Source: Comamonas sp. lk
GTDB lineage: Bacteria > Pseudomonadota > Gammaproteobacteria > Burkholderiales > Burkholderiaceae_C
Reading direction: 5' to 3'
Assembly (NCBI GenBank): GCA_945861345.1
Contig: CAMATX010000004.1
Coordinates: forward strand, 1-60,865
DNA length: 60,865 nt
Shown here one piece after another: positions 1-60,865 of the stretch. The position numbers and the translations under genes were made by a program. Below the pieces are notes generated by a model. It was not told the DNA's origin. It searched no databases and saw nothing but the letters and a program-made list of their open reading frames with translations. Within the stretch, counting starts at the first letter, position 1; the number at the start of each line of letters is the position of its first letter.

Positions 1-255
1 CTACCGTTTTTGTTCTCGGCGCTTAAGGTCAATGCGACGCTGGCGCTGATTGGCGCGATCGTGGCGGAGTTTTTTGGCTCGCCCACCTCGGGCCTGGGTT
101 TTCGCATCTCCACCGAGGCTACGCGCATGAATATGGGCCTGGTCTGGGCGGCGGTGGCGGTGGCGGCGGTGACCGGCTCGGCGGTGTACGCGCTGCTGGT
201 GTCTATCGAAAAGCGCGCCGCCTTTTGGCATCCGTCGGTAAGGGGCAAGAAATGA
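1..255 (+). CDS. ABC transporter permease, C-terminal part (gene begins before the window)
   Basis: The frame is open from the first base and ends at TGA 253-255, giving 84 residues of a C-terminus. It reads as the end of a binding-protein-dependent permease: a helix with LFSALKVNATLALIGAIVAEFFG, typical of the SsuC/TauC/ThiX-like family just after the EAA loop, a short polar stretch, a second hydrophobic helix (WAAVAVAAVTGSAVYALLVS) and a basic tail. The next gene encodes a matching NMT1/THI5-like periplasmic receptor, so this is probably the inner-membrane channel of the same importer. Family assignment rests on the C-terminus and context only; the substrate is not known. Confidence 0.75.
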   Translation, partial: LPFLFSALKVNATLALIGAIVAEFFGSPTSGLGFRISTEATRMNMGLVWAAVAVAAVTGSAVYALLVSIEKRAAFWHPSVRGKK

Positions 256-395
256 AAGCGGTTGTCCCGTACCGCCCGCACAAGCTTTGCGCTGCGTTAA
301 AGTGTTTCTTTGTCCTGGTGGACAAGATTGCGTCCCCGGCTTACCCTCGCGGGCAAGCTATTTTTCCCCTGTGTCCTCAACCCTAGGAGTTTTTT

Positions 396-1400
396 ATGAA
401 GATGCGTTTGAAACTAAGCACCACCCTGGCAGCGGCTCTGCTGTCCATTGGTGCAGTCGCAGCCCATGCGGCTGACAAAGTAACGATTCAGCTCAAGTGG
501 CTGCCGCAAGCGCAGTTTGCGGGCTACTACGTGGCGCAGGCCAAGGGCTATTACAAAGACGCAGGCCTGGATGTCACCATCAAGCCCGGCGGCCCCGATA
601 TTGCGCCTACCCAAGTGATCGCCGGTAAGCAAGCCGACATCGTGGTGGACTGGATGCCCTCGGCCCTGGCCGCGCGCGAAGCCGGTGTGCCGCTGGTCAA
701 CGTGGCCCAGGTGTTTAACCAGTCGGGCCTGATGCTGACTTGTAAAAAGTCGAGCGGCGTGTCCACACCCAAAGACCTCAAGGGCAAAACCCTGGGCGTC
801 TGGTACGGCGGCAATGAGTACCCCTTCCTGAACTGGATGACCAAGCTGGGCTACAAAACCGACTCGGACATCAAAATCTTGAAGCAAGGCTTTAACGTCG
901 ACCCCCTGCTACAAAACCAGGCCGCTTGTATCTCCACCATGATTTACAACGAATACTGGCAAGTGGTAGATGCGGGCGTGAAGGAAAGCGAACTGGTCAC
1001 CTTCTTCTATGAAAAAGAAGGCGTCGCTTCGCTGGAAGACGGCCTGTATGTGCTCGAATCCAACCTGAAAGACCCGGCCTTTGTGGCCCGCATGGCCAAG
1101 TTCGTGAAGGCCAGCCTCAAAGGCTGGAACGACGCGGTGAAAAACCCCGCTGAAGCGGCCAAGATCGTCGTCGCCGGCGACACCTCGGGCAGCGCTAACC
1201 AAGCGGTGCAAAAGCGCCAAATGGAAAACGTGGCCAAGCTGATCACCAACGCCGGTACCGCCAAGATGGGCTACCTGGAGCCCGCCGCTTTCGAGCGCAC
1301 GGTCAAAGTGCTGCTGTCTAGCGGCAGCTCGCCGGTGATCAAGAAAGACCCGGGCAAAGCGGCTTACTCGCACGCTATCTGGGAAGCTTCTACGAAGTAA
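396..1400 (+). CDS. ABC transporter substrate-binding protein, NMT1/THI5-like
   Basis: Periplasmic receptor of an ABC importer, 334 residues. Residues 1-25 form a Sec signal peptide (basic start, hydrophobic core, AHA cleavage site). The mature protein opens with KVTIQLKWLPQAQFAGYYVA, the hallmark of the NMT1/THI5-like family, whose members bind pyrimidine (HMP), riboflavin-like or other small heterocyclic ligands. The ATG at 396 is preceded by CTAGGAG at good spacing. It lies 140 bases after the permease stop and is followed by a strong terminator, so it is probably the last gene of the importer operon. The ligand cannot be told from sequence alone; a riboflavin or thiamine-precursor receptor is the likeliest reading. 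Confidence 0.85.
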   Translation: MKMRLKLSTTLAAALLSIGAVAAHAADKVTIQLKWLPQAQFAGYYVAQAKGYYKDAGLDVTIKPGGPDIAPTQVIAGKQADIVVDWMPSALAAREAGVPLVNVAQVFNQSGLMLTCKKSSGVSTPKDLKGKTLGVWYGGNEYPFLNWMTKLGYKTDSDIKILKQGFNVDPLLQNQAACISTMIYNEYWQVVDAGVKESELVTFFYEKEGVASLEDGLYVLESNLKDPAFVARMAKFVKASLKGWNDAVKNPAEAAKIVVAGDTSGSANQAVQKRQMENVAKLITNAGTAKMGYLEPAAFERTVKVLLSSGSSPVIKKDPGKAAYSHAIWEASTK

Positions 1401-1460
1401 GCGCTTTGTCGGCCTAAGCCTTGTCGCAGTAAGACGGCGGGGTTTGGGTTTGACCTTATC

Positions 1461-1496
1461 AAAAAGCCCGGTCACGCAAGTGACCGGGCTTTTTTT
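1461..1496. terminator. Bidirectional rho-independent terminator
   Basis: A 15-base perfect stem (AAAAAGCCCGGTCAC / GTGACCGGGCTTTTT) closes a GCAA tetraloop. An A-run flanks the left arm and a T-run the right, so it can end transcription in both directions. It sits between the convergent receptor gene (stop 1400) and phoX (stop 1530) and probably serves both. Confidence 0.92.
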
Positions 1497-1529
1497 GTTG
1501 GCGAACAATAGCTTCGCCAACCCGATTTG

Positions 1530-3713
1530 TCAGACGCCGATAGCGCCGCCGTCTTTGCGCGTCACCACAAAAGTTGCAGAGCGCGGTCGCTTGGTCGAAC
1601 CCGCAACAGTTTGGCTGTCTGGCCATGCGCTGCTCGGTGCGGCCAGACTGCCGTTTTCACCGGGGTGCTGCACGTTACAGAACATGGTTTTCCCATCGGG
1701 TGTGACGGCAACGCCGGTGATTTCGCAATCCTTGGGTCCAACCAAAAACCGGCGAACCGAGTTGGGCGTGGCGTTGGCACCCTTGATGGTGGCAGTACCT
1801 CCAGCGGCCGTGGCCTTGCCGCCATCGCCCACCTTGCCCGGCACAGCAGCGAGCATCATGCAGTTGGTTACATCGGTGTAGGCGCCGTCATCGGTCTGAA
1901 TCCACAACATGCCACGCTGATCAAAATACAAGCCATCCGGGCTCGAGAAGTCGTTAACCGCAGTTAAGCCAGAGAGGTTGACATCGGCAGGCGCGCCATC
2001 TTCTGCGGCGAAGAGGTAAATATCCCAGGCAAATTTGGTCGCCGCAACACTTGCGCCATCTTCTTTCCAACGAATGATGTGGCCATGCGGGTTGCCCTTG
2101 TTGGACTTGGTAGTGCCATCGGTGTTCGTGTAGGTGTCGCTGTAGTAACGGGGATTGGCTGCATCGGGCTTGAGCTGGACACCGGTCGGTGTGGCAGCCG
2201 GGTCGATACGGTTGCTGTTGTTGGTCAAGGTCATGTAGGCCTCGCCATTGAGGGGGTTGACGGCGCCCCACTCCGGGCGGTCCATTTTGGTGGCACCCAA
2301 AAAGTCAGCAGCCAAACGCGCATTAATCAGCACATCGCCTTGGTTGGCAAAAGCGTAAGTCGCGTTAGTGCTATCTAGGCCGTTCTTACCATGGGTTAAT
2401 TCCAGCCAAGTACCCGTGCCATCGGCATTGAATTTGGCAACATACAGGGTGCCTTCATCCAAGTACTTGGCACCAGCGGCCAGGCCTGCATTGACATCGC
2501 TGGCGCTCCACAGTGCTTTAGAAACAAATTTGTAGATGTATTCATTGCGCGCGTCATCGCCTTGATAAATCACAATCGGCTGCCCGACAACGGCGGGCGC
2601 CGGCCATGCGCCTTCATGGTTAAAACGGCCTAAAGCCGTGCGCTTGACGGGCACGGAAGTGTTGTTGAAAGGATCGATTTCAACGTTCCAACCAAAGTTG
2701 TTTGCAATGTTGCGGTAGTCCTCTGCTGCCGTAGCGCCTACCACTGAAGAGGTCCAGCGGGCAAACAAATCCTCGGTACCGGCTGTGTCCCAAAGGTAGG
2801 GGCTCTTGCGGCCCTCAGGCAAGCCATAACGCTTAAGTGAAACCACATCTTTAGTGTCGCGCTTGGCGTCGTCAGCGGCCGCCCGACCCACCACGTTCAA
2901 CCAGTTTTCTTCACAAGTCAAGTAGGTACCCCACGGTGTATAACCATTGGCGCAGTTGTTGTTGGTGCCACGGGTCTTCGTGCCATCTGTCGAGTATTTA
3001 GTTTTAAGGAAGTCATTGCCCTTGGCCGGCCCGGAAAAGACCATCTCCGTGGCCGAGGTAATGCGGCGGTTGTATTTGGAGCCGCGCACCATGGCCATGT
3101 CCATGCCGGTACCGCGCTTAACCTCCACCACGCTCACGCCGTGTGCATAGATTTCTTTTTCTACCTCGCTGGCAACACGCGCTGCGCCTGCCGTCAGGCC
3201 AGTAGGGTGTAGTCCATAGGGTTGAACCACATACTCATGATTGACGCACAACAAGCCACGATCCGAGCGGTTGGCATCAAACTTGCCGTCTTCGGCCAGG
3301 CCGAAGTAATACATGCCATCATGGCCATCGCCAATGCGGCGGTTGTATGAATCTGCGGTTTCAGTTCCGTTGTTTTTCCATGACTCATCACCATAGTGGA
3401 TCGGGTCGCCCAAGGCGTGCAATATGCTTACCTGGTAGCCGTCCGGCACGGTGACCAGGTCATTTTTATTCTTGGCGACTGCGCTAAAGCCCAAGGCAAG
3501 GAGTGCCGCTGTCTGTGTTGGTGTGGGTGTGGCTGAACTCGATCCACCACAGGCAGCGAGGCTGAGACTGCCCAATAAAGCGGTGGCCGTCACTCCGACT
3601 CCTCCTTGGAGCGCTTGGCGACGGCTCAGGCGTGCCGCCAAGATATCGTTCATGTGAAGGTTTTTCGAGGGATTGACGATTTCGTTGTCATCGTATTCGT
3701 TTTGCAGGGACAT
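1530..3713 (-). CDS. phoX: PhoX family alkaline phosphatase (DUF839), Tat-exported lipoprotein
   Basis: Predicted extracytoplasmic phosphatase of the PhoX family (Ca2+/Fe3+-dependent phosphomonoesterases that release phosphate from organic esters), 727 residues. The N-terminus carries a twin-arginine signal (SRRQALQ, Arg31-Arg32), a hydrophobic stretch and a lipobox LAAC with Cys55, so it should be folded in the cytoplasm, exported by Tat and lipid-anchored. The frame is open further upstream, but ATG 3713 is chosen because CCGGAG lies just before it and MSLQNEYDDNE matches the usual short acidic PhoX leader. It is a single-gene unit, convergent with the receptor gene and sharing its terminator. 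A Pho-box-like sequence lies 46 bases upstream of the start. Phosphatase activity is inferred from the family. Confidence 0.9.
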   Translation of the reverse strand: MSLQNEYDDNEIVNPSKNLHMNDILAARLSRRQALQGGVGVTATALLGSLSLAACGGSSSATPTPTQTAALLALGFSAVAKNKNDLVTVPDGYQVSILHALGDPIHYGDESWKNNGTETADSYNRRIGDGHDGMYYFGLAEDGKFDANRSDRGLLCVNHEYVVQPYGLHPTGLTAGAARVASEVEKEIYAHGVSVVEVKRGTGMDMAMVRGSKYNRRITSATEMVFSGPAKGNDFLKTKYSTDGTKTRGTNNNCANGYTPWGTYLTCEENWLNVVGRAAADDAKRDTKDVVSLKRYGLPEGRKSPYLWDTAGTEDLFARWTSSVVGATAAEDYRNIANNFGWNVEIDPFNNTSVPVKRTALGRFNHEGAWPAPAVVGQPIVIYQGDDARNEYIYKFVSKALWSASDVNAGLAAGAKYLDEGTLYVAKFNADGTGTWLELTHGKNGLDSTNATYAFANQGDVLINARLAADFLGATKMDRPEWGAVNPLNGEAYMTLTNNSNRIDPAATPTGVQLKPDAANPRYYSDTYTNTDGTTKSNKGNPHGHIIRWKEDGASVAATKFAWDIYLFAAEDGAPADVNLSGLTAVNDFSSPDGLYFDQRGMLWIQTDDGAYTDVTNCMMLAAVPGKVGDGGKATAAGGTATIKGANATPNSVRRFLVGPKDCEITGVAVTPDGKTMFCNVQHPGENGSLAAPSSAWPDSQTVAGSTKRPRSATFVVTRKDGGAIGV

Positions 3714-3758
3714 GCATAGCTCCGGTTGGTTAAAAGGAGCGATAGTGACCGAGATGTT

Positions 3759-3775
3759 TTTCAAATTTATTACAA
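3759..3775 (-). promoter_or_regulatory. Candidate Pho box upstream of phoX
   Basis: On the minus strand the site reads TTGTAATAAATTTGAAA. It matches the PhoB consensus CTGTCATAAATCTGTCA at 12 of 17 positions, including the AAAT spacer and both TG cores, and lies 46 bases upstream of the phoX start. The match is imperfect and was found by eye. Confidence 0.35.
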
Positions 3776-3851
3776 ATTCCTCGGATCAAAGAGGGACATA
3801 TCGACTATATTTTTGTTGGTAGATTTATTTCAGGCGAAGTCGCGATGACTT

Positions 3852-4001
3852 TCAAGGCGGCGGGGCGCACATCCCGATAGCTTTAAATGGTTGGCTTGCG
3901 CAGCGGCCCATATCGTTCATGATCTCGAGCACTTGTTCAATCTCTAATTTGGGTACTTGGGTCGCCCTAAGCGGGGATTGCATCGAGTTTGCAAAGTCCA
4001 C
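3852..4001 (-). CDS. Short open frame, 49 residues, unrecognised
   Basis: The frame runs from GTG 4001 (an ATG follows six codons later) to TGA 3852. The peptide starts MDFANSMQSPLRATQ, continues with an acidic, helix-like VPKLEIEQVLEIMNDMG and ends in a Cys-containing, Pro-rich tail (CAPPP). The composition is protein-like, but no good ribosome binding site precedes either start. It could be a remnant of a larger gene lost at this junction, a real microprotein or chance. I do not recognise it. Confidence 0.2.
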   Translation of the reverse strand: MDFANSMQSPLRATQVPKLEIEQVLEIMNDMGRCASQPFKAIGMCAPPP

Positions 4002-4104
4002 GGCCTACAGGCCCCCGCGCCGAGGGGTTTACCCTGATTCCACAGGGCATCCAACACCTTAACCGCGCGGCTCTGGTGCAAGCGTTAAGGCTTGGATAAG
4101 GCGG

Positions 4105-4273
4105 CTAGTGTCTCGTGTGGGCCTTCACCCACCCCCGCAAATTTTTCGACGCCATGGCGCCAGCAATACGGGCTTGTTCCTGGCCGTCTTCAAACGGCAG
4201 CAAACTGGGAATGCGGCGGATGTTGTATTTGCCGCTGGCCAAGGGGGCCGCAGCGGGGGCATACCAATTGCAT
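4105..4273 (-). pseudogene. trxC remnant: N-terminus joined to C-terminus, active site deleted
   Basis: A decayed second copy of the trxC gene at 8345-8782. It begins at ATG 4273 with MQLVCPRCG, matching MLLVCPHCG of intact TrxC, and then jumps to AAPLASGKYNIRRIPSLL, matching AAPLASAKYNIRSIPSLL at residues 94-111 of the intact protein. It carries on to a TAG at 4105. About 84 residues are missing, including the WCGPC active site and the second CXXC pair. The two segments are in different frames, so translation from 4273 runs instead into an unrelated tail and stops at 4190. No thioredoxin can be made. It lies directly downstream of the DUF2892 copy, in the same order as at the intact locus. 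Confidence 0.85.
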
Positions 4274-4287
4274 GCCGCGCGCCCCTT

Positions 4288-4497
4288 TTAAGCCCCCGCC
4301 GCAAACCCCAGCTTGCGCATGATGGTTTCCATCAGGCACCAGCGGGTGACGGCACTTTGGGCCAGGTTCAGGCCGACAAAGGCGGTGAAGGCCAGCCACC
4401 ACTCGCTCACAAACAAGATGCTGCCGGGGATGCCCATGGCCAACGAGCCCATGATGAAAACGCCGGCGACCAAACGAACCACTTGCCATGAATACAT
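4288..4497 (-). CDS. DUF2892 (YgaP-type) inner-membrane protein, second copy
   Basis: A small two-helix inner-membrane protein of 69 residues, nearly identical to the one at 8797-9006 (MYSWQVVRLVAGVFIMGSLA against MYSWQMVRLVAGVLILGSLA). ATG 4497 is preferred because GAGG lies six bases upstream; a TTG two codons earlier is possible. The DUF2892 domain is the membrane part of E. coli YgaP, where it is fused to a rhodanese. This is the only intact reading frame in the decayed duplicate segment, between a 5'-truncated pump gene and a broken trxC. It has no obvious promoter of its own and would depend on read-through from the rhodanese gene. It may still be functional or simply be too short to have decayed. 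Confidence 0.7.
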   Translation of the reverse strand: MYSWQVVRLVAGVFIMGSLAMGIPGSILFVSEWWLAFTAFVGLNLAQSAVTRWCLMETIMRKLGFAAGA

Positions 4498-4531
4498 ACC
4501 CAACCTCTTTCTAAATGAACGAACAGAAAAA

Positions 4532-6036
4532 TTAAACCGTGGTGTGCACCTGCGCCAGCCGCTCGGGGTGCTTGTAGTTGGCGGCGTAGTACAGCGTGGG
4601 GATGACCACCAGCGTCAGGATGGTGGACACAAAAATACCAAAGATCAGTGAGATAGCCAGGCCATTAAAGATAGGGTCGTCCAGAATAAAGAAGGCCCCC
4701 AGCATGGCCGCCAGCCCGGTCAGCACAATGGGCTGGGCGCGGGTGATGGCCGATCGCACTACCGCCTCTTTCAGGCTCAGGCCCTGGCGCACCAGCAGGT
4801 TGATAAAGTCCACCAGCAATATGGAGTTGCGCACGATGATGCCGGCCAGCGCAATCATGCCGATCATGCTGGTGGCGGTGTACTGCGCGCCCAGCAGCGC
4901 GTGTCCCGGCATGACGCCGATGATGGTCAGCGGGATAGGCGCCATGATGATGAGTGGCGTCAGGTACGAGCCAAACTGTGCCACCACCAGCAGGTAAATA
5001 AGCACCAGGCCCACGCCGTAGGCAGCGCCCATGTCGCGAAAAGTCTCGTAGGTCACCTGCGACTCGCCGTCCCACTTGAGGGCGTAGTGGCGCAGCGCGT
5101 CCGAGGGCTGGGTGGTGAAGTACTCGTCCAGCGTGCCGCCGCCGGGCGTGGGCATGCCGACAATCGCGCTGCGCATCTGGAAGACGCCGTACAAAGGGCT
5201 GTCGAGTTTGCCGGCCATGTCGGCCACCACCATGTTCAGGGGCAGCAGGTCTTTATGGTAAATCGGCTGCTCGCGCAGGCTGTCGCTGGCGTGCACCAGC
5301 TCGGCAATAGGCACCAGTGCGCCGCCCGCGCCGCGCACGCGCAGGCTCAGTAGCGCGGGCAAGTCGCCCTGACTTTCGGGGGGCAGCTGCAGCACCACGG
5401 GGGTGGGGTATTTGCTGGCGTCATGCAGATAGCTGGCGGTTTGCCCGGCCTGGCCGGCGCGCAAGGTGCTGACAATGGCCTGCTGCGACACGCCTAGCTG
5501 GGCCGCTTTGCGCCTATCCACCAGCAAGAGCGTGCGGGGCGCATGGGCGATGCTGCTGTCGTCCACGTCTACGATGCCGGGGGTTTTTTCAAACACGGCG
5601 CGCACGGCTTGGGCTACTTGGCGCCGGCCTTGGGCCTCGGGGCCATAAATTTCGGCCACGATGGGCGAGAGCACCGGCGGGCCGGGCGGCACTTTGACCA
5701 CCTTCACATTGGCGCCAAAGCACGCGCCTATGGCTTGCAGTGCGGGCCGCTCGCGGGTGGCAATCGCATGGCTTTGCGCGCTGCGGGCGTGCTTGTCCAC
5801 CAGATTGACCTGGATGTCACCCAACTCGCCGCCTGCGCGCAGGTAGTACTGGCGCACCAGGCCGTTGAAGTTGATGGGCGCGGCGATGCCGGCATAGGCC
5901 TGGTAGTCTGTCACCTCGGGCACGCGTGCCATGTGCTCGCCGAGGGCGTGCAGCACGGCGGCGGTTTGCTCCAGCGGCGTGCCCACGGGCATGTCGACCA
6001 CCACCTGAAACTCGGATTTGTTGTCAAAGGGCAGCT
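4532..6036 (-). pseudogene. RND efflux pump, 5'-truncated copy
   Basis: About 500 codons homologous to the C-terminal half of the intact RND permease at 9038-12283, by eye about nine residues in ten identical. Homology begins abruptly at LPFDNKSEFQ (base 6036). The codon just before is an in-frame TAG, so there is no proper start; GTG codons near 6004 are the first possible ones. The N-terminal half with its first transmembrane domain, periplasmic porter subdomains and the TM4 Asp-Asp pair is missing, so no working pump can form. The open frame is otherwise undamaged to its stop at 4532, suggesting a fairly recent duplication or remaining constraint. It lies 54 bases after the rhodanese stop. 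Confidence 0.85.
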
Positions 6037-6090
6037 AGGCAAATCCCATAACGATTGGATAGTGGGCGAAAAGGTGGCGAACTTGGGGCG

Positions 6091-6471
6091 CTATTCAAAC
6101 GTCGGCAATGCAGGTTTTGCTGTTGGTTTACCTGCAGACACCCAGGCATCAAAGCCGCCAGCAATGGAGCTCACCTTGAGGTAGCCCATAGCGTGTAACT
6201 GCACAGCGGCCAAGGCTGCGCGGCCACTGGTCTTGCAGTACACAACGATATTTAAGTCCCGAGCGGCGAGCTCGGGGCTGCCACTCATCTTGAATTCGAG
6301 TAGGCCGCGCGACATGTGTACAGCGCCTGGTAGGTGGCCTGCTGCGTATTCGTCGGCCTCGCGCACGTCAATCAGCAGGTCTGCATCGCGCACGGCATCA
6401 TCAGCCTGGACAATAGAAATTTCATGGATTTGGGCTTTAGCCTGGGCCACTAGGTCGTGCGCATTTTTCAT
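6091..6471 (-). CDS. Rhodanese-like sulfurtransferase
   Basis: A single rhodanese domain of 126 residues with no signal peptide, so cytoplasmic. The core shows LLIDVREADEYAAGHLPGA and the active-site loop CKTSGR with Cys79, the residue that carries persulfide sulfur in this family. Rhodaneses pass sulfane sulfur to thiols, cyanide or sulfite. It is the last intact gene of the sulfur operon, 25 bases after the OsmC gene, and would accept sulfane sulfur made by the quinone oxidoreductase. In E. coli YgaP the same kind of domain is fused to DUF2892; here the two are separate genes in one operon. The acceptor is not predictable from sequence. Confidence 0.88.
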   Translation of the reverse strand: MKNAHDLVAQAKAQIHEISIVQADDAVRDADLLIDVREADEYAAGHLPGAVHMSRGLLEFKMSGSPELAARDLNIVVYCKTSGRAALAAVQLHAMGYLKVSSIAGGFDAWVSAGKPTAKPALPTFE

Positions 6472-6496
6472 GGCTTGTATCTTTCGAAGAAATTGG

Positions 6497-6949
6497 TTAA
6501 CGTGGTTTCAGGCGAAGCTGATTGCTGTCATAAACCTCTATTAAAACCGCAATCCCTTGGCCCACGCTCTGGGTCACGGTACAAAAGCTCTCAAACTGCT
6601 CGAGCACCCGGTCCAAATGTTCTAGGGACGCGGCAGGCACGCCTAGGGTCAGCACCGCACGGATTTGAAGCACTCGCAGGCGACCTTCACTATTGCGACC
6701 GACCTGTGCGTGGACATCGCAGCGCAGCGGATCAGGTTTTTGCTTGAACTTGCGCAGCGCAAACAAGAGCGAATCGGCCAGGCAGTTACCCACTGCGGCC
6801 GCTAGCAATTGAACTGGCGATGGTCCCAACCCGCTACCCATAGGCGCGGGCTCGTCAGCGAGCAAGGGCGGCACTAAGTCCCCGAAGCTGACTTCAAATT
6901 GGTAATCCTGCTTTTGTTGCAGCTTGATGCTTACAAGGGATTCGCTCAA
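6497..6949 (-). CDS. OsmC/Ohr family protein
   Basis: A 150-residue OsmC-fold protein. Both family cysteines are visible, in GNCLADSL on the central helix and in ESFCTVTQSV; in Ohr/OsmC proteins this pair is a thiol peroxidase centre. The start appears to be TTG 6949, with CGGAA upstream and no in-frame ATG nearby. Its place between sqr and the rhodanese gene suggests action on organic persulfides or peroxides formed during sulfide oxidation (inference). An imperfect alternative is a YhfA-like OsmC protein of unknown substrate. It is cytoplasmic and cotranscribed with its neighbours. Confidence 0.82.
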   Translation of the reverse strand: MSESLVSIKLQQKQDYQFEVSFGDLVPPLLADEPAPMGSGLGPSPVQLLAAAVGNCLADSLLFALRKFKQKPDPLRCDVHAQVGRNSEGRLRVLQIRAVLTLGVPAASLEHLDRVLEQFESFCTVTQSVGQGIAVLIEVYDSNQLRLKPR

Positions 6950-6981
6950 ATTATGTTCCGATCGGTCAGGAGATTAAAGGT

Positions 6982-6997
6982 TCAGGTGTGGACCTGA
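6982..6997. other. Short hairpin between sqr and the OsmC gene
   Basis: Perfect six-base inverted repeat TCAGGT-GTGG-ACCTGA in the 58-base gap. It has no T-run on the minus strand, so it is not a standard terminator; it might be an mRNA stability or processing element, or chance. Confidence 0.3.
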
Positions 6998-7007
6998 GGC
7001 GGCTCTT

Positions 7008-8306
7008 CTAGTGAGGTTTTCTCTCGGCCAAACGGACGATGCCTAGCGCTTTAAGTACGTACTTTTCATATACCGGTTCCGACGTACCTTTGCGGATCTT
7101 TCGCATGAAGTATTTCTCAAAGGCAATCTTTGCCAGGTGAACCCACTTACCCTTTTTAAACCAGTTGACATTGCGCGGCGGTATTTGCGGCAGCGCGACG
7201 AAGGCGGCACCGGTGTCGCCCATGTCGGCCAGGCAGATCGCGTTCCAAGTTCCCTTGGCGTGCGCTGGTTTTCCAGCTAACTCATCGGCAATGTTGTGGC
7301 AAATTGCTCCCACCATGCTCTCGATCATGTAACCGGTCTTGGGCGTCCCAGTGGCTACAGGCGTTGCCTCCACCGGGGGAATGGCCACGCAGACGCCCGC
7401 TGAGAAAATGTTTTTGTAGGCGGTGCTCCGCTGAAACTCGTCAATGAGCACAAAGCCGCGCGGGTTGCACAGTTTTGGCACGGCCGCGACGGCATCCACG
7501 CCCTTAAAGGCCGGCAGCATCATGGACAGCTTGAAGCCCAATTCATGCTCTTTGTAAATATTGCCCAGATCGTCTAGCTGGGTTACAAATATCTTTCCTT
7601 CCTCGACTTTCGTGGTTTTGGCGTTGGTGATCCACTTCATATCCCGGTTGCGCATTTCCGATTCGAGCATCGATTTGCTATCACCCACACCGCCTAGCCC
7701 CAGGTGGCCGATGTAGGGCTCGCTGGTCACATAGGTGATTGGCACTTTGTTGCGCAGTTTGCGTTTGCGCAGGTCGGTATCCAAAATAAAGGCAAATTCA
7801 TAGGCCGGGCCAAAACAGCTGGCACCCGGCATGGCGCCGATTACCAATGGGCCAGGGTTTTTAAGGAAGTTTTCGTAATCCGACCAAAAAGCGTCTGCAT
7901 GGTCCACCGTGCAGATGGAGTGCGTGAACCCGCCGCCTCCGTGCGAGAGCGGACCGGCGCCCGGTACCTCAGAAAACGACAACTTGGGACCGGTGGTGAT
8001 CACCAGATAGTCATAGGCCAGATTTTGGCCGTCGCCCAATGTTACGGTGCTAGCTTGCGCATCAATAGAGCTTACCGGCTGCGCAATGAAGCCAATCCCT
8101 TTGCGTTCAAGGTAAGGCTTGATGGGCAAGGTAATGTCCTCGCGCTTTCGCCAACCTACGGCTAGCCAGGGGTTACTCGGGACAAACTGGAAGTAGTCGA
8201 CCGAATTGACGACCGTTATCTTGTGTTCTTTGGGTAGCAGGTCTCGCAGCTCGTAGGCGGCTGGAAGACCGCCAATGCCTGCGCCAACGATGATGATATG
8301 GGCCAT
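7008..8306 (-). CDS. sqr: Sulfide:quinone oxidoreductase-type flavoprotein
   Basis: A 432-residue flavoprotein expected to oxidise sulfide to sulfane sulfur or polysulfide and pass electrons to quinone at the inner membrane. The N-terminus has the FAD dinucleotide motif GAGIGG; further on are YDYLVITTGP and the FSAGVCVAIPP flavin region. Cys132, Cys164 and Cys358 have nearly the spacing of the three catalytic cysteines of Acidithiobacillus-type enzyme (Cys128, Cys160, Cys356, from memory), with Cys358 in NAICLADMGDTG. The C-terminus (KWVHLAKIAFEKYFMRK) is the amphipathic membrane-binding region. ATG 8306 follows AAAGGATAC. It sits between trxC and the OsmC gene. No persulfide dioxygenase is present in the window. 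Confidence 0.88.
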   Translation of the reverse strand: MAHIIIVGAGIGGLPAAYELRDLLPKEHKITVVNSVDYFQFVPSNPWLAVGWRKREDITLPIKPYLERKGIGFIAQPVSSIDAQASTVTLGDGQNLAYDYLVITTGPKLSFSEVPGAGPLSHGGGGFTHSICTVDHADAFWSDYENFLKNPGPLVIGAMPGASCFGPAYEFAFILDTDLRKRKLRNKVPITYVTSEPYIGHLGLGGVGDSKSMLESEMRNRDMKWITNAKTTKVEEGKIFVTQLDDLGNIYKEHELGFKLSMMLPAFKGVDAVAAVPKLCNPRGFVLIDEFQRSTAYKNIFSAGVCVAIPPVEATPVATGTPKTGYMIESMVGAICHNIADELAGKPAHAKGTWNAICLADMGDTGAAFVALPQIPPRNVNWFKKGKWVHLAKIAFEKYFMRKIRKGTSEPVYEKYVLKALGIVRLAERKPH

Positions 8307-8344
8307 AGCTTTGTATCCTTTTATTTATAAGGGCAGGTCATTTT

Positions 8345-8782
8345 TCATTGTGGGTAACCGGGGCTCAGGTGGGCCCGTAGCCAAGCTTTGAGGTCTTGCG
8401 CCGACATCGCACCAGCAATACGGGCTTTTTCTTTACCGCCTTCAAACAGCAACAGGCTGGGAATGCTGCGGATGTTGTACTTGGCGCTGGCCAGGGGCGC
8501 GGCGTCGGTATCGACTTTGACAAAGCGCACCAGCGGCATCGCGCGCGCCACGTTTTCAAACTGTGGGGCCATGGCTTTGCAGGGGCCGCACCAGGCAGCC
8601 CAAAAGTCCACCACCACCGGTAGCTCGGTGCTGGCGATAAAGCGCTCGAAGGCAGCATCTGCTATCGCCATGGGCCCAGCGGGCAGCAGGTCGGCGCGGC
8701 AACTGCCGCAGGCTAATACGTTTTGCAGCGTGTCAGGGGCGACGCGGTTTTTTGTGCCGCAGTGGGGACAGACCAAAAGCAT
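8345..8782 (-). CDS. trxC: Thioredoxin TrxC (thioredoxin 2)
   Basis: A 145-residue cytoplasmic thioredoxin 2. The N-terminal zinc domain has two CXXC pairs (Cys5-Cys8 and Cys25-Cys28), followed by the catalytic WCGPC (64-68) and the cis-proline loop SIPSLLLF. ATG 8782 is chosen because AAGGTGAG precedes it and the zinc motif starts there, although the frame is open further up into the DUF2892 gene. It begins 14 bases after the DUF2892 stop. In a sulfide operon the natural job is reducing protein or small-molecule persulfides and sulfane sulfur (inference). The zinc-bearing form is known to be oxidation-responsive in E. coli. A broken copy lies at 4105-4273. Confidence 0.92.
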   Translation of the reverse strand: MLLVCPHCGTKNRVAPDTLQNVLACGSCRADLLPAGPMAIADAAFERFIASTELPVVVDFWAAWCGPCKAMAPQFENVARAMPLVRFVKVDTDAAPLASAKYNIRSIPSLLLFEGGKEKARIAGAMSAQDLKAWLRAHLSPGYPQ

Positions 8783-8796
8783 GGGCTCACCTTTCT

Positions 8797-9006
8797 TCAA
8801 GCACCGGCGGGGAAACCGAGTTTGCGCATGATCGTCTCCATCAGGCACCAGCGCGTAACTGCGCTTTGAGCCAGATTGAGCCCCACAAAGGCGGTAAAGG
8901 CCAGCCACCATTCACTCACAAAAAACATGCTGCCGGGGATGCCTAGGGCTAGGGAGCCCAAGATGAGAACGCCTGCTACCAATCGAACCATTTGCCATGA
9001 GTACAT
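8797..9006 (-). CDS. DUF2892 (YgaP-type) inner-membrane protein
   Basis: A 69-residue protein, essentially two membrane helices (VRLVAGVLILGSLALG and WWLAFTAFVGLNLAQSA) with a basic C-terminus, matching the DUF2892 membrane domain of the YgaP sulfurtransferase. ATG 9006 follows AAAGG at six bases; a TTG two codons earlier gives 71 residues. It sits between the RND pump and trxC. DUF2892 genes recur in ArsR/BigR/YgaV-controlled sulfide loci, where they are thought to anchor or export sulfur species; no biochemical role is settled. It has a near-identical paralogue at 4288-4497. Confidence 0.85.
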   Translation of the reverse strand: MYSWQMVRLVAGVLILGSLALGIPGSMFFVSEWWLAFTAFVGLNLAQSAVTRWCLMETIMRKLGFPAGA

Positions 9007-9037
9007 ATCCAACCTTTTTTAAAAAAATAAACAAACA

Positions 9038-12000
9038 CTACACCGTCGTCTGCACCTGCGCCAGCCGCTCGGGGTGCTTGTAGTTGGCGGCGTAGTACAG
9101 CGTGGGGATGACCACCAGGGTCAAAATAGTGGAGACAAAAATACCCGAGATCAAAGAAATGGCCAGACCGTTAAAGATCGGGTCATCTAGGATGAAGAAG
9201 GCACCCAACATGGCGGCCAGCCCAGTGAGCATGATGGGCTGGGCGCGGGTGATGGCCGAGCGCACCACGGCTTGCTCTAGCGGCATGCCTTGGCGCACCA
9301 GCAGGTTGATAAAGTCCACCAGCAGTATCGAGTTGCGCACGATGATGCCCGCCAATGCGATCATGCCGATCATGCTGGTGGCGGTGTACTGCGCACCCAT
9401 GATGGCGTGGCCCGGCATCACGCCGATGATGGTGAGCGGTATAGGCGCCATGATGATAAGCGGCGTCAGGTAAGAGCCAAACTGCGCGACCACCAGCAGG
9501 TAGATCAGCACCAGCCCCACGCCATAAGCCGCGCCCATGTCGCGAAAGGTTTCGTAGGTAACTTGCGATTCGCCGTCCCACTTCAAGGCGTAGTGGCGTA
9601 GCGCGTCGGAGGGTTGGTGAATGAAGTATTCCTGCAAAGCGCCGCCCCCGGGTGTGGGGATGGCGGCAATAGCGCTACGCATCTGAAACACGCCGTACAA
9701 AGGGCTGTCCAGCTTACCGGCCATGTCGGCTACGACCATGTTTACGGATAACAAATCTTTGTGATAAATCGGTTGTTCGCGCAGCGTGTCACTGATAGTG
9801 ACCAATTCACGGATGGGCACTTGCGCGCCACTGGCCGCGCGCACGCGCAGGCTGAGCAAGGCGTCCAGATCGCCCTGGCTTTCGGGCGCCAGTTGCAGCA
9901 CCACGGGGGCGGGGTATTTGCTGGCGTCATGCAAGTAGCTGGCAGCTTGCCCTGCTAGCCCGGCGCGCAAGGTGGTGACGATGGCTCGCTGCGATACACC
10001 GGCTTGCGCGGCTTTGCGCCTATCGACCAGCAACAGTTTGCGCGGTGCGTTGGCGATGCTGCTGTCGTCCACATCCACAATGCCCGGTGTTTGCTCAAAC
10101 ACGGCGCGTACGGCCTGCGCCACTTGGCGACGCCCCGCCGCCTCTGGGCCATAGATTTCAGCCACGATGGGCGAGAGCACCGGCGGGCCGGGTGGCACTT
10201 CCACTACTTTGACATTGGCACCGTAGCGCTTGCCAATGGCTTGCAGCGCTGGGCGTTCGCGCATGGCGATGGCGTGGCTTTGCGCGCTACGGTCATGCTT
10301 GTCCACCAGATTAACCTGGATATCGCCCAACTCGGCCCCGGCGCGCAGGTAGTACTGGCGCACCAGACCATTGAAGTTGATGGGCGCAGCCATGCCGGCA
10401 TAGGCTTGGTAGTCGATCACCTCGGGCACGCTGGCCAGGTGCGCGCCTAGATCGCGCAGTACGGCAGCGGTTTGTTCCAGTGGTGTGCCCACCGGCATAT
10501 CGACCACCACCTGAAATTCGGATTTATTGTCAAAGGGCAGCATCTTGAGCAGTACCAGCCCGGTAGCTGGCAAAGCTACCGAAATCGCAATCAGTACCGC
10601 CACTGCTAGGCCCAGCAGCCTGCGATTGCGTGCTCCCGTTTGTGCGTGCAGCAAGGGCGCGAACACGCGCTCAAACACCGGCTCCAGCAGCGCGCTGAGA
10701 CCGCGCGGCGCATGGGCATGGGCGCCTTCTCCTGCGGGAGGTGACGGCTTCATCCAAATTCGGGCTAGCCACGGCGTGACCATAAAGGCAATGGCCAGCG
10801 ACAGCAACATGCCCATGCTGGCGTTGATGGGGATGGGGCTCATGTAGGGGCCCATCAGGCCCGAGACAAAAGCCATGGGCAGCAAGGCGGCGATCACGGT
10901 TAGCGTGGCCAAGATAGTGGGGCCGCCCACTTCATCAACCGCACCAGGGATGAGTTGCGCCAGGGTTTTGTGCGGGAAAAGCTGCTGGTGGCGGTGGATG
11001 TTTTCGACGACGACGATGGCGTCATCGACCAAAATACCAATCGAAAATATCAGCGCAAACAGCGACACGCGGTTGAGCGTAAAGCCCCAGGCCCAGGACG
11101 CAAACAGCGTGACGGTGAGCGTCAGCACCACGGCCACGCCAACGATGGCCGCTTCCCGGCGGCCCAAAGCCAAAAATACCAAGAGCACGACCGAGGCAGT
11201 AGCGAACAAGAGTTTTTGAATCAGCTTTTGCGCTTTGGCGTTGGCCGATTCGCCGTAGTTGCGTGTCTGCACCACCTGCACGCTGTCAGGCACGATGGTG
11301 TTGCGCAATTGGGCCACGCGCTGCATTACCGCGTCGGCCACATCGATGGCGTTTTCGCCGGGCTTTTTGGTGATGCTCAGCGTCACCGCCGGGTATTGCC
11401 CGCCGCCCTGCGCCTGCGATTGGCCGTGCCAAACATAGCGGCTAGGCGCCAGCGGGCCATCGCTGACCTGCGCTACATCGCGCAAAAACACCGGGCGGCC
11501 CAGCTTAACGCCGACCACCAAGTCGGCCACATCTTGCGCCTCAGCCAAAAACGGGCCAGCCTCGATAGCCAAGGTTTGGTTAGCACCCAAAAGTTCGCCC
11601 ACTGGCAAGCCCAGGTTGGCCGATTGCAACGCACTTTGCAAGTCGGCCACGGTGATGTTGGCGCCCGCCATGCGCGCCGGGTCTAACGCGACCAGCACGG
11701 CACGTCCCGGGCCGCCCAGGGTTTGCACTTCGCGGGTACCAGGCACGCGCTTGAGTTCGACTTCCATGCTGTGCGCCACGCGCTCTAGATCAAAGGCGCC
11801 GGTTTGCGTGTCTTTGCTAAACAGCGTGAGGGTGATGATAGGCACATCGTCAATGCCTTTGGGCTTGATGATGGGTTCTAGTACGCCCAGGTCTTTGGGC
11901 AGCCAGTCCGCGTTAGAGCGCAAAGTGTCATGCAGACGCACCAGCGCTTCGGTGCGCGGCACGCCGACTTTGAACTGCACCGTCAGAACCGCCAGGCCAG

Positions 12001-12283
12001 GACGCGAGAGCGACATCACATGCTCGGTGCCCACCATTTGCGAGAGCACTTGCTCGGCGGGTATGGCGACCATTTGCTCCACATCGGCCACGCTGGCGCC
12101 GGGAAAGGGAATCAGCACGTTGGCCATCGTGACGTTGATTTGCGGCTCTTCCTCGCGCGGTGTTACCAGCACAGCAAACACGCCCAGCAACAGTGCCAGC
12201 AAGGCCAGCAGCGGTGTGATGTGGGCGCGCTGAAACAGCGCCGCGATGCGGCCCGAAATACCCAGGTGCGGATGCTGTGCCAT
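9038..12283 (-). CDS. RND efflux transporter, inner-membrane pump
   Basis: A 1081-residue RND permease of the AcrB/HAE-like superfamily. TM1 is at about residues 20-38 (TPLLALLALLLGVFAVLV), followed by EEEPQINVTMANVLIPFPGAS at the porter entrance, and the TM4 proton-relay motif GILVDDAIVVVENIHRH. A second transmembrane block starts after about residue 880. ATG 12283 is one base after the adaptor stop (TGA-G-ATG), so the two are translationally coupled; the open frame reaches back into the adaptor gene. The substrate is unknown. Its position in an operon with sqr, trxC and rhodanese suggests export of reactive sulfur compounds or thiols, but a toxic organic or metal substrate is equally possible. 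A truncated copy lies at 4532-6036. Confidence 0.9.
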   Translation of the reverse strand: MAQHPHLGISGRIAALFQRAHITPLLALLALLLGVFAVLVTPREEEPQINVTMANVLIPFPGASVADVEQMVAIPAEQVLSQMVGTEHVMSLSRPGLAVLTVQFKVGVPRTEALVRLHDTLRSNADWLPKDLGVLEPIIKPKGIDDVPIITLTLFSKDTQTGAFDLERVAHSMEVELKRVPGTREVQTLGGPGRAVLVALDPARMAGANITVADLQSALQSANLGLPVGELLGANQTLAIEAGPFLAEAQDVADLVVGVKLGRPVFLRDVAQVSDGPLAPSRYVWHGQSQAQGGGQYPAVTLSITKKPGENAIDVADAVMQRVAQLRNTIVPDSVQVVQTRNYGESANAKAQKLIQKLLFATASVVLLVFLALGRREAAIVGVAVVLTLTVTLFASWAWGFTLNRVSLFALIFSIGILVDDAIVVVENIHRHQQLFPHKTLAQLIPGAVDEVGGPTILATLTVIAALLPMAFVSGLMGPYMSPIPINASMGMLLSLAIAFMVTPWLARIWMKPSPPAGEGAHAHAPRGLSALLEPVFERVFAPLLHAQTGARNRRLLGLAVAVLIAISVALPATGLVLLKMLPFDNKSEFQVVVDMPVGTPLEQTAAVLRDLGAHLASVPEVIDYQAYAGMAAPINFNGLVRQYYLRAGAELGDIQVNLVDKHDRSAQSHAIAMRERPALQAIGKRYGANVKVVEVPPGPPVLSPIVAEIYGPEAAGRRQVAQAVRAVFEQTPGIVDVDDSSIANAPRKLLLVDRRKAAQAGVSQRAIVTTLRAGLAGQAASYLHDASKYPAPVVLQLAPESQGDLDALLSLRVRAASGAQVPIRELVTISDTLREQPIYHKDLLSVNMVVADMAGKLDSPLYGVFQMRSAIAAIPTPGGGALQEYFIHQPSDALRHYALKWDGESQVTYETFRDMGAAYGVGLVLIYLLVVAQFGSYLTPLIIMAPIPLTIIGVMPGHAIMGAQYTATSMIGMIALAGIIVRNSILLVDFINLLVRQGMPLEQAVVRSAITRAQPIMLTGLAAMLGAFFILDDPIFNGLAISLISGIFVSTILTLVVIPTLYYAANYKHPERLAQVQTTV

Positions 12284-12284
12284 C

Positions 12285-13349
12285 TCAGTGCACCTGCGCT
12301 GCGGCCTGGGGATTGGTGGCGATGCGCTCACCCTCACGCAGACCGCTGAGCACCTCGACCCGCTCGCCTTGGCTGCGGCCCAAGCGCACCTGGCGCAGCG
12401 TGGGCTTGCCTTGCGCATCCACCACATACACGACGGTGAGCTCGGCGCGGCGCACCACGGCGGCCAGGGGCATGCTCAGGCGCGGTGCCGCACTGGGCGT
12501 TACGCGGGCGCTGGGCAGCCATACGCGCACAAAGGTGCCGGGCAAAACGCCAGCCAGGGCGGGTAGCGGAAAGCGGATTTGCGCGCTGTGGGTGGCCGCG
12601 TCGATTTGCGGCAGCACGGTGATCCCGCGCGCGGGCACCAAGGCGCCGCCGGGCAGCTCGAGCTGCGCACCGTCCAGGCTGGGCGGCAAGGCGCTTTGGG
12701 CCACGGGCGCGGTGACGCGCAATTGGCTGGGGTCGTACACGGTCAACAGGGGGCGACCAGGCATGGCCATATCGCCCAAGGTGACCGGCAGTTCGCTGAC
12801 GACGCCAGCAAAGGGCGCGCTGATCACATAAAAGCCTTGCTGGGTTTGCACCACATGGGTTTGCGCCTGCAAAGACTGCACCTGCGCCTGCGCCGCCTGG
12901 TACTGCGCCTGCGAGCGCTCCAGCGCTGCGGCGCTGATGTACTGCTGCTGCACCAACTGCTGCTGGCGCTCCAACTCTTTGGCCGCCACGGCCAAATTGG
13001 CGCGCGCCGCATCCACCTGCGCCGCGTTGGACTGCACCACCTGGCCGGCCGCTTGCGCGTCGATGCGCACTAGCTCCTGACCAGGCCGCACCCGGTCACC
13101 CACCTGCACGCCAATGCGCACGATAGATCCGGCCACCTGCGCAGCCAGCGTGGCCTGGCGCACCGGCTCGACCACGCCGTCCACGCTTTGCAAGCCGTTT
13201 TGCTGACCGCCGGTGACCACGGCGGTAGCCAGCGGCGCGGGGGCGGCGGCATTGGCGTGGGCAGTAGCAGCGGCTAAAGGCAGCCACAGCGCGGCGGCTC
13301 CAAGCCAGGCTGGCGCGCGGTGGCGCGCGGTTTTCCAAAAACAAAGCAT
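12285..13349 (-). CDS. RND efflux periplasmic adaptor (membrane fusion protein)
   Basis: A 354-residue adaptor linking the RND pump to an outer-membrane channel. It has an N-terminal signal (LGAAALWLPLAAATAHA), the lipoyl halves (AGSIVRIGVQVGDRVRPGQELVRID and VISAPFAGVVSELPVTLGD) around a helical hairpin rich in Gln/Ala (about residues 100-150), and a beta-barrel/proximal domain ending ERIATNPQAAAQVH. ATG 13349 is preferred, since CAGGAGAG lies upstream and the signal peptide starts there. A further ATG at 13391 would overlap the operator. It is the first gene of the sulfur operon. No outer-membrane factor gene is seen in the window, so it must use one encoded elsewhere. Confidence 0.88.
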   Translation of the reverse strand: MLCFWKTARHRAPAWLGAAALWLPLAAATAHANAAAPAPLATAVVTGGQQNGLQSVDGVVEPVRQATLAAQVAGSIVRIGVQVGDRVRPGQELVRIDAQAAGQVVQSNAAQVDAARANLAVAAKELERQQQLVQQQYISAAALERSQAQYQAAQAQVQSLQAQTHVVQTQQGFYVISAPFAGVVSELPVTLGDMAMPGRPLLTVYDPSQLRVTAPVAQSALPPSLDGAQLELPGGALVPARGITVLPQIDAATHSAQIRFPLPALAGVLPGTFVRVWLPSARVTPSAAPRLSMPLAAVVRRAELTVVYVVDAQGKPTLRQVRLGRSQGERVEVLSGLREGERIATNPQAAAQVH

Positions 13350-13390
13350 CTGAAACTCTCCTGGGAACAGGCTACGGGGCTGTAAGTTCA

Positions 13391-13420
13391 TATTTAGCTA
13401 ATTGCGTAATTAGTTAAATA
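13391..13420. promoter_or_regulatory. Palindromic operator, probably for the ArsR-family repressor
   Basis: Two 13-base arms, TATTTAGCTAATT and AATTAGTTAAATA, flank GCGT and pair at 12 of 13 positions. The element is very AT-rich in GC-rich surroundings, lies in the 148-base divergent gap between the adaptor gene and the ArsR gene, and has the size of an ArsR/SmtB dimer operator. It probably controls both directions. Confidence 0.75.
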
Positions 13421-13497
13421 ATACACTAAAATCAACCCCAGGCCATGCGCCAAGTCAACAAAGATCAATTTCAACCCGCGCCCAGGAAGCTGTACCC

Positions 13498-13836
13498 ATG
13501 GAAAACCTGCCCCCCGAAGCGCTGCACGATGTGGCGGCCTACTTTCAGGCGCTCTCCGAGCCCACTCGGCTGCAACTGCTCAACATCCTGCGCGAAGGCG
13601 AGCGCAATGTGGGCGATTTGGCGCAGCTGACGGGTACGACTGCCGCCAATGTGTCGCGCCATATGAGTCTTTTGAGCAAACACGGCATGGTGCGCCGCGA
13701 AAGCCGGGGCACCAGCGTGTATTACTGCATCGCCGATACGGCAATTTACGATTTATGCGATTTGGTCTGCGGCAGCATCGCCCGCCAAATGCAGCGCACC
13801 GCGCAGACGCGCGAGGCCTTTACCCTGCCCCCATAA
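13498..13836 (+). CDS. ArsR/SmtB family transcriptional repressor (sulfide or redox sensing likely)
   Basis: A 112-residue winged-helix repressor. The recognition region reads AALTGTTAANVSRHMSLLSKHG-like (residues 42-63) with the wing at RRESRGTSVYY. Relatives YgaV, BigR and SqrR control sulfide genes and sense persulfide through two cysteines. Here the first sensing position (Cys41/42 in BigR and SqrR) aligns by eye with Asn, while cysteines occur instead at 77, 87 and 91 (YYCIAD and YDLCDLVCG). Sensing may use these, or the protein may bind a metal. ATG 13498 follows AGGAAG. It is divergent from the pump-sqr operon across a palindrome, so autoregulation and control of that operon are likely. 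Confidence 0.85.
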   Translation: MENLPPEALHDVAAYFQALSEPTRLQLLNILREGERNVGDLAQLTGTTAANVSRHMSLLSKHGMVRRESRGTSVYYCIADTAIYDLCDLVCGSIARQMQRTAQTREAFTLPP

Positions 13837-13865
13837 AAAAAGCGCCGCCAAAACCATGGCGGCGC
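13834..13865 (-). terminator. Rho-independent terminator of fhs
   Basis: On the minus strand a perfect eight-base stem GCGCCGCC/GGCGGCGC with an eight-base loop is followed by seven T residues, 24 bases after the fhs stop. On the plus strand no T-run follows, so it would not end ArsR transcripts efficiently. Confidence 0.85.
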
Positions 13866-13889
13866 CCCAACCCGCAAAGCGGGCCGGTT

Positions 13890-15563
13890 TTAGAACAGGC
13901 CTACAACTTTGCCGCTGTCATCAATGTCGATATGGTCAGCCGAAGGAATCTTGGGCAGACCGGGCATGGTCATGATGTCGCCGCAGACCATCACGATGAA
14001 CTCGGCGCCCGCTGCCAGGCGCACTTCGCGGATATTGACGATGTGGTCTGTGGGTGCGCCACGGCGCGCCGCGTCGGTAGAGAAGGAGTACTGCGTCTTG
14101 GCAACGCACACCGGGTAGTGGCCGTAACCGGCTTCTTGCAGGCGCTTGATTTCAGCGCGCACTTTGGCGTCGGCGCTGATGTCGCTGGCGCCATAAATTT
14201 TGGTGGCGATGGCTTTCATCTTGTCCCACAAAGGCGCGTCGTCTTCATAGACAAACTTGAAGCCTTGGTTGTTTTGCTCCACCTGCTCCACCACTGCGCG
14301 TGCCACTTCTTCCGCACCAGCGCCGCCGTCCGCCCAATGGCGGGCTGATAAGACCGGCACATTCAAATAGGCCAGTTTTTCTTTGAGCAAGGCAAACTCG
14401 GCCGGGGTATCTGCGGTGAATTGGTTCATGGACACCACGCAGGGCAGGCCGTAGTGGTTGCGGATGTTGTTGACGTGGCGGTCCAGGTTGGCAATGCCGC
14501 GCTCCAGCGCTGGCAGGTTCTCGGTGTTGAGTTCTTTCAGGTCGCATCCGCCGTGGTATTTCAGCGCACGGATGGTGCCGACCAGCACGACGGCCGAGGG
14601 GCGCAGGCCGGACTTGCGGCACTTGATATCGACAAATTTTTCCGCGCCCAGATCAGCGCCGAAACCGGCTTCAGTGACTACATAGTCACCCAGTTTGAGC
14701 GCCATCTTGGTCGCCAGCACCGAGTTGCAACCATGCGCGATGTTGGCAAACGGGCCGCCGTGGATAAAGGCCGGGTTGTTCTCCAGCGTTTGCACTAGAT
14801 TGGGCTTGAGCGCTTCGCGCAGCAGCACCGTCATGGCGCCGTGGGCCTTGAGGTCACGCGCGCAAACCGGCTTTTGATCGCGGGTGTAACCGATCACGAT
14901 ATTGCCCAGGCGCTCTTTCAAGTCTTTCATGCTGGTCGCCAGGCAAAAGATAGCCATGACTTCCGAGGCCACCACAATGTCAAAACCGTCTTGGCGCGGG
15001 TAGCCATTGCCCGGTCCACCCAGGGACACGGTAATGTCACGCAGCGCGCGGTCGTTCATGTCCATCACGCGCTTCCAGGTGATGCGGCGCACATCGATAC
15101 CCAGGGCATTGCCGTGGTGAATGTGGTTGTCGATCAGCGCCGACAACAAATTGTTGGCCAGGCCGATGGCGTTGAAGTCGCCGGTGAAATGCAGATTGAT
15201 GTCTTCCATGGGCACCACTTGCGCCATGCCGCCGCCCGCTGCGCCGCCCTTCATGCCAAACACCGGGCCCAGGCTGGGCTCGCGCAGGCAAATAATGGTT
15301 TTCTTGCCGATGCGGTTGAGCGCGTCGCCCAAGCCCACGGTGGTGGTGGTCTTGCCCTCGCCGGCCGGGGTGGGGCTAATCGCGGTGACCAAAATCAGTT
15401 TGCCGTCCGGGCGGTCATTCAGGCTATCCACATACTCCAGCGACACCTTGGCTTTGTAGCGACCATAGGGGTCGAGCGCATCGTCTGGAATGCCCAGGCC
15501 TGCGGCGATCTGGCTGATGGGCTTCATAGTGGCTTTTTGGGCGATTTCGATGTCTGAAAGCAT
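13890..15563 (-). CDS. fhs: Formate--tetrahydrofolate ligase
   Basis: A 557-residue enzyme, the normal family length, that makes 10-formyl-THF from formate, THF and ATP. The P-loop [18 protein letters not shown] and the [21 protein letters not shown] region are characteristic. ATG 15563 follows ATGGAGATCCC; ten codons of open frame upstream are ignored. It lies 222 bases downstream of the 5-formyl-THF cyclo-ligase gene on the same strand and close to the glycine cleavage genes, so the whole block supplies and interconverts one-carbon folates. It ends in its own terminator. It may have its own promoter in the 15564-15784 gap. Confidence 0.96.
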
Positions 15564-15784
15564 GGGATCTCCATTTGTTATAGGGGGGCGCATCGGAATG
15601 TAAGGTTGGCCCTGGCACCCGACTGCCCGGTTAGCGACCCGCCATTGTCACCACACGACAGGTCTTTAACGCTGCAAGCAATGCGAAGAATTGCCGCCGC
15701 GTCGCCCATGGTGCGCCAAAACCGGCGCGGGCGCAAGAAGTTTGCGAGAAAGAACGGTATCCCGGTGCAGGGCGGCAGGCCGCT

Positions 15785-16468
15785 TCAGGGGTGTGCCGGC
15801 TGCGGCTGCGGCTGCGGCAGTCCCCGGGCCGCGGCGCTGGCCCGGATGTGGGTGCGCAAGGTTACCGCGTTACAGGCCTGCAGGGCCTGTCCGTCCCAGT
15901 ACTGGAGCGCGCTTTCGGTCAGCACATAGTCCATGCGCACATCGTGCGCCTGCGGGCCGATGGTCTCGATCCGCGAGACTTCAAACGCCGTGGCGATACA
16001 CAGCGGCTTGCGCGCCAAGGCCGCCAGGGTGCGGTCAAAGTAGCCACCGCCGTAGCCCAAGCGGTAGCCCTGTGCGTCAAGTCCCACGGGTGGCACCAAC
16101 AGCACATCGGGCAGCAGCAACGGCGTGTTCCGCGGCACCGGGATGCCGTACACACCCGCCTGCATGGCCACGCCCGGCCACCAGGCGCGCCATTGCAGCG
16201 GCTGGCCTGCGCCTTGGACCACGGGCAATGCTGTGCGCAGACCGCGCAGGCGCAGCCAGGCGGCCAGATGGCGGGCGTCAAACTCGGCTTGGTAAGGCCA
16301 GCACAGGCCCAGCACCCAGGGCCCTTGCAGATCGAGCACCTGCTGTAGCGCCTGCCCGATGGCCGCACTCCAACGGGCATGGTCCTGGGGCGCGATGCCC
16401 GTGCGGGCGGCCAAGAGGCGCTTGCGCTCGCCCCGGCGCCAGGCTGTAGCCTGGTCGCTCAAAGCCAT
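15785..16468 (-). CDS. fau: 5-formyltetrahydrofolate cyclo-ligase
   Basis: A 227-residue cyclo-ligase (MTHFS/YgfA family) that recycles 5-formyl-THF to 5,10-methenyl-THF with ATP. It shows an N-terminal RRGERKRLLAAR segment and the signature GYRLGYGGGYFDRTLA. 5-Formyl-THF inhibits folate enzymes such as serine hydroxymethyltransferase and forms during glycine metabolism, which explains its position 18 bases after gcvP in the same operon. The C-terminus has a low-complexity tail (LPQPQPQPAHP) made by repeated CGGCTG units; this is probably dispensable. The protein is cytoplasmic. Confidence 0.93.
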   Translation of the reverse strand: MALSDQATAWRRGERKRLLAARTGIAPQDHARWSAAIGQALQQVLDLQGPWVLGLCWPYQAEFDARHLAAWLRLRGLRTALPVVQGAGQPLQWRAWWPGVAMQAGVYGIPVPRNTPLLLPDVLLVPPVGLDAQGYRLGYGGGYFDRTLAALARKPLCIATAFEVSRIETIGPQAHDVRMDYVLTESALQYWDGQALQACNAVTLRTHIRASAAARGLPQPQPQPAHP

Positions 16469-16486
16469 GAAGTCTGCTGCCGCGGC

Positions 16487-19390
16487 TTAGACCGCATGGT
16501 CGGCCACCGGCACGCAACTGCAAAACAGGTTGCGGTCGCCATAGACGTTGTCCACGCGGCCCACGGCGGGCCAGTATTTTTGTAAGAGCAAAGCGGGCAG
16601 CGGGAAGGCGCCCAGCTCGCGGGTGTAGGGCCTGTCCCAATCGCTGTGTACTACGCTGGCCGCGGTGTGCGGTGCGCGCACAAGCGGATTGTTGTCGCGC
16701 GGCCAGCGGCCTTGCTCGACTTGCGCGATTTCTTTGCGGATGGCGATCATGGCGTCGATAAAGCGGTCCAGCTCTTCGCGGGTTTCGCTCTCGGTCGGCT
16801 CGACCATCAGCGTACCGGCCACCGGAAAGCTGAGCGTGGGCGCATGAAACCCATAGTCGATGAGGCGCTTGGCCACATCTTCGGCGCTGATGCCCGAGCT
16901 TTCTTTGAGCGGGCGCAAATCCAAAATGCATTCATGCGCCACGCGCCCGTTGGCACTGGCGTAGAGCGTGGGGTAATGGTCATGCAAGCGGTGGCTGATG
17001 TAATTGGCCGCCAAGATGGCCGCCTCGGTGGCGTGGCGCAAACCGCCCTCGCCCATCATGCGGCAATACATCCAGCTGATCGGCAACACCGCTGCATTGC
17101 CCAAAGGCGCTGCCGAAATACTGCCGATATGCGTACCTAATGCGCCGGTGCTGACATGGCCGGGCAAATAGGGCACCAAATCTTCCACCACGCAGACTGG
17201 CCCCACGCCAGGGCCGCCGCCGCCGTGCGGAATGCAAAAGGTTTTGTGCAAATTAAGGTGGCTGACATCGCCACCAAACTCGCCCGGCGCGGCCACGCCC
17301 ACTAGCGCGTTCATGTTCGCGCCATCCACGTACACGCGCCCGCCGTGGCTGTGTACCAGCGCGCACAAGTCTTTTACTTGCGTTTCAAATACGCCGTGGG
17401 TGCTGGGGTAGGTGATCATGACGCAGGCCAAATTGGCGCTGTGTTTCTCGCAGTGCTTGCGCAAGTCGTCCATATCCACATTGCCGTGGCTGTCGCAGGC
17501 GGTCACCACCACCTCCAGCCCCGCCATTTGCGCGCTGGCCGGGTTGGTGCCGTGGGCAGACGACGGAATCAGACAAATGTTGCGGTGCCCTTGCCCGTGC
17601 GCGGCTTGGTAAGCGCGGATGACCAGCAAGCCCGCGTATTCGCCCTGGCTGCCGGCATTGGGTTGCAAACTGATTCCGGCATAACCGGTGGCCTGGCACA
17701 ACCAGGCGCGCAGTTGTTCGTCCAGCATGGCGTAGCCCTGCAATTGTTCTGGAGGCGCAAACGGATGAACCTGCGCAAACTCGGGCCAGGTGATGGGAAT
17801 CATCTCGCTGGTGGCATTGAGCTTCATGGTGCACGAGCCCAGCGGAATCATGCTGCGGTCTAGCGCCAGGTCTTTATCGCTCAGGCGGCGTATGTAACGC
17901 AGCATGCCGGTCTCGGAGTGGTAGCTATTAAATACCGGGTGCGTCAAAAATTTACTGGTGCGACGCAGCGCGGGTGGAATCAAGGCCTCGGGCACAGCCG
18001 AAGCTTCAGTTAATTCGGCAGGGGCTTGACCAGGCGCAGCAAAGAGGCCGAGCAGCAGCGCTACATCCTCGCGCGTGGTGGTCTCGTCCAGCGAGATGCC
18101 GATGCAGCTTTGCCGCAGCACGCGCACATTGGCGCCGGCTGCCACGGCCTTGGCGGCAATGGCCTGGGCCTGGCTGGCGCTGCCGGTGGCTATGCTTAGG
18201 GTGTCAAAGGCCGTGTCGTACATCGGCGGGCAGCCCAGCGCGCGCAGACCAGCGGCCAGTGCGGCGGTATAGGCGGCAATGCGCTGCGCTATGCGCGTGA
18301 GGCCTTGCGGGCCGTGGTAGACCGCGTACATGCTGGCCACCACCGCAGGCAGCACCTGCGCGGTGCAAATATTGGAGGTGGCTTTCTCGCGGCGAATATG
18401 TTGCTCGCGGGTTTGCAGCGCCAGGCGGTAGGCCGGTTTGCCGTGGACATCCACACTCACACCCACCAAGCGGCCCGGCATGGAGCGCTTAAATTGGTCG
18501 CGGCAAGCCAAGAAGGCGGCGTGCGGACCACCGGCGCCAATGGGCATGCCAAAGCGCTGCGTGCTGCCCACCACGATATCGGCGCCCATTTCGCCGGGCG
18601 GTTTGAGCAAGGTCAGCGCCAACAAATCGGCGGCCAAAATCAAGGCGGCGTTTTTCGAATGCACTAAGTCTGCATCGCGCTGCCAGTCGTCTAGCCAGCC
18701 GGTGCTGCCGGGGTATTGGTTGATGGCGGCGAAGTAGTCGTCTTGGGCCAACGCCTGGTACCAAGCCTCTGGCGAGTTCGCCACTTTCACCGCAATACCC
18801 AAAGGCGCGGCGCGGGTTTGAATAACGGCAATGGTTTGCGGATGGCAGTCGCCACCCACAACGAAAGTGTTACCTTTGTTCTTCACACTGCGCTTAGCCA
18901 GCGTCATAGCCTCGGCAGCGGCGGTGGCTTCGTCCAGCATGGAGGCGTTGGCGATCGGCATAGCCGTCAGGTCGCAGACCATGGTCTGAAAATTCACCAG
19001 GGCTTCCATGCGGCCCTGGCTGATCTCGGCCTGGTAAGGCGTGTAGGCGGTATACCAGGCCGGGTTTTCCAAGATGTTGCGCAGAACCACGCCCGGTGTG
19101 TGTGTGCCGTAATAGCCCTGACCGATAAAGCTTTTGAGCACCCGGTTGTGCGCCGCCATGGCGCGCAGTTCGGCCAAGGCTGCGGCTTCGCCAATGGCGG
19201 GGGGCAAATCCATAGGCGCGCTACGCCGAATGTTGGCCGGCACGATGCCCGCAATCAGGCTCTCGCGCGAGGCTTCGCCGATGACTGACAGCATGTGCGC
19301 CTCGTCCGCGGCCGTCAGCCCAATGTGGCGGGCAACAAAAGCATCGGGGTTTTCCAGGGTGCCCCAGGTGGGGCTTGCTTGCGTGCTCAT
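16487..19390 (-). CDS. gcvP: Glycine dehydrogenase (decarboxylating), P protein
   Basis: A 967-residue PLP enzyme, a full-length homodimeric P protein carrying both halves. It decarboxylates glycine and hands the aminomethyl group to lipoyl-GcvH. The PLP lysine lies in [17 protein letters not shown], preceded by the [13 protein letters not shown] segment. ATG 19390 starts [18 protein letters not shown], the expected N-terminus. It is the third gene of gcvT-gcvH-gcvP and is probably controlled by the upstream glycine riboswitch. The gcvH-gcvP gap (19391-19452) contains a short GGCCTG repeat hairpin but no convincing terminator. Confidence 0.97.
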
Positions 19391-19452
19391 AGCGGTGCTC
19401 CTTGCAAAGTGTCTGGGCCGGCGGACAGGCCTGCCAGGCCTGCCCTACCGGC

Positions 19453-19818
19453 TCATTGGGTCAGGGCTTGGTAAGCCGCCTCGTCCATCAGGGCGCTGAG
19501 TTGGGCGGGCTCGCTCAGGCGCACCTTGAAGAACCAACCGGCGCCCAGCGGGTCGGTGTTGGCCAGGGCGGGGTTGTCGCGCAGGCTTTCGTTGACCTCG
19601 GTGACCACGCCCGAGACGGGCATGTAGACGTCGGCTGCAGCCTTGACCGACTCGACCACCCCGGCCACCTCGCCTTGCGCGAAGCTCTTGCCCACTTCGG
19701 GCAGTTCGACAAAGACCACATCGCCCAGCGCGTCTTGCGCATGGTGGGTGATGCCCACGGTGGCGCTGTCGGCGCCTTGGTCTACCCATTCATGGTCAGC
19801 GGTGTACAGGAGGCTCAT
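19453..19818 (-). CDS. gcvH: Glycine cleavage system H protein
   Basis: A 121-residue lipoyl carrier. The lipoylation site is Lys59 in VESVKAAADVY. The rest (ADHEWV near the start, GDVVFVELPEVG, GWFFKVRL) is canonical. The frame is open for 260 more codons upstream as a shadow of gcvT; ATG 19818 is chosen because AAAGGAT precedes it and MSLLYTADHEWV is the expected N-terminus. It lies between gcvT and gcvP and shuttles the aminomethyl group between them. Confidence 0.97.
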   Translation of the reverse strand: MSLLYTADHEWVDQGADSATVGITHHAQDALGDVVFVELPEVGKSFAQGEVAGVVESVKAAADVYMPVSGVVTEVNESLRDNPALANTDPLGAGWFFKVRLSEPAQLSALMDEAAYQALTQ

Positions 19819-19870
19819 AAATATCCTTTGAAAGTGGAGCTGAAGAAAGGAAAAAGTAACGCAAAAAACA

Positions 19871-21016
19871 CTAAGCCCCGCGATGGTAGCGGTGGGGCAC
19901 AAAAGGCATGGGGCAGACCTGCATAGGCACCTGCTTTCCGCGCACCTGGGCTTGCAGCAAGGTGCCCGGCGCGGCGCAATCGGCGCGCACATAGGCCATC
20001 GCGATGGGCGCATCGGCCGTAGGCGCCAAGAGGCCGCTGCAAACTTCGCCCACAGCTTGGCCGCTGGCGTCTTGCAAGGCGGTGTGCTCGCGCACCGGTA
20101 CCCGCTCCAGGGCGCGCAGACCCACGCGCAAGCGCTCTGGGCCGGTGTGCATCTGGGCCAGCACTTTGTCTGCGCCGATAAAACCGCCCGCCCGCGCGCC
20201 GCCACTGCGGCGCACTTTTTGGATAGCCCAGCCCAGGGCGGCCTCGACGGGGGTGGTTTGGGCGTCCATGTCATTGCCGTAGAGGCACAAACCGGCCTCC
20301 AGGCGCAGCGAGTTGCGCGCACCCAGACCGATGGGCATGACCTCGGGCTGGGCCAGCAAAGCCTGGGCAAAAGCGCTGGCGCAGTCCTGGTGCAGCGAAA
20401 TTTCAAAACCGTCCTCCCCGGTGTAGCCGCTGCGGGTAATAAATAAGGGGTGGCCTTGCCAGGCAAAGTCTGCGCCATCCATAAACACCATGGCGGCCAC
20501 ACCGGGCACCAGGCGCTGCAAGGCATGCACGGCGCTAGGGCCCTGCAAAGCCAGCAAAGCCTGTTCGGGCAAGGGCGTGACGGTGCACTGCGCGCCAATA
20601 TGCTGCGTGATATGGGCCAGATCGGCCACTTTGCAGGCGCCGTTCACCACCACAAAAATGTCGTCTGTACGGCGGCTAAACATCAAATCGTCCAGGATGC
20701 CGCCCGCCTCGTTGAGCAGCATGCCGTAGCGCTGGCGCCCTGGGGCCAGGCCGATGACGTCCACCGGCACCAAGGTCTCCAAAGCCTGCGCTGCCTGCGG
20801 CCCGGACAAGCTCAGCTGGCCCATGTGCGAGACATCAAAAAGCCCGGCCAGTTTGCGTGTGTGTAGGTGCTCGGCCAGCACGCCGGCCGGGTACTGGACG
20901 GGCATGCTGTAGCCTGCAAAGGGCACCATGCGCGCGCCCAAGGCCAGGTGCAGGTCGTACAAGGGGGTGCGCAGGAGCGCGGCAGGCGAAGCGGGGGCGG
21001 AAGAGGTGTCGGACAT
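19871..21016 (-). CDS. gcvT: Glycine cleavage system aminomethyltransferase, T protein
   Basis: A 381-residue T protein, which transfers the methylene from aminomethyl-GcvH to THF and releases ammonia. Recognisable segments are LYDLHLALGARMVPFAGYSMPVQY-like at the N-terminus, LFDVSHMGQ, and the C-terminal folate-binding region with GYTGEDGFEI. ATG 21016 has GGAG ten bases upstream. It is the first gene behind the tandem glycine riboswitch, consistent with glycine-induced expression of the whole operon. Confidence 0.97.
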   Translation of the reverse strand: MSDTSSAPASPAALLRTPLYDLHLALGARMVPFAGYSMPVQYPAGVLAEHLHTRKLAGLFDVSHMGQLSLSGPQAAQALETLVPVDVIGLAPGRQRYGMLLNEAGGILDDLMFSRRTDDIFVVVNGACKVADLAHITQHIGAQCTVTPLPEQALLALQGPSAVHALQRLVPGVAAMVFMDGADFAWQGHPLFITRSGYTGEDGFEISLHQDCASAFAQALLAQPEVMPIGLGARNSLRLEAGLCLYGNDMDAQTTPVEAALGWAIQKVRRSGGARAGGFIGADKVLAQMHTGPERLRVGLRALERVPVREHTALQDASGQAVGEVCSGLLAPTADAPIAMAYVRADCAAPGTLLQAQVRGKQVPMQVCPMPFVPHRYHRGA

Positions 21017-21059
21017 CAGCAGGCTCCAAGGCAGCAGCCCGCGCCTGGCGCAAGCCGGG

Positions 21060-21224
21060 AACCCTGTTGTCCGCTTTACCTGAGAGATTCAACGCCAGCA
21101 CCTGCCAGCGCATTGCCCCTTCGGTGGGCGGCCGAGGTGGCCGCCTCTCTCCAACAGAATGAAATAGTCAGTCCTTTTGCCTGAGCGTTCAGCCTTCGGC
21201 GGTCTTGCGACTCTCTCCTGACGG
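21060..21224 (-). ncRNA. Tandem glycine riboswitch
   Basis: On the minus strand two glycine aptamers lie in series 44 bases ahead of gcvT. Aptamer 1 (about 21222 to 21166) has GGAGAGAG, CGCCGAAGG and CTCAGGCAAAAGGAC. Aptamer 2 (about 21154 to 21062) has GGAGAGAGGC, CACCGAAGGGGCA and CTCTCAGGTAAAGCGGACA. The linker is about 11 bases, as usual for cooperative tandem forms. The G+C-rich segment between aptamer 2 and the gcvT ribosome binding site can fold and is the likely expression platform, probably acting as an on-switch. Confidence 0.95.
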
Positions 21225-21253
21225 CGCGATTCTAGTACCAGGCCGGTGCGGGC

Positions 21254-22243
21254 TCAGTCCAGGGTCACGCCAGCGTCCCGGACGACTTTGCCTAGGCGCA
21301 CGGTTTCGCGTTTGATCAAGTCGCCAAAGTGCGCGGCCGTACCCCCGACCACCGGTGTGCCGATGCCCTCCCATTTCTTGGCGAACTCGGGGTCTTTAAA
21401 GATGGCGTTCAGGGTGGCATTGAGCTTGTCGACGATGGCTGGCGGCGTGCCTGCGCGCACCGCGATGCCGTGCCAGCCGGTGAATTCATAGCCCGGCACA
21501 CCGGCCTCGGCCATGGTGGGGACGTTGGGCAACTGCGGACTGCGCTTGGCCGAAGTGACGGCCAGGGGCACCAGTTTGCCCGCCGTGATGTAGGGCAGCG
21601 AGCTGCCCAAAATATCAAACATCACATTGACCTGCCCGCCCACCAAGTCCGTCAGCGCTGGGCCTGCGCCCCGGTAGGGAATATGGGCGATATTGATGTC
21701 CATCTGCGTATTGAAAATCTCGCCGGCCAGGTGCTGCGGCGTGCCGTTGCCCGCCGAGGCAAAACTGAGCTCCATTTTTTTGGACTTGGCCAGGGCGACA
21801 AAGTCTTTGACGGTGCTCACGCCCACCTTGGGGTGCACTTCTAGCACCAGCGGAAACGAGGAGATCTGAATCACCGGGGCCAGATCGGTCAGCGGGTTGA
21901 AGGTCATGGTTTTGTACAAGGTGCTGTTGACCGCCATGGGGCCACTGGCGGCCAGCAGCAAGGTGTATCCGTCGGCCGGCGCTTGCTTGGCCACGTCGGC
22001 GCTGCCGACATTGCCGCCGGCACCGCCCTTGTTGTCAATAATGACCGAGACGCCCAGGCGGGTTTGCAATTCGGTTTGCAAAAGGCGCGCCATCAGGTCG
22101 GTCGGGCCGCCTGGTGGGTAAGGCACCACGAAGCGGATGTTTTTGCTGGGGTAAGCGTCCTGGGCACTGGCTGCTCCGGGGAGAACAGCGGCCAACATAC
22201 CAAATGCCAGGGCGGCGATTTTCAGAAAATTGCGGATGTGCAT
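21254..22243 (-). CDS. Bug-family tripartite tricarboxylate transporter receptor
   Basis: A 329-residue periplasmic solute receptor of the Bug/TctC family, very common in Burkholderiales. It has a Sec signal (MHIRNFLKIAALAFGMLAAV, cleavage after ASA) and the family opening YPSKNIRFVVPYPPGGPTD. ATG 22243 follows GAGGAGACTTCC. Such proteins bind carboxylates or related small acids and often work with an unlinked TctAB membrane pair; none is in the window. It is the last gene of the minus-strand run with the BKACE and ureohydrolase genes, so it may capture the acid that they consume. The ligand is unknown. Confidence 0.9.
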   Translation of the reverse strand: MHIRNFLKIAALAFGMLAAVLPGAASAQDAYPSKNIRFVVPYPPGGPTDLMARLLQTELQTRLGVSVIIDNKGGAGGNVGSADVAKQAPADGYTLLLAASGPMAVNSTLYKTMTFNPLTDLAPVIQISSFPLVLEVHPKVGVSTVKDFVALAKSKKMELSFASAGNGTPQHLAGEIFNTQMDINIAHIPYRGAGPALTDLVGGQVNVMFDILGSSLPYITAGKLVPLAVTSAKRSPQLPNVPTMAEAGVPGYEFTGWHGIAVRAGTPPAIVDKLNATLNAIFKDPEFAKKWEGIGTPVVGGTAAHFGDLIKRETVRLGKVVRDAGVTLD

Positions 22244-22281
22244 GGAAGTCTCCTCGGTGTAGTAAGTCGTGGCGCTTGCGC

Positions 22282-23100
22282 TTAAGCCCCATGAAACAGG
22301 GCGCGGATATCGTCGGCCTTGGCAACCGGGCGGCCCAGGCACTGCGCCACCTCGACCGCCTGGCGTACCAGGGCCGCGTTGTCCGGTGCGGTGCGCCCGT
22401 CTTTAAGCAGTAAATTATTCTCAAAGCCCACGCGCACATGGCCACCCAGCGAAGCGGCGGCGCTCACGCATTGGTGCTCGGTGGCGCCAAAAGCACACAC
22501 CGCCCAAGGCTCGGCGCCGGTGTGGCCTTGCAAAAAAGGCAGCAGGTCGCGGGTATCTGACTGTTGGCCAGCACTGTAGCGGCCCAGCACAAAGAGCAAA
22601 AACCAGGGTGCATCGGCAATCACGCCGCGGGTGCGCAAATCGTTCCAGCGCTGCAGGTCTTTGTCGTCATACAGGATGACTTGCGTCATGGTGCGCTCGC
22701 GCGCCAGCAGGCCAAAAAAATCAGCCAGACCATGCTCGCCGATGTCCGCTTGATCCAGCTCGCGCAGGCCGACCGAGACCGCCTCGGGGCGCAATTCGCG
22801 CACCATGGCCATTTGGGCCTGGGGGGCGTAAATGCGCGCCGCCTCGCTGGTGACCTGCAAGACCATGCCCTGCCCGACGGCAGCGCGCACCTGGGCCAGT
22901 GCGTCGCGGTAGCCCTGCACATCCAGGCTATGGCGGCCGTCGTTATCGCGGATATGCAAGTGCAGCATGGCCGCGCCCGCGTCACGGCATTGCACAGCGG
23001 TCTGCGCCAATTGGGCGGCCGTGATGGGCACGGCAGCGTGGTCGCTGGCTTGCTTGTAGGCGCCGTTGGGCGCAACGGTAATGATGAGCGGGCTGGCCAT
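22282..23100 (-). CDS. BKACE (3-keto-5-aminohexanoate cleavage) family enzyme
   Basis: A 272-residue enzyme of the DUF849/BKACE family, zinc enzymes that split a beta-keto acid using acetyl-CoA into acetoacetate and a new CoA ester. Metal-binding LHLHIRD (His47, His49, Asp52) and GGHVRVGFENNLLL are both visible. The start at 23100 gives MASPLIITVAPNGAY, the normal N-terminus. It lies 11 bases after the ureohydrolase stop and 38 bases before the Bug receptor, so the three are probably cotranscribed. Substrate specificity in this family varies widely (lysine fermentation, carnitine, others) and is not readable here. Confidence 0.88.
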   Translation of the reverse strand: MASPLIITVAPNGAYKQASDHAAVPITAAQLAQTAVQCRDAGAAMLHLHIRDNDGRHSLDVQGYRDALAQVRAAVGQGMVLQVTSEAARIYAPQAQMAMVRELRPEAVSVGLRELDQADIGEHGLADFFGLLARERTMTQVILYDDKDLQRWNDLRTRGVIADAPWFLLFVLGRYSAGQQSDTRDLLPFLQGHTGAEPWAVCAFGATEHQCVSAAASLGGHVRVGFENNLLLKDGRTAPDNAALVRQAVEVAQCLGRPVAKADDIRALFHGA

Positions 23101-23111
23101 CGCTTGCGTAC

Positions 23112-24089
23112 CTAGCCTTGCCGCGCCAGCGCGCGTTCGTGAAACACAAAGCCCAGGGTATTGAGCAGCAATTGCGCGGCCAAGATGGCGGTAATGCCGG
23201 CCGGGTCGTAGGCCGGCGCTACCTCGACCAGGTCGATGCCGACGATTTGGCCCTTGCTGCGTCGCACCAGTGCCTGGATGATTTCTAGCACCTCGTAGTA
23301 CAAAAAGCCGCCATGGCTGGGCGTGCCAGTGCCCGGCGCGATCGAGGGGTCGAAACCGTCGATGTCGATGGTGAAGTAGTAGCGTGGTGCATCAGGAATC
23401 ACGGCCAGCACGCCGGCCGTACCCATCTGGCGCACCTGGCGCACCGAATAAATGTGCGATCCGGCGGCACGGGCCGCGTCATAGTCGTCGCGGTTGGAGG
23501 AGGACACATTGCGAATGCCCAGCTGCGTCATGCCGCTGATGTGGTCCATCTCGGAGGCGCGGCGCAGCGGGTTACCGTGGCCGTAGCGCACGCCGTGGCG
23601 CTCGTCGACAAAATCCAGGTGCGCATCAAAGTGCACGATGTGGATGGGCCCCATGCCGTCAAAAGCCTTGATCACCGGCGCATGCACTGAATGGTCGCCA
23701 CCCAAGACCACCGGCATGGCACCAGCGGCCAGGATTTTGCGGATGGCGTACTCGGTGTTGGCATGGCTTTTTTGCATGTCGGTGTGCACGATGTCGGCGT
23801 CGCCCACGTCCACGATACGCGCCTGGTCGCGCGTGAGGTACATCGCATCGTCCTCGTGGTCGTACGCACCGGCGTGGCCAAACGAGAACAAGGTCGACGC
23901 CTCGCGGATGGCGCGCGGGCCAAAGCGGGCGCCCGGGCGCCATTGCGTTCCCATGTCGTTGGGCACGCCGATGACGGCGACATCGGCGTCGATGGCGTTC
24001 CAGTCGACGCAGGCAGGCGATTTGGCAAAAGTGCAGTGGCCGACAAAAGGCAAATCCAGGCGGCCGCGTTGGTAGGCGTTGTCAGACAT
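23112..24089 (-). CDS. Agmatinase-family ureohydrolase
   Basis: A 325-residue binuclear manganese ureohydrolase that cleaves a guanidino compound to urea plus an amine. Metal ligands are GGDHS (His133), FDAHLD (Asp155, His157, Asp159) and DIDGFD (Asp242, Asp244). Agmatinase, guanidinobutyrase and guanidinopropionase share these motifs, so the substrate cannot be fixed. It lies nine bases after the M3 peptidase stop and 11 before the BKACE gene. A pathway removing urea from a guanidino acid, then processing the keto acid with the BKACE enzyme, would suit the order (inference). Confidence 0.88.
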   Translation of the reverse strand: MSDNAYQRGRLDLPFVGHCTFAKSPACVDWNAIDADVAVIGVPNDMGTQWRPGARFGPRAIREASTLFSFGHAGAYDHEDDAMYLTRDQARIVDVGDADIVHTDMQKSHANTEYAIRKILAAGAMPVVLGGDHSVHAPVIKAFDGMGPIHIVHFDAHLDFVDERHGVRYGHGNPLRRASEMDHISGMTQLGIRNVSSSNRDDYDAARAAGSHIYSVRQVRQMGTAGVLAVIPDAPRYYFTIDIDGFDPSIAPGTGTPSHGGFLYYEVLEIIQALVRRSKGQIVGIDLVEVAPAYDPAGITAILAAQLLLNTLGFVFHERALARQG

Positions 24090-24098
24090 ACAAGGCTT

Positions 24099-26165
24099 TC
24101 AGGCAGGGGTGAGCAGGCCGCGTTTGCGCAGCATGGGTTCGACCGCCGGCGGGCGGCCACGAAAGGCGACATAGGCTTGCATGGGCTCTTGCTGGTTGCC
24201 CGCCGCGTACACATGGCGCAGCAGCGATTGGCCCAGAGCCGGGTCTAGGACGTCGCCTTTTTCCAGGAAGGCGTCAAAACCGTCGGCGTCCAGCACTTCG
24301 GCCCACATATAAACGTAGTAGGCCGAGGCATAAGCGTTGGAGGAAAACAGATGCGAAAAATGGGGCAGCCGGTGCCGCATGCCAATACCCGAGGGCATGC
24401 CCAGGGCCTGCAAAGTGCTGTGCTCAAAGGCTTGCAATTCCAGCGTGTCCGGGTCGGTGCGCTGGTGCAAGTCCAGATCGACCAGGGCCGAGGCCAGGTA
24501 CTCGACCGTGGCAAAGCCCTGGTTAAAGGTCTGGGCCGCCAATATTTTCTCCAGCAGCGCTTCACCCATGGGCTGGCCGGTTTGGCTGTGGGTGGCAAAG
24601 CGTTGCAGGATCTCGGGTTGTAGCAGCCAGTTCTCAAAAATCTGCGAGGGGAATTCCACAAAGTCGCGCAGCACGCTGGTGCCGGCCAGGCGCCGAAAGC
24701 GGCATTGCGAGAGCAGGCCGTGCAGGCCGTGGCCAAACTCGTGGAACAAGGTGCGCGCATCGTCCAGGCTGAGCAAGGTGGGCTCGCCCGCGGCGGCCTG
24801 CGAGAAATTATTGTTGTTCACCACGATGGGGCGCACGGCGGCGGGCAGCTCGCTTTGGTCGCGGTAGGTGCTCATCCAAGCGCCCGAGCGCTTGCCGCTG
24901 CGGGCAAAGTTGTCGCCCAGGAACACGCCCACATGGCGGCCATCGGCATCGCACACTTCCCAGGCTTTGACGCTGTCGTGGTAGGTGGCGATGTCGCTGC
25001 GCGGCACAAAGGACAGGCCAAAGAGACGCCCGGCGACATAAAACATGGCTTCGGTCAGGCGCTCGAGCTGCAAAAACGGTTTGATCTCGGCCTCGTTGAG
25101 CGCGTATTGGCGTTGGCGCACTTTCTCGGTCCAGAAGTGCCAGTCCCAGGCCTTTATGTCTTCGCTGGCCCAGGGCTGGCCGGTCTCTTGGCTGGCCAGG
25201 GCCGCCAGATCGGCGCGCTCGCCCAAGGCTTTGCGCTGCGCCGGCGCCCAGGCGCGCATCAGCAAGTCGCGCACGGCGCCGTGGTGGCCGGCCATGGTGT
25301 CTGCCAGGGCAAAGTCGGTGAAATGGTCGTAACCCAGCAAGCGCGCCTGCCCCAGTCGCAGCTGCAGTATCTCGCGCATCAGCGGCCGGTTATCGTGGGC
25401 GCCTTCGTTTTCGCCGCGCGCGCACCAGGCCTGCCAGATGTGCTGGCGCAGATCGCGCCGCTCAGAAAACATCATGAAGGGCGTGATGGAGGAGCGCGAC
25501 AGCGTAATGACATGCGCATCGGCGCCCGGGACGCCGCGCTCGGTGGCCGCTTGGCGCGCCGCAGAGACGACAAAAGCCGGTAGGCCGGCCAGCTCGTCGG
25601 GTGTGCGCAGCACCATTTGGAAAGCGGACTCGTCGGCCAGCACGTTTTGCGAAAACTGGGTGAAGCAGCGGGCCAGGCGCTCGGCGTTGGCAGCAAATTG
25701 GGCGCGCTGGGCGAGAGCTAAGCGGGCGCCTGCGCGCTCAAAGTCCAAGAGGTAGCGCGCCAGAAGACGCTGACTTTGCGCGTCCAGCGCAGCGCTGTGG
25801 CGGGCGACGGCCTCGATACGCGCAAACAGGCCGCCATGCAGAAAAAACGCCGCCTGGTGGGCGGCAAGCCGGGGCGCTATTTCGCGCTCCAGGGCGCGCA
25901 AAGCGTCCGAGCTGTGCGAGGCTACCAAATTGGAAAACACCGAACGGCAGCGCGCCAGCAACTGGCCCGCCGACTCCAGCGCCAGCAAGGTGTTGTCAAA
26001 GTCGGGCGGCTTCGGATTGGCCGCAATGGCCTCGATTTCGGCCTGGTGGGCAACAAAGGCGGCATCAAATGCCGGCACAAAATGCTGCGGCGCAATAGAT
26101 GCAAACGGCGGAACCTGAAAAGGCGTTGACCATTCGCTAAGTAAGGGATTAGAGGTGTCAATCAT
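24099..26165 (-). CDS. prlC: M3 family metallopeptidase, oligopeptidase A
   Basis: A 688-residue cytoplasmic zinc peptidase of the M3 family, which degrades short peptides including cleaved signal peptides. The zinc motif is HEFGH at 475-479 in LFHEFGHGLHGLL. No signal peptide. The N-terminus NPLLSEWSTPFQVPPF is typical. It is the first gene of the minus-strand run and is divergent from the oligopeptide importer; the 116-base gap 26166-26281 must hold both promoters, with a TATGAT-like element at about 26235 for the plus direction. Importer and peptidase facing each other suggest joint peptide use. Confidence 0.93.
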   Translation of the reverse strand: MIDTSNPLLSEWSTPFQVPPFASIAPQHFVPAFDAAFVAHQAEIEAIAANPKPPDFDNTLLALESAGQLLARCRSVFSNLVASHSSDALRALEREIAPRLAAHQAAFFLHGGLFARIEAVARHSAALDAQSQRLLARYLLDFERAGARLALAQRAQFAANAERLARCFTQFSQNVLADESAFQMVLRTPDELAGLPAFVVSAARQAATERGVPGADAHVITLSRSSITPFMMFSERRDLRQHIWQAWCARGENEGAHDNRPLMREILQLRLGQARLLGYDHFTDFALADTMAGHHGAVRDLLMRAWAPAQRKALGERADLAALASQETGQPWASEDIKAWDWHFWTEKVRQRQYALNEAEIKPFLQLERLTEAMFYVAGRLFGLSFVPRSDIATYHDSVKAWEVCDADGRHVGVFLGDNFARSGKRSGAWMSTYRDQSELPAAVRPIVVNNNNFSQAAAGEPTLLSLDDARTLFHEFGHGLHGLLSQCRFRRLAGTSVLRDFVEFPSQIFENWLLQPEILQRFATHSQTGQPMGEALLEKILAAQTFNQGFATVEYLASALVDLDLHQRTDPDTLELQAFEHSTLQALGMPSGIGMRHRLPHFSHLFSSNAYASAYYVYMWAEVLDADGFDAFLEKGDVLDPALGQSLLRHVYAAGNQQEPMQAYVAFRGRPPAVEPMLRKRGLLTPA

Positions 26166-26281
26166 CGGCCCACTGTAATAGATGGCGCGGGCCGCGCCCC
26201 GGCCTGGGGGCCAAAACCTTGCGCGCGGGCTTACTTTATGATGCCCGCTGCCTTGGCCCCCTTGACCGGAGACTGATCCTC

Positions 26282-28111
26282 ATGCTGTGTTTGGATTTTT
26301 TTGCTGTGCACCGTGTTGCGCCCCGTAAGTGGGCCCTCGCGCTCGCCTGCATCGCCAGCTTGTTTTTGGGCAGCGCCCAAGCCGGGGCCAATCCGGCCGA
26401 CCCCAACAAAGTGCTGCGTATGGCCTTTCCGGCGGCCGAGACTGGTTTTGATCCGGTACGCGTGAGCGACCTGTACTCCAACATCGTGAACTCGGGGATT
26501 TTTCAGCCCTTGGTCAATTACAACTGGATGGCCCGGCCCAGCACCATCGTGGCCGATGCCGCTGAGGCGTTGCCCGAAGTCACGGAAGACGGCAAGCTCT
26601 ACACCTTCAAAATCCGCAAGGGGCTGTACTTTTCGGCCGACCCGGCTTTCAAGGGCCAAAAGCGCGAGTTGACGGCGCAGGACTTTGTCTACACCTTGAT
26701 GCGCCATATCGACCCCAAGAACAAGTCGCCCCGGGTGGCCGACCTGGACGACAAGATTGAGGGCTTTGCCGCCGCCCGCCGCCAGGCGGCCAAAGAGGGC
26801 ATGAATTACGAGCAGCGCCATCCCGGCATTTATGCCAGCGACCGCTACACCCTGCACATCCGACTGACACGGGCTGACCGCAACTTCCTCACTTTGCTCA
26901 CCAGCCCCTACGCCGGTGGCATGGCGCGCGAGGTGGTGGAGGCCTATGGGCCCGAGGGCACCATGGCGCATCCGGTGGGCACCGGGCCGTATGTGCTCGA
27001 TAGCTGGGTGCGCGGCTCCAAAATCAAACTGCGCGCCAACCCGACTTACCCTGGCTTTACCTGGGACTTCAAACCTGACCCGCAGCACGCGCAGGACATG
27101 GCCATTGCCGCACGCCTGCAAGGGCGCGGCATGCCGCAGATTGGCCGCGTGGAGATCAGCATCATCGAAGAGCCCCAGTCCATGTGGCTGGCTTTTAGCG
27201 GCAAGGAAATCGATATTGTTGAAATGCCGCCCAGCTTTATCGAAAAAGCCCTGGACCGCGAAAACCGCCTGCTGCCCGTCCTGGGCAACGAAGGCGTGCA
27301 GATGTACCGTACCGTCGAGCCCGACATCGTCTACCAGTTTTTCAATTTGCGCGACCCCGTCATTGGCGGCTACACACCCGAGAAAATCGCATTGCGCCGG
27401 GCCATTATCTTGGGCTATGACGTGGACGAGGAGATCCGCGTGGTCCGCAAAGGCCAGGCCATCCGGGCGCAGCAAATGGTCTCGCCCGTGATACCGGGGC
27501 ACGACGCCGACTACCGCAGCATTGTGCGCTTTAGCCCCCTGCAGGCCAATGCACTGCTGGACCAGTTTGGCTACAAAAAGGACGCGCGCGGCTACCGCAG
27601 CCACCCCGACGGCAAACCGCTGGTTTTCACCATGCATTCATCGACCTCCTCGGTCGATCGCGAACGTGATGAGCTGTGGAAGAAATCCATGGACCGCCTG
27701 GGTATCCGCCTTCAGGTGAAAAAAGACAAGTTTGCTGAAATGCTCAAGCAGGGCAAGGCCTGTTCGCTCTCGTCGTGGGGCTTGGGCTGGATCGGCGCCT
27801 CAGAAGCAGAATTTGTGATGGGACTTTTGTCCTCCAAAGCCATTGGGCAAAGCAATTACGCCTGCTTTGAAAACGCGGAGTACGACCGTGAATTTGAACG
27901 TTTACGAATCCTGCCCGACGGACCGGAGCGTACCCAGGTGCTGCGCAATTTGTACCGCATCATGGAAGTCTATGGCGTGCTCGGCCTGAGCTCGACCCGT
28001 ATTCGCACCCGCCTGAGCCATACCCATGTGGATGGCTACCGCGCGCACCCCTTGGTGACCAACGGCTGGCAGTTCATGGACATTCGCCCCAACGCGGGCG
28101 GGGAGAAATAA
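26282..28111 (+). CDS. Oligopeptide-type ABC transporter substrate-binding protein
   Basis: A 609-residue family 5 solute receptor. It has a signal peptide (basic VAPRKWALALACIASLFLG, cleavage after AQA) and the mature opening KVLRMAFPAAETGFDPVRVSD. The fold-typical segments YTFKIRKGLYF and HPVGTGPYVLDSWVRGSKIKL follow. ATG 26282 follows CCGGAGAC; the frame stays open 21 codons further up. It is first in a four-gene operon with two permeases and a fused ATPase, two bases ahead of the next start. Peptides are the usual ligands, but nickel, heme or microcin-like compounds occur in the family. Confidence 0.92.
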   Translation: MLCLDFFAVHRVAPRKWALALACIASLFLGSAQAGANPADPNKVLRMAFPAAETGFDPVRVSDLYSNIVNSGIFQPLVNYNWMARPSTIVADAAEALPEVTEDGKLYTFKIRKGLYFSADPAFKGQKRELTAQDFVYTLMRHIDPKNKSPRVADLDDKIEGFAAARRQAAKEGMNYEQRHPGIYASDRYTLHIRLTRADRNFLTLLTSPYAGGMAREVVEAYGPEGTMAHPVGTGPYVLDSWVRGSKIKLRANPTYPGFTWDFKPDPQHAQDMAIAARLQGRGMPQIGRVEISIIEEPQSMWLAFSGKEIDIVEMPPSFIEKALDRENRLLPVLGNEGVQMYRTVEPDIVYQFFNLRDPVIGGYTPEKIALRRAIILGYDVDEEIRVVRKGQAIRAQQMVSPVIPGHDADYRSIVRFSPLQANALLDQFGYKKDARGYRSHPDGKPLVFTMHSSTSSVDRERDELWKKSMDRLGIRLQVKKDKFAEMLKQGKACSLSSWGLGWIGASEAEFVMGLLSSKAIGQSNYACFENAEYDREFERLRILPDGPERTQVLRNLYRIMEVYGVLGLSSTRIRTRLSHTHVDGYRAHPLVTNGWQFMDIRPNAGGEK

Positions 28112-28113
28112 GT

Positions 28114-29052
28114 ATGCATGCCTACGTCGCACGGCGCCTGTGGCAAATGCTGCCCACCATGGCAGGGGTCATTTTGCTGGTTTTTTTCTTGTTCAACTGG
28201 GTGGGTGGCGACCCGGCCTATGTACTTGCTGGCCTGATGTCCAACCAGGAGCAGATCGACAGCATCCGCACCGCGCTGGGCTTGAACGAGCCGCTGTACG
28301 TCCAACTGTGGATTTTTGTCAAACAGGTAGCCACTTTTGACTTTGGCGCCAGCTGGACCACGGGCGAGCCGGTGGCGCAGCTGTTTGCCTCGCGCTTACC
28401 GGCCTCGCTGACCCTAATGCTGCCCTTGCTGGTCATCGAGACCGTTGTTTGCCTAGTACTGGCGGTGGGTTTGTCCTGGGTGCGCGGCTCGCGCCTGGAC
28501 CGCGGCGTGATGGTGTTTTTCACGCTGCTGATGTCGGTGAGTATTTTGGTCTTCATCATCGTGGGCCAGTACCTGCTGGCCTACCGATGGGGCCTGTTTC
28601 CGGTGCAGGGCTGGGGGGACGGGCTGTGGAAAAACCTCAGTACCTACGCGCCTTTGCCGATTTTGCTGGGCCTCTTGGTGGGCGTGGCGCCGCACACCCG
28701 ACTTTTCCGCACCTTTGTGCTCGACGAGGTGGACCAGGACTATGTGCGTACCGCGCGCGCCAAAGGCCTGTCAGAGGCGCGGGTGATGTTTGTGCATGTG
28801 CTGCGCAATGCGCTGATTCCGGTGATCACTTTTGTCATCTCCAACATTCCCGGCTTACTGCTGGGCGCGTTTTTATTGGAGCGCTTCTTTGGCATTCCAG
28901 GCGTGGGACGCGAGATTATTTTGGCCGTGGAGCGCAGCGATTTTCCGGTGATCAAAGCGGTCACGGTATACGTGGCGCTGGCCACGATGGTGTTTAACCT
29001 GTTGGGCGATTTGCTTTACCGCCTGACCGACCCGCGCGTGCAGCTGCGCTAG
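28114..29052 (+). CDS. oppB: Oligopeptide ABC transporter permease, OppB type
   Basis: A 312-residue inner-membrane permease with about six helices. The N-terminal YVARRLWQMLPTMAGVILLVF is typical of OppB/DppB, and the coupling (EAA) loop reads YVRTARAKGLSEARVMFVHVLRNALIPV. It starts at an ATG two bases after the receptor stop, so translation is probably coupled. With OppC it forms the channel. Confidence 0.93.
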   Translation: MHAYVARRLWQMLPTMAGVILLVFFLFNWVGGDPAYVLAGLMSNQEQIDSIRTALGLNEPLYVQLWIFVKQVATFDFGASWTTGEPVAQLFASRLPASLTLMLPLLVIETVVCLVLAVGLSWVRGSRLDRGVMVFFTLLMSVSILVFIIVGQYLLAYRWGLFPVQGWGDGLWKNLSTYAPLPILLGLLVGVAPHTRLFRTFVLDEVDQDYVRTARAKGLSEARVMFVHVLRNALIPVITFVISNIPGLLLGAFLLERFFGIPGVGREIILAVERSDFPVIKAVTVYVALATMVFNLLGDLLYRLTDPRVQLR

Positions 29053-29061
29053 AGAGCTCTT

Positions 29062-30111
29062 ATGACAATGACTCTGCACCCCGAATCTTCTACGCAGACC
29101 AGCCCCAGCGCCTGGCAGTTGGCTTGGCAGCGCTTTGGCGCCGATCGCATTGGCGTTTGGAGCGCTGGCATCGTGCTGTGCTTTTTGGCGCTGGTCGCGC
29201 TGACCGCCATGAATCTGGTCGCCTCCAACTGGGAAAAAGAAGTGGCCATCGGCCACGCACCACCGAGCTGGGCGCCAGTGGCCAAGGGAGAAGGCGGCGC
29301 GGTGCAAGCCTTGCCGCCGGTGCTGGACTACACACCTAGCCCGACCGATGTGGTCGACCCGATTGCTAAAGAGTGGGCGCAGGCGCAGATGGCCGTCAAG
29401 CCGGCTGGCGAAAAGCCCGATGTGCTGGCCACCCACTTGCCCATGGGTGCAGACAAATGGGGGCGCGATGTGCTGAGCAAAACCATCAAAGGCGCAGAGA
29501 CCAGTGTGCTGGTGGGCCTGGCTGCGGCGCTGGTGGCCACTGTGGTGGGGGCGGTACTGGGCGCGGTATCGGGGTGGTTTGGTGGCTGGGTCGACGACCT
29601 GAGTAACTGGTTGTACAACGTGTTTCACGCCATCCCGGGGATTTTGCTGATTTTGGCGATTGCCGCAGTGCTCAATACCAAGGGCAGCGCGGCGGTGGTG
29701 GTAATTCTGGGCTCGACCAGTTGGACCGGCGTGTACCGCCTGATGCGCGGCGAGTTTATGAAACACCGGGAGCGCGAATACGTGCGCGCCGCCGACGCCA
29801 TTGGCGCTTCCAATATGCGGCGCATGTTTGTGCACATCCTGCCCAACGTCAGCCATGTGATTCTGGTGCAGTACTCGCTACTAACGGTGGCCTGTATCAA
29901 GGCGGAGGTGATCTTGTCCTACCTGGGCTTTGGTGTGCCGGTGGACGGCGTCTCCTGGGGCACCATGCTGACCGAGGCGCAAAACGATTTGTTGGTGGGT
30001 AAATGGTGGCAGGTGCTATGCGCTACGTTGGCGATGTCGATATTTGTCACCGCCCTGTCCTTGCTCACCGACGCCCTGCGCGATGCGCTGGACCCCAAAG
30101 TCGTTCAATAA
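29062..30111 (+). CDS. oppC: Oligopeptide ABC transporter permease, OppC type
   Basis: A 349-residue permease partner. After TM1 (about residues 32-52) there is an unusually long periplasmic insert of about 80 residues rich in Pro, Ala and Glu, including GADKWGRDVLSKTIKGAETS, the OppC N-domain signature. The coupling loop is EYVRAADAIGASNMRRMFVHILPN. It starts nine bases after oppB. The long insert resembles that of YejE-like permeases, so a broader or microcin C-like substrate range cannot be excluded. Confidence 0.92.
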   Translation: MTMTLHPESSTQTSPSAWQLAWQRFGADRIGVWSAGIVLCFLALVALTAMNLVASNWEKEVAIGHAPPSWAPVAKGEGGAVQALPPVLDYTPSPTDVVDPIAKEWAQAQMAVKPAGEKPDVLATHLPMGADKWGRDVLSKTIKGAETSVLVGLAAALVATVVGAVLGAVSGWFGGWVDDLSNWLYNVFHAIPGILLILAIAAVLNTKGSAAVVVILGSTSWTGVYRLMRGEFMKHREREYVRAADAIGASNMRRMFVHILPNVSHVILVQYSLLTVACIKAEVILSYLGFGVPVDGVSWGTMLTEAQNDLLVGKWWQVLCATLAMSIFVTALSLLTDALRDALDPKVVQ

Positions 30112-30121
30112 GAGGCCTGCC

Positions 30122-31831
30122 ATGACACCTTTGCTCCAGGTCGAACAACTTACGGTGGACTTTGTCAGCGCCTCGCGCGCCCCGGTGCGCGCGGTCGACG
30201 GCGTGGGCTTTAGCCTGCGCAGCGAGAGCACGCTGGCTCTGGTGGGCGAGTCCGGCAGCGGCAAATCGGTCAGCGCCTTGGCGGTGATGGGGCTCTTGCC
30301 CCGGCACAACGCGCGCATCGGTGCACAAACCCGGCTGCAGTTTCAGGGCCAATCGCTTCTTGGTCTGGGACTGGCCGATTGGCAGCGCATCCGTGGCAAG
30401 CACATGTCCATGATTTTCCAGGACCCGATGAGCTCGCTCAACCCGGTCTACACCATCGGCTTTCAACTGGCCGAGATGCTGCGCATGCACGAAGGCATGG
30501 GCCGCAAGCAAGCGCGCAGCCGGGCGCAGGCATTGCTGGAGGAAGTGGGCATACCCGAGGCGGCGCGGCGCCTAGATGCCTATCCGCACGAGCTCTCAGG
30601 TGGCCAGCAGCAGCGGGTGATGATTGCCATGGCCCTGGCCTGCGAGCCCGAGTTGCTGATCGCCGACGAGCCCACCACCGCGCTGGACGTGACGGTGCAG
30701 CGCCAAATCATGCAACTGCTGGCCGAGCTGCGCCAGCGCCGCAAAATGGCCATGCTCTTTATCACCCACGACCTGGGCTTGGTAAGCGAGATCGCCGACG
30801 AGGTGGTGGTCATGCGCCACGGCAAGGTGCGCGAGTCCGGCCCAGTGCAGCAGATTTTTACCCAGGCACAAGACGCCTACACCAAGGCCTTGCTCAGTTG
30901 CCGCCCCAGCTCCGAGCGCCTGGGCCAGCGCCTTTTGACCATTGACGACTGGATGCAGGCCGAGGCCACCGACGCCCCCACCCAGAGACTTCCCGCCCAG
31001 GTGGCAAGACCCGCTGCGCAAGCGGCTAACGACGCCCCCCTGCTCGAAGTGCGTCACTTGCGCAAAGTGTTTGATGTGGGCGGCTCTTGGTTCGGCAAAA
31101 AGCAGTTTGTCGCGGTGGAGGACGTGAGCTTTTCCATGTTCAAAGGCCAAACGGTCGGCCTGGTGGGCGAATCGGGCTCGGGTAAAACCACCGTAGGCCT
31201 GGCTATGCTGCGCCTGCACCAGGCTAGCGGCGGCGAAGTGTTTATGCAGGGGCGCAATTTGCTGGCGCTATCGAAGGCTGAATTTGCGCCTTACAAAAAG
31301 CATTTACAAATCGTTTTCCAGAACCCCTACGCCTCGCTCAACCCGCGCTTTACCGTGGCCGAGGTCTTGGACGAGCCCATGCGGCTGCACGGTCTGGGCG
31401 GGGATGCAGCGGGGCGCAAGCTGATCGCGCAGCGCCTGCTCGACCAGGTGGGCATGCCCGCCAGCAGCATGGGGCGCTATCCTTTCGAGTTCTCGGGCGG
31501 GCAGCGCCAGCGCATTGCGATTGCGCGCAGCCTGAGCCTGTCGCCGCAGGTGCTGGTGCTTGACGAAGCGGTCTCGGCGCTGGACGTATCGGTTCAGGCG
31601 CAGGTGCTTAACCTGCTCAAAGACCTGCAGGCCGAATTGGCACTGAGCTATTTGTTTATCTCGCATGACCTGGACGTGGTGCGCCACATGGCCGATACGT
31701 TGCTGGTCATGCACCAAGGCAAAGTACTCGAGCAAGGCGATGCAGCCACCTTGTATGCGCAGCCGCAGTCCGATTACACGCGCCAACTTTTAGCAGCGGC
31801 GCCGCGCTTGCAGTTTCGTCCGGCCGCTTAG
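30122..31831 (+). CDS. Fused double ABC ATPase (OppD-OppF type)
   Basis: A 569-residue protein holding two ATPase domains. Domain 1 has Walker A GESGSGKS (42-49) and signature LSGGQQQR; domain 2 has Walker A GESGSGKT (349-356) and signature FSGGQRQR, joined by an Ala/Pro-rich linker at about 285-305. It powers the OppBC channel, the same arrangement as YejF/GsiA. ATG 30122 follows AGAGG; the frame is open 26 codons further into oppC. It is the last gene of the importer operon, convergent with the M16 peptidase. Confidence 0.94.
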
Positions 31832-31838
31832 GCGCTGG

Positions 31839-31862
31839 CCGGCCCCTGCCGTTCAGGGCCGG
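31839..31862. terminator. Possible hairpin between convergent operons
   Basis: CCGGCCCCTG pairs with CAGGGCCGG across a short loop, leaving one bulged base. It overlaps the last codons of the M16 gene and lies just after the importer stop. There is no T-run, so it may only slow transcription or protect 3' ends. Confidence 0.35.
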
Positions 31863-34642
31863 GTGCCGATTGCCGCTTTGTTTTTAGCGCCCGCAAAATC
31901 GCCGGCGTAGACGTGCAGCAACTGGGCTGGAGTGATCCAGCGGGCGATGGCGGCGTTGACATCCTGCACGCTGGAGGCGGCAATCTGTCGGTACAGCGTG
32001 TCATGAAAGGCCATGCTGCGCCCGGTGCGTCCATTGTCCAACTGCAACTGGGCCAATGCGCTGTCCTGGGACCAAGTGGTCAGCCGTTGCTGGTCCAGAC
32101 TGTTCTTGGCATCCTGCAGCTCGGCCTCGGTAATGCCGCTGGCGGCCAAGCGGGTCAACTCCTGGGACACGGCTTGCTCGACCTTGGTGCGGTTCTCGGG
32201 CGCAAAAATCGCCCATAAAGTCAGCTGCCCGGAGGGCTCGAAGGCAGACACCCGCAGTTGGCTGCCCGCGCCATAGCTGATGCCCTCTTGCTGGCGCAGG
32301 CGCTCAAGCAGCCGCGATTGGTGGGTGCCACCACCCAAAATTTCATTGGCCAACAACAGCGCCGCGTAATCGGGCATGGTGTCTCGCGCCTTCAGCGGCA
32401 AGCCAGCTAGGTAAATGGCGTTGGCTTTATCAGGCGTTTGCAGTAGCACGGTGGAAGGTTTGGGCTCGGACACTGTCTTGTGCATTCGGTCAAACGCCTG
32501 TTTGCTGGACCACCCGGCAAACAAGGTGCTGGCCGCAGTTTGGGCCCAGGCCGGATCAAAGTCACCGGCCAGCGCGAAGTGTGCCGAGGCGGCGCCGGCC
32601 AGTTCAGCATAGGCAGACTTGACCTGCGGCAGGCGCAGGGCTTGGAGGTCAGCAACGCTCTCGTCAAAACTGCGGGCGTAGCGAATATCCTTGCGTCCAA
32701 AGTTGTTGAGTCCGCGCGCCAAGGCGTTGGACGCCAAAGCATCGGGGTCGCTGCGCTGGGAGTTGGCAAAGGTCAGGGCCTGGCTGCGCGCCTGCTCAAA
32801 TTCGGCAGGCGAAAACGTGGGCGCACGCAGGATGTCGCGCAACAAGGGCATGAGCGCCGGGAGGCTGGCGCGCACCGTATCAAACTGCAGCACCAGGTTT
32901 TGGCCTTCCTGGCTCACTGCAAGTTTGGTTTTGAGCGTGTCCAGCATGCTACTAATGTCGCTGCGGCTGCGCCGCCCCGCGCCACGCGGGAGCAAGCTGG
33001 CCGCGATCTCCAGTGCGCTAGCGCGCCCGGAAAGTGATTTTTCATCGCCCAGTTCGAGCACGATCTGGCCCGAAACCGTCTGGCCACGCGTTTTTTTGGA
33101 AATCAGCACCAAGCGGGTACCGCCAGGCAGCGTAGTGCGCAAGCTGCGCTCTTCGATGGCTGAAGGCGTGAGTACAAAAGCCTCGCCCTGGGTCACTGCC
33201 GCCTTGCCTTGGTAATCGGCCAGCATATCGGCCAGCACGGGGGTGGGCGGAATGACGGCGCGCTGGACCTTGGCCACGGGCACAAACTGGCCCAAAGTGC
33301 GGTTACTGCTTTGCAGATAGTGCTGCGCTACGCGCTGTACATCAGCCACCGTCAGTGCTTCGATGCGATCGCGTTGCAGGAAAAACAGACGCCAATCACC
33401 CTTGGCGATGGCCTCGGACAGCGCAATGGCGAGGTTTTGCGCGTTGTTAATCGTGTTGTCGATGTCGCTCAGCAGTGTTGCCTTGGCACGTGACAGTTCA
33501 GCCGCCGTGATCGGTTTGCGCCCCACCCCCTCGATCTGCTCTAGCATGGCCTGGCGTGCCTGCGCCATGGACTGGCTTTTATCCATCTCCAGCCAAAAAA
33601 TAATGCAACCCGGCTCCGCAAAATCCAGCGTCCACGCATAGCTTTGCGACGCCTTTTTACGCTCTACTAATTCAGTGTGTAGCCGCCCTGCGGGGGGCGA
33701 GGCCAATATCTCACCCAAAGCGACCAGCGCCGCAGTATCCGGATGCGCGCCTGCCGAAATCAGGTACAGCGCAGCGAGCCAATAGCTGTCTGCCACGCGG
33801 CTTACCGTGAGTTCACGCGCACCGTCGCGCGGCGCCTCACGGGTGTAGGTCGGCTCCAGCACGCGTGCAGGTCGGGGTACGGGTCCGAAGGCCTGTTCCA
33901 CCATCGACAGTGCCAGGGCGGCATCGAAAGCGCCGGCAATTACCAAAACGGCGTTGTCAGGTTGGTAGTACTTGCGGTAAAAATTTTGCAAATTTTCGAT
34001 CTTGACGTTTTCCACATCACTGCGCGCGCCGATAGTGTCTTTGCCGTAGTTGTGCCAGTCAAAACTGCTTGCCAGTATTTTTTGCATCAGCACATCCTGG
34101 GGACGGTTCTCACCCGCTTCCATTTCATTGCGCACAACAGAAAACTCTTTATCCAGGTCGGCACGCGCGATATAGCTGTTGACCATGCGGTCCGCTTCCA
34201 TCTGCAATACCCAGCGCAAATTGCTCTCGGAGGCAGGAAAGGTTTCGAAATAGTTGGTTCGATCGGTATAGGTTGTGCCGTTAAAGTCCATGCCGCGCTT
34301 GCCCAGCGCGGTCATGATGTTGCCCTGGCTGGGTGTGCCTTTAAACACCATGTGCTCCAGCAAATGTGCCATCCCGGTTTCGCCGTAGTTCTCATGGCGG
34401 CTGCCTACCAGGTAGGTGATATTTACGGTCGTCGTGGGCTTGGACGCATCGGGCGCCAGTAGCACGCGCAGGCCGTTGGGCAAAAGGTATTCGGTAATTC
34501 CCTCCACGCTGCGCACCCGCTGCGCCTTGGCAAGGCTGGGGCTGTCGGGCGTTTGGGCCTTGGCCCCCGCTGCAAGGCTCATGCCGACGACACATCCAAA
34601 AAAGAGGGTCGCGGCCCGCTGGGCCCAGGTATTTAATGGCAT
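31853..34642 (-). CDS. Secreted M16 family zinc peptidase (pitrilysin-like), copy A
   Basis: A 929-residue double M16 peptidase. A signal peptide (LFFGCVVGMSLAAGAKA) sends it to the periplasm. The inverted zinc motif HLLEH is at 93-97, with the distal Glu in the VVRNEMEAGEN segment. The second half is the catalytically silent M16 repeat. ATG 34642 is 15 bases after the stop of the ABC-M1 fusion gene, so it is the last gene of the export-peptidase run. It is a clear paralogue of the plus-strand gene at 47543-50287; the N-terminal 200 residues are closely similar. Function is likely degradation or maturation of peptides in the periplasm. Confidence 0.92.
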   Translation of the reverse strand: MPLNTWAQRAATLFFGCVVGMSLAAGAKAQTPDSPSLAKAQRVRSVEGITEYLLPNGLRVLLAPDASKPTTTVNITYLVGSRHENYGETGMAHLLEHMVFKGTPSQGNIMTALGKRGMDFNGTTYTDRTNYFETFPASESNLRWVLQMEADRMVNSYIARADLDKEFSVVRNEMEAGENRPQDVLMQKILASSFDWHNYGKDTIGARSDVENVKIENLQNFYRKYYQPDNAVLVIAGAFDAALALSMVEQAFGPVPRPARVLEPTYTREAPRDGARELTVSRVADSYWLAALYLISAGAHPDTAALVALGEILASPPAGRLHTELVERKKASQSYAWTLDFAEPGCIIFWLEMDKSQSMAQARQAMLEQIEGVGRKPITAAELSRAKATLLSDIDNTINNAQNLAIALSEAIAKGDWRLFFLQRDRIEALTVADVQRVAQHYLQSSNRTLGQFVPVAKVQRAVIPPTPVLADMLADYQGKAAVTQGEAFVLTPSAIEERSLRTTLPGGTRLVLISKKTRGQTVSGQIVLELGDEKSLSGRASALEIAASLLPRGAGRRSRSDISSMLDTLKTKLAVSQEGQNLVLQFDTVRASLPALMPLLRDILRAPTFSPAEFEQARSQALTFANSQRSDPDALASNALARGLNNFGRKDIRYARSFDESVADLQALRLPQVKSAYAELAGAASAHFALAGDFDPAWAQTAASTLFAGWSSKQAFDRMHKTVSEPKPSTVLLQTPDKANAIYLAGLPLKARDTMPDYAALLLANEILGGGTHQSRLLERLRQQEGISYGAGSQLRVSAFEPSGQLTLWAIFAPENRTKVEQAVSQELTRLAASGITEAELQDAKNSLDQQRLTTWSQDSALAQLQLDNGRTGRSMAFHDTLYRQIAASSVQDVNAAIARWITPAQLLHVYAGDFAGAKNKAAIGTRP

Positions 34643-34657
34643 GGGGAACTCTACTTT

Positions 34658-37600
34658 CTAGGGTGTGGCACCCGGTGAGGGCGCCTTTACCAGATTGTCA
34701 TTGGAATTGCGGTCGATACGCACGTTAAACGGATCCACGCCGACAAAAGCAGGTGCTTTGTCGGTGACCAAATGTACTTCCTGGCTGCCCGAGTGCAGCG
34801 CCACGCGCTGCAAGGCCAGCACCGCCTGCGGGCCATAGCCTTTCTTGGCCGGCTCGGCGCTGAAGGCGCCGATCTCGAAGCGTTCGTTCAAAGCTGCCTC
34901 GGTTTCCTTGCCTTTTCCGTCGGCATAAAACTTACTGGCTTGCACGGTAAAGCGAACGTCAAACTTGCCATCGGCACGCGCTTGCACAGAAGGTGCGCTG
35001 GCCTTGAGGTCGTAGAGCGTGATTTTTTCGAACAGATCAGAAATCAAGGCATGCTGACTCGGATCCACTTCGGCTCGCAAAAGGCGCAGAAAATCCGTGC
35101 TCGCCGGGTAGGGCGCACTCTTAAACGCAAATTGCGCCAGAAGCTTTTGCAAAGCCCGGTTGACCGCCGCTTCGCCCACCTCCTCTTTGAGCGCGTACAT
35201 AGCCAGTCCGCCTTTTTGGTAATGGATGTAGCCCTGGTTCTCCACACGGTACAGCGGCAACTCTTCCAGCACTTCGCCGCCCCGGCTGCGCAAGTAGCCG
35301 TCCAGCTCGTATTTCAAAAACTTGCGAATCTGATCGCGTCCATAGAGTTTTTCCGCCACCAGCAATGCGCCGTACTGTGAAAAGGATTCGCTAAGCATGG
35401 TCATGCCCTGCTTATCCGCGCCGATGACTTGGTGCGCCCACCATTGGTGGGCCACCTCGTGGGCGGTGACGTAAGTGACCAGATCAATCTTGCTATCGCG
35501 CGACGCCTCTTTGAAATTTTGAATAAAGCCTATGGACTCAGAGTAAGGCACGGTGTTGGCAAAGGACTGCGCAAAGGAGGCATAGGCCGGAAATTCTAAA
35601 ATCCGCATTTGGCGGAATTGGTAAGGCGAGAATTTTTCGCTAAAGACATCCAGGCTGACCTTCATGGCGTCGAGCATGCGCTGCACATTGTGGTCATGCG
35701 GGGCGTGGTGATACACCGCCAGGTCCACGGTTTTGCCGCTCGGGCTTTTCCACAGGTCTGTCTTAACGGTGTAGCGTGCCGACTGCAATGAAAAGAAGTT
35801 GTGGATCGGTGCTTCGGTTCGGGTGACCAAGGTACGGCGTCCATTGGCCGTGGTATCGCTCACGGTGTAGCCCGGCGCCACCGGCGTTTGATCGGCGTCG
35901 GTGCTCAGGGTGATGTGCGCTTGCACCCAATCGCTGTCATGGCGCAAATAATGGTGCGCATTGGCCTGCTGGTCTTCTAGCTTGGCCTGGCGCAGCTCGG
36001 CGGCAAGCCCCTGCTTGCGGCGCTTAACCCGGTCCTGCAAAAACGCTTCGCGACTGACCCCCATCATGGGTGCCACTTCAAAGTTGTTCAGAAAACTACC
36101 GTTCTCCACGATGCGGGTTTGGTTGCCCTCGTTCCTAAAACCCCGCTGTTCCAGCGTATTTGAAAAGCGCAGCGTACGGCGCTCGCCAATCGCCATCGGA
36201 CTGTCCAGCGCATAAATGCGGTATCCAAAGCGCGGGTATTCCTTCTCCAACTGTGCGCCGTCCATGGCCAGGGCTAGCTGCTTGGCATCGGGGTCCACCT
36301 GCACATGGAAATGGCTCAATGCAGCACCGCTGCGGTTTTCCAATACATAGCTACCCTGGGTTTGCGCGCGCTGTTGCCGGGGGTACAGGTCGACCTGCAA
36401 GTTCACCTCGACGATGGTGGGCTGGGGCAGGCTCTCAAAGCCCAGCAATTGCTTTTCCATGTCGGCGGCGAGGGTCTCGCGCTCGTCGCGTACCTCGTAT
36501 CGGTTGAGCACATTGGTGTTATAGAAAACCCAGATACCTGTGCCCAGCCATACGCTGACAGAAGCCACCAACACCAGAAGTACACCACCCCGAAGACGTC
36601 CGGTGATGCGGCGCATGCGCGGTAGCAGGGATGTATCGACACCACGGCGCCACATCAAATGGCTGAGCACCAGCAACACGCCCGCAAAACCAAACCAGTA
36701 CAGCTGCATCCAACTGCGTCCGATCCAAAAATGGCCCGACCCATTCATGTCTGACAGGGGCACCGATGTGCTGCTGCCGTAGTTGTACAAATTGTGCTCA
36801 AAGCCCAGGTTGACCAGCACAATGGTCGAGACAAAGTACAGCAGCATCACCGCCCAGCCGCTGAACTTGTTGGGCACCAGGGTTTGCACAAAGATGGCCA
36901 GTACGGACAGCAACAATGCCTCAACTAAGTGGGGAACGATGAACCAGGCGCCATAGGCCGAGAGGTCAAATTCGGTGTAGCCGTGAAAAGCCTGAAAAGC
37001 AATGCCCCCCAACACCGCCGCCACAAAGGTGGCCAGCAAAACGCCAGCAATAGCCAGCACCTTGGGCAGCATAAAGGTCCAGTCAGGCGCGGCACTGGCG
37101 CCGACAATTTCGTGCATGCGCCGGTCGCGATCACGCCAGACCAATTCGCCCGCGTAAAACACGGCGATGATGAATATAAACAAGGTGTATGCGCCGCTAA
37201 GCGCACTGATGACATTGCGGGTAACGGGGAAAAACTCCACGCCCCGCTGATCCACCGTGCCCGTCATGGCGCCCAAAGCATTGAACAAGCCCAAAACCAG
37301 CAGCACGATAAAGGCCGGGCTGCGCAGCACATAGGCCAGGTCAAAGCGCGCCAAGGCCAGGCACTGCGCCAAGGCCACCCGGGAGCTGCCATCGCCAAAG
37401 GGCAGTGGGCCTTGCATGGGTGGGGGCAGGTCCAGGGACGTCCTGACTGCAGGCTTTTTGCCCTGGGCTTGGGTTGTTGAATCGAATCGAAATATCGCGT
37501 AGGCCAGCGCCAAAAATGCCACACCGATGCCACCCCAAAGCAGCCGGTTGTACAAGATCAGACCTGTCATCGCGGGCAGCTGGGTATTGCGCTCGGCTGC

Positions 37601-38269
37601 TGTCCAGTAGCGCGTCAGCTGGTTGAGGGCACTCATACCGAAGGGGTCGGTCCAGGCCGAGACCGCGTCCCAAGCCGGGTCGCGCAGCATGATGCGCGAG
37701 GTAATGAAAAGCACCAAAAATGCAATGACGCCGATAAAGGTCCACATGAGCGACCGCGTCGCGGTGGCCAAGGCAAAGAAGGCTGCTGCCGTCAAGAACA
37801 AGGTGGGCACGGCAAAATACAGAAATGCCAGGCCGTAGTGCTGCAAGACCGTAGGCCCCAGTGTTTCCGGATCTATCCAGGGCATCAAACTTCCTGTCAA
37901 CATGCCTAGCGGCACCGAGGCCATCACCGCCAAAGCGGCAAAAAACGCGCCGCTAAAACGCCCTATCAAATAGTCGAATTTTCCAACACGCGTACTGCGT
38001 ACCAGTGGTGCAAAGCCGGTCTCTTCGTCGCGAATAATGACATTCGCGACGAAGGCAGTGACCACAAACAGTCCAAACAAATTAAGTACCGCAATGGTTT
38101 GGGCAATGGCAAACGGCGCATTCACATGCACATTGCCGCCCGCGCCGATACGGATGTTTTCAGACGCGACGCTGCCAAAGGCGAGCAAGAAAAACAAAGC
38201 GAAAGCCACCACAAACAGCGGCGAGCGCAGCTGGTAGCGGGCTTCAAAAAGGGCGACAGCGCTCCACAT
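34658..38269 (-). CDS. ABC-2 permease fused to M1 family aminopeptidase
   Basis: A 1203-residue fusion. The first half contains two ABC-2-type permease blocks (for example ARYQLRSPLFVVAFALFFLLA at the N-terminus and ARFDLAYVLRSPAFIVLLVLGL in the middle), about a dozen membrane helices in all. The second half is an M1 metallopeptidase with HEVAH at 937-941 and a distal Glu961 in LSESFSQY. The repeat of ABC-2 blocks suggests one polypeptide forms the whole transmembrane unit, with the peptidase outside (inferred). ATG 38269 is seven bases after the ATPase stop; earlier open frame is ignored. It is powered by the ATPase at 38277-39185. Proteins of this architecture are known in proteobacteria but their substrate is not established. 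Confidence 0.92.
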   Translation of the reverse strand: MWSAVALFEARYQLRSPLFVVAFALFFLLAFGSVASENIRIGAGGNVHVNAPFAIAQTIAVLNLFGLFVVTAFVANVIIRDEETGFAPLVRSTRVGKFDYLIGRFSGAFFAALAVMASVPLGMLTGSLMPWIDPETLGPTVLQHYGLAFLYFAVPTLFLTAAAFFALATATRSLMWTFIGVIAFLVLFITSRIMLRDPAWDAVSAWTDPFGMSALNQLTRYWTAAERNTQLPAMTGLILYNRLLWGGIGVAFLALAYAIFRFDSTTQAQGKKPAVRTSLDLPPPMQGPLPFGDGSSRVALAQCLALARFDLAYVLRSPAFIVLLVLGLFNALGAMTGTVDQRGVEFFPVTRNVISALSGAYTLFIFIIAVFYAGELVWRDRDRRMHEIVGASAAPDWTFMLPKVLAIAGVLLATFVAAVLGGIAFQAFHGYTEFDLSAYGAWFIVPHLVEALLLSVLAIFVQTLVPNKFSGWAVMLLYFVSTIVLVNLGFEHNLYNYGSSTSVPLSDMNGSGHFWIGRSWMQLYWFGFAGVLLVLSHLMWRRGVDTSLLPRMRRITGRLRGGVLLVLVASVSVWLGTGIWVFYNTNVLNRYEVRDERETLAADMEKQLLGFESLPQPTIVEVNLQVDLYPRQQRAQTQGSYVLENRSGAALSHFHVQVDPDAKQLALAMDGAQLEKEYPRFGYRIYALDSPMAIGERRTLRFSNTLEQRGFRNEGNQTRIVENGSFLNNFEVAPMMGVSREAFLQDRVKRRKQGLAAELRQAKLEDQQANAHHYLRHDSDWVQAHITLSTDADQTPVAPGYTVSDTTANGRRTLVTRTEAPIHNFFSLQSARYTVKTDLWKSPSGKTVDLAVYHHAPHDHNVQRMLDAMKVSLDVFSEKFSPYQFRQMRILEFPAYASFAQSFANTVPYSESIGFIQNFKEASRDSKIDLVTYVTAHEVAHQWWAHQVIGADKQGMTMLSESFSQYGALLVAEKLYGRDQIRKFLKYELDGYLRSRGGEVLEELPLYRVENQGYIHYQKGGLAMYALKEEVGEAAVNRALQKLLAQFAFKSAPYPASTDFLRLLRAEVDPSQHALISDLFEKITLYDLKASAPSVQARADGKFDVRFTVQASKFYADGKGKETEAALNERFEIGAFSAEPAKKGYGPQAVLALQRVALHSGSQEVHLVTDKAPAFVGVDPFNVRIDRNSNDNLVKAPSPGATP

Positions 38270-38276
38270 GGCGGGC

Positions 38277-39185
38277 TCAGGCCTGGGCGGCAAAATGGGG
38301 CGCCGCGCCGGCGGCTTGCCGGGCCTGGACCACAATGGAAAAATACAGGTCTTCCAAAGAACCTGTTACGGGCGTAAACTGCGCATCCGGGGCGTTGTCG
38401 GATAGCACATGGATGACGGTTTGGCCTGCGCGCAGCCGGTTGGCAATGACCATGTACTCCTGGCGATACGCGTCCAAAGCACCGGTGGCGATCTCGCGGC
38501 GCCACACACGGCCTTGCAAACTTTGCACCAAGGTTTCAGGCGCACCTTGTAACAGCACCCGTCCGCCAACCATAACGGCCATTTGCGGGCACAGGTCAGA
38601 GACATCATCGACGATGTGGGTGGACAAAATCACCACCACCTGTTCACCAATTTCTACCAGCAAATTGTTAAACCGGTTGCGCTCCTCAGGATCCAGGCCG
38701 GCGGTGGGCTCGTCCACAATGATGAGCCTGGGGTTACCAATCAGCGCCTGGGCAATACCAAAACGCTGGCGCATGCCACCCGAAAATCCGGCAACGGCTT
38801 TTTTACGCACATCCCATAAATTCACTTTGGCCAACAGGCTCTCTACCGTGTCTTTGCGCGCGCCGCGCGCAGTGATGCCCTTGAGCACGGCCAAATGGTC
38901 TAGCAAATCATAGGCACTGATACGCGGGTAGACACCAAAGTCCTGCGGCAAATAGCCCAGGACTTGGCGCAGTTTTTCGGGTTCACGTACTACGTCGATG
39001 TCACCAAAGCGGATGCTGCCTTCGCTGGGCGTTTGCAAACTGGCAATGCAGCGCATCAGGGTCGATTTACCCGCACCATTGGGGCCCAGCAGCCCGAACA
39101 TACCGGTAGGAATACGCAAATCAATGCCGTCGAGCGCCTGGGTGCCGTTGGGGTAGCGGTGCGAAAGCTGACTGAGTTCAAGCAT
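38277..39185 (-). CDS. ABC transporter ATPase partner of the permease-peptidase fusion
   Basis: A 302-residue ATPase with Walker A GPNGAGKS, signature FSGGMRQR and Walker B LIIVDEPTAGLDPEE. The C-terminal extension of about 90 residues (AQFTPVTGSLEDLYFSIV) is that of exporter-type CcmA/NatA ATPases. ATG 39185 follows AAAGGG; the frame is open 72 codons earlier as a shadow. It lies seven bases before the fusion permease. A 119-base gap separates it from the NatB-like permease upstream, which could hold a promoter. Confidence 0.93.
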   Translation of the reverse strand: MLELSQLSHRYPNGTQALDGIDLRIPTGMFGLLGPNGAGKSTLMRCIASLQTPSEGSIRFGDIDVVREPEKLRQVLGYLPQDFGVYPRISAYDLLDHLAVLKGITARGARKDTVESLLAKVNLWDVRKKAVAGFSGGMRQRFGIAQALIGNPRLIIVDEPTAGLDPEERNRFNNLLVEIGEQVVVILSTHIVDDVSDLCPQMAVMVGGRVLLQGAPETLVQSLQGRVWRREIATGALDAYRQEYMVIANRLRAGQTVIHVLSDNAPDAQFTPVTGSLEDLYFSIVVQARQAAGAAPHFAAQA

Positions 39186-39304
39186 GGCGAAAGCCCTTTT
39201 TGATGAAAAACGATAGGTATTGTGCGCACCGCCGCCCCTCCGGGCAAGGGCTAAGCGACCAAATGCACAACAACGGGATCCAACTGCAAATAACGCATCC
39301 CAAG

Positions 39305-40498
39305 CTAGCGCACCGCATTGCTGCGCATGGCCCGGCCGACGTAGGCCAAACCAGCGATGGTCAGTACCACACCGATCGCACTGGGCAAGAGCCACTGCCA
39401 AAGCGCTATCGGCTCAGCGCGCAGAACATGCAGCATCAGGGTTTGCTGCGCCAGCGAGGGCACCAGGTAGTACCAATCGGGCTCGGCCGCGTCATTAAGC
39501 AAAGACACCAAGGGCAGCAGCATAAAGACCATGAGCACCAGCGAGTTGCCCGCCTGGGCCTCTTTGATGCTTTTGCCGCGAATAGAAGATGCCATCAAAA
39601 CCGCAGCTACCGCACCCGCAAAGGGCAGGCATATTAGTCCGAACCGCAAGGCATCAGAAAGACCGTAGCGAAACAAGGCCTGCAAAACATCGCTGCGAAT
39701 GAGCAACTGCGCTGGAATAAAGCTTAGGCTGGTCAAGAGCGCAATCAAGGCGGCCAGCAGGGCCACGGCGCCCCATTTTCCCAGGGCCAGGGCCCAGGGC
39801 GAGACCGGGTTCATCATCAAAGGTTCGAGCGAGCTGCGCTCGCGCTCGCCAGCCGTGCTGTCCATGGCCGCGCCCATGGCGCCGGTCAGCACAGCAATGA
39901 GGACGTAGAGCGGGATCATGGCGCCGGTGAGCTGCGCTGCGCGTGCATTGGCATTGGCCATATCGCGCTCTTGCACCTCCAAAGGCTGGAGACTGGCCAC
40001 GGCCACACCGCGCAGTACCAGCGTGAGTGCCACGCGCTCCTGGGCGTAGGACTGAAGCAGCTTGCGCACCAAATCACGCGCCGTGCCAGAGCCGCGGCTG
40101 CTGCTGTTGGCGTAGATTTCAACTGCAGGCATTTCCATAGCGTGCAAGCGTTGCTCAAAGTCCGCAGGCACCACCAAAATGGCGTCTTCCAATTGCCCAG
40201 CAGCGAGCTTGTCCATGGCGTCGGCGGGCGGCACTTTGATGGTGTAGGCCTGGCGTTCGATAAAGTTTTGCAAACCTGGCGCGTACTGCATGCCTTGCGC
40301 ATAGATTTCGCGCTTATCAATGCGATTTTCTTTTTCACTGGCCAAGGTGGAAACCAGCAGCAAGACCAGCGGGCCTTGCACCAGGCTGAGCAATAGCACC
40401 ATGCGCAAGGTGCGCCGGTCGCGCCATGCGTCCTTGATCTCTTTGATGAAAACAGCCCCCCATTGGGCCAGGGCCTTGCCCACTGCTGGCCGGCTCAT
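39305..40498 (-). CDS. ABC-2 exporter permease, NatB-like
   Basis: A 397-residue ABC-2 permease. One helix near the N-terminus (LRMVLLLSLVQGPLVLLLVSTLA), a large extracytoplasmic domain (about residues 55-190) and five or more helices after it form the NatB/YhgE-like layout; the loop DSTAGERERSSLEPLMMNPVS is typical. It starts inside the stop of the ATPase gene (ATGA overlap at 40495-40498), so translation is coupled. The substrate is unknown; sodium export is described for NatAB of Bacillus, but peptides are as likely here. Confidence 0.9.
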   Translation of the reverse strand: MSRPAVGKALAQWGAVFIKEIKDAWRDRRTLRMVLLLSLVQGPLVLLLVSTLASEKENRIDKREIYAQGMQYAPGLQNFIERQAYTIKVPPADAMDKLAAGQLEDAILVVPADFEQRLHAMEMPAVEIYANSSSRGSGTARDLVRKLLQSYAQERVALTLVLRGVAVASLQPLEVQERDMANANARAAQLTGAMIPLYVLIAVLTGAMGAAMDSTAGERERSSLEPLMMNPVSPWALALGKWGAVALLAALIALLTSLSFIPAQLLIRSDVLQALFRYGLSDALRFGLICLPFAGAVAAVLMASSIRGKSIKEAQAGNSLVLMVFMLLPLVSLLNDAAEPDWYYLVPSLAQQTLMLHVLRAEPIALWQWLLPSAIGVVLTIAGLAYVGRAMRSNAVR

Positions 40499-41313
40499 GG
40501 CACCACGCCTACTTGGGGGGGCGTGGCTGCGAAAGCCAGGTGCACAAAGGCATCTTCAAAATCGCTCTGCCCAGTCTGCGCCAACAAATCGGCCACGCTA
40601 CCGCTGGCGACGTTGCGCCCATGGGCGACCACGACGACCTGGTCACACAGGCGCTCGACCTCTTGCATGATGTGCGTGGAAAACACAATGCATTTGCTCC
40701 CGCCTTCAGGTGAGCACAAATGCAGCAAAGTCTCGCGCAGCGCGCGCGTGGCCAGCACGTCCAGGCCGTTGGTCGGCTCGTCAAGAATGATGTTGTCCGG
40801 GTCGTGCACCAGTGCGCGGGCCAAGGCGGTTTTGACCCGCTCGCCCTGGCTAAAGCCCTCGGTAGCGCGGTCTAGCAAGGGGCGCAGCTCCAGCAGGTCG
40901 GCCAGTTGCTCGGCGCGGGCATGCGCCGCCGAGGCTGACAAGCCTTGCAGACGCCCAAAGTAAACCATGTTTTCCCGGGCGGTCAGGCGCGGGTACAGAC
41001 CGCGCGCATCGGCCAGAATGCCCATGCGTGCCTGCGCCTTGGCGCGCTCTTGGGTGACCGACAAGCCGTCTACCTCTAGGCGCCCGCTGTCGGGGGCGAG
41101 CAGCCCGGCCAGCATGCGCAAGGTGCTGGTTTTGCCAGCGCCATTGGGGCCAAGCAGGCCGGTAATTTGCCCATTGGGCGCATGCAAGCTGATGTCACTG
41201 ACCGCCTGCACCCAGGGCTGCGCTGTGCGGTGCAGGCGCCAGCCCTTGCGCTGCCAACGAGCGCCGGTGGCCTGCGCAGCAAAGCGCTTGGAGACTTTGT
41301 CGATCAATATCAT
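40495..41313 (-). CDS. ABC exporter ATPase, NatA-like
   Basis: A 272-residue ATPase with Walker A GPNGAGKT, signature FSQGERVK and Walker B IILDEPTNGLDVLA. It has a basic insert (ATGARWQRKGWRLHR) near the N-terminus. Its start overlaps the hydrolase stop by ATGA (41310-41313) and its stop overlaps the permease start in the same way, so hydrolase, ATPase and permease form a tightly coupled trio. Confidence 0.92.
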   Translation of the reverse strand: MILIDKVSKRFAAQATGARWQRKGWRLHRTAQPWVQAVSDISLHAPNGQITGLLGPNGAGKTSTLRMLAGLLAPDSGRLEVDGLSVTQERAKAQARMGILADARGLYPRLTARENMVYFGRLQGLSASAAHARAEQLADLLELRPLLDRATEGFSQGERVKTALARALVHDPDNIILDEPTNGLDVLATRALRETLLHLCSPEGGSKCIVFSTHIMQEVERLCDQVVVVAHGRNVASGSVADLLAQTGQSDFEDAFVHLAFAATPPQVGVVP

Positions 41314-42818
41314 GGTGCCCCCTGGGGTTCAGGAACGGCCGGTCGCACAAAAGCCAGCGGCCGGGGAATCGACTGGGCGCAGCTGGCATCGATCGCCAAG
41401 GCTTTGGCGTCATCCGGAGCCTGGATAAAGGCCGTCAGCACCTTGTGCATACAGGCATGCGCCAAGATGCCGTGGCCCGCCTGAGGCACCACGACATGGC
41501 GCGCCAGCGGCCCAAGCGCCTGCTGCACCTGCTGCCCATGGCGTGGCGGGGTGACCGGGTCCAGGCCGCCGCTGAGCAGCAAACTGGCATGTTGCGCAGC
41601 GGGGATGCGGTAGAAGTCCGCGGGCACATCGCCTTGCGGCCAATCACGGCAGGCACTGCGGTACTGCGTCTGCGGGTCGGTGTCGACTGCGCTTGCCGCG
41701 CCAGCCGCTGCCATACGCGGGTAGTCTTCGGCGCACACCACGCCCAGGTGCATGCCAAGGGCGAGGCGCAAGTGGGGTGGGCCGTCTTGTAGTGCGCTGT
41801 GCATGGCGGCCAAGCCTTCAAAATGGCCGCGTGCGGCATCATGCACAGCTTGAGGCAGCGCCGCCGCAACAGCGGGTGTGTACAGCGCGCCACGCACCGC
41901 GCCTATCACCGCCTCGCGCGTGGCGCTGACAGTGACGCGCTGACCGGTAAGGGGATGCGCCAGCGTCACGGTCTTGGGCAGGCTTTGCCATAGCGATTGC
42001 CAGTCCGCCGCCAGCGTGGGAAAGGTTTTTTGGCAATGGCTTTGCGCAGCGCAGCTGGCCCACAGTGCATCGAGCGCGGCCTGGCTGTCCGGGCCCAAGG
42101 TGGTGGGCAGCACCATATCCGGGGGGGCAAGGCCATCCAATACGCTGCGCCTTACATGGGGGCCGAACTGGCGCATGTACTCCAAGGCAGCACGCGTGCC
42201 GTACGAAGCGCCCACCACATTGATCTGTGCAGCGCCCAGCGCCTGGCGCACGGCGTCCAGGTCTTGCATGGCCAAAGTGGTCGTGAAAAAACCCAAGTCC
42301 GCAGGCGCGCCGATGAAGGGTAGGCGCGCAAGCGCGGCGCGGCATTGGGCCAATTCCTTGGACTGCGCCTGTGCGTTGTCTGAGGCGAAGGGCAGCACGG
42401 GCGTACGCGGGCACATCAACGGCGCTGACTTGCCGGTGCCGCGCTGGTCCACCAGCACCAGATCGCGCTGCAGCAGCAAGCGTTCAAACCAGGGCAAAAC
42501 CGCAGCAGCCAAGCCAATGGCGCTTTGGCCAGGACCACCTGCGAGCATGAAAACCGGGTCGGGCTTGCGGTTGCGCGCAACCGAACGCAGGACCACGTAG
42601 TGCACCGTAATCTGCGGCCCGCCCGGACGCGCCGGGTCCAGTGCACGCACCAGCTGACCGCAGCGCACCTCGGTTCTGATGCCGGCAATGCGGCAGGCCG
42701 TGGTCGGGTCCGCAACTGGGGCGTCAGAGGCGGCGGCAAGCGCGGGCAAGGCCTGGAGCAGCAAGCCAAGCCATAGTCCAAAAAAAGCGCGGATCCAAAT
42801 TGAAAAAGAAGGCATCAT
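41310..42818 (-). CDS. Secreted alpha/beta hydrolase, TAP-like (prolyl/tripeptidyl aminopeptidase family)
   Basis: A 502-residue hydrolase with an N-terminal signal (FFGLWLGLLLQALPALAAA). The oxyanion region VLVDQRGTGKSAPLMCP, nucleophile elbow GASYG and C-terminal TAP-like domain with the late His (VVPQAGHGILAH) mark S33/TAP-type peptidases, which remove N-terminal residues or tripeptides. The start is taken at ATG 42818 (a second ATG follows at once); no strong ribosome site precedes it. It is translationally coupled to the NatAB-like pair, unusual for a peptidase, and lies 59 bases after the RND pump stop. Confidence 0.82.
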   Translation of the reverse strand: MMPSFSIWIRAFFGLWLGLLLQALPALAAASDAPVADPTTACRIAGIRTEVRCGQLVRALDPARPGGPQITVHYVVLRSVARNRKPDPVFMLAGGPGQSAIGLAAAVLPWFERLLLQRDLVLVDQRGTGKSAPLMCPRTPVLPFASDNAQAQSKELAQCRAALARLPFIGAPADLGFFTTTLAMQDLDAVRQALGAAQINVVGASYGTRAALEYMRQFGPHVRRSVLDGLAPPDMVLPTTLGPDSQAALDALWASCAAQSHCQKTFPTLAADWQSLWQSLPKTVTLAHPLTGQRVTVSATREAVIGAVRGALYTPAVAAALPQAVHDAARGHFEGLAAMHSALQDGPPHLRLALGMHLGVVCAEDYPRMAAAGAASAVDTDPQTQYRSACRDWPQGDVPADFYRIPAAQHASLLLSGGLDPVTPPRHGQQVQQALGPLARHVVVPQAGHGILAHACMHKVLTAFIQAPDDAKALAIDASCAQSIPRPLAFVRPAVPEPQGAP

Positions 42819-42877
42819 GGCAAGTGCGGCGGCCGTCAAAGTGTTGGCAATCCTAGCGAAAAACCTGCCACGCGCCC

Positions 42878-45800
42878 TTAGGCATTTGCGCGCCGGCGCA
42901 TCCACATCCAGCCGCCCAGCAGGCTGCGCCACACAAAGCGCAGCAACAGCAAGGCCATTAATGCCTCTAGCATGGTCACCACCAGCGCCAAAGACTCGTG
43001 GTAACGCTGCCCGCGCGCCTGAATTTTTGCCCGCATGCGCTCGCTGGCGCTTTCGATGCTGTCGTAAAAACTGGGCACTACCAGCAAAGTCAGCAGCGTC
43101 GAGGTAATGGTGCCGCCAATGATGGAGACGGCCAGTGGCTGGTAAAACTCGCCACCCTCGCCCAAGCCCAGTGCCACGGGCATCATGCCTGCGATCAGCG
43201 CAAAAGTGGTCATCAAAATCGGGCGCAGGCGGACTCGGCCCGCGTGCATCAAAGCTTCCTCGCGGTCGACGCCGCTGGCCTCTTCTTTGCGCGCAGCGTC
43301 GAGCAACAAAATCGCATTTTTCGCCACCAAGCCCATGAGCATGATGATGCCGATAAAGCTCATCAAATTAAGCGTTCCACCCGTGAGCAAAAGAGCAATG
43401 ACCACGCCGATCAGCGACAGCGGCAGGGACAGCATCACACCCAGGGGCGCGGTGAAGGAGCTAAATTGGATGACCAAAATCAGGTACATCAAGCCGATGC
43501 CGCTGACCAGGGCGATCAGCATTTCGGTAAACAGCTCTTTTTGGTCCTGTCCGGCGCCGGCCAGCTCCAGGCCGTAGCCGGGCGGGTAGTCCATGGCCTG
43601 GGCGATTTTGAGCGCATCGGCGGTGACTTCGCCGTTGGAGCGGCCTTGGACATTGGCAGCCACAGTGACCACGCGCTTGCCTTCGCTGTGCGAAATCGTC
43701 GAGGGCGCCTTGCCCATGCTGATGGTGGCAATTTGCTCCAGCGGCACCAGCTCGCCCGTGCCTGCGACGGCGATGGGCAGGCGTTCGATGTTTTCGCGCG
43801 AAAGGCGGTCCTGGGGATGAAGACGCACGGCCACGTCACGCGTCTCGCCCGTCGGATCGACCCAGTCGCCCACCTCGATGCCGGCAAAGGCGATGCGTAA
43901 GGCTTGGGCTGCATCATTGGCCGAGATGCCCATGGAGTTAGCCAGGCCGCGGTTGAGCTCGATGCGCAGTTCTTTGCTCGGGTCTTGCTCGGACAGCCCG
44001 ACATCGACGGCGCCGGGCACCTGGCGCAGTTTTTCCATAAAGCGGTTGGTAATTTCTAACAAGCGGCGCGAATCGGGCCCGGTGAACTCGATTTGCACCG
44101 GCTTGCGCGCGCCATTGCCCAAGTCGTCAAACACGGTGAACTCTGCGCCGATGAGGGGGCGGATTTTCTCGCGCAAATCTGAAGCCAGTTCTTTGGCGCT
44201 GCGGCGGCGGTCTTTGCGCGGGCCGATGTCCACGTACATACGCCCACCATTGGGGCCGATATTGCTATTGGTCTCCCGCGTTTCGGGCAGGGTACGCGCG
44301 ATTTCGGCGGCGCGCTCCATTTTCAGACGGGCATATTCCAGGGATGATGAGGCTGGTGTGCGCACATCGATCATCAGATTGCCCGAATCGGCGGCCGGCA
44401 AAAAGGCCGAACCGCCATATTGCCAGTGCAGGGCAATGGCGGCAATCAATGAACTGAGGGCAATCAAGCCCATGGCGCGGCGGTGGTGCAGCGCCCAGGC
44501 AATCACACCGGCATAGCGATCGGCCTGGTGGTCAAACCAGTCGTTAAAAACTTGCAGGCGGCGGCCCAACGGGCCCTTGGGTGCCGTGTGGTGGTCTGGA
44601 GGGTCACCCCAGTAGGCCGAAAGCATGGGGTCTAGCGTGAAGGAAATCGCCAGGCTAACCAGCACCGAACAGGCCACCGTCAAGGCAAATGGCCGGAACC
44701 ATTCGCCCGCGACACCGGGCATGAAAGCCACCGGCAAAAATACCGCAATGATGGACATGGTGGTAGCCGTCACTGCCAAGCCAATTTCGGCAGTGCCTTC
44801 TAGTGCGGCAGTGCGTCTGTCGGAGCCGCGCTGCATATGGCGCACGATGTTCTCTCGCACCACAATCGCGTCGTCAATCAGCACGCCGATCGCCAGCGAT
44901 AAGCCGAGCAATGACATGAAGTTGAGCGTAAAGCCGCACAACCAAACACCGATGAATGCGGCAATTACCGAGGTGGGCAAGCTCAGCCCGGTAATCAAGG
45001 TGGAACGCCAAGAATTGAGGAAGGCGTAGACCACGACGATGGTCAGGCCAGCACCCAGTACCAGCGAGTCGATCACGTTGTTGAGGCTGTTTTGCGCGTC
45101 TTTGCCGCCGTCGCGGGTAATCTCCAGGACGGTGCCGGGGCTGTCCTTGGCCAATTGGGCATTGAACTCTTTGGTGGCCTCACGCACCGCTTTGGCGACC
45201 GAAACCGTGCTGGCGTCGCGCGAGCGGGTGACGTAAATGCCGACGTTGGGCTTGCCGCTGCGGGTACTGAGGCCGTCGAGTTCTGCAAACCCATCTTCTA
45301 CCGTCCCCAATTGGCCCAGACGCACCAGTTGGGCACCCATGCGCTTGACCACAATTTGCGTAAAGTCCTGCGGCTCGGCGATGCGGCCCACCAGACGGAT
45401 GCTTTCGTTTTCATAAGGACCACGCAGTTTGCCCACAGGGGCGTTCGCGTTTTGCGCCCGAATGGCGCTTACTACCTCACCTACCGAGACCTTGTATTCG
45501 CGCAGCTTGGCAGCGCGCAGCAAGACCGAGAGTTCGCGCTTGAGCGCGCCTGAGACATTGACCGTGGCCACGCCCGGCAAAGCGCGCAGCTTGTCGGCCA
45601 GCACATCCTCGGCCAAGCGCGATATCTGCGCATGGCTTTGGCTGCTGCTGGACAAGGCCAGGTTGATAATCGGCTGGGCCGAGGGGTCGTAGCGGCGGAT
45701 CACCGGCTCGCGCATCTCAATAGGCAGTTTGTAGCGCACCGAGGCGATCACCCCGCGCACCTCGTCGGCCGCTTCGATCATGTTTTTGCTAAAGGCAAAC

Positions 45801-46081
45801 TGCAAATCAAAACGGGCATTGCCTTCGGCGCTGGTGGACCAGACTTTTTGCGCTCCAGCGACGCTTTGGAGCGATTTTTCCAGACGGTTGACGATTTCAC
45901 GCTCCACCGTGTCGGGCGAGGCGCCGGGGTAGGCGATGGAAATGAACAGGCCCGGGTTTTCGATATCCGGGAACTGGTTGACGCGCAATTTGTTGAGCGC
46001 CATCAGCCCCAGGGCCATGACGCCCAGAATAAGCACCACCGTGGCAATCGGGCGGCGGATGCTGAAATCCGATAAAAACAT
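42878..46081 (-). CDS. RND efflux transporter, inner-membrane pump (HAE-1 like)
   Basis: A 1067-residue full-length RND pump. The opening FSIRRPIATVVLILGVMALG, entrance QFPDIENPGLFISIAYPGAS and TM4 GVLIDDAIVVRENIVRH are typical of MdtB/MexF-like pumps. The C-terminal half repeats the fold (GVVIALLLTGGTLNLMSFIGIIMLMGLVAKNAILLLDAAR). It starts two bases after the adaptor stop. Likely exports hydrophobic compounds. It is unrelated in detail to the sulfur-locus RND pump, so the window holds two distinct RND systems plus a pseudogene. Confidence 0.93.
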   Translation of the reverse strand: MFLSDFSIRRPIATVVLILGVMALGLMALNKLRVNQFPDIENPGLFISIAYPGASPDTVEREIVNRLEKSLQSVAGAQKVWSTSAEGNARFDLQFAFSKNMIEAADEVRGVIASVRYKLPIEMREPVIRRYDPSAQPIINLALSSSSQSHAQISRLAEDVLADKLRALPGVATVNVSGALKRELSVLLRAAKLREYKVSVGEVVSAIRAQNANAPVGKLRGPYENESIRLVGRIAEPQDFTQIVVKRMGAQLVRLGQLGTVEDGFAELDGLSTRSGKPNVGIYVTRSRDASTVSVAKAVREATKEFNAQLAKDSPGTVLEITRDGGKDAQNSLNNVIDSLVLGAGLTIVVVYAFLNSWRSTLITGLSLPTSVIAAFIGVWLCGFTLNFMSLLGLSLAIGVLIDDAIVVRENIVRHMQRGSDRRTAALEGTAEIGLAVTATTMSIIAVFLPVAFMPGVAGEWFRPFALTVACSVLVSLAISFTLDPMLSAYWGDPPDHHTAPKGPLGRRLQVFNDWFDHQADRYAGVIAWALHHRRAMGLIALSSLIAAIALHWQYGGSAFLPAADSGNLMIDVRTPASSSLEYARLKMERAAEIARTLPETRETNSNIGPNGGRMYVDIGPRKDRRRSAKELASDLREKIRPLIGAEFTVFDDLGNGARKPVQIEFTGPDSRRLLEITNRFMEKLRQVPGAVDVGLSEQDPSKELRIELNRGLANSMGISANDAAQALRIAFAGIEVGDWVDPTGETRDVAVRLHPQDRLSRENIERLPIAVAGTGELVPLEQIATISMGKAPSTISHSEGKRVVTVAANVQGRSNGEVTADALKIAQAMDYPPGYGLELAGAGQDQKELFTEMLIALVSGIGLMYLILVIQFSSFTAPLGVMLSLPLSLIGVVIALLLTGGTLNLMSFIGIIMLMGLVAKNAILLLDAARKEEASGVDREEALMHAGRVRLRPILMTTFALIAGMMPVALGLGEGGEFYQPLAVSIIGGTITSTLLTLLVVPSFYDSIESASERMRAKIQARGQRYHESLALVVTMLEALMALLLLRFVWRSLLGGWMWMRRRANA

Positions 46082-46083
46082 AC

Positions 46084-47214
46084 TTATTGCCCCGAAGACG
46101 CAGCGCTGGCCTTAGCCTTCGCGGGTGCGGCCACCAGGCTGATGGCTTGACCGTCTTTCAAATTGCTCCCCGGGTTGCGCAGCAATCGTTCGCCAGTTTG
46201 CACTCCCGTCTGGACCGCATACTGGCCGCTGCGGGCGTCACGCGCGCCCAAGGTGACGGGCACTTTGTGCACCGCGCTGGCGTCCACGCGCCAGACAAAG
46301 CTGGCATCGCCCACACGCTGCACCGCCGATTCGTCCACGACCGGCACACTTTGGGCCTTGGCGCCGCCGCTGATTTGGCCTTCGGCGTACAGACCGGCCA
46401 CCCGTGGCCGCGCTGGGCCAGTAATAGCCACCAAGACCTCGAGCTGGCGGGTCGCCTCGTTGGCGCTGGGGTCGATGCGGGTTACCTTGCCTTCAAAACT
46501 CTCGTCACCGTAGCCATTGACGCGAAAACGCACGCCTTGGCCCAATTGCACTTGGCCGGCCTGGTCGGCCGAGACGCGCCCGACAAAACGCAGGCTGCTG
46601 GGGTCTATCACTTTGAGCAGCTCTTTGCCGATGGATGCGGTGTCGCCGGGTGAGGCTTTGCGCTCGCCGATCACACCATCAAAGGGCGCACGCACTTGGG
46701 TGCGCTGCAGTTGCTGGCGGGCTAGCACAGCGCGGGAGGCGGCAGCAGACACTTCGTTTTGCGCGGAGTTGGCGCGCATTTCTGCATCATCTATGGATTG
46801 CAAAGTAGCCATGCCGCTGGCACGCAGGGTTTTGAGGCGCTCCAAGTTGCGCTTGGCTTGCTCAAGCTGAAAGCCGGCGTTGCGGGCGCTTTCTTCAGCT
46901 GCATTGAGGTTATCGCGGATGGAGGTTTCGTCTAGACGCACCAATAAATCGCCCCGACGCACTACGTCGCCATTGTCTTTAAGCACTTCGAGCACCACAG
47001 CAGACGCCTCGGCACGCAGGTCGGCTTTGCGCTCGGCGGCGATGGTGCCCGATATCACCGGACCGCCACCGGCCGCGCCGTCGGCCACGGTCAGCAGGTC
47101 TTCGGGCGCTACCAGCAAAGGCGCTGCGGGCGCGCCGGCAGCTGCAGCCGGGTCAGGCGCTTTCTGGCAAGCGGCCAGACTCACAACGAGGCAAATAAGA
47201 AGAACGCGGTGCAT
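46084..47214 (-). CDS. RND efflux periplasmic adaptor lipoprotein
   Basis: A 376-residue adaptor. The N-terminal lipobox LAAC with Cys16 predicts an inner-membrane lipoprotein, like AcrA and MexA. Lipoyl halves (LEVLKDNGDVVRRGDLLVRLD and VRAPFDGVIGERKASPGD) flank a coiled-coil hairpin at about 100-165. It is first in the long minus-strand run, with the pump gene two bases after it. No outer-membrane channel gene is nearby. Confidence 0.92.
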   Translation of the reverse strand: MHRVLLICLVVSLAACQKAPDPAAAAGAPAAPLLVAPEDLLTVADGAAGGGPVISGTIAAERKADLRAEASAVVLEVLKDNGDVVRRGDLLVRLDETSIRDNLNAAEESARNAGFQLEQAKRNLERLKTLRASGMATLQSIDDAEMRANSAQNEVSAAASRAVLARQQLQRTQVRAPFDGVIGERKASPGDTASIGKELLKVIDPSSLRFVGRVSADQAGQVQLGQGVRFRVNGYGDESFEGKVTRIDPSANEATRQLEVLVAITGPARPRVAGLYAEGQISGGAKAQSVPVVDESAVQRVGDASFVWRVDASAVHKVPVTLGARDARSGQYAVQTGVQTGERLLRNPGSNLKDGQAISLVAAPAKAKASAASSGQ

Positions 47215-47542
47215 ACGGTAGCTACCTCAGAGAGTAAGGCTTGGGTGACGATCAGCCCGGTTTGCGGGCGGCTGCGCAATAAACGAGATGTATTGCAGAG
47301 GGCCGTGAGATTCTAGGGCAGGCGCGCTGGGACACGGCGGACCCACTTGGATTAGCCCGCCATCCGACGGGTCGACAATAGTCTGCCAAAATAAACGAGA
47401 TCGGCGGTCGGCCAGCGCTTCTTACTTCTGGGGCGGGCTTTCTGCAGTCTGACCCCTTTTTTGTGCAATTGGTCACTTCGCCCTTGGTCTATGCGGCGAG
47501 CGTCTGCACAATAGTTGTCGTTTTTTTGAAATAGGATTTTTT
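47215..47542. other. 328-base divergent gap between the RND adaptor and M16 copy B
   Basis: No gene recognised. It must carry the promoters for both directions. It contains a direct repeat of AATAAACGAGAT at 47278-47289 and 47390-47401, 112 bases apart, and an AGTCTGACCCCTTTTTT segment at about 47448-47463. The M16 start at 47543 is preceded by a T-run and AGGA. I see no clear palindromic operator. Confidence 0.5.
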
Positions 47543-50287
47543 ATGCGTCTCCTAGGCACTGCGATCACTCTCTCTCTGGCCTTAACGGCCGTTGGCTTTC
47601 TGGCACCGGTCAGCGCCCAAACCAGCGCAAGCAGCACTTTATTCACCCAGGTCGAGGGCATCAGCGAATACCGGCTGCCCAACGGACTGCGGGTTTTGCT
47701 CGCCCCCGATGCGTCCAAACCCACGACCACGGTGAACATTACCTACCTGGTGGGCAGCCGGCATGAAAACTACGGTGAAACCGGTATGGCACATTTGCTG
47801 GAGCACCTGGTATTTAAGGGCACCCCCTCGCGGGGCAACATCATGCAAGAACTGGGCAAGCGCGGCATGCGTTTTAACGGCACCACCTTTTATGACCGAA
47901 CCAACTATTTTGAGACCTTCCCCGCCAGCGAAGAAAACCTCACTTGGGCGCTGGAGATGGAAGCGGACCGCATGGTCAACAGCTTTATCGCCCGCAAAGA
48001 CCTGGAAACCGAGTTCTCGGTGGTTCGCAATGAGATGGAAATGGGCCAAAACAACCCACGGCGCACGCTATGGCAGTACATGGCCGCAGCCGCTTTCGAC
48101 TGGCATAACTACGGCAAAAGTACCATAGGCGCGCGCAGTGACGTGGAAAACGTCAAGATCGAAAATCTACAAGCCTTTTACCGCCAGTACTACCAACCTG
48201 ACAACGCGGTACTGCTTGTGGCTGGCAAGTTTGACAGCGCCAAGACCTTGGCCTTGGTCGAACGTGTTTTTGGCGCGCTGCCTCGCCCAGCGCGCAGCCT
48301 GGGTAAAACCTATACCGCCGACCCGGTCCAGCAAGGACCGCGCGAACTCACGCTGCAGAGGGTGGGTGACACCACTTTGGTAGGTGCCCTCTACCATACA
48401 GCGGCGGCTAGCCACCCGGACGCCACCGCCATGGCGGCCCTGGCCGAAATCATGGCTGACACGCCCAACGGACGTTTACACAAAGCCCTGGTCGATACCA
48501 ACAAAGCCACTTCGGTCGCGCCCTGGAACTTTGCCTTGGCCGAGCCGGGCTACATCTTGTTCATGGTGGAGCTGGGCAAAGACCAACCTGCGGCCCCGGT
48601 ACGCCAAAGCCTTTTGGATATTTTGGAAAACCTTCGCAAATCCCCGATTACCGAAGCAGAACTCAAGCGCGCCAAAGCCAGCATGCAGGCGGATATCGAA
48701 AAAACCCTCAACGACCCGCAAAACCTGGCGGTGCAGCTTTCCGAAAGCATTGCCTCGGGTGACTGGCGCCTGTTTTTCCTGGAGCGCGACCGCATTGATG
48801 CCCTGACGGTGCAGGCAGTGCAAAAAGTGGCTGAAAACTACTTTAAGGAAAGCAACCGCACCTTTGGCCAATTCATTCCGACCGCTGCGCCTGAGCGCAT
48901 CGCTCTGCCCGAGCCAGTGGACGTGGCCGCGCTCCTGCAAGGCTACAAAGGGCGCGCTGCCGTGAACGAAGGCGAGAACTTTGACCCCAGCCCGGCCAAC
49001 ATCGAAAAGCGCACATTGCGCACCAGCCTGCCCAACGGCATGCAAATGGCGCTCACTGCCAAGAAAACCCGCGGCGAAACGGTCAATGGCCAGATTCGCC
49101 TGGACTTTGGCGACGCCGCAACACTACAAAACCAAGCCATGGTCGCCCAAATGACCGCCTCCATGCTGATGCGCGGCGCAGGCACGCTCAACCGCGCCGA
49201 ACTGGCCGCCCGCTTGGACGAGCTCAAAGCCAAGATACGCGTGACTGGCAGCGGCTCGACGGTGACGCTGTCCTTTGATACCGTGCGCAAGCACCTGCCC
49301 GCCGTGCTCGACCTGGCCCGCGATGTGCTGCGCGCACCCACCTTCCCGGCAAGCGAGTTCGCCACCTTAACGAAGGAAATGACAACGCAAATTGAGTCGC
49401 AGCGCAACGACCCCCAAGCCATGGCGTCGCAGGAGTTGAGCAAAGCGCTGGATACCTACCCCAAGGGCGATGTACGGGCCTTCTTGAGTTTTGATGAACG
49501 CATCGCACTGATGCAAAGCATCAAATTGCAAGATCTGCAGGCCTTCTACCAGCGCTTTTATGGCGCGGACCATGGCAAGCTGGCTCTGGTGGGTGACCTG
49601 GATCCGGCCCAGGCGCAAACCCAGCTGAGCGCATTGTTTGGCAACTGGAAAAGCGCAAGCCCCTATGCCCGATTAACCCGCAATGCCTATGCATTTGCGC
49701 CTTCCAGCAAGACTTTGCAAGCACCGGACAAACCCAATGCCATGTTCATGGCAGTGCTGTCCATACCGCTGCGCGATGACGACGCCGACTATGTTGCACT
49801 GGCACTGGGTAACAAAATTTTGGGCGGTGGCGTTAACAACCGATTGGTCGAACGCCTGCGCCAGAAAGAAGGCATCAGCTACTACGCTGGTAGCCAGTTC
49901 TCGGCCAGCAGCTTTGAGGCGGTGGGCGAGATGACACTGGTGGCTATCCACGCCCCGCAAAATCTGGAAAAGCTACAAGCCGGCGTGCGCGAGGAAGTGC
50001 TGCGCATTGTCAAAGACGGTGTTAGCGCACAAGAGCTGACAGATGCGAAAAAAGGCTTGCTGGAAGAGTCCAAAATTAGCCTGGCCCAGGATGCCGCGCT
50101 GAGCGCAACGCTGGCCGGCCAGTTGCATACGGGCCGCACCATGGCCTATACCGCCGCCCGCCTGGAGCAAATCCAAAACACCAGCCTGGAGCAGGTCAAT
50201 GCCGCGCTGCGCAAGTATGTGGACTACAGCAAACTGTTGCACGTCCACGCCGGCGATTTTGAGGGTGCAAAAAAGAAAGCGCCTTAA
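47543..50287 (+). CDS. Secreted M16 family zinc peptidase (pitrilysin-like), copy B
   Basis: A 914-residue double M16 peptidase, paralogue of the gene at 31853-34642. It has a signal peptide (LGTAITLSLALTAVGFLAPVSA), zinc motif HLLEH at 84-88 and distal Glu in VVRNEMEMGQN. The stretch LLAPDASKPTTTVNITYLVG is shared word for word with copy A. The second half is the non-catalytic M16 repeat. ATG 47543 has AGGA upstream. It is divergent from the RND/export run and convergent with an EamA transporter, their stops overlapping by three bases. The pair could act as partners, as do some M16 heterodimers. Confidence 0.93.
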   Translation: MRLLGTAITLSLALTAVGFLAPVSAQTSASSTLFTQVEGISEYRLPNGLRVLLAPDASKPTTTVNITYLVGSRHENYGETGMAHLLEHLVFKGTPSRGNIMQELGKRGMRFNGTTFYDRTNYFETFPASEENLTWALEMEADRMVNSFIARKDLETEFSVVRNEMEMGQNNPRRTLWQYMAAAAFDWHNYGKSTIGARSDVENVKIENLQAFYRQYYQPDNAVLLVAGKFDSAKTLALVERVFGALPRPARSLGKTYTADPVQQGPRELTLQRVGDTTLVGALYHTAAASHPDATAMAALAEIMADTPNGRLHKALVDTNKATSVAPWNFALAEPGYILFMVELGKDQPAAPVRQSLLDILENLRKSPITEAELKRAKASMQADIEKTLNDPQNLAVQLSESIASGDWRLFFLERDRIDALTVQAVQKVAENYFKESNRTFGQFIPTAAPERIALPEPVDVAALLQGYKGRAAVNEGENFDPSPANIEKRTLRTSLPNGMQMALTAKKTRGETVNGQIRLDFGDAATLQNQAMVAQMTASMLMRGAGTLNRAELAARLDELKAKIRVTGSGSTVTLSFDTVRKHLPAVLDLARDVLRAPTFPASEFATLTKEMTTQIESQRNDPQAMASQELSKALDTYPKGDVRAFLSFDERIALMQSIKLQDLQAFYQRFYGADHGKLALVGDLDPAQAQTQLSALFGNWKSASPYARLTRNAYAFAPSSKTLQAPDKPNAMFMAVLSIPLRDDDADYVALALGNKILGGGVNNRLVERLRQKEGISYYAGSQFSASSFEAVGEMTLVAIHAPQNLEKLQAGVREEVLRIVKDGVSAQELTDAKKGLLEESKISLAQDAALSATLAGQLHTGRTMAYTAARLEQIQNTSLEQVNAALRKYVDYSKLLHVHAGDFEGAKKKAP

Positions 50288-51195
50288 TCCCTGTGCGCAG
50301 CAGCCCAGGGCACCAAGCCCTGGGCCACCAGCACGCCCAAGCCCACCAGGGCGGCAGCAGCGGCCTGGCTCCAGCTCCAATGGCCACCCAACGCAAACAT
50401 GATCAGCATCACGTAAAAAGGCGTGGCATTGATATGCAATGAGGACAGCGCGATCCCCAGGTGCCCGACCGAGCGGATCCACAAAAACTGGCTGATCGCC
50501 AGCCCGCCGATGGCAAAAATAGCCAGTGCCCCCAACTCCGTCCAGCCCAGGGCTTGCCACTGTGGCGCAGAGGCGCCGGCCAGCGCAGCGCCGCAGGCGG
50601 CCACCGTGGTGGCCATGGCCGCGCCGGTGAGGGTGACGGTGGTTCGCCCTAACGGGCTGAGCGCAACAAACGAAGTAACCGTCAGTCGCGAGCCCAGGGT
50701 GTAGACCATCACAGATACAAAGCACAGCGCAGCGCCCAGACCCAAAGACATGCCATCGGGGCCATCATCCAATGCCAGCCAGCCACCGATCAGGCTCAAT
50801 AGCACGCCCACCACCAAGTTGCGACTGAGCTTGCGCCCGTCCAGCAAGACTTCAATGGCAATGCCAACAACTGGCATGCTGGCCGATATCACGGCGACGG
50901 TCACCGCGTCGGTCATGCCTTGGCCCAGCACTAGCAAAAACGCGCCCAGACCCAGGGTGCCACCGCCGATCAACACACCCTTGCGCCAGGGCGCCGTGCG
51001 CAAAGCGCCAAAACCCTCCACCAAACCCCACAGCGGCAGCAAACAGGCAGCGGCCATGAGCATGCGCGCAGCCGTCAAGGGCAATGGCGGCACGGTGGCC
51101 AGCAAAAGACTTGCGGCTGGCAGCCCCATGGCCCAAATCAGCATGGACAACATGCACATGACATTGGCACGAAGATTTTGTTGGGCGTGGGGCAT
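50284..51195 (-). CDS. EamA/DMT family transporter
   Basis: A 303-residue inner-membrane protein with ten predicted helices, formed by two EamA repeats (the first opens MLSMLIWAMGLPAASLLL, the second SLGLGAALCFVSVMVYTLGS). Such DMT proteins export amino acids or other metabolites. The start at 51195 is the first ATG; later ATGs at the fifth and seventh tens of bases are possible since no clear ribosome site is seen. It is divergent from the Xaa-Pro aminopeptidase. Confidence 0.88.
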   Translation of the reverse strand: MPHAQQNLRANVMCMLSMLIWAMGLPAASLLLATVPPLPLTAARMLMAAACLLPLWGLVEGFGALRTAPWRKGVLIGGGTLGLGAFLLVLGQGMTDAVTVAVISASMPVVGIAIEVLLDGRKLSRNLVVGVLLSLIGGWLALDDGPDGMSLGLGAALCFVSVMVYTLGSRLTVTSFVALSPLGRTTVTLTGAAMATTVAACGAALAGASAPQWQALGWTELGALAIFAIGGLAISQFLWIRSVGHLGIALSSLHINATPFYVMLIMFALGGHWSWSQAAAAALVGLGVLVAQGLVPWAAAHRD

Positions 51196-51289
51196 GGGCA
51201 GATACGTTCAATTGGGCGGCATCATCGCACGCGCTTGCTTCTTGCTAGGATGGCGCGCATTCTTAGCCGATTTCCGAAGAGCCACACTT

Positions 51290-53071
51290 ATGACCGATAT
51301 TGCCCAACGCCTCGCCACATTGCGCGCCCAAATGGCGCTGCACCACCTAGACGCCTGGGTCCTGCCCTCCTCAGACCCGCACAACTCCGAATATGTACCG
51401 GCGCGCTGGAAAGTGCGCCAGTACCTCTCTGGCTTCAGTGCCTCGGTCTCCACCATGGTGGTCATGCAGGACAAGGCCTTTGTCTGGGCCGACGGCCGCT
51501 ACTGGCTGCAAGCCGAGCGCGAGTTAGCGGGCAGCGGTATCGATATTGTTTACCTCGGCAAACCCGATGTGCCGCAGTGGAACCATTGGTTGGCAGAACA
51601 CCTGCCCAATGGTGCCCGGCTGGGCTTTTACGGCGCCACCATGATGGTCAAGGCCCTGGCCGACATAGAGCCCTTGCTGCAAAAGAAAGGCGTGAGCGTG
51701 CATACCGAGCACGACCTGGTCGACGCCGTCTGGCTGGACCGCCCCGGCTACCCGCTGGAGCCCGTCTTCGCCCATGACTTGCAGTACGCGGGTGAGACGG
51801 CGGCGAGCAAACTGGACAAAGTGCGTGCGCAGATGCGCAAAAGCGAGGCAAGCGCCCATGTGCTCAACGCCCTGGACGACATCGGGTACCTGCTCAATCT
51901 GCGTGGCACCGACGTGCCCACCTCGCCTTACTTTCATGCCTATTTGGTGGTGACCATGGACGGTGCACGCCTGTTTGCCCACCAAGAGCGCTTTGATGCT
52001 GCGCTACTTGCACAGCTAAAGGAACAAGGCGTAGCGCTGCGGCCTTACACCGAGTTTTTTGCAGACCTGGCCGGACTGGCCGGCCAAAGCGTGCTGGTCG
52101 ACCCGACGCAAAGCAACATTTTGACTTTCCAAACCCTGCGCCAGCACGGCTGCCAATTGGTCGAGCAACGCGCGCCCTCGGTAGCGCTCAAATCCATCAA
52201 GAACGAGACCGAGATTACGCACTGGAAGAACTGCTTTGTGCGCGACGGACTGGCGATGGTGCGCTTTTTGCATTGGTTTTACGCGCAGGTGGGGAGCGGA
52301 GCGCTCACCGAGCGCAGCGTTTCGGACCGAATTGACGCCGAGCGCGCCCAACTGGCCTTGTTTCGGGGGCTGAGCTTTAGCTCCATCCCTGGTTACGGGC
52401 CTAATGCGGCCATGATGCATTACGGCCTGAAAGAGGGCGTGGATACACCGGTAGCAGCACAAGGGTTTTTCCTGCTGGACTCCGGCGGTCAGTACGACGA
52501 CGGCACCACGGACATTACCCGCACGCTGGTGTGCGGGGAGACAACGGCGGAGCAAAAACGCCATTACACCCTGGTGCTCAAAGGCATGCTGCGCTTGTCG
52601 GCGGCCATTTTTATGCATGGCACGCGCGGCTTGCAGTTGGACATTCTGGCGCGTCAGGCGCTCTGGAATGAGGGTATCAACTACGCCTGCGGCACCGGCC
52701 ATGGCGTGGGCTACTTCAACAATGTGCACGAGGGACCGCACAGCATCAGCACCGCGCTGGTGGACCAGCCCATCCTTCCCGGCATGGTGGTGACCAATGA
52801 GCCTGGGGTTTACTTGCCTGGCCGCTACGGCATACGTATTGAAAATATATTGCTGTGTCAGCCGCACCAAAGTACCGAGCACGGCAGTTTTTACCGGTTC
52901 GAGACCCTGACCTTGTGCCCCATCGACACCCAGGCGGTGCTCAAAGATCTCTTGGGCGCTGAAGAAACCGCCTACCTCAACGCTTACCACGCCACCGTGC
53001 TGGAGCGACTCGGGCCCCACCTGCAGGGAGAGGAACGCAGTTTTCTAAAGCTGGCCTGCGCACCTTTGTAA
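51290..53071 (+). CDS. M24 family Xaa-Pro aminopeptidase
   Basis: A 593-residue cytoplasmic metallopeptidase (APP1-like, three-domain form) removing N-terminal residues before proline. Metal ligands are in LLDSGGQYDDGTTDITRT, GTGHGVGYF..HEGP and VTNEPGVYLPGRYGIRIEN. ATG 51290 starts MTDIAQRLATLRAQM; the frame is open for 180 codons upstream as a shadow of the EamA gene and is rejected there. It is a single gene with its promoter in the 94-base gap to EamA. After it comes a short AGGCATGCCT palindrome but no T-run. Confidence 0.93.
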   Translation: MTDIAQRLATLRAQMALHHLDAWVLPSSDPHNSEYVPARWKVRQYLSGFSASVSTMVVMQDKAFVWADGRYWLQAERELAGSGIDIVYLGKPDVPQWNHWLAEHLPNGARLGFYGATMMVKALADIEPLLQKKGVSVHTEHDLVDAVWLDRPGYPLEPVFAHDLQYAGETAASKLDKVRAQMRKSEASAHVLNALDDIGYLLNLRGTDVPTSPYFHAYLVVTMDGARLFAHQERFDAALLAQLKEQGVALRPYTEFFADLAGLAGQSVLVDPTQSNILTFQTLRQHGCQLVEQRAPSVALKSIKNETEITHWKNCFVRDGLAMVRFLHWFYAQVGSGALTERSVSDRIDAERAQLALFRGLSFSSIPGYGPNAAMMHYGLKEGVDTPVAAQGFFLLDSGGQYDDGTTDITRTLVCGETTAEQKRHYTLVLKGMLRLSAAIFMHGTRGLQLDILARQALWNEGINYACGTGHGVGYFNNVHEGPHSISTALVDQPILPGMVVTNEPGVYLPGRYGIRIENILLCQPHQSTEHGSFYRFETLTLCPIDTQAVLKDLLGAEETAYLNAYHATVLERLGPHLQGEERSFLKLACAPL

Positions 53072-53139
53072 ATACCTGTGCGCGGCCTGCTTGATAGGCA
53101 TGCCTTAGGCACAACCACATCTGTGAATTTTATTTTTAA

Positions 53140-53176
53140 TTATTTAATTATTAAATAAATCTATATTAAATATAGA
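53140..53176. promoter_or_regulatory. Two adjacent AT-rich palindromes upstream of the sensor pair
   Basis: Palindrome 1 (53140-53158) is TTATTTAAT-T-ATTAAATAA, nine-base perfect arms around one base. Palindrome 2 (53160-53176) is TCTATATT-A-AATATAGA, eight-base perfect arms around one base. They lie about 80-110 bases before the first sensor start, in the most AT-rich stretch of the window. Likely a promoter with regulator binding sites. Confidence 0.55.
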
Positions 53177-53252
53177 ATGCTTAGTCGTCTTCGTCGTGTC
53201 GCATACATCAGCGATGCTTCCGTCACTCTAAAAGCATCGGGGGTCTTGGTTC

Positions 53253-54968
53253 GTGCTCTCCTTATCCAGTCTCACTGAACGGCTATTTATCCGATTGGGC
53301 AAGGGGCCAACGCTCGACGAGCGAACATTGCTTCAGACCGCCTTATGGATCGCCATCGCAAACTCTGTGATCTATTACCTTCTGCCCATAGCAGGGTTGG
53401 ATACGAACTGGAATCTGAGGGCCATTCTGGGTTTTGGCATGTTGCTGGTACTGGCGCGCTGGGCTGGAGCTTTTTCATTCGGCACCCATGCCTTGCTCGT
53501 GCTGGAGTTTGCGCAGCTAGCGTCGCTGTCTGCCCATTCAGGCGGCATCAACTCGCCCTACATCGCTTGCATGCCCTTATTGCCGATTTCGGCATTGCTT
53601 TTATTGAATATGCGGTGGGCCTTGGTATGGCTGGCGATTATCTCAATACAAAATTATTTTCAATATTTGGCCCTTAGTCAAAATTGGATTGCGGGGGCAG
53701 TGAATCCGCAAACATTTTCAGTGAACTCCGTCCTGATCATTAAAGTGAGTTCGCTCGTTTTCTTGGTGCTAGCGCTAAGTTTGTACGACTGGACCTACCG
53801 CAGAAAGATGTACAAACTCGCTATCGACAACCAAGAATTAAATAGCATCGAGGCGGCTTTACGTCAGGTACAAATAGACATCGATGCATTGGCGACCTGT
53901 ATTGACCGCGATATTCGTGCGCCCATAGAAATCCAACGCCGCTTGAGTCCTATCCTGATTGCCGAGCTGGCTAATTCGCCGGGGCACCTTGATGCCGCAC
54001 AGCAGATGCGTGCCGAGACCAGCCAATTATGTCAATCGGTTCAAGATTTCGGCGACTTCGTAAGCCTAGAACGCGGGCATATGGACTTCGCTTTGTCCTC
54101 CTTTTATGTGCCCGATGTACTGCTGTCTGCAGTTGCAGCTATCAAGGCTGGACCACATGCCACCCGATGTCCTGTCAATGTGGATTTGGATCCGTCGATC
54201 CAGATTTGGGCACATGCTGGCCGGGACCGCCTGATGCAAATCGTCACTCGGCTGCTCCTGTATGCAGGGCAGCATGCCGATAGCGGCAGTATCCAGGTCC
54301 GCGCGCATTTTGCCGATACACGTGTGCGCGTAGAAGTTCAGTTCTCGCCACAAGATGCAAGCATTGTTTCCACACCTCGCGCCATGGTATCCAATGGCCC
54401 TCCCGAGCCCACCACCCACCTAGGCTTGGCTGTGTGCGAACGCCTGGCGGCAGCGGCAGGCGGGCAGTTTTGCTTCTACAGGCGCGGCCCAACAAAGCAC
54501 CTGCTTTGGCTAGAGTGGCCATTGAGCGTGAAGGGCACTGCTGCGTCTGAACCTGATCAAGATATCAGCTTAGCCGCCACGCCGCCAGTCCGGCGATTTT
54601 TGGTGGTGGAACATATTCTGTACACCCAATTAGAAATTCAATCCCTGCTCAAAAAGCGCTGGCCCCAATGCCATGTCGGACTCGCGGAGAGTGCAAGCAA
54701 CGCGCTATTACAAATGGAGTTTTCGCACTACGACATGGTGCTTATCAACATATCCTTGCCGCAAACCGATGGCCTGCAGGCCACGCAACAGATACGCGCA
54801 CACGCGATGCCTGGGATCCGCTCGACGCCGGTTGTGGGCCTGGCGACAAAGTCCGAGGCCAGCGAGCGCCAGCGCTGCCTGTCCAGCGGAATGCAATGGG
54901 TGCTGTTTAAGCCACTGGAGTCGGATGTATTTTTCGCCGCTATTACGGCGCACCTAGCCGGGGGTTGA
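53253..54968 (+). CDS. Degenerate hybrid sensor kinase (phosphotransfer residues missing)
   Basis: A 571-residue protein with six membrane helices (about residues 27-178), a DHp-like segment, an ATPase-like domain (about 285-425) and a receiver domain (448-565). Key residues are gone. Where SHEIRTPL is normal it has DRDIRAPI, Arg219 replacing the phospho-acceptor His. The N-box reads IVTRLLLYAGQH, both usual Asn absent (Arg333, Tyr337). The receiver has LINISLPQTDG, Asn499 replacing the phospho-Asp, though Lys553 is kept. It probably cannot carry out phosphorelay. Start is GTG 53253, the only one before residue 62. It overlaps or nearly touches the next gene. GC is lower than neighbours by eye. 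Confidence 0.85.
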   Translation: MLSLSSLTERLFIRLGKGPTLDERTLLQTALWIAIANSVIYYLLPIAGLDTNWNLRAILGFGMLLVLARWAGAFSFGTHALLVLEFAQLASLSAHSGGINSPYIACMPLLPISALLLLNMRWALVWLAIISIQNYFQYLALSQNWIAGAVNPQTFSVNSVLIIKVSSLVFLVLALSLYDWTYRRKMYKLAIDNQELNSIEAALRQVQIDIDALATCIDRDIRAPIEIQRRLSPILIAELANSPGHLDAAQQMRAETSQLCQSVQDFGDFVSLERGHMDFALSSFYVPDVLLSAVAAIKAGPHATRCPVNVDLDPSIQIWAHAGRDRLMQIVTRLLLYAGQHADSGSIQVRAHFADTRVRVEVQFSPQDASIVSTPRAMVSNGPPEPTTHLGLAVCERLAAAAGGQFCFYRRGPTKHLLWLEWPLSVKGTAASEPDQDISLAATPPVRRFLVVEHILYTQLEIQSLLKKRWPQCHVGLAESASNALLQMEFSHYDMVLINISLPQTDGLQATQQIRAHAMPGIRSTPVVGLATKSEASERQRCLSSGMQWVLFKPLESDVFFAAITAHLAGG

Positions 54969-54973
54969 AGTTC

Positions 54974-55810
54974 ATGCGTCCTGTAAATCGTCTTTTCCAT
55001 TACTGGGCCACTTGGGCTACCCCTGGCGCAGGTGCGCAGAAATTTTTCAGCTATTTGGTCCTGGTTTTGTCACTGCTAGCGACAGTGCTCGTTGCGCTCA
55101 GCGCATCCCATCCCTACGTGAGACACACCAATACGATTGCTGCACTGTTTTGGATGGCGCTGCTGCTCGCACTGCGCCATGGCATCACCATTTCTAGAGT
55201 GTGTCATGCGGGGTCGGTAAGTGCGTTGATGCAAGTGTTCCTGACGGCGTGGTTCTCCGGTGGGGTGTATGCCAGTGCATTGGTCTGGATGCCGGTGCTC
55301 GTCATTGCGACCTACTTTTTGTTAGGACGCAATGTCGCTCTGATTTGGGTGCTGATCAACCTGCTGGCCTACACCATTTTGGCATTTGCACCCCCTTGGC
55401 CTGGCGCAGCACCTCCGGTTTCAGGCGTCTCCTCAGTGCAAGGTTTTATTGCACTGGTAGACCAGTCGTTGGTGTTTATTTCTATCACCTTGGTTATGCT
55501 TTTCTACTACCAATTTGATAAGAAAGCGTTTAAAGATCTTTCAAAGCGGCGAACCCAACTTCACGCCAAAAGTGATGCGCTCAAACGGAAAGAAGCGGCC
55601 CATGCACAATTGCTCGACTACGCGCAGAAAGAGCTGCCAAGCGCTATTGAGTCCATTGCGGTGTTAAACGACATCATGGCTACAGGTCTGCAGGGCAAGC
55701 CTGGTGCCTTGTTGGTGCTGGAACACACACAGCGCGCCACCCAAGCGATGCTGCAAGCGCTCCATTCACTTCACAAGCAGCCCACAAATTGGGAACGCCC
55801 ACCCGGGTAA
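54974..55810 (+). CDS. Membrane sensor-like protein without kinase domain
   Basis: A 278-residue protein related to the membrane half of the gene before it: FSGGVYASALVWMPVL here matches HSGGINSPYIACMPLL there, followed by RNVALIWVLINLL against MRWALVWLAIISI. About six helices (to residue 180) lead into a basic coiled coil and one DHp-like helical hairpin (LDYAQKELPSAIESI) without a phospho-acceptor His. It ends there, with no ATPase or receiver domain. ATG 54974 lies five bases after the preceding stop; a TTG overlapping that stop is possible. The two are probably one operon and may form a hetero-oligomer. Function unknown. Confidence 0.75.
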   Translation: MRPVNRLFHYWATWATPGAGAQKFFSYLVLVLSLLATVLVALSASHPYVRHTNTIAALFWMALLLALRHGITISRVCHAGSVSALMQVFLTAWFSGGVYASALVWMPVLVIATYFLLGRNVALIWVLINLLAYTILAFAPPWPGAAPPVSGVSSVQGFIALVDQSLVFISITLVMLFYYQFDKKAFKDLSKRRTQLHAKSDALKRKEAAHAQLLDYAQKELPSAIESIAVLNDIMATGLQGKPGALLVLEHTQRATQAMLQALHSLHKQPTNWERPPG

Positions 55811-55827
55811 GCAAACTCCTTTTTTGG

Positions 55828-56991
55828 CTACTGCACCAAAGCTACGGCTTGATCTACAAAGCGGTAAACCTCGGCCGGTATCTTCCCATTAGGGCCTTTG
55901 TCTTTTTTGTTACGCGTCTGCCCGGTGCGCACGATGACCAGATCCTGCGAGGGCACCACAATGACGTATTGTCCTTGGTGCCCTTGCATGGAATAAAACG
56001 GATGTTTGTAGTCCCAATCCACCCACAGTGAATGGCCATAAAAGGGCTCCAGGTCGGGCTTACGGATGCGTTGCACAAATTCTTTGTCCAGTAGTTGCTT
56101 GCCGGCCCACTGGCCGTCTTGCAGCAGCAACTGACCAAATTTGGCAAAGTCCTGGGTGGTCGCGAAAATACAGCAATAAGTGCGCTCCATGCCGCCTTCG
56201 CTCGCTTCCCGGTCCAACGTATATATCGCATCGCTGCCCATACCCAGGGCGGTCCACAGGCTACGCGACAGGTGCGTGCTGATACTCAAGTCCGGCTCTT
56301 TTGCCTGCAACGCCCGTTTCAGAAACACACCCAATAGCTGCGTGCTGCCACTGCTGTACTCATACGCACTGCCCGGCTCGCGCTCGAAACCTTGGTTCAA
56401 AACCAGTGCCTGTGCATCTTTGCCGAAGTACAGATTGGTGGTGACGTTAAACGGCAGGTAATAGTTTTCTGTCCAGTCGTGGCCCGACTTCATGCTCGAG
56501 AGTTGTGAAATCGTGGCTTTGCTGGCGCGCGGATCTTTGGCATATTCGCTAATCCGCTCGGTCAGCGGCGCATCAAAACTGCTGATGTAGCCTTGCTGCA
56601 CCGCCATTTGTACTTGCAAGGTGGTGATGGTTTTGGCCATAGAGAAGGAGTTGGTACGGCTTTGGGCGTTGTAAGCGCCGAAATACGACTCATGCACCAA
56701 CGCGCCTTTTTGGGCCACCAAGAAAGCCGCGCTGCGGTACTGCTGGTGATACTCCTGCATAGCAGGATCGAGCGGCTTTTGGTTGTAGCGGGCATCGCGG
56801 GGCCAAGGCTGCTCGGTACCTTTGGCGATGGCGCGCTGGGCGAAGTTCTCCGCATCATCGATATAAGCCGTACTGTGGCCATGCAAATAGGTGCCGCTGA
56901 TGGCTTTCCAGATGTAGCCATGGCCGCTGACCTGAATGCCAGCATAAATTACAAGCACTAGAGCCGATAGGGACATATATATTTTTTTCAC
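55828..56991 (-). CDS. Beta-lactamase-family serine hydrolase (class C / esterase type)
   Basis: A 387-residue serine hydrolase of the penicillin-binding-like fold. The N-terminus is a signal or membrane anchor (MSLSALVLVIYAGIQVSG). Catalytic SxxK is Ser117-Met-Ala-Lys120, the second motif is Tyr212-Ser-Ser214 and the third is HQG in MQGHQGQYVIVV. Such proteins may be esterases, D-aminopeptidases or amide hydrolases rather than beta-lactamases. GTG 56991 is chosen because AAAGG lies eight bases ahead; an internal ATG is at codon 6. It is convergent with the sensor pair (17-base gap) and lies 101 bases downstream of dnaE2 on the same strand. Confidence 0.88.
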   Translation of the reverse strand: MKKIYMSLSALVLVIYAGIQVSGHGYIWKAISGTYLHGHSTAYIDDAENFAQRAIAKGTEQPWPRDARYNQKPLDPAMQEYHQQYRSAAFLVAQKGALVHESYFGAYNAQSRTNSFSMAKTITTLQVQMAVQQGYISSFDAPLTERISEYAKDPRASKATISQLSSMKSGHDWTENYYLPFNVTTNLYFGKDAQALVLNQGFEREPGSAYEYSSGSTQLLGVFLKRALQAKEPDLSISTHLSRSLWTALGMGSDAIYTLDREASEGGMERTYCCIFATTQDFAKFGQLLLQDGQWAGKQLLDKEFVQRIRKPDLEPFYGHSLWVDWDYKHPFYSMQGHQGQYVIVVPSQDLVIVRTGQTRNKKDKGPNGKIPAEVYRFVDQAVALVQ

Positions 56992-57092
56992 GTTAAATGC
57001 CTTTGCAGTAGGTCTGCCGTCGATTTTTGTCAGCGCACGCGACTGGCTAGAGTTCCATTGTGCTACAGGGCGCGGAGCTTAGCAGTCGGGCG

Positions 57093-60000
57093 CTAGCGAA
57101 AGTCTCGGCTTTGCGCACTCAGGCTGCCCAACAAATGGGTTATGTCCACCAAGTGTTTGGCAATCAGATGGCAGACCTTTCCCCCGCTGTCGGTGTCGCG
57201 CTGCCAGACGCCATACACCGCCATAAGCCGGGCTCGCAGCAGCACCGGGCGCTGCTTTTCTTTCAGGCTTTTCCAAACAATGACATTGGTGTTGCCCGTC
57301 TCGTCCTCCAGCGTCACGAAGACCACGCCTTTAGCCGTCTGCGGTTGCTGGCGCATGGTGACAATGCCGCAGGTGCGCACCAAGCGGCCGTGCGGTAAGT
57401 CACGCAGTTGCGCTGCGGTGCTGAGCCTTTGCGCCGTCAGTTGCCCGCGCACAAATGCCAACGGGTGGCTGCGCAGGCTCAGGCCGGTGGCGGCGTAGTC
57501 AAAAACCACCTCTTGCGCCTCATGCGCAGGCGGCAGATGCAGCGAAGGTTCTTGAACCGGTACACCACGCAATAGTGCAGGCGCGCGATGCAGCGCCGAA
57601 GCGTCCCAGACCTGCTGGCGCCGGTGGCCACTCAGAGACCGCAAGGCGTCAGCGCTGGCCAGGGCCTTGAGGTCGCCCGCATCCAACGTGCAGCGCAGTG
57701 CCAGCGACTCGGTACTGGCAAAGGGTGCCTGCCCCCGCTCGGTGGCAATGCGCAGGCCAACGTCCTCCTGCAAGCCGCTGACCATGCGCAGACCCAAGCG
57801 GACAGCCGCTTGCGGCAAGGCGTAAGCCTGTGTTGCGGCGATCGCTACGGGCGCCTCCAGACTGCAATCCCAGTCGCTGTAGCTCACGTCGGCGGGCCGC
57901 ACCGTGAGGCTGTGACGGCGGGCGTCTTGCACGAGTTGGCTGGGGCTGTAAAAGCCCAGTGGTTGGCTGTTGAGCATGGCGGCCAAAAAGCAGGCGGGTT
58001 CGTGGCATTTGAGCCAGCAGCTCACATAAACCAAAAGCGCAAAACTGGCGGCGTGGCTTTCGGGAAAACCGTATTCACCAAAGCCTTCGATTTGTTTGAA
58101 CAGCGCATCGGCGTAGTCTTGCGTGTAGCCATTGGTGACCATAGCGCCGACCAAGCGTTCGTAAAAATGTTGCACCCCGCCCTGGCGTTTCCATGCGGCC
58201 ATGGAGCGGCGCAAACTGTCGGCCTCGCCGCCACTAAAGTTGGCCGCCGCCATGGCGATTTGCATCACTTGCTCCTGAAAAATAGGCACGCCCAATGTGC
58301 GCTTGAGCACTTCTTGTAAGGCCGTGCTGGCGTATTGCACGGCTTGCGGATTGGCGCGTGCTTTGAGGTAAGGATGCACCATGCCGCCCTGAATAGGACC
58401 GGGCCGCACGATGGCTACTTGCACCACCAAATCGTAAAAACAACGCGGCTTGAGGCGCGGCAGCATGCTCATTTGCGCGCGGCTTTCGATCTGGAAAACA
58501 CCAACGGTATCGGCCTGGCAAATCATGTCGTAGGTGGCCGGGTCTTCGGCCGGGATGTCTTGCAGGCGCAGCGGTTTGCCGCGCCACTGGCCTATCAAGT
58601 CCAGGCAGCGGTGGATGGCGCTGAGCATGCCCAGGGCCAGCACATCGACTTTGAGCAAGCCCACGGTGTCCAGGTCGTCTTTGTCCCACTGGATGATGCT
58701 GCGATCCGGCATAGCCGCGTTTTCTACCGGCACGATGCGCGTGAGCGGCCCTTGCGTCAGCACAAAGCCGCCTACGTGTTGGCTGAGGTGGCGCGGGAAG
58801 CCTTGTAGTTGCGTGGCCAAGTCAAGCCACAGTTGCAGGCGGCGGGGTGGTGGGATAGCGAGGTCACTTGCTTCCTCATGTGCTGCGCTTACCCGCTCTA
58901 TCGCGCTTTGCAAGCGCTCGGCCAGCACAGTGCGGCCATACATGCCAGGGTGTTCTTTGGCCAGCGCGTTAATCAGAGCTTCGGGGATTTGTAGCGCGCG
59001 CCCTACATCGCGCAGCGCGCTGCGTGGCCGGTAACGGGTGACCACGGCGGTAATCGCAGCGCGCTCGCGGCCATATTTGGCGTAGATGTATTGGATAACT
59101 TCTTCGCGCCGCTGGTGCTCAAAGTCCACGTCAATATCGGGCGGCTCGTCGCGCTCGCGCGAGATAAAGCGCTCAAACAATACGCTCATGCGCGAAGGGT
59201 CCACCTCGGTCACACCCAGGCAGTAGCACACCGCCGAATTGGCCGCCGAGCCACGCCCCTGGCACAAGATGCCCTGGCTGCGCGCAAAGCGCACGATGTC
59301 GTGCACCGTGAGGAAATACATCTCGTACTTCAACTCGGCAATCAGCGCCAACTCATGCTCCACTTGCGCGCGCACGTTCTCGGGCATGCCTGCGGGGTAG
59401 CGCACGCAGGCGCCCGCTTCGGTGTAATGGCGCAGCGTTTGCGCCGGTGTCTGGCCCGGCAACACGGCCTCTAGCGGGTAGTGGTAGCGCAAGCTGTCCA
59501 GCGAAAAACGGCAGCGGCGGGCAATCTCCAAAGTGTTCGCCAAATGCTCTGTATCAAACAAACTAGCCAAACGCGCGCGGCTGCGCAAATGCCGCTCCGC
59601 ATTGGCCTGCAAACCGCGCCCGCAGTGCGCCACCGGCAGGCGCTTGCGCACGGCGGTGATTACATCGTGCAAAGGCTTGCGCGAGCGCACATGCATTTGC
59701 ACCGCACCCACCGCAACTACTGGCAAGCCAGTCAAGCGCGCGATCTGGCGTATGCGCAAGCTGTGCAGCGCGTCCTGCGCGCCCAAGCTGCGCGTGGCGC
59801 CCAACCACACCTGCGCGCCACAGTGCGCGCGCGCAGCCGCTGCAATCGCACAGGCTTTTTCCATCGACAAAGCGGGCGGCAAAAGCAAAATAATTTCATT
59901 GCCTGCCAAGCTCGGCCAAGCCGCCCAGCCGCCTTGCGCAGGCTGCCAATGCAAGGCGTACTGCCCCTTGGGCGCGGCACGGCGCGCGCTGCTGATGAAC

Positions 60001-60410
60001 GCGCACAGATTGCCCCAACCCTGCAAATCGTGGGGCAGGGCGACGAAGCGAAAACATGCTTCGTCGGCAGAGGCTGAAGCAGACATCGCGTCCGGTGCCG
60101 CAGGAACAGTAGCTTGCGTGGCCGACTTTGTCAGACCTTGGCCACGGCGCGGCTTTGCCTCTGGCACAAACCAGGATGCGCGCACACCAAACTCAGCCCC
60201 CGGCAAGAACTGCAAGCCCGCCGCACGCGCCGCTTCGTGTGCGCGCACCACGCCCGCCACCGAGCACTCATCGGTCAGCGCCAGCGCCGCATAGCCCAAA
60301 GCCTTGGCCCGCGCCACCAACTCCTGCGGCAAAGACGCGCCATGCTGAAAACTGAACGCGCTGATGGCGTACAGCTCGGCATAGGCGGGGGACGGGGTGG
60401 CGGCGGGCAC
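57093..60410 (-). CDS. dnaE2: Error-prone DNA polymerase III alpha subunit DnaE2
   Basis: A 1105-residue C-family polymerase of the DnaE2 (ImuC) type used in SOS mutagenesis. The PHP domain (YAELYAISAFSFQHGASLPQ), palm with PDIDVDFEHQRREEVIQYIY, thumb/fingers HLSQHVGGFVLTQGPL and a C-terminal OB fold are all present. Start is GTG 60410: an in-frame TAA lies six codons earlier and no ATG fits. A strong LexA box lies 17 bases before the start. The usual partners imuA and imuB are not next to it in this window; it stands alone, divergent from a chromate transporter gene. Confidence 0.94.
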   Translation of the reverse strand: MPAATPSPAYAELYAISAFSFQHGASLPQELVARAKALGYAALALTDECSVAGVVRAHEAARAAGLQFLPGAEFGVRASWFVPEAKPRRGQGLTKSATQATVPAAPDAMSASASADEACFRFVALPHDLQGWGNLCAFISSARRAAPKGQYALHWQPAQGGWAAWPSLAGNEIILLLPPALSMEKACAIAAAARAHCGAQVWLGATRSLGAQDALHSLRIRQIARLTGLPVVAVGAVQMHVRSRKPLHDVITAVRKRLPVAHCGRGLQANAERHLRSRARLASLFDTEHLANTLEIARRCRFSLDSLRYHYPLEAVLPGQTPAQTLRHYTEAGACVRYPAGMPENVRAQVEHELALIAELKYEMYFLTVHDIVRFARSQGILCQGRGSAANSAVCYCLGVTEVDPSRMSVLFERFISRERDEPPDIDVDFEHQRREEVIQYIYAKYGRERAAITAVVTRYRPRSALRDVGRALQIPEALINALAKEHPGMYGRTVLAERLQSAIERVSAAHEEASDLAIPPPRRLQLWLDLATQLQGFPRHLSQHVGGFVLTQGPLTRIVPVENAAMPDRSIIQWDKDDLDTVGLLKVDVLALGMLSAIHRCLDLIGQWRGKPLRLQDIPAEDPATYDMICQADTVGVFQIESRAQMSMLPRLKPRCFYDLVVQVAIVRPGPIQGGMVHPYLKARANPQAVQYASTALQEVLKRTLGVPIFQEQVMQIAMAAANFSGGEADSLRRSMAAWKRQGGVQHFYERLVGAMVTNGYTQDYADALFKQIEGFGEYGFPESHAASFALLVYVSCWLKCHEPACFLAAMLNSQPLGFYSPSQLVQDARRHSLTVRPADVSYSDWDCSLEAPVAIAATQAYALPQAAVRLGLRMVSGLQEDVGLRIATERGQAPFASTESLALRCTLDAGDLKALASADALRSLSGHRRQQVWDASALHRAPALLRGVPVQEPSLHLPPAHEAQEVVFDYAATGLSLRSHPLAFVRGQLTAQRLSTAAQLRDLPHGRLVRTCGIVTMRQQPQTAKGVVFVTLEDETGNTNVIVWKSLKEKQRPVLLRARLMAVYGVWQRDTDSGGKVCHLIAKHLVDITHLLGSLSAQSRDFR

Positions 60411-60427
60411 AGAAGCTTCGTTTTAAA

Positions 60428-60447
60428 TACTGTATAAAAATACAGTA
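60428..60447. promoter_or_regulatory. LexA (SOS) box
   Basis: TACTGTATAAAAATACAGTA matches the E. coli-type LexA consensus at 18 of 20 positions, with CTG-N10-CAG intact. It overlaps the expected dnaE2 promoter, 17 bases from the GTG start, and is 62 bases ahead of the divergent chromate transporter gene. Confidence 0.92.
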
Positions 60448-60509
60448 TAAACAGGCGACTTAAAACATGCAGCGCCATTAGGATCATCCTTTGGATCTCG
60501 GAGAGCACC

Positions 60510-60865
60510 ATGAACACTGCTATCGCCAAGGACTCCGCAACCACCACCCCACCCCCCATCACCCTGCGCCAAGCCTGGCGGTTTTGGCTGAAGGTCGGCT
60601 TTATCAGCTTTGGCGGGCCGGCCGGGCAGATTGCGCTGCTCCACGAAGAGCTGGTGGAGCGGCGGCGTTGGATTTCGGATGCGCGCTTTTTGCATGCGCT
60701 CAATTACTGCATGGTGCTGCCGGGCCCGGAGGCGCAGCAGTTGGCCACGTACCTGGGCTGGCTGATGCACCGCACCTGGGGCGGCATCGTGGCGGGGGTT
60801 TTGTTTGTGCTGCCTTCGCTGTTTATCCTGATCGGCCTGTCGTGGGTGTATCTGGTGTTTGGCGG
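60510..60865 (+). CDS. chrA: Chromate transporter ChrA, N-terminal part (gene runs past the window)
   Basis: ATG 60510 follows CGGAGAGC and opens a frame that is still open at the last base, giving 118 residues. The N-terminal CHR domain is clear: [65 protein letters not shown]. The GGPAGQ and LPGPEAQQL motifs are those of ChrA family chromate efflux proteins. It is divergent from dnaE2. The possible effect of the LexA box on this gene is unknown. Confidence 0.93.

Follow-up and report, generated by a model that had tools for sequence, protein, structure and literature searches.

What can a pair of membrane sensor kinases still do once the residues that carry phosphate have been replaced in both of them? 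This question is raised by two adjacent genes, designated A and B, in a 60,865-nucleotide stretch of DNA from Comamonas sp. lk (contig CAMATX010000004.1; hereafter the window). An earlier note, made from the letters of the DNA alone, had described them as tandem membrane sensors with the phosphotransfer residues replaced throughout and had suggested that they form a paired signalling complex independent of phosphorylation. We propose that A and B are a tandem pair of membrane hybrid kinases that has lost phosphotransfer and has been kept by selection, and that it would now act as a phosphorylation-independent sensor through its pseudo-receiver and DHp contacts; we put the probability of this reading at about one in two.

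Domains and residues of the two proteins

Gene A (53253-54968, plus strand) is an open frame encoding a 571-aa membrane pseudo-hybrid-kinase, with a 62% identical syntenic counterpart in G028, another MAG from the Comamonadaceae (the open frames of its contig C7 match CANGNS010000007.1). The domains are ordered as membrane domain, DHp-like region, CA-like region and receiver, all on the plus strand. The membrane domain (53316-53813), which carries an SGGINSP motif and is common to A and B, was recognised by alignment and by family profile matches; a profile search of the PDB sequences returned no credible relative for it, the one match (E 0.52) being taken as chance. It is followed by the DHp-like region (residues 188-270, 53814-54062), the degenerate CA-like region (residues 271-425, 54063-54527) and the pseudo-receiver (approximately residues 448-568, 54594-54956). 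In the Pfam search of A the receiver was the sole match at cut-off (PF00072, 2.7e-15); HATPase_c reached 18.6 bits against a cut-off of 26.4, and HisKA gave no match. The genome of the window holds 20 HATPase_c places, among which that of A is the only one under the cut-off. For NCBIfam, the best 25 of 68 families on A were all far under their cut-offs, and B had none.

The residue replacements named in the earlier note (Arg219, Arg333, Tyr337 and Asn499) were all found as described: a script confirmed the numbering, and an alignment with 11 canonical A proteins confirmed that they occupy the acceptor-His position, the two N-box positions and the receiver-Asp position. Arg219 (codon 53907-53909, plus strand) takes the place of the phospho-accepting His of the H-box. 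At the ATP-binding site, Arg333 and Tyr337 (codon 54261-54263) stand in the N-box and FSP replaces the DTG/DSG of the G1 box. The pseudo-receiver, still recognised by PF00072, has Asn499 for the Asp (codon 54747-54749) and Ala531 for the Thr, and retains Lys553. Trees that join A to canonical relatives, taken with the missing residues, identify it as a pseudo-histidine kinase by descent.

Gene B (54965-55810, plus strand) is an open frame of 281 aa with a 60% identical counterpart in G028. Its start may well be the ATG at 54974 (278 aa), where the G028 counterpart starts, rather than the TTG at 54965. As the earlier note had it, B shares the membrane domain of A with its SGG motif and stops after a DHp-like hairpin: it breaks off partway through the second DHp helix, has neither a CA domain (and so neither N nor G1) nor a receiver, and gives nothing at cut-off in Pfam. 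Lys222 (codon 55628-55630, plus strand) occupies the acceptor-His position, where Thr is found in G028, His in G019 and G021, and Asp in G071. The G028 protein stops at the same place, and the gap between B and the next gene, 17 bases (window) or 16 bases (G028) long, contains nothing of the missing CA domain and receiver. Both frames are open over the coordinates given here. AlphaFold2 models made from two-row alignments had pLDDT values of 37.3 (A) and 49.3 (B), too poor to lend structural support.

The two genes share the membrane domain and are adjacent on the same strand with A before B, as expected of a tandem pair. Judged by its residues, which include no acceptor His, no ATP site and no receiver Asp, the window pair alone cannot carry out a canonical phosphorelay.

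Relatives, descent and gene neighbourhood

With A as query, 143 of 149 genomes had matches at E 0.001; judged by match length and position, nearly all of those listed were ordinary kinases. Among the matches listed, the best relative was the full-length G028 protein, and the next long matches (22-38% identity) came from G021, G019, G010, G071, G062, G055, G042, G036 and G002, the last serving as outgroup; long weak matches occurred in G048 and G113. One match in G019 spans the TAA that is the stop of B3 (the B gene of its third pair) and overruns it by 30 bases. A membrane-domain profile built from 17 rows of such proteins matched at 1e-5 in 27 of 103 genomes of the genus, strongly (E under 1e-20) in 11. 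The family of tandem hybrid-kinase pairs is accordingly placed in 11 of the 103 genomes, with 16 others having weak profile matches only. The membrane domain of A alone was matched at 1e-8 in two of 399 family-sampled genomes, including the genome of the window itself.

The residue-by-residue comparison covered sixteen A proteins and sixteen B proteins. Eleven of the A proteins are canonical; five are degenerate, namely those of the window, of G028, of the third pairs of G019 and G021, and of G071. All five lack the N-box Asn, G1, and the receiver Asp and Thr. In the order window, G028, G071, G021 and G019, the acceptor-His position holds R, H, S, Q and Q, the N-box Asn position Y, C, Q, Q and Q, the receiver Asp position N, N, E, A and A, and the receiver Thr position A, A, G, C and C. 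The acceptor His is thus kept in G028 only, in a good H-box context (HQIRTP), and is gone from the other four. Conservation of the substitutions, which the earlier note had put forward for checking, therefore holds for the ATP-binding and receiver losses and fails for the loss of the acceptor His; conservation of the pairing, also put forward there, holds throughout, A and B being adjacent and same-stranded in all five degenerate cases. The B partners of the five degenerate A proteins have no receiver, and the other 11 B proteins have one. Those of the window and G028 also lack the CA domain, while B3 of G019 and of G021 keep His, N, G1 and G2 and look catalytically complete. In B3 of G071 (L065 1858-3234) the His, N and G1 are lost in place, so that it appears intermediate between a catalytic B3 and the truncated window protein. 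Pfam searches agree: the receiver was found and HisKA was absent in each degenerate A scanned (window, G021 and G071), HisKA and HATPase_c were found in B3 of G019, and all three domains were found in both G552 proteins.

The presence of the same pair in G028, with the same CA and receiver losses and the same end of B, indicates that the window pair is more than a chance product. The CA losses, the receiver Asp to Asn change and the truncated B are common to both genomes and, on the simplest view, predate their split, which places the later divergence in the dead state. The degenerate A proteins form one clade in trees of the whole length (100/99), of DHp-CA (98/95) and of the receiver (100/98); the membrane-only tree neither shows nor rejects this clade (p-AU 0.47), and the corresponding B clade is weak (91/88 in an earlier B tree, 53/83 in a later one). 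A single origin is likely from these trees, though not proven, long branches being present. If the clade does have one origin, the order of events suggested is that the ATP-binding and receiver residues were lost before the His. Compared informally, the trees of A and of B have the same broad outline, as expected if the pairs were inherited together. The trees omit a B2 fragment of G071 truncated at a contig end (L065, 313 aa) and an unpaired kinase of G062 (L067 2794-4644); G552 enters only in the later ones, and a G336 match (L075) was viewed as open frames only.

The residues that persist in the relatives bear on a different explanation, in which phosphate still flows in trans and A serves as acceptor or phosphatase-like modulator in the phosphorelay of another kinase. 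It draws on the HQIRTP of G028 A, on Arg222-x-Pro224, which is retained in all five degenerate A proteins, and on B3 of G019, with its HisKA and HATPase_c matches, and B3 of G021, with the same residues. Hpt domains, moreover, were found in nine of the ten genomes tested, including the window's, and G028 has them too; the idea that an Hpt gene was lost along with phosphotransfer is rejected on the same grounds. The window pair itself, however, offers no canonical acceptor, with Arg219 and Asn499 in A, Lys222 in B and no receiver in B, and we consider flow in trans unlikely here. Phosphorylation-independence, as claimed in the earlier note, is thus well supported by the residues for the window pair; it does not extend to all relatives, since the B partners in G019 and G021 retain His, N, G1 and G2, and phosphorylation need not be absent throughout the degenerate clade.

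The pair is followed by a convergent gene for a beta-lactamase-fold hydrolase (55828-56991, minus strand; PF00144), which by synteny serves as a marker of the locus. This hydrolase adjoins the pair in the window, G028, G010, G019, G021, G071 and G552 (80% over 369 aa in G552, where the dnaE2 end lies further on, 80% over 168 aa). One canonical pair stands beside it in G010 and in G552. G021 and G019 have arrays of three A+B pairs in a row (L062 5963-16553 and L063 4184-14738), of which two are canonical and the one on the hydrolase side is degenerate; in G071 the degenerate pair adjoins a B fragment that is canonical in its visible part.

Such arrays raise the possibility that a dead pair dampens the canonical sister pairs of its own array by forming mixed dimers. 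The two arrays and the canonical-looking fragment in G071 fit this, and contact between sensor kinases is known from RetS-GacS and ChrS-HrrS (PMC5992135 and PMC9491836, each cited in part). In the window genome and G028, on the other hand, only the pair is present: the membrane profile found no other family member at 1e-5 in G028 or in the window genome, which is 94% complete, a gap that could hide one. Dampening of sisters is therefore rather improbable as an account of the window pair, whose partner, as far as the profile can tell, probably lies outside its own family; a canonical kinase on contig C5 would be one candidate. This protein (G000 contig C5, L071 7659-9455) is a canonical hybrid kinase, unlinked to the pair, whose membrane domain is distantly related; its gene has oligopeptide ABC transporter genes on one side and a release factor 3 gene on the other, and its counterpart in G028 is 88% identical.

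Constraint on the degenerate pairs

The reading proposed here, a dead pair kept by selection, has to be weighed against slow decay, in which an ordinary hybrid kinase pair is on its way out and its frames are open by luck. Several observations could be taken that way. The pair is 60-62% identical at the protein level between the window and G028, against 87-97% for the six linked flanking proteins; B has lost two domains, and B3 of G071 is heavily altered. Between the window and G028, A has a dN of 0.273 and a dS of 1.47, giving a dN/dS of 0.186 (bootstrap 0.13-0.24), and B has a dN/dS of 0.166 (bootstrap 0.09-0.23). The six flanking genes have values of 0.02-0.09; those of the pair exceed them by a factor of about 1.8 to 8.5, so that the constraint on the pair is weaker than on its neighbours. 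Canonical relatives, which the earlier note had counted as a sign of decay, do exist: the pairs that adjoin the same hydrolase in G010 and G552 are canonical.

Against decay, the dN/dS measured after the shared losses remains far below 1 in every domain of A (membrane domain 0.17, DHp 0.21, CA 0.22, linker and receiver together, residues 426-571, 0.137). Pairwise dS is near saturation; substituting a flank-like value of about 0.65 would raise the dN/dS of A to about 0.42, which is also below 1. The third pairs of G019 and G021, compared with each other, give 0.26 (A3) and 0.24 (B3). The frames taken for the five degenerate A and five B proteins are free of internal stops, whereas every neutral simulation acquired a stop (500 runs for each gene at each of two distances, 0.3 and 0.75 substitutions per site). 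Both frames thus appear to have been kept by selection, as far as such comparisons of sequence can tell, in line with the earlier note's view that they are not products of simple decay, a reading we regard as quite unlikely.

The pattern of conservation within A points in the same direction. The pseudo-receiver, with 74% identity to G028, is the best conserved of the four domains; 92 of its 124 aligned positions are identical, against 48 of 83 for the DHp-like region. In all 10 pairwise comparisons of degenerate A proteins the receiver shows higher identity than the DHp region, and in none of the 55 comparisons of canonical ones; the pairs compared have ancestry in common and are not independent. 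In Fisher tests of single comparisons, p was 0.016 and 0.0009 for degenerate proteins and, in the opposite direction, 0.001, 0.07 and 0.02 for canonical ones. Over the 10 degenerate comparisons the best conserved domain was the receiver in eight and the membrane domain in two, and the CA region was the worst in nine. At five receiver positions (E461, G476, F490, W549 and F552) all five degenerate A proteins have the same residue, one unseen among the 11 canonical proteins; elsewhere in A there are three such positions in total. These receiver-specific invariants, although found post hoc, speak against decay and are positive evidence from the alignment that the pseudo-receiver may have taken on a new role.

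Proposed mode of action and comparison with known systems

Because the membrane domain and the pseudo-receiver are the parts best kept, the likeliest role of the selected pair is sensing coupled to protein docking. We propose that A and B would form a complex by way of their DHp-like helices and the membrane domains they have in common, and that a signal read by the membrane domains would alter the helices so as to expose or hide the pseudo-receiver. When exposed, the pseudo-receiver might dock on the DHp of an active kinase, on an Hpt protein or on a response regulator, and docking would inhibit or tune that partner without phosphate transfer. A complex of A and B would fit the adjacency of the genes, the outline agreement of their trees and their joint loss of residues. 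Above the cut-off, the window genome has 19 further HATPase_c places, some of which may not be kinases.

The nearest comparison is with the canonical pairs of the genus (G010, G552, pairs 1 and 2 of G019 and G021, G062, G055, G042, G036 and G071b), which have the same membrane domain, the order A then B and the hybrid layout. Unlike the window pair, they keep the whole set of His, N, G1 and receiver Asp, Thr and Lys, and their order of domain conservation is reversed. Beyond the genus, RcsC and RcsD are two membrane kinase-like proteins, one of them catalytically dead, that cooperate; RcsD has an Hpt domain, whereas B has nothing beyond its DHp-like hairpin. In DivL, a Tyr stands in place of the His. 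DivL of Caulobacter resembles a histidine kinase but has no kinase activity; it binds a response regulator and senses through PAS domains (PMC4211667, cited in part); the window pair has instead a polytopic membrane domain, together with a pseudo-receiver and a paired gene. RetS changes another sensor kinase, GacS, by direct contact, in part through phosphate chemistry (PMC5992135), and the pseudokinase ChrS acts on HrrS by contact with a broken CA domain (PMC9491836); in the portions of these papers used here, the ChrS case is a laboratory frameshift, unlike the present loss, which is common to several species.

In the part of the PF00072 pseudo-receiver review of Bourret et al. (2025, PMC12632262) drawn on here, Ala is a common replacement at the Thr position and Glu the common one at the Asp position, the His is missing in 0.9% of HisKA domains and the Asp in 2.0% of receivers, and the on-off switching of pseudo-receivers is described as a mystery. 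The receiver of A resembles these in being recognised as a receiver with Asp and Thr gone and Ala at the Thr position, and differs in having Asn rather than Glu at the Asp position. It also differs from the cases described in that part in ending a protein with a dead kinase part and in being accompanied by a truncated partner gene. Pseudo-kinases and pseudo-receivers are thus already known, and the window pair is a variant of them; among the best-ranked literature, covered as titles and the starts of abstracts and only partly for subscription papers, no description was found of this pair or of paired dead hybrid kinases of this layout. The value of the family lies in a natural series within one genus, several members of which are at the same locus: canonical pairs, a dead A with an active-looking B (G019 and G021), and fully dead pairs (the window, and G028 apart from its His). 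From this series one can see which domain is retained by selection after catalysis has been lost.

The pair also coincides with a block of raised divergence. Nucleotide identity between the window and G028 is mostly 0.82-0.90 in the flanks and 0.58-0.77 over the pair (window 53000-55800), with flank dips to 0.73-0.81 in an intergenic stretch and part of dnaE2. For G021 against G019 the usual range is 0.85-0.99, with a drop to 0.51-0.83 that begins inside B2 and ends inside B3 (L062 12600-16100, against L063), after which identity recovers; dS is 0.70-1.02 for the third pair, 0.13-0.35 for pairs 1 and 2 and 0.16-0.24 for two flanking genes. The edges of this block inside genes suggest replacement by a diverged allele through recombination, which would account for a sharply bounded block of older synonymous divergence; the alternative is the sorting of old paralogues. 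Weak codon bias is unlikely as the sole cause of the high dS, the hydrolase having a GC3 of 0.64-0.66 with a dS of 0.70 and the pair a GC3 of 0.59-0.61 with a dS of 1.5-1.6. A polymorphic sensor of the kind seen in quorum-sensing pherotypes is not favoured, the membrane domain not being the most variable part of A. As a tentative extension of the proposed reading, the pair may be a two-protein membrane receptor built wholly of dead kinase parts, with the repurposed pseudo-receiver as its sole output, carried on old, horizontally exchanged Comamonadaceae alleles and aimed at a kinase or regulator that does not belong to its family.

The surroundings of the hydrolase vary as well. In G552 a 1421-codon open frame (L091 11232-15497) lies between the hydrolase and the dnaE2 end, where the corresponding genes of the window are about 100 bases apart. 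Beyond the hydrolase, other genomes encode large, poorly conserved proteins (38-46% between genomes; L064 12558-17973, L062 18231-19901 and L063 1-2641), and that of G010 carries passenger-associated autotransporter repeats.
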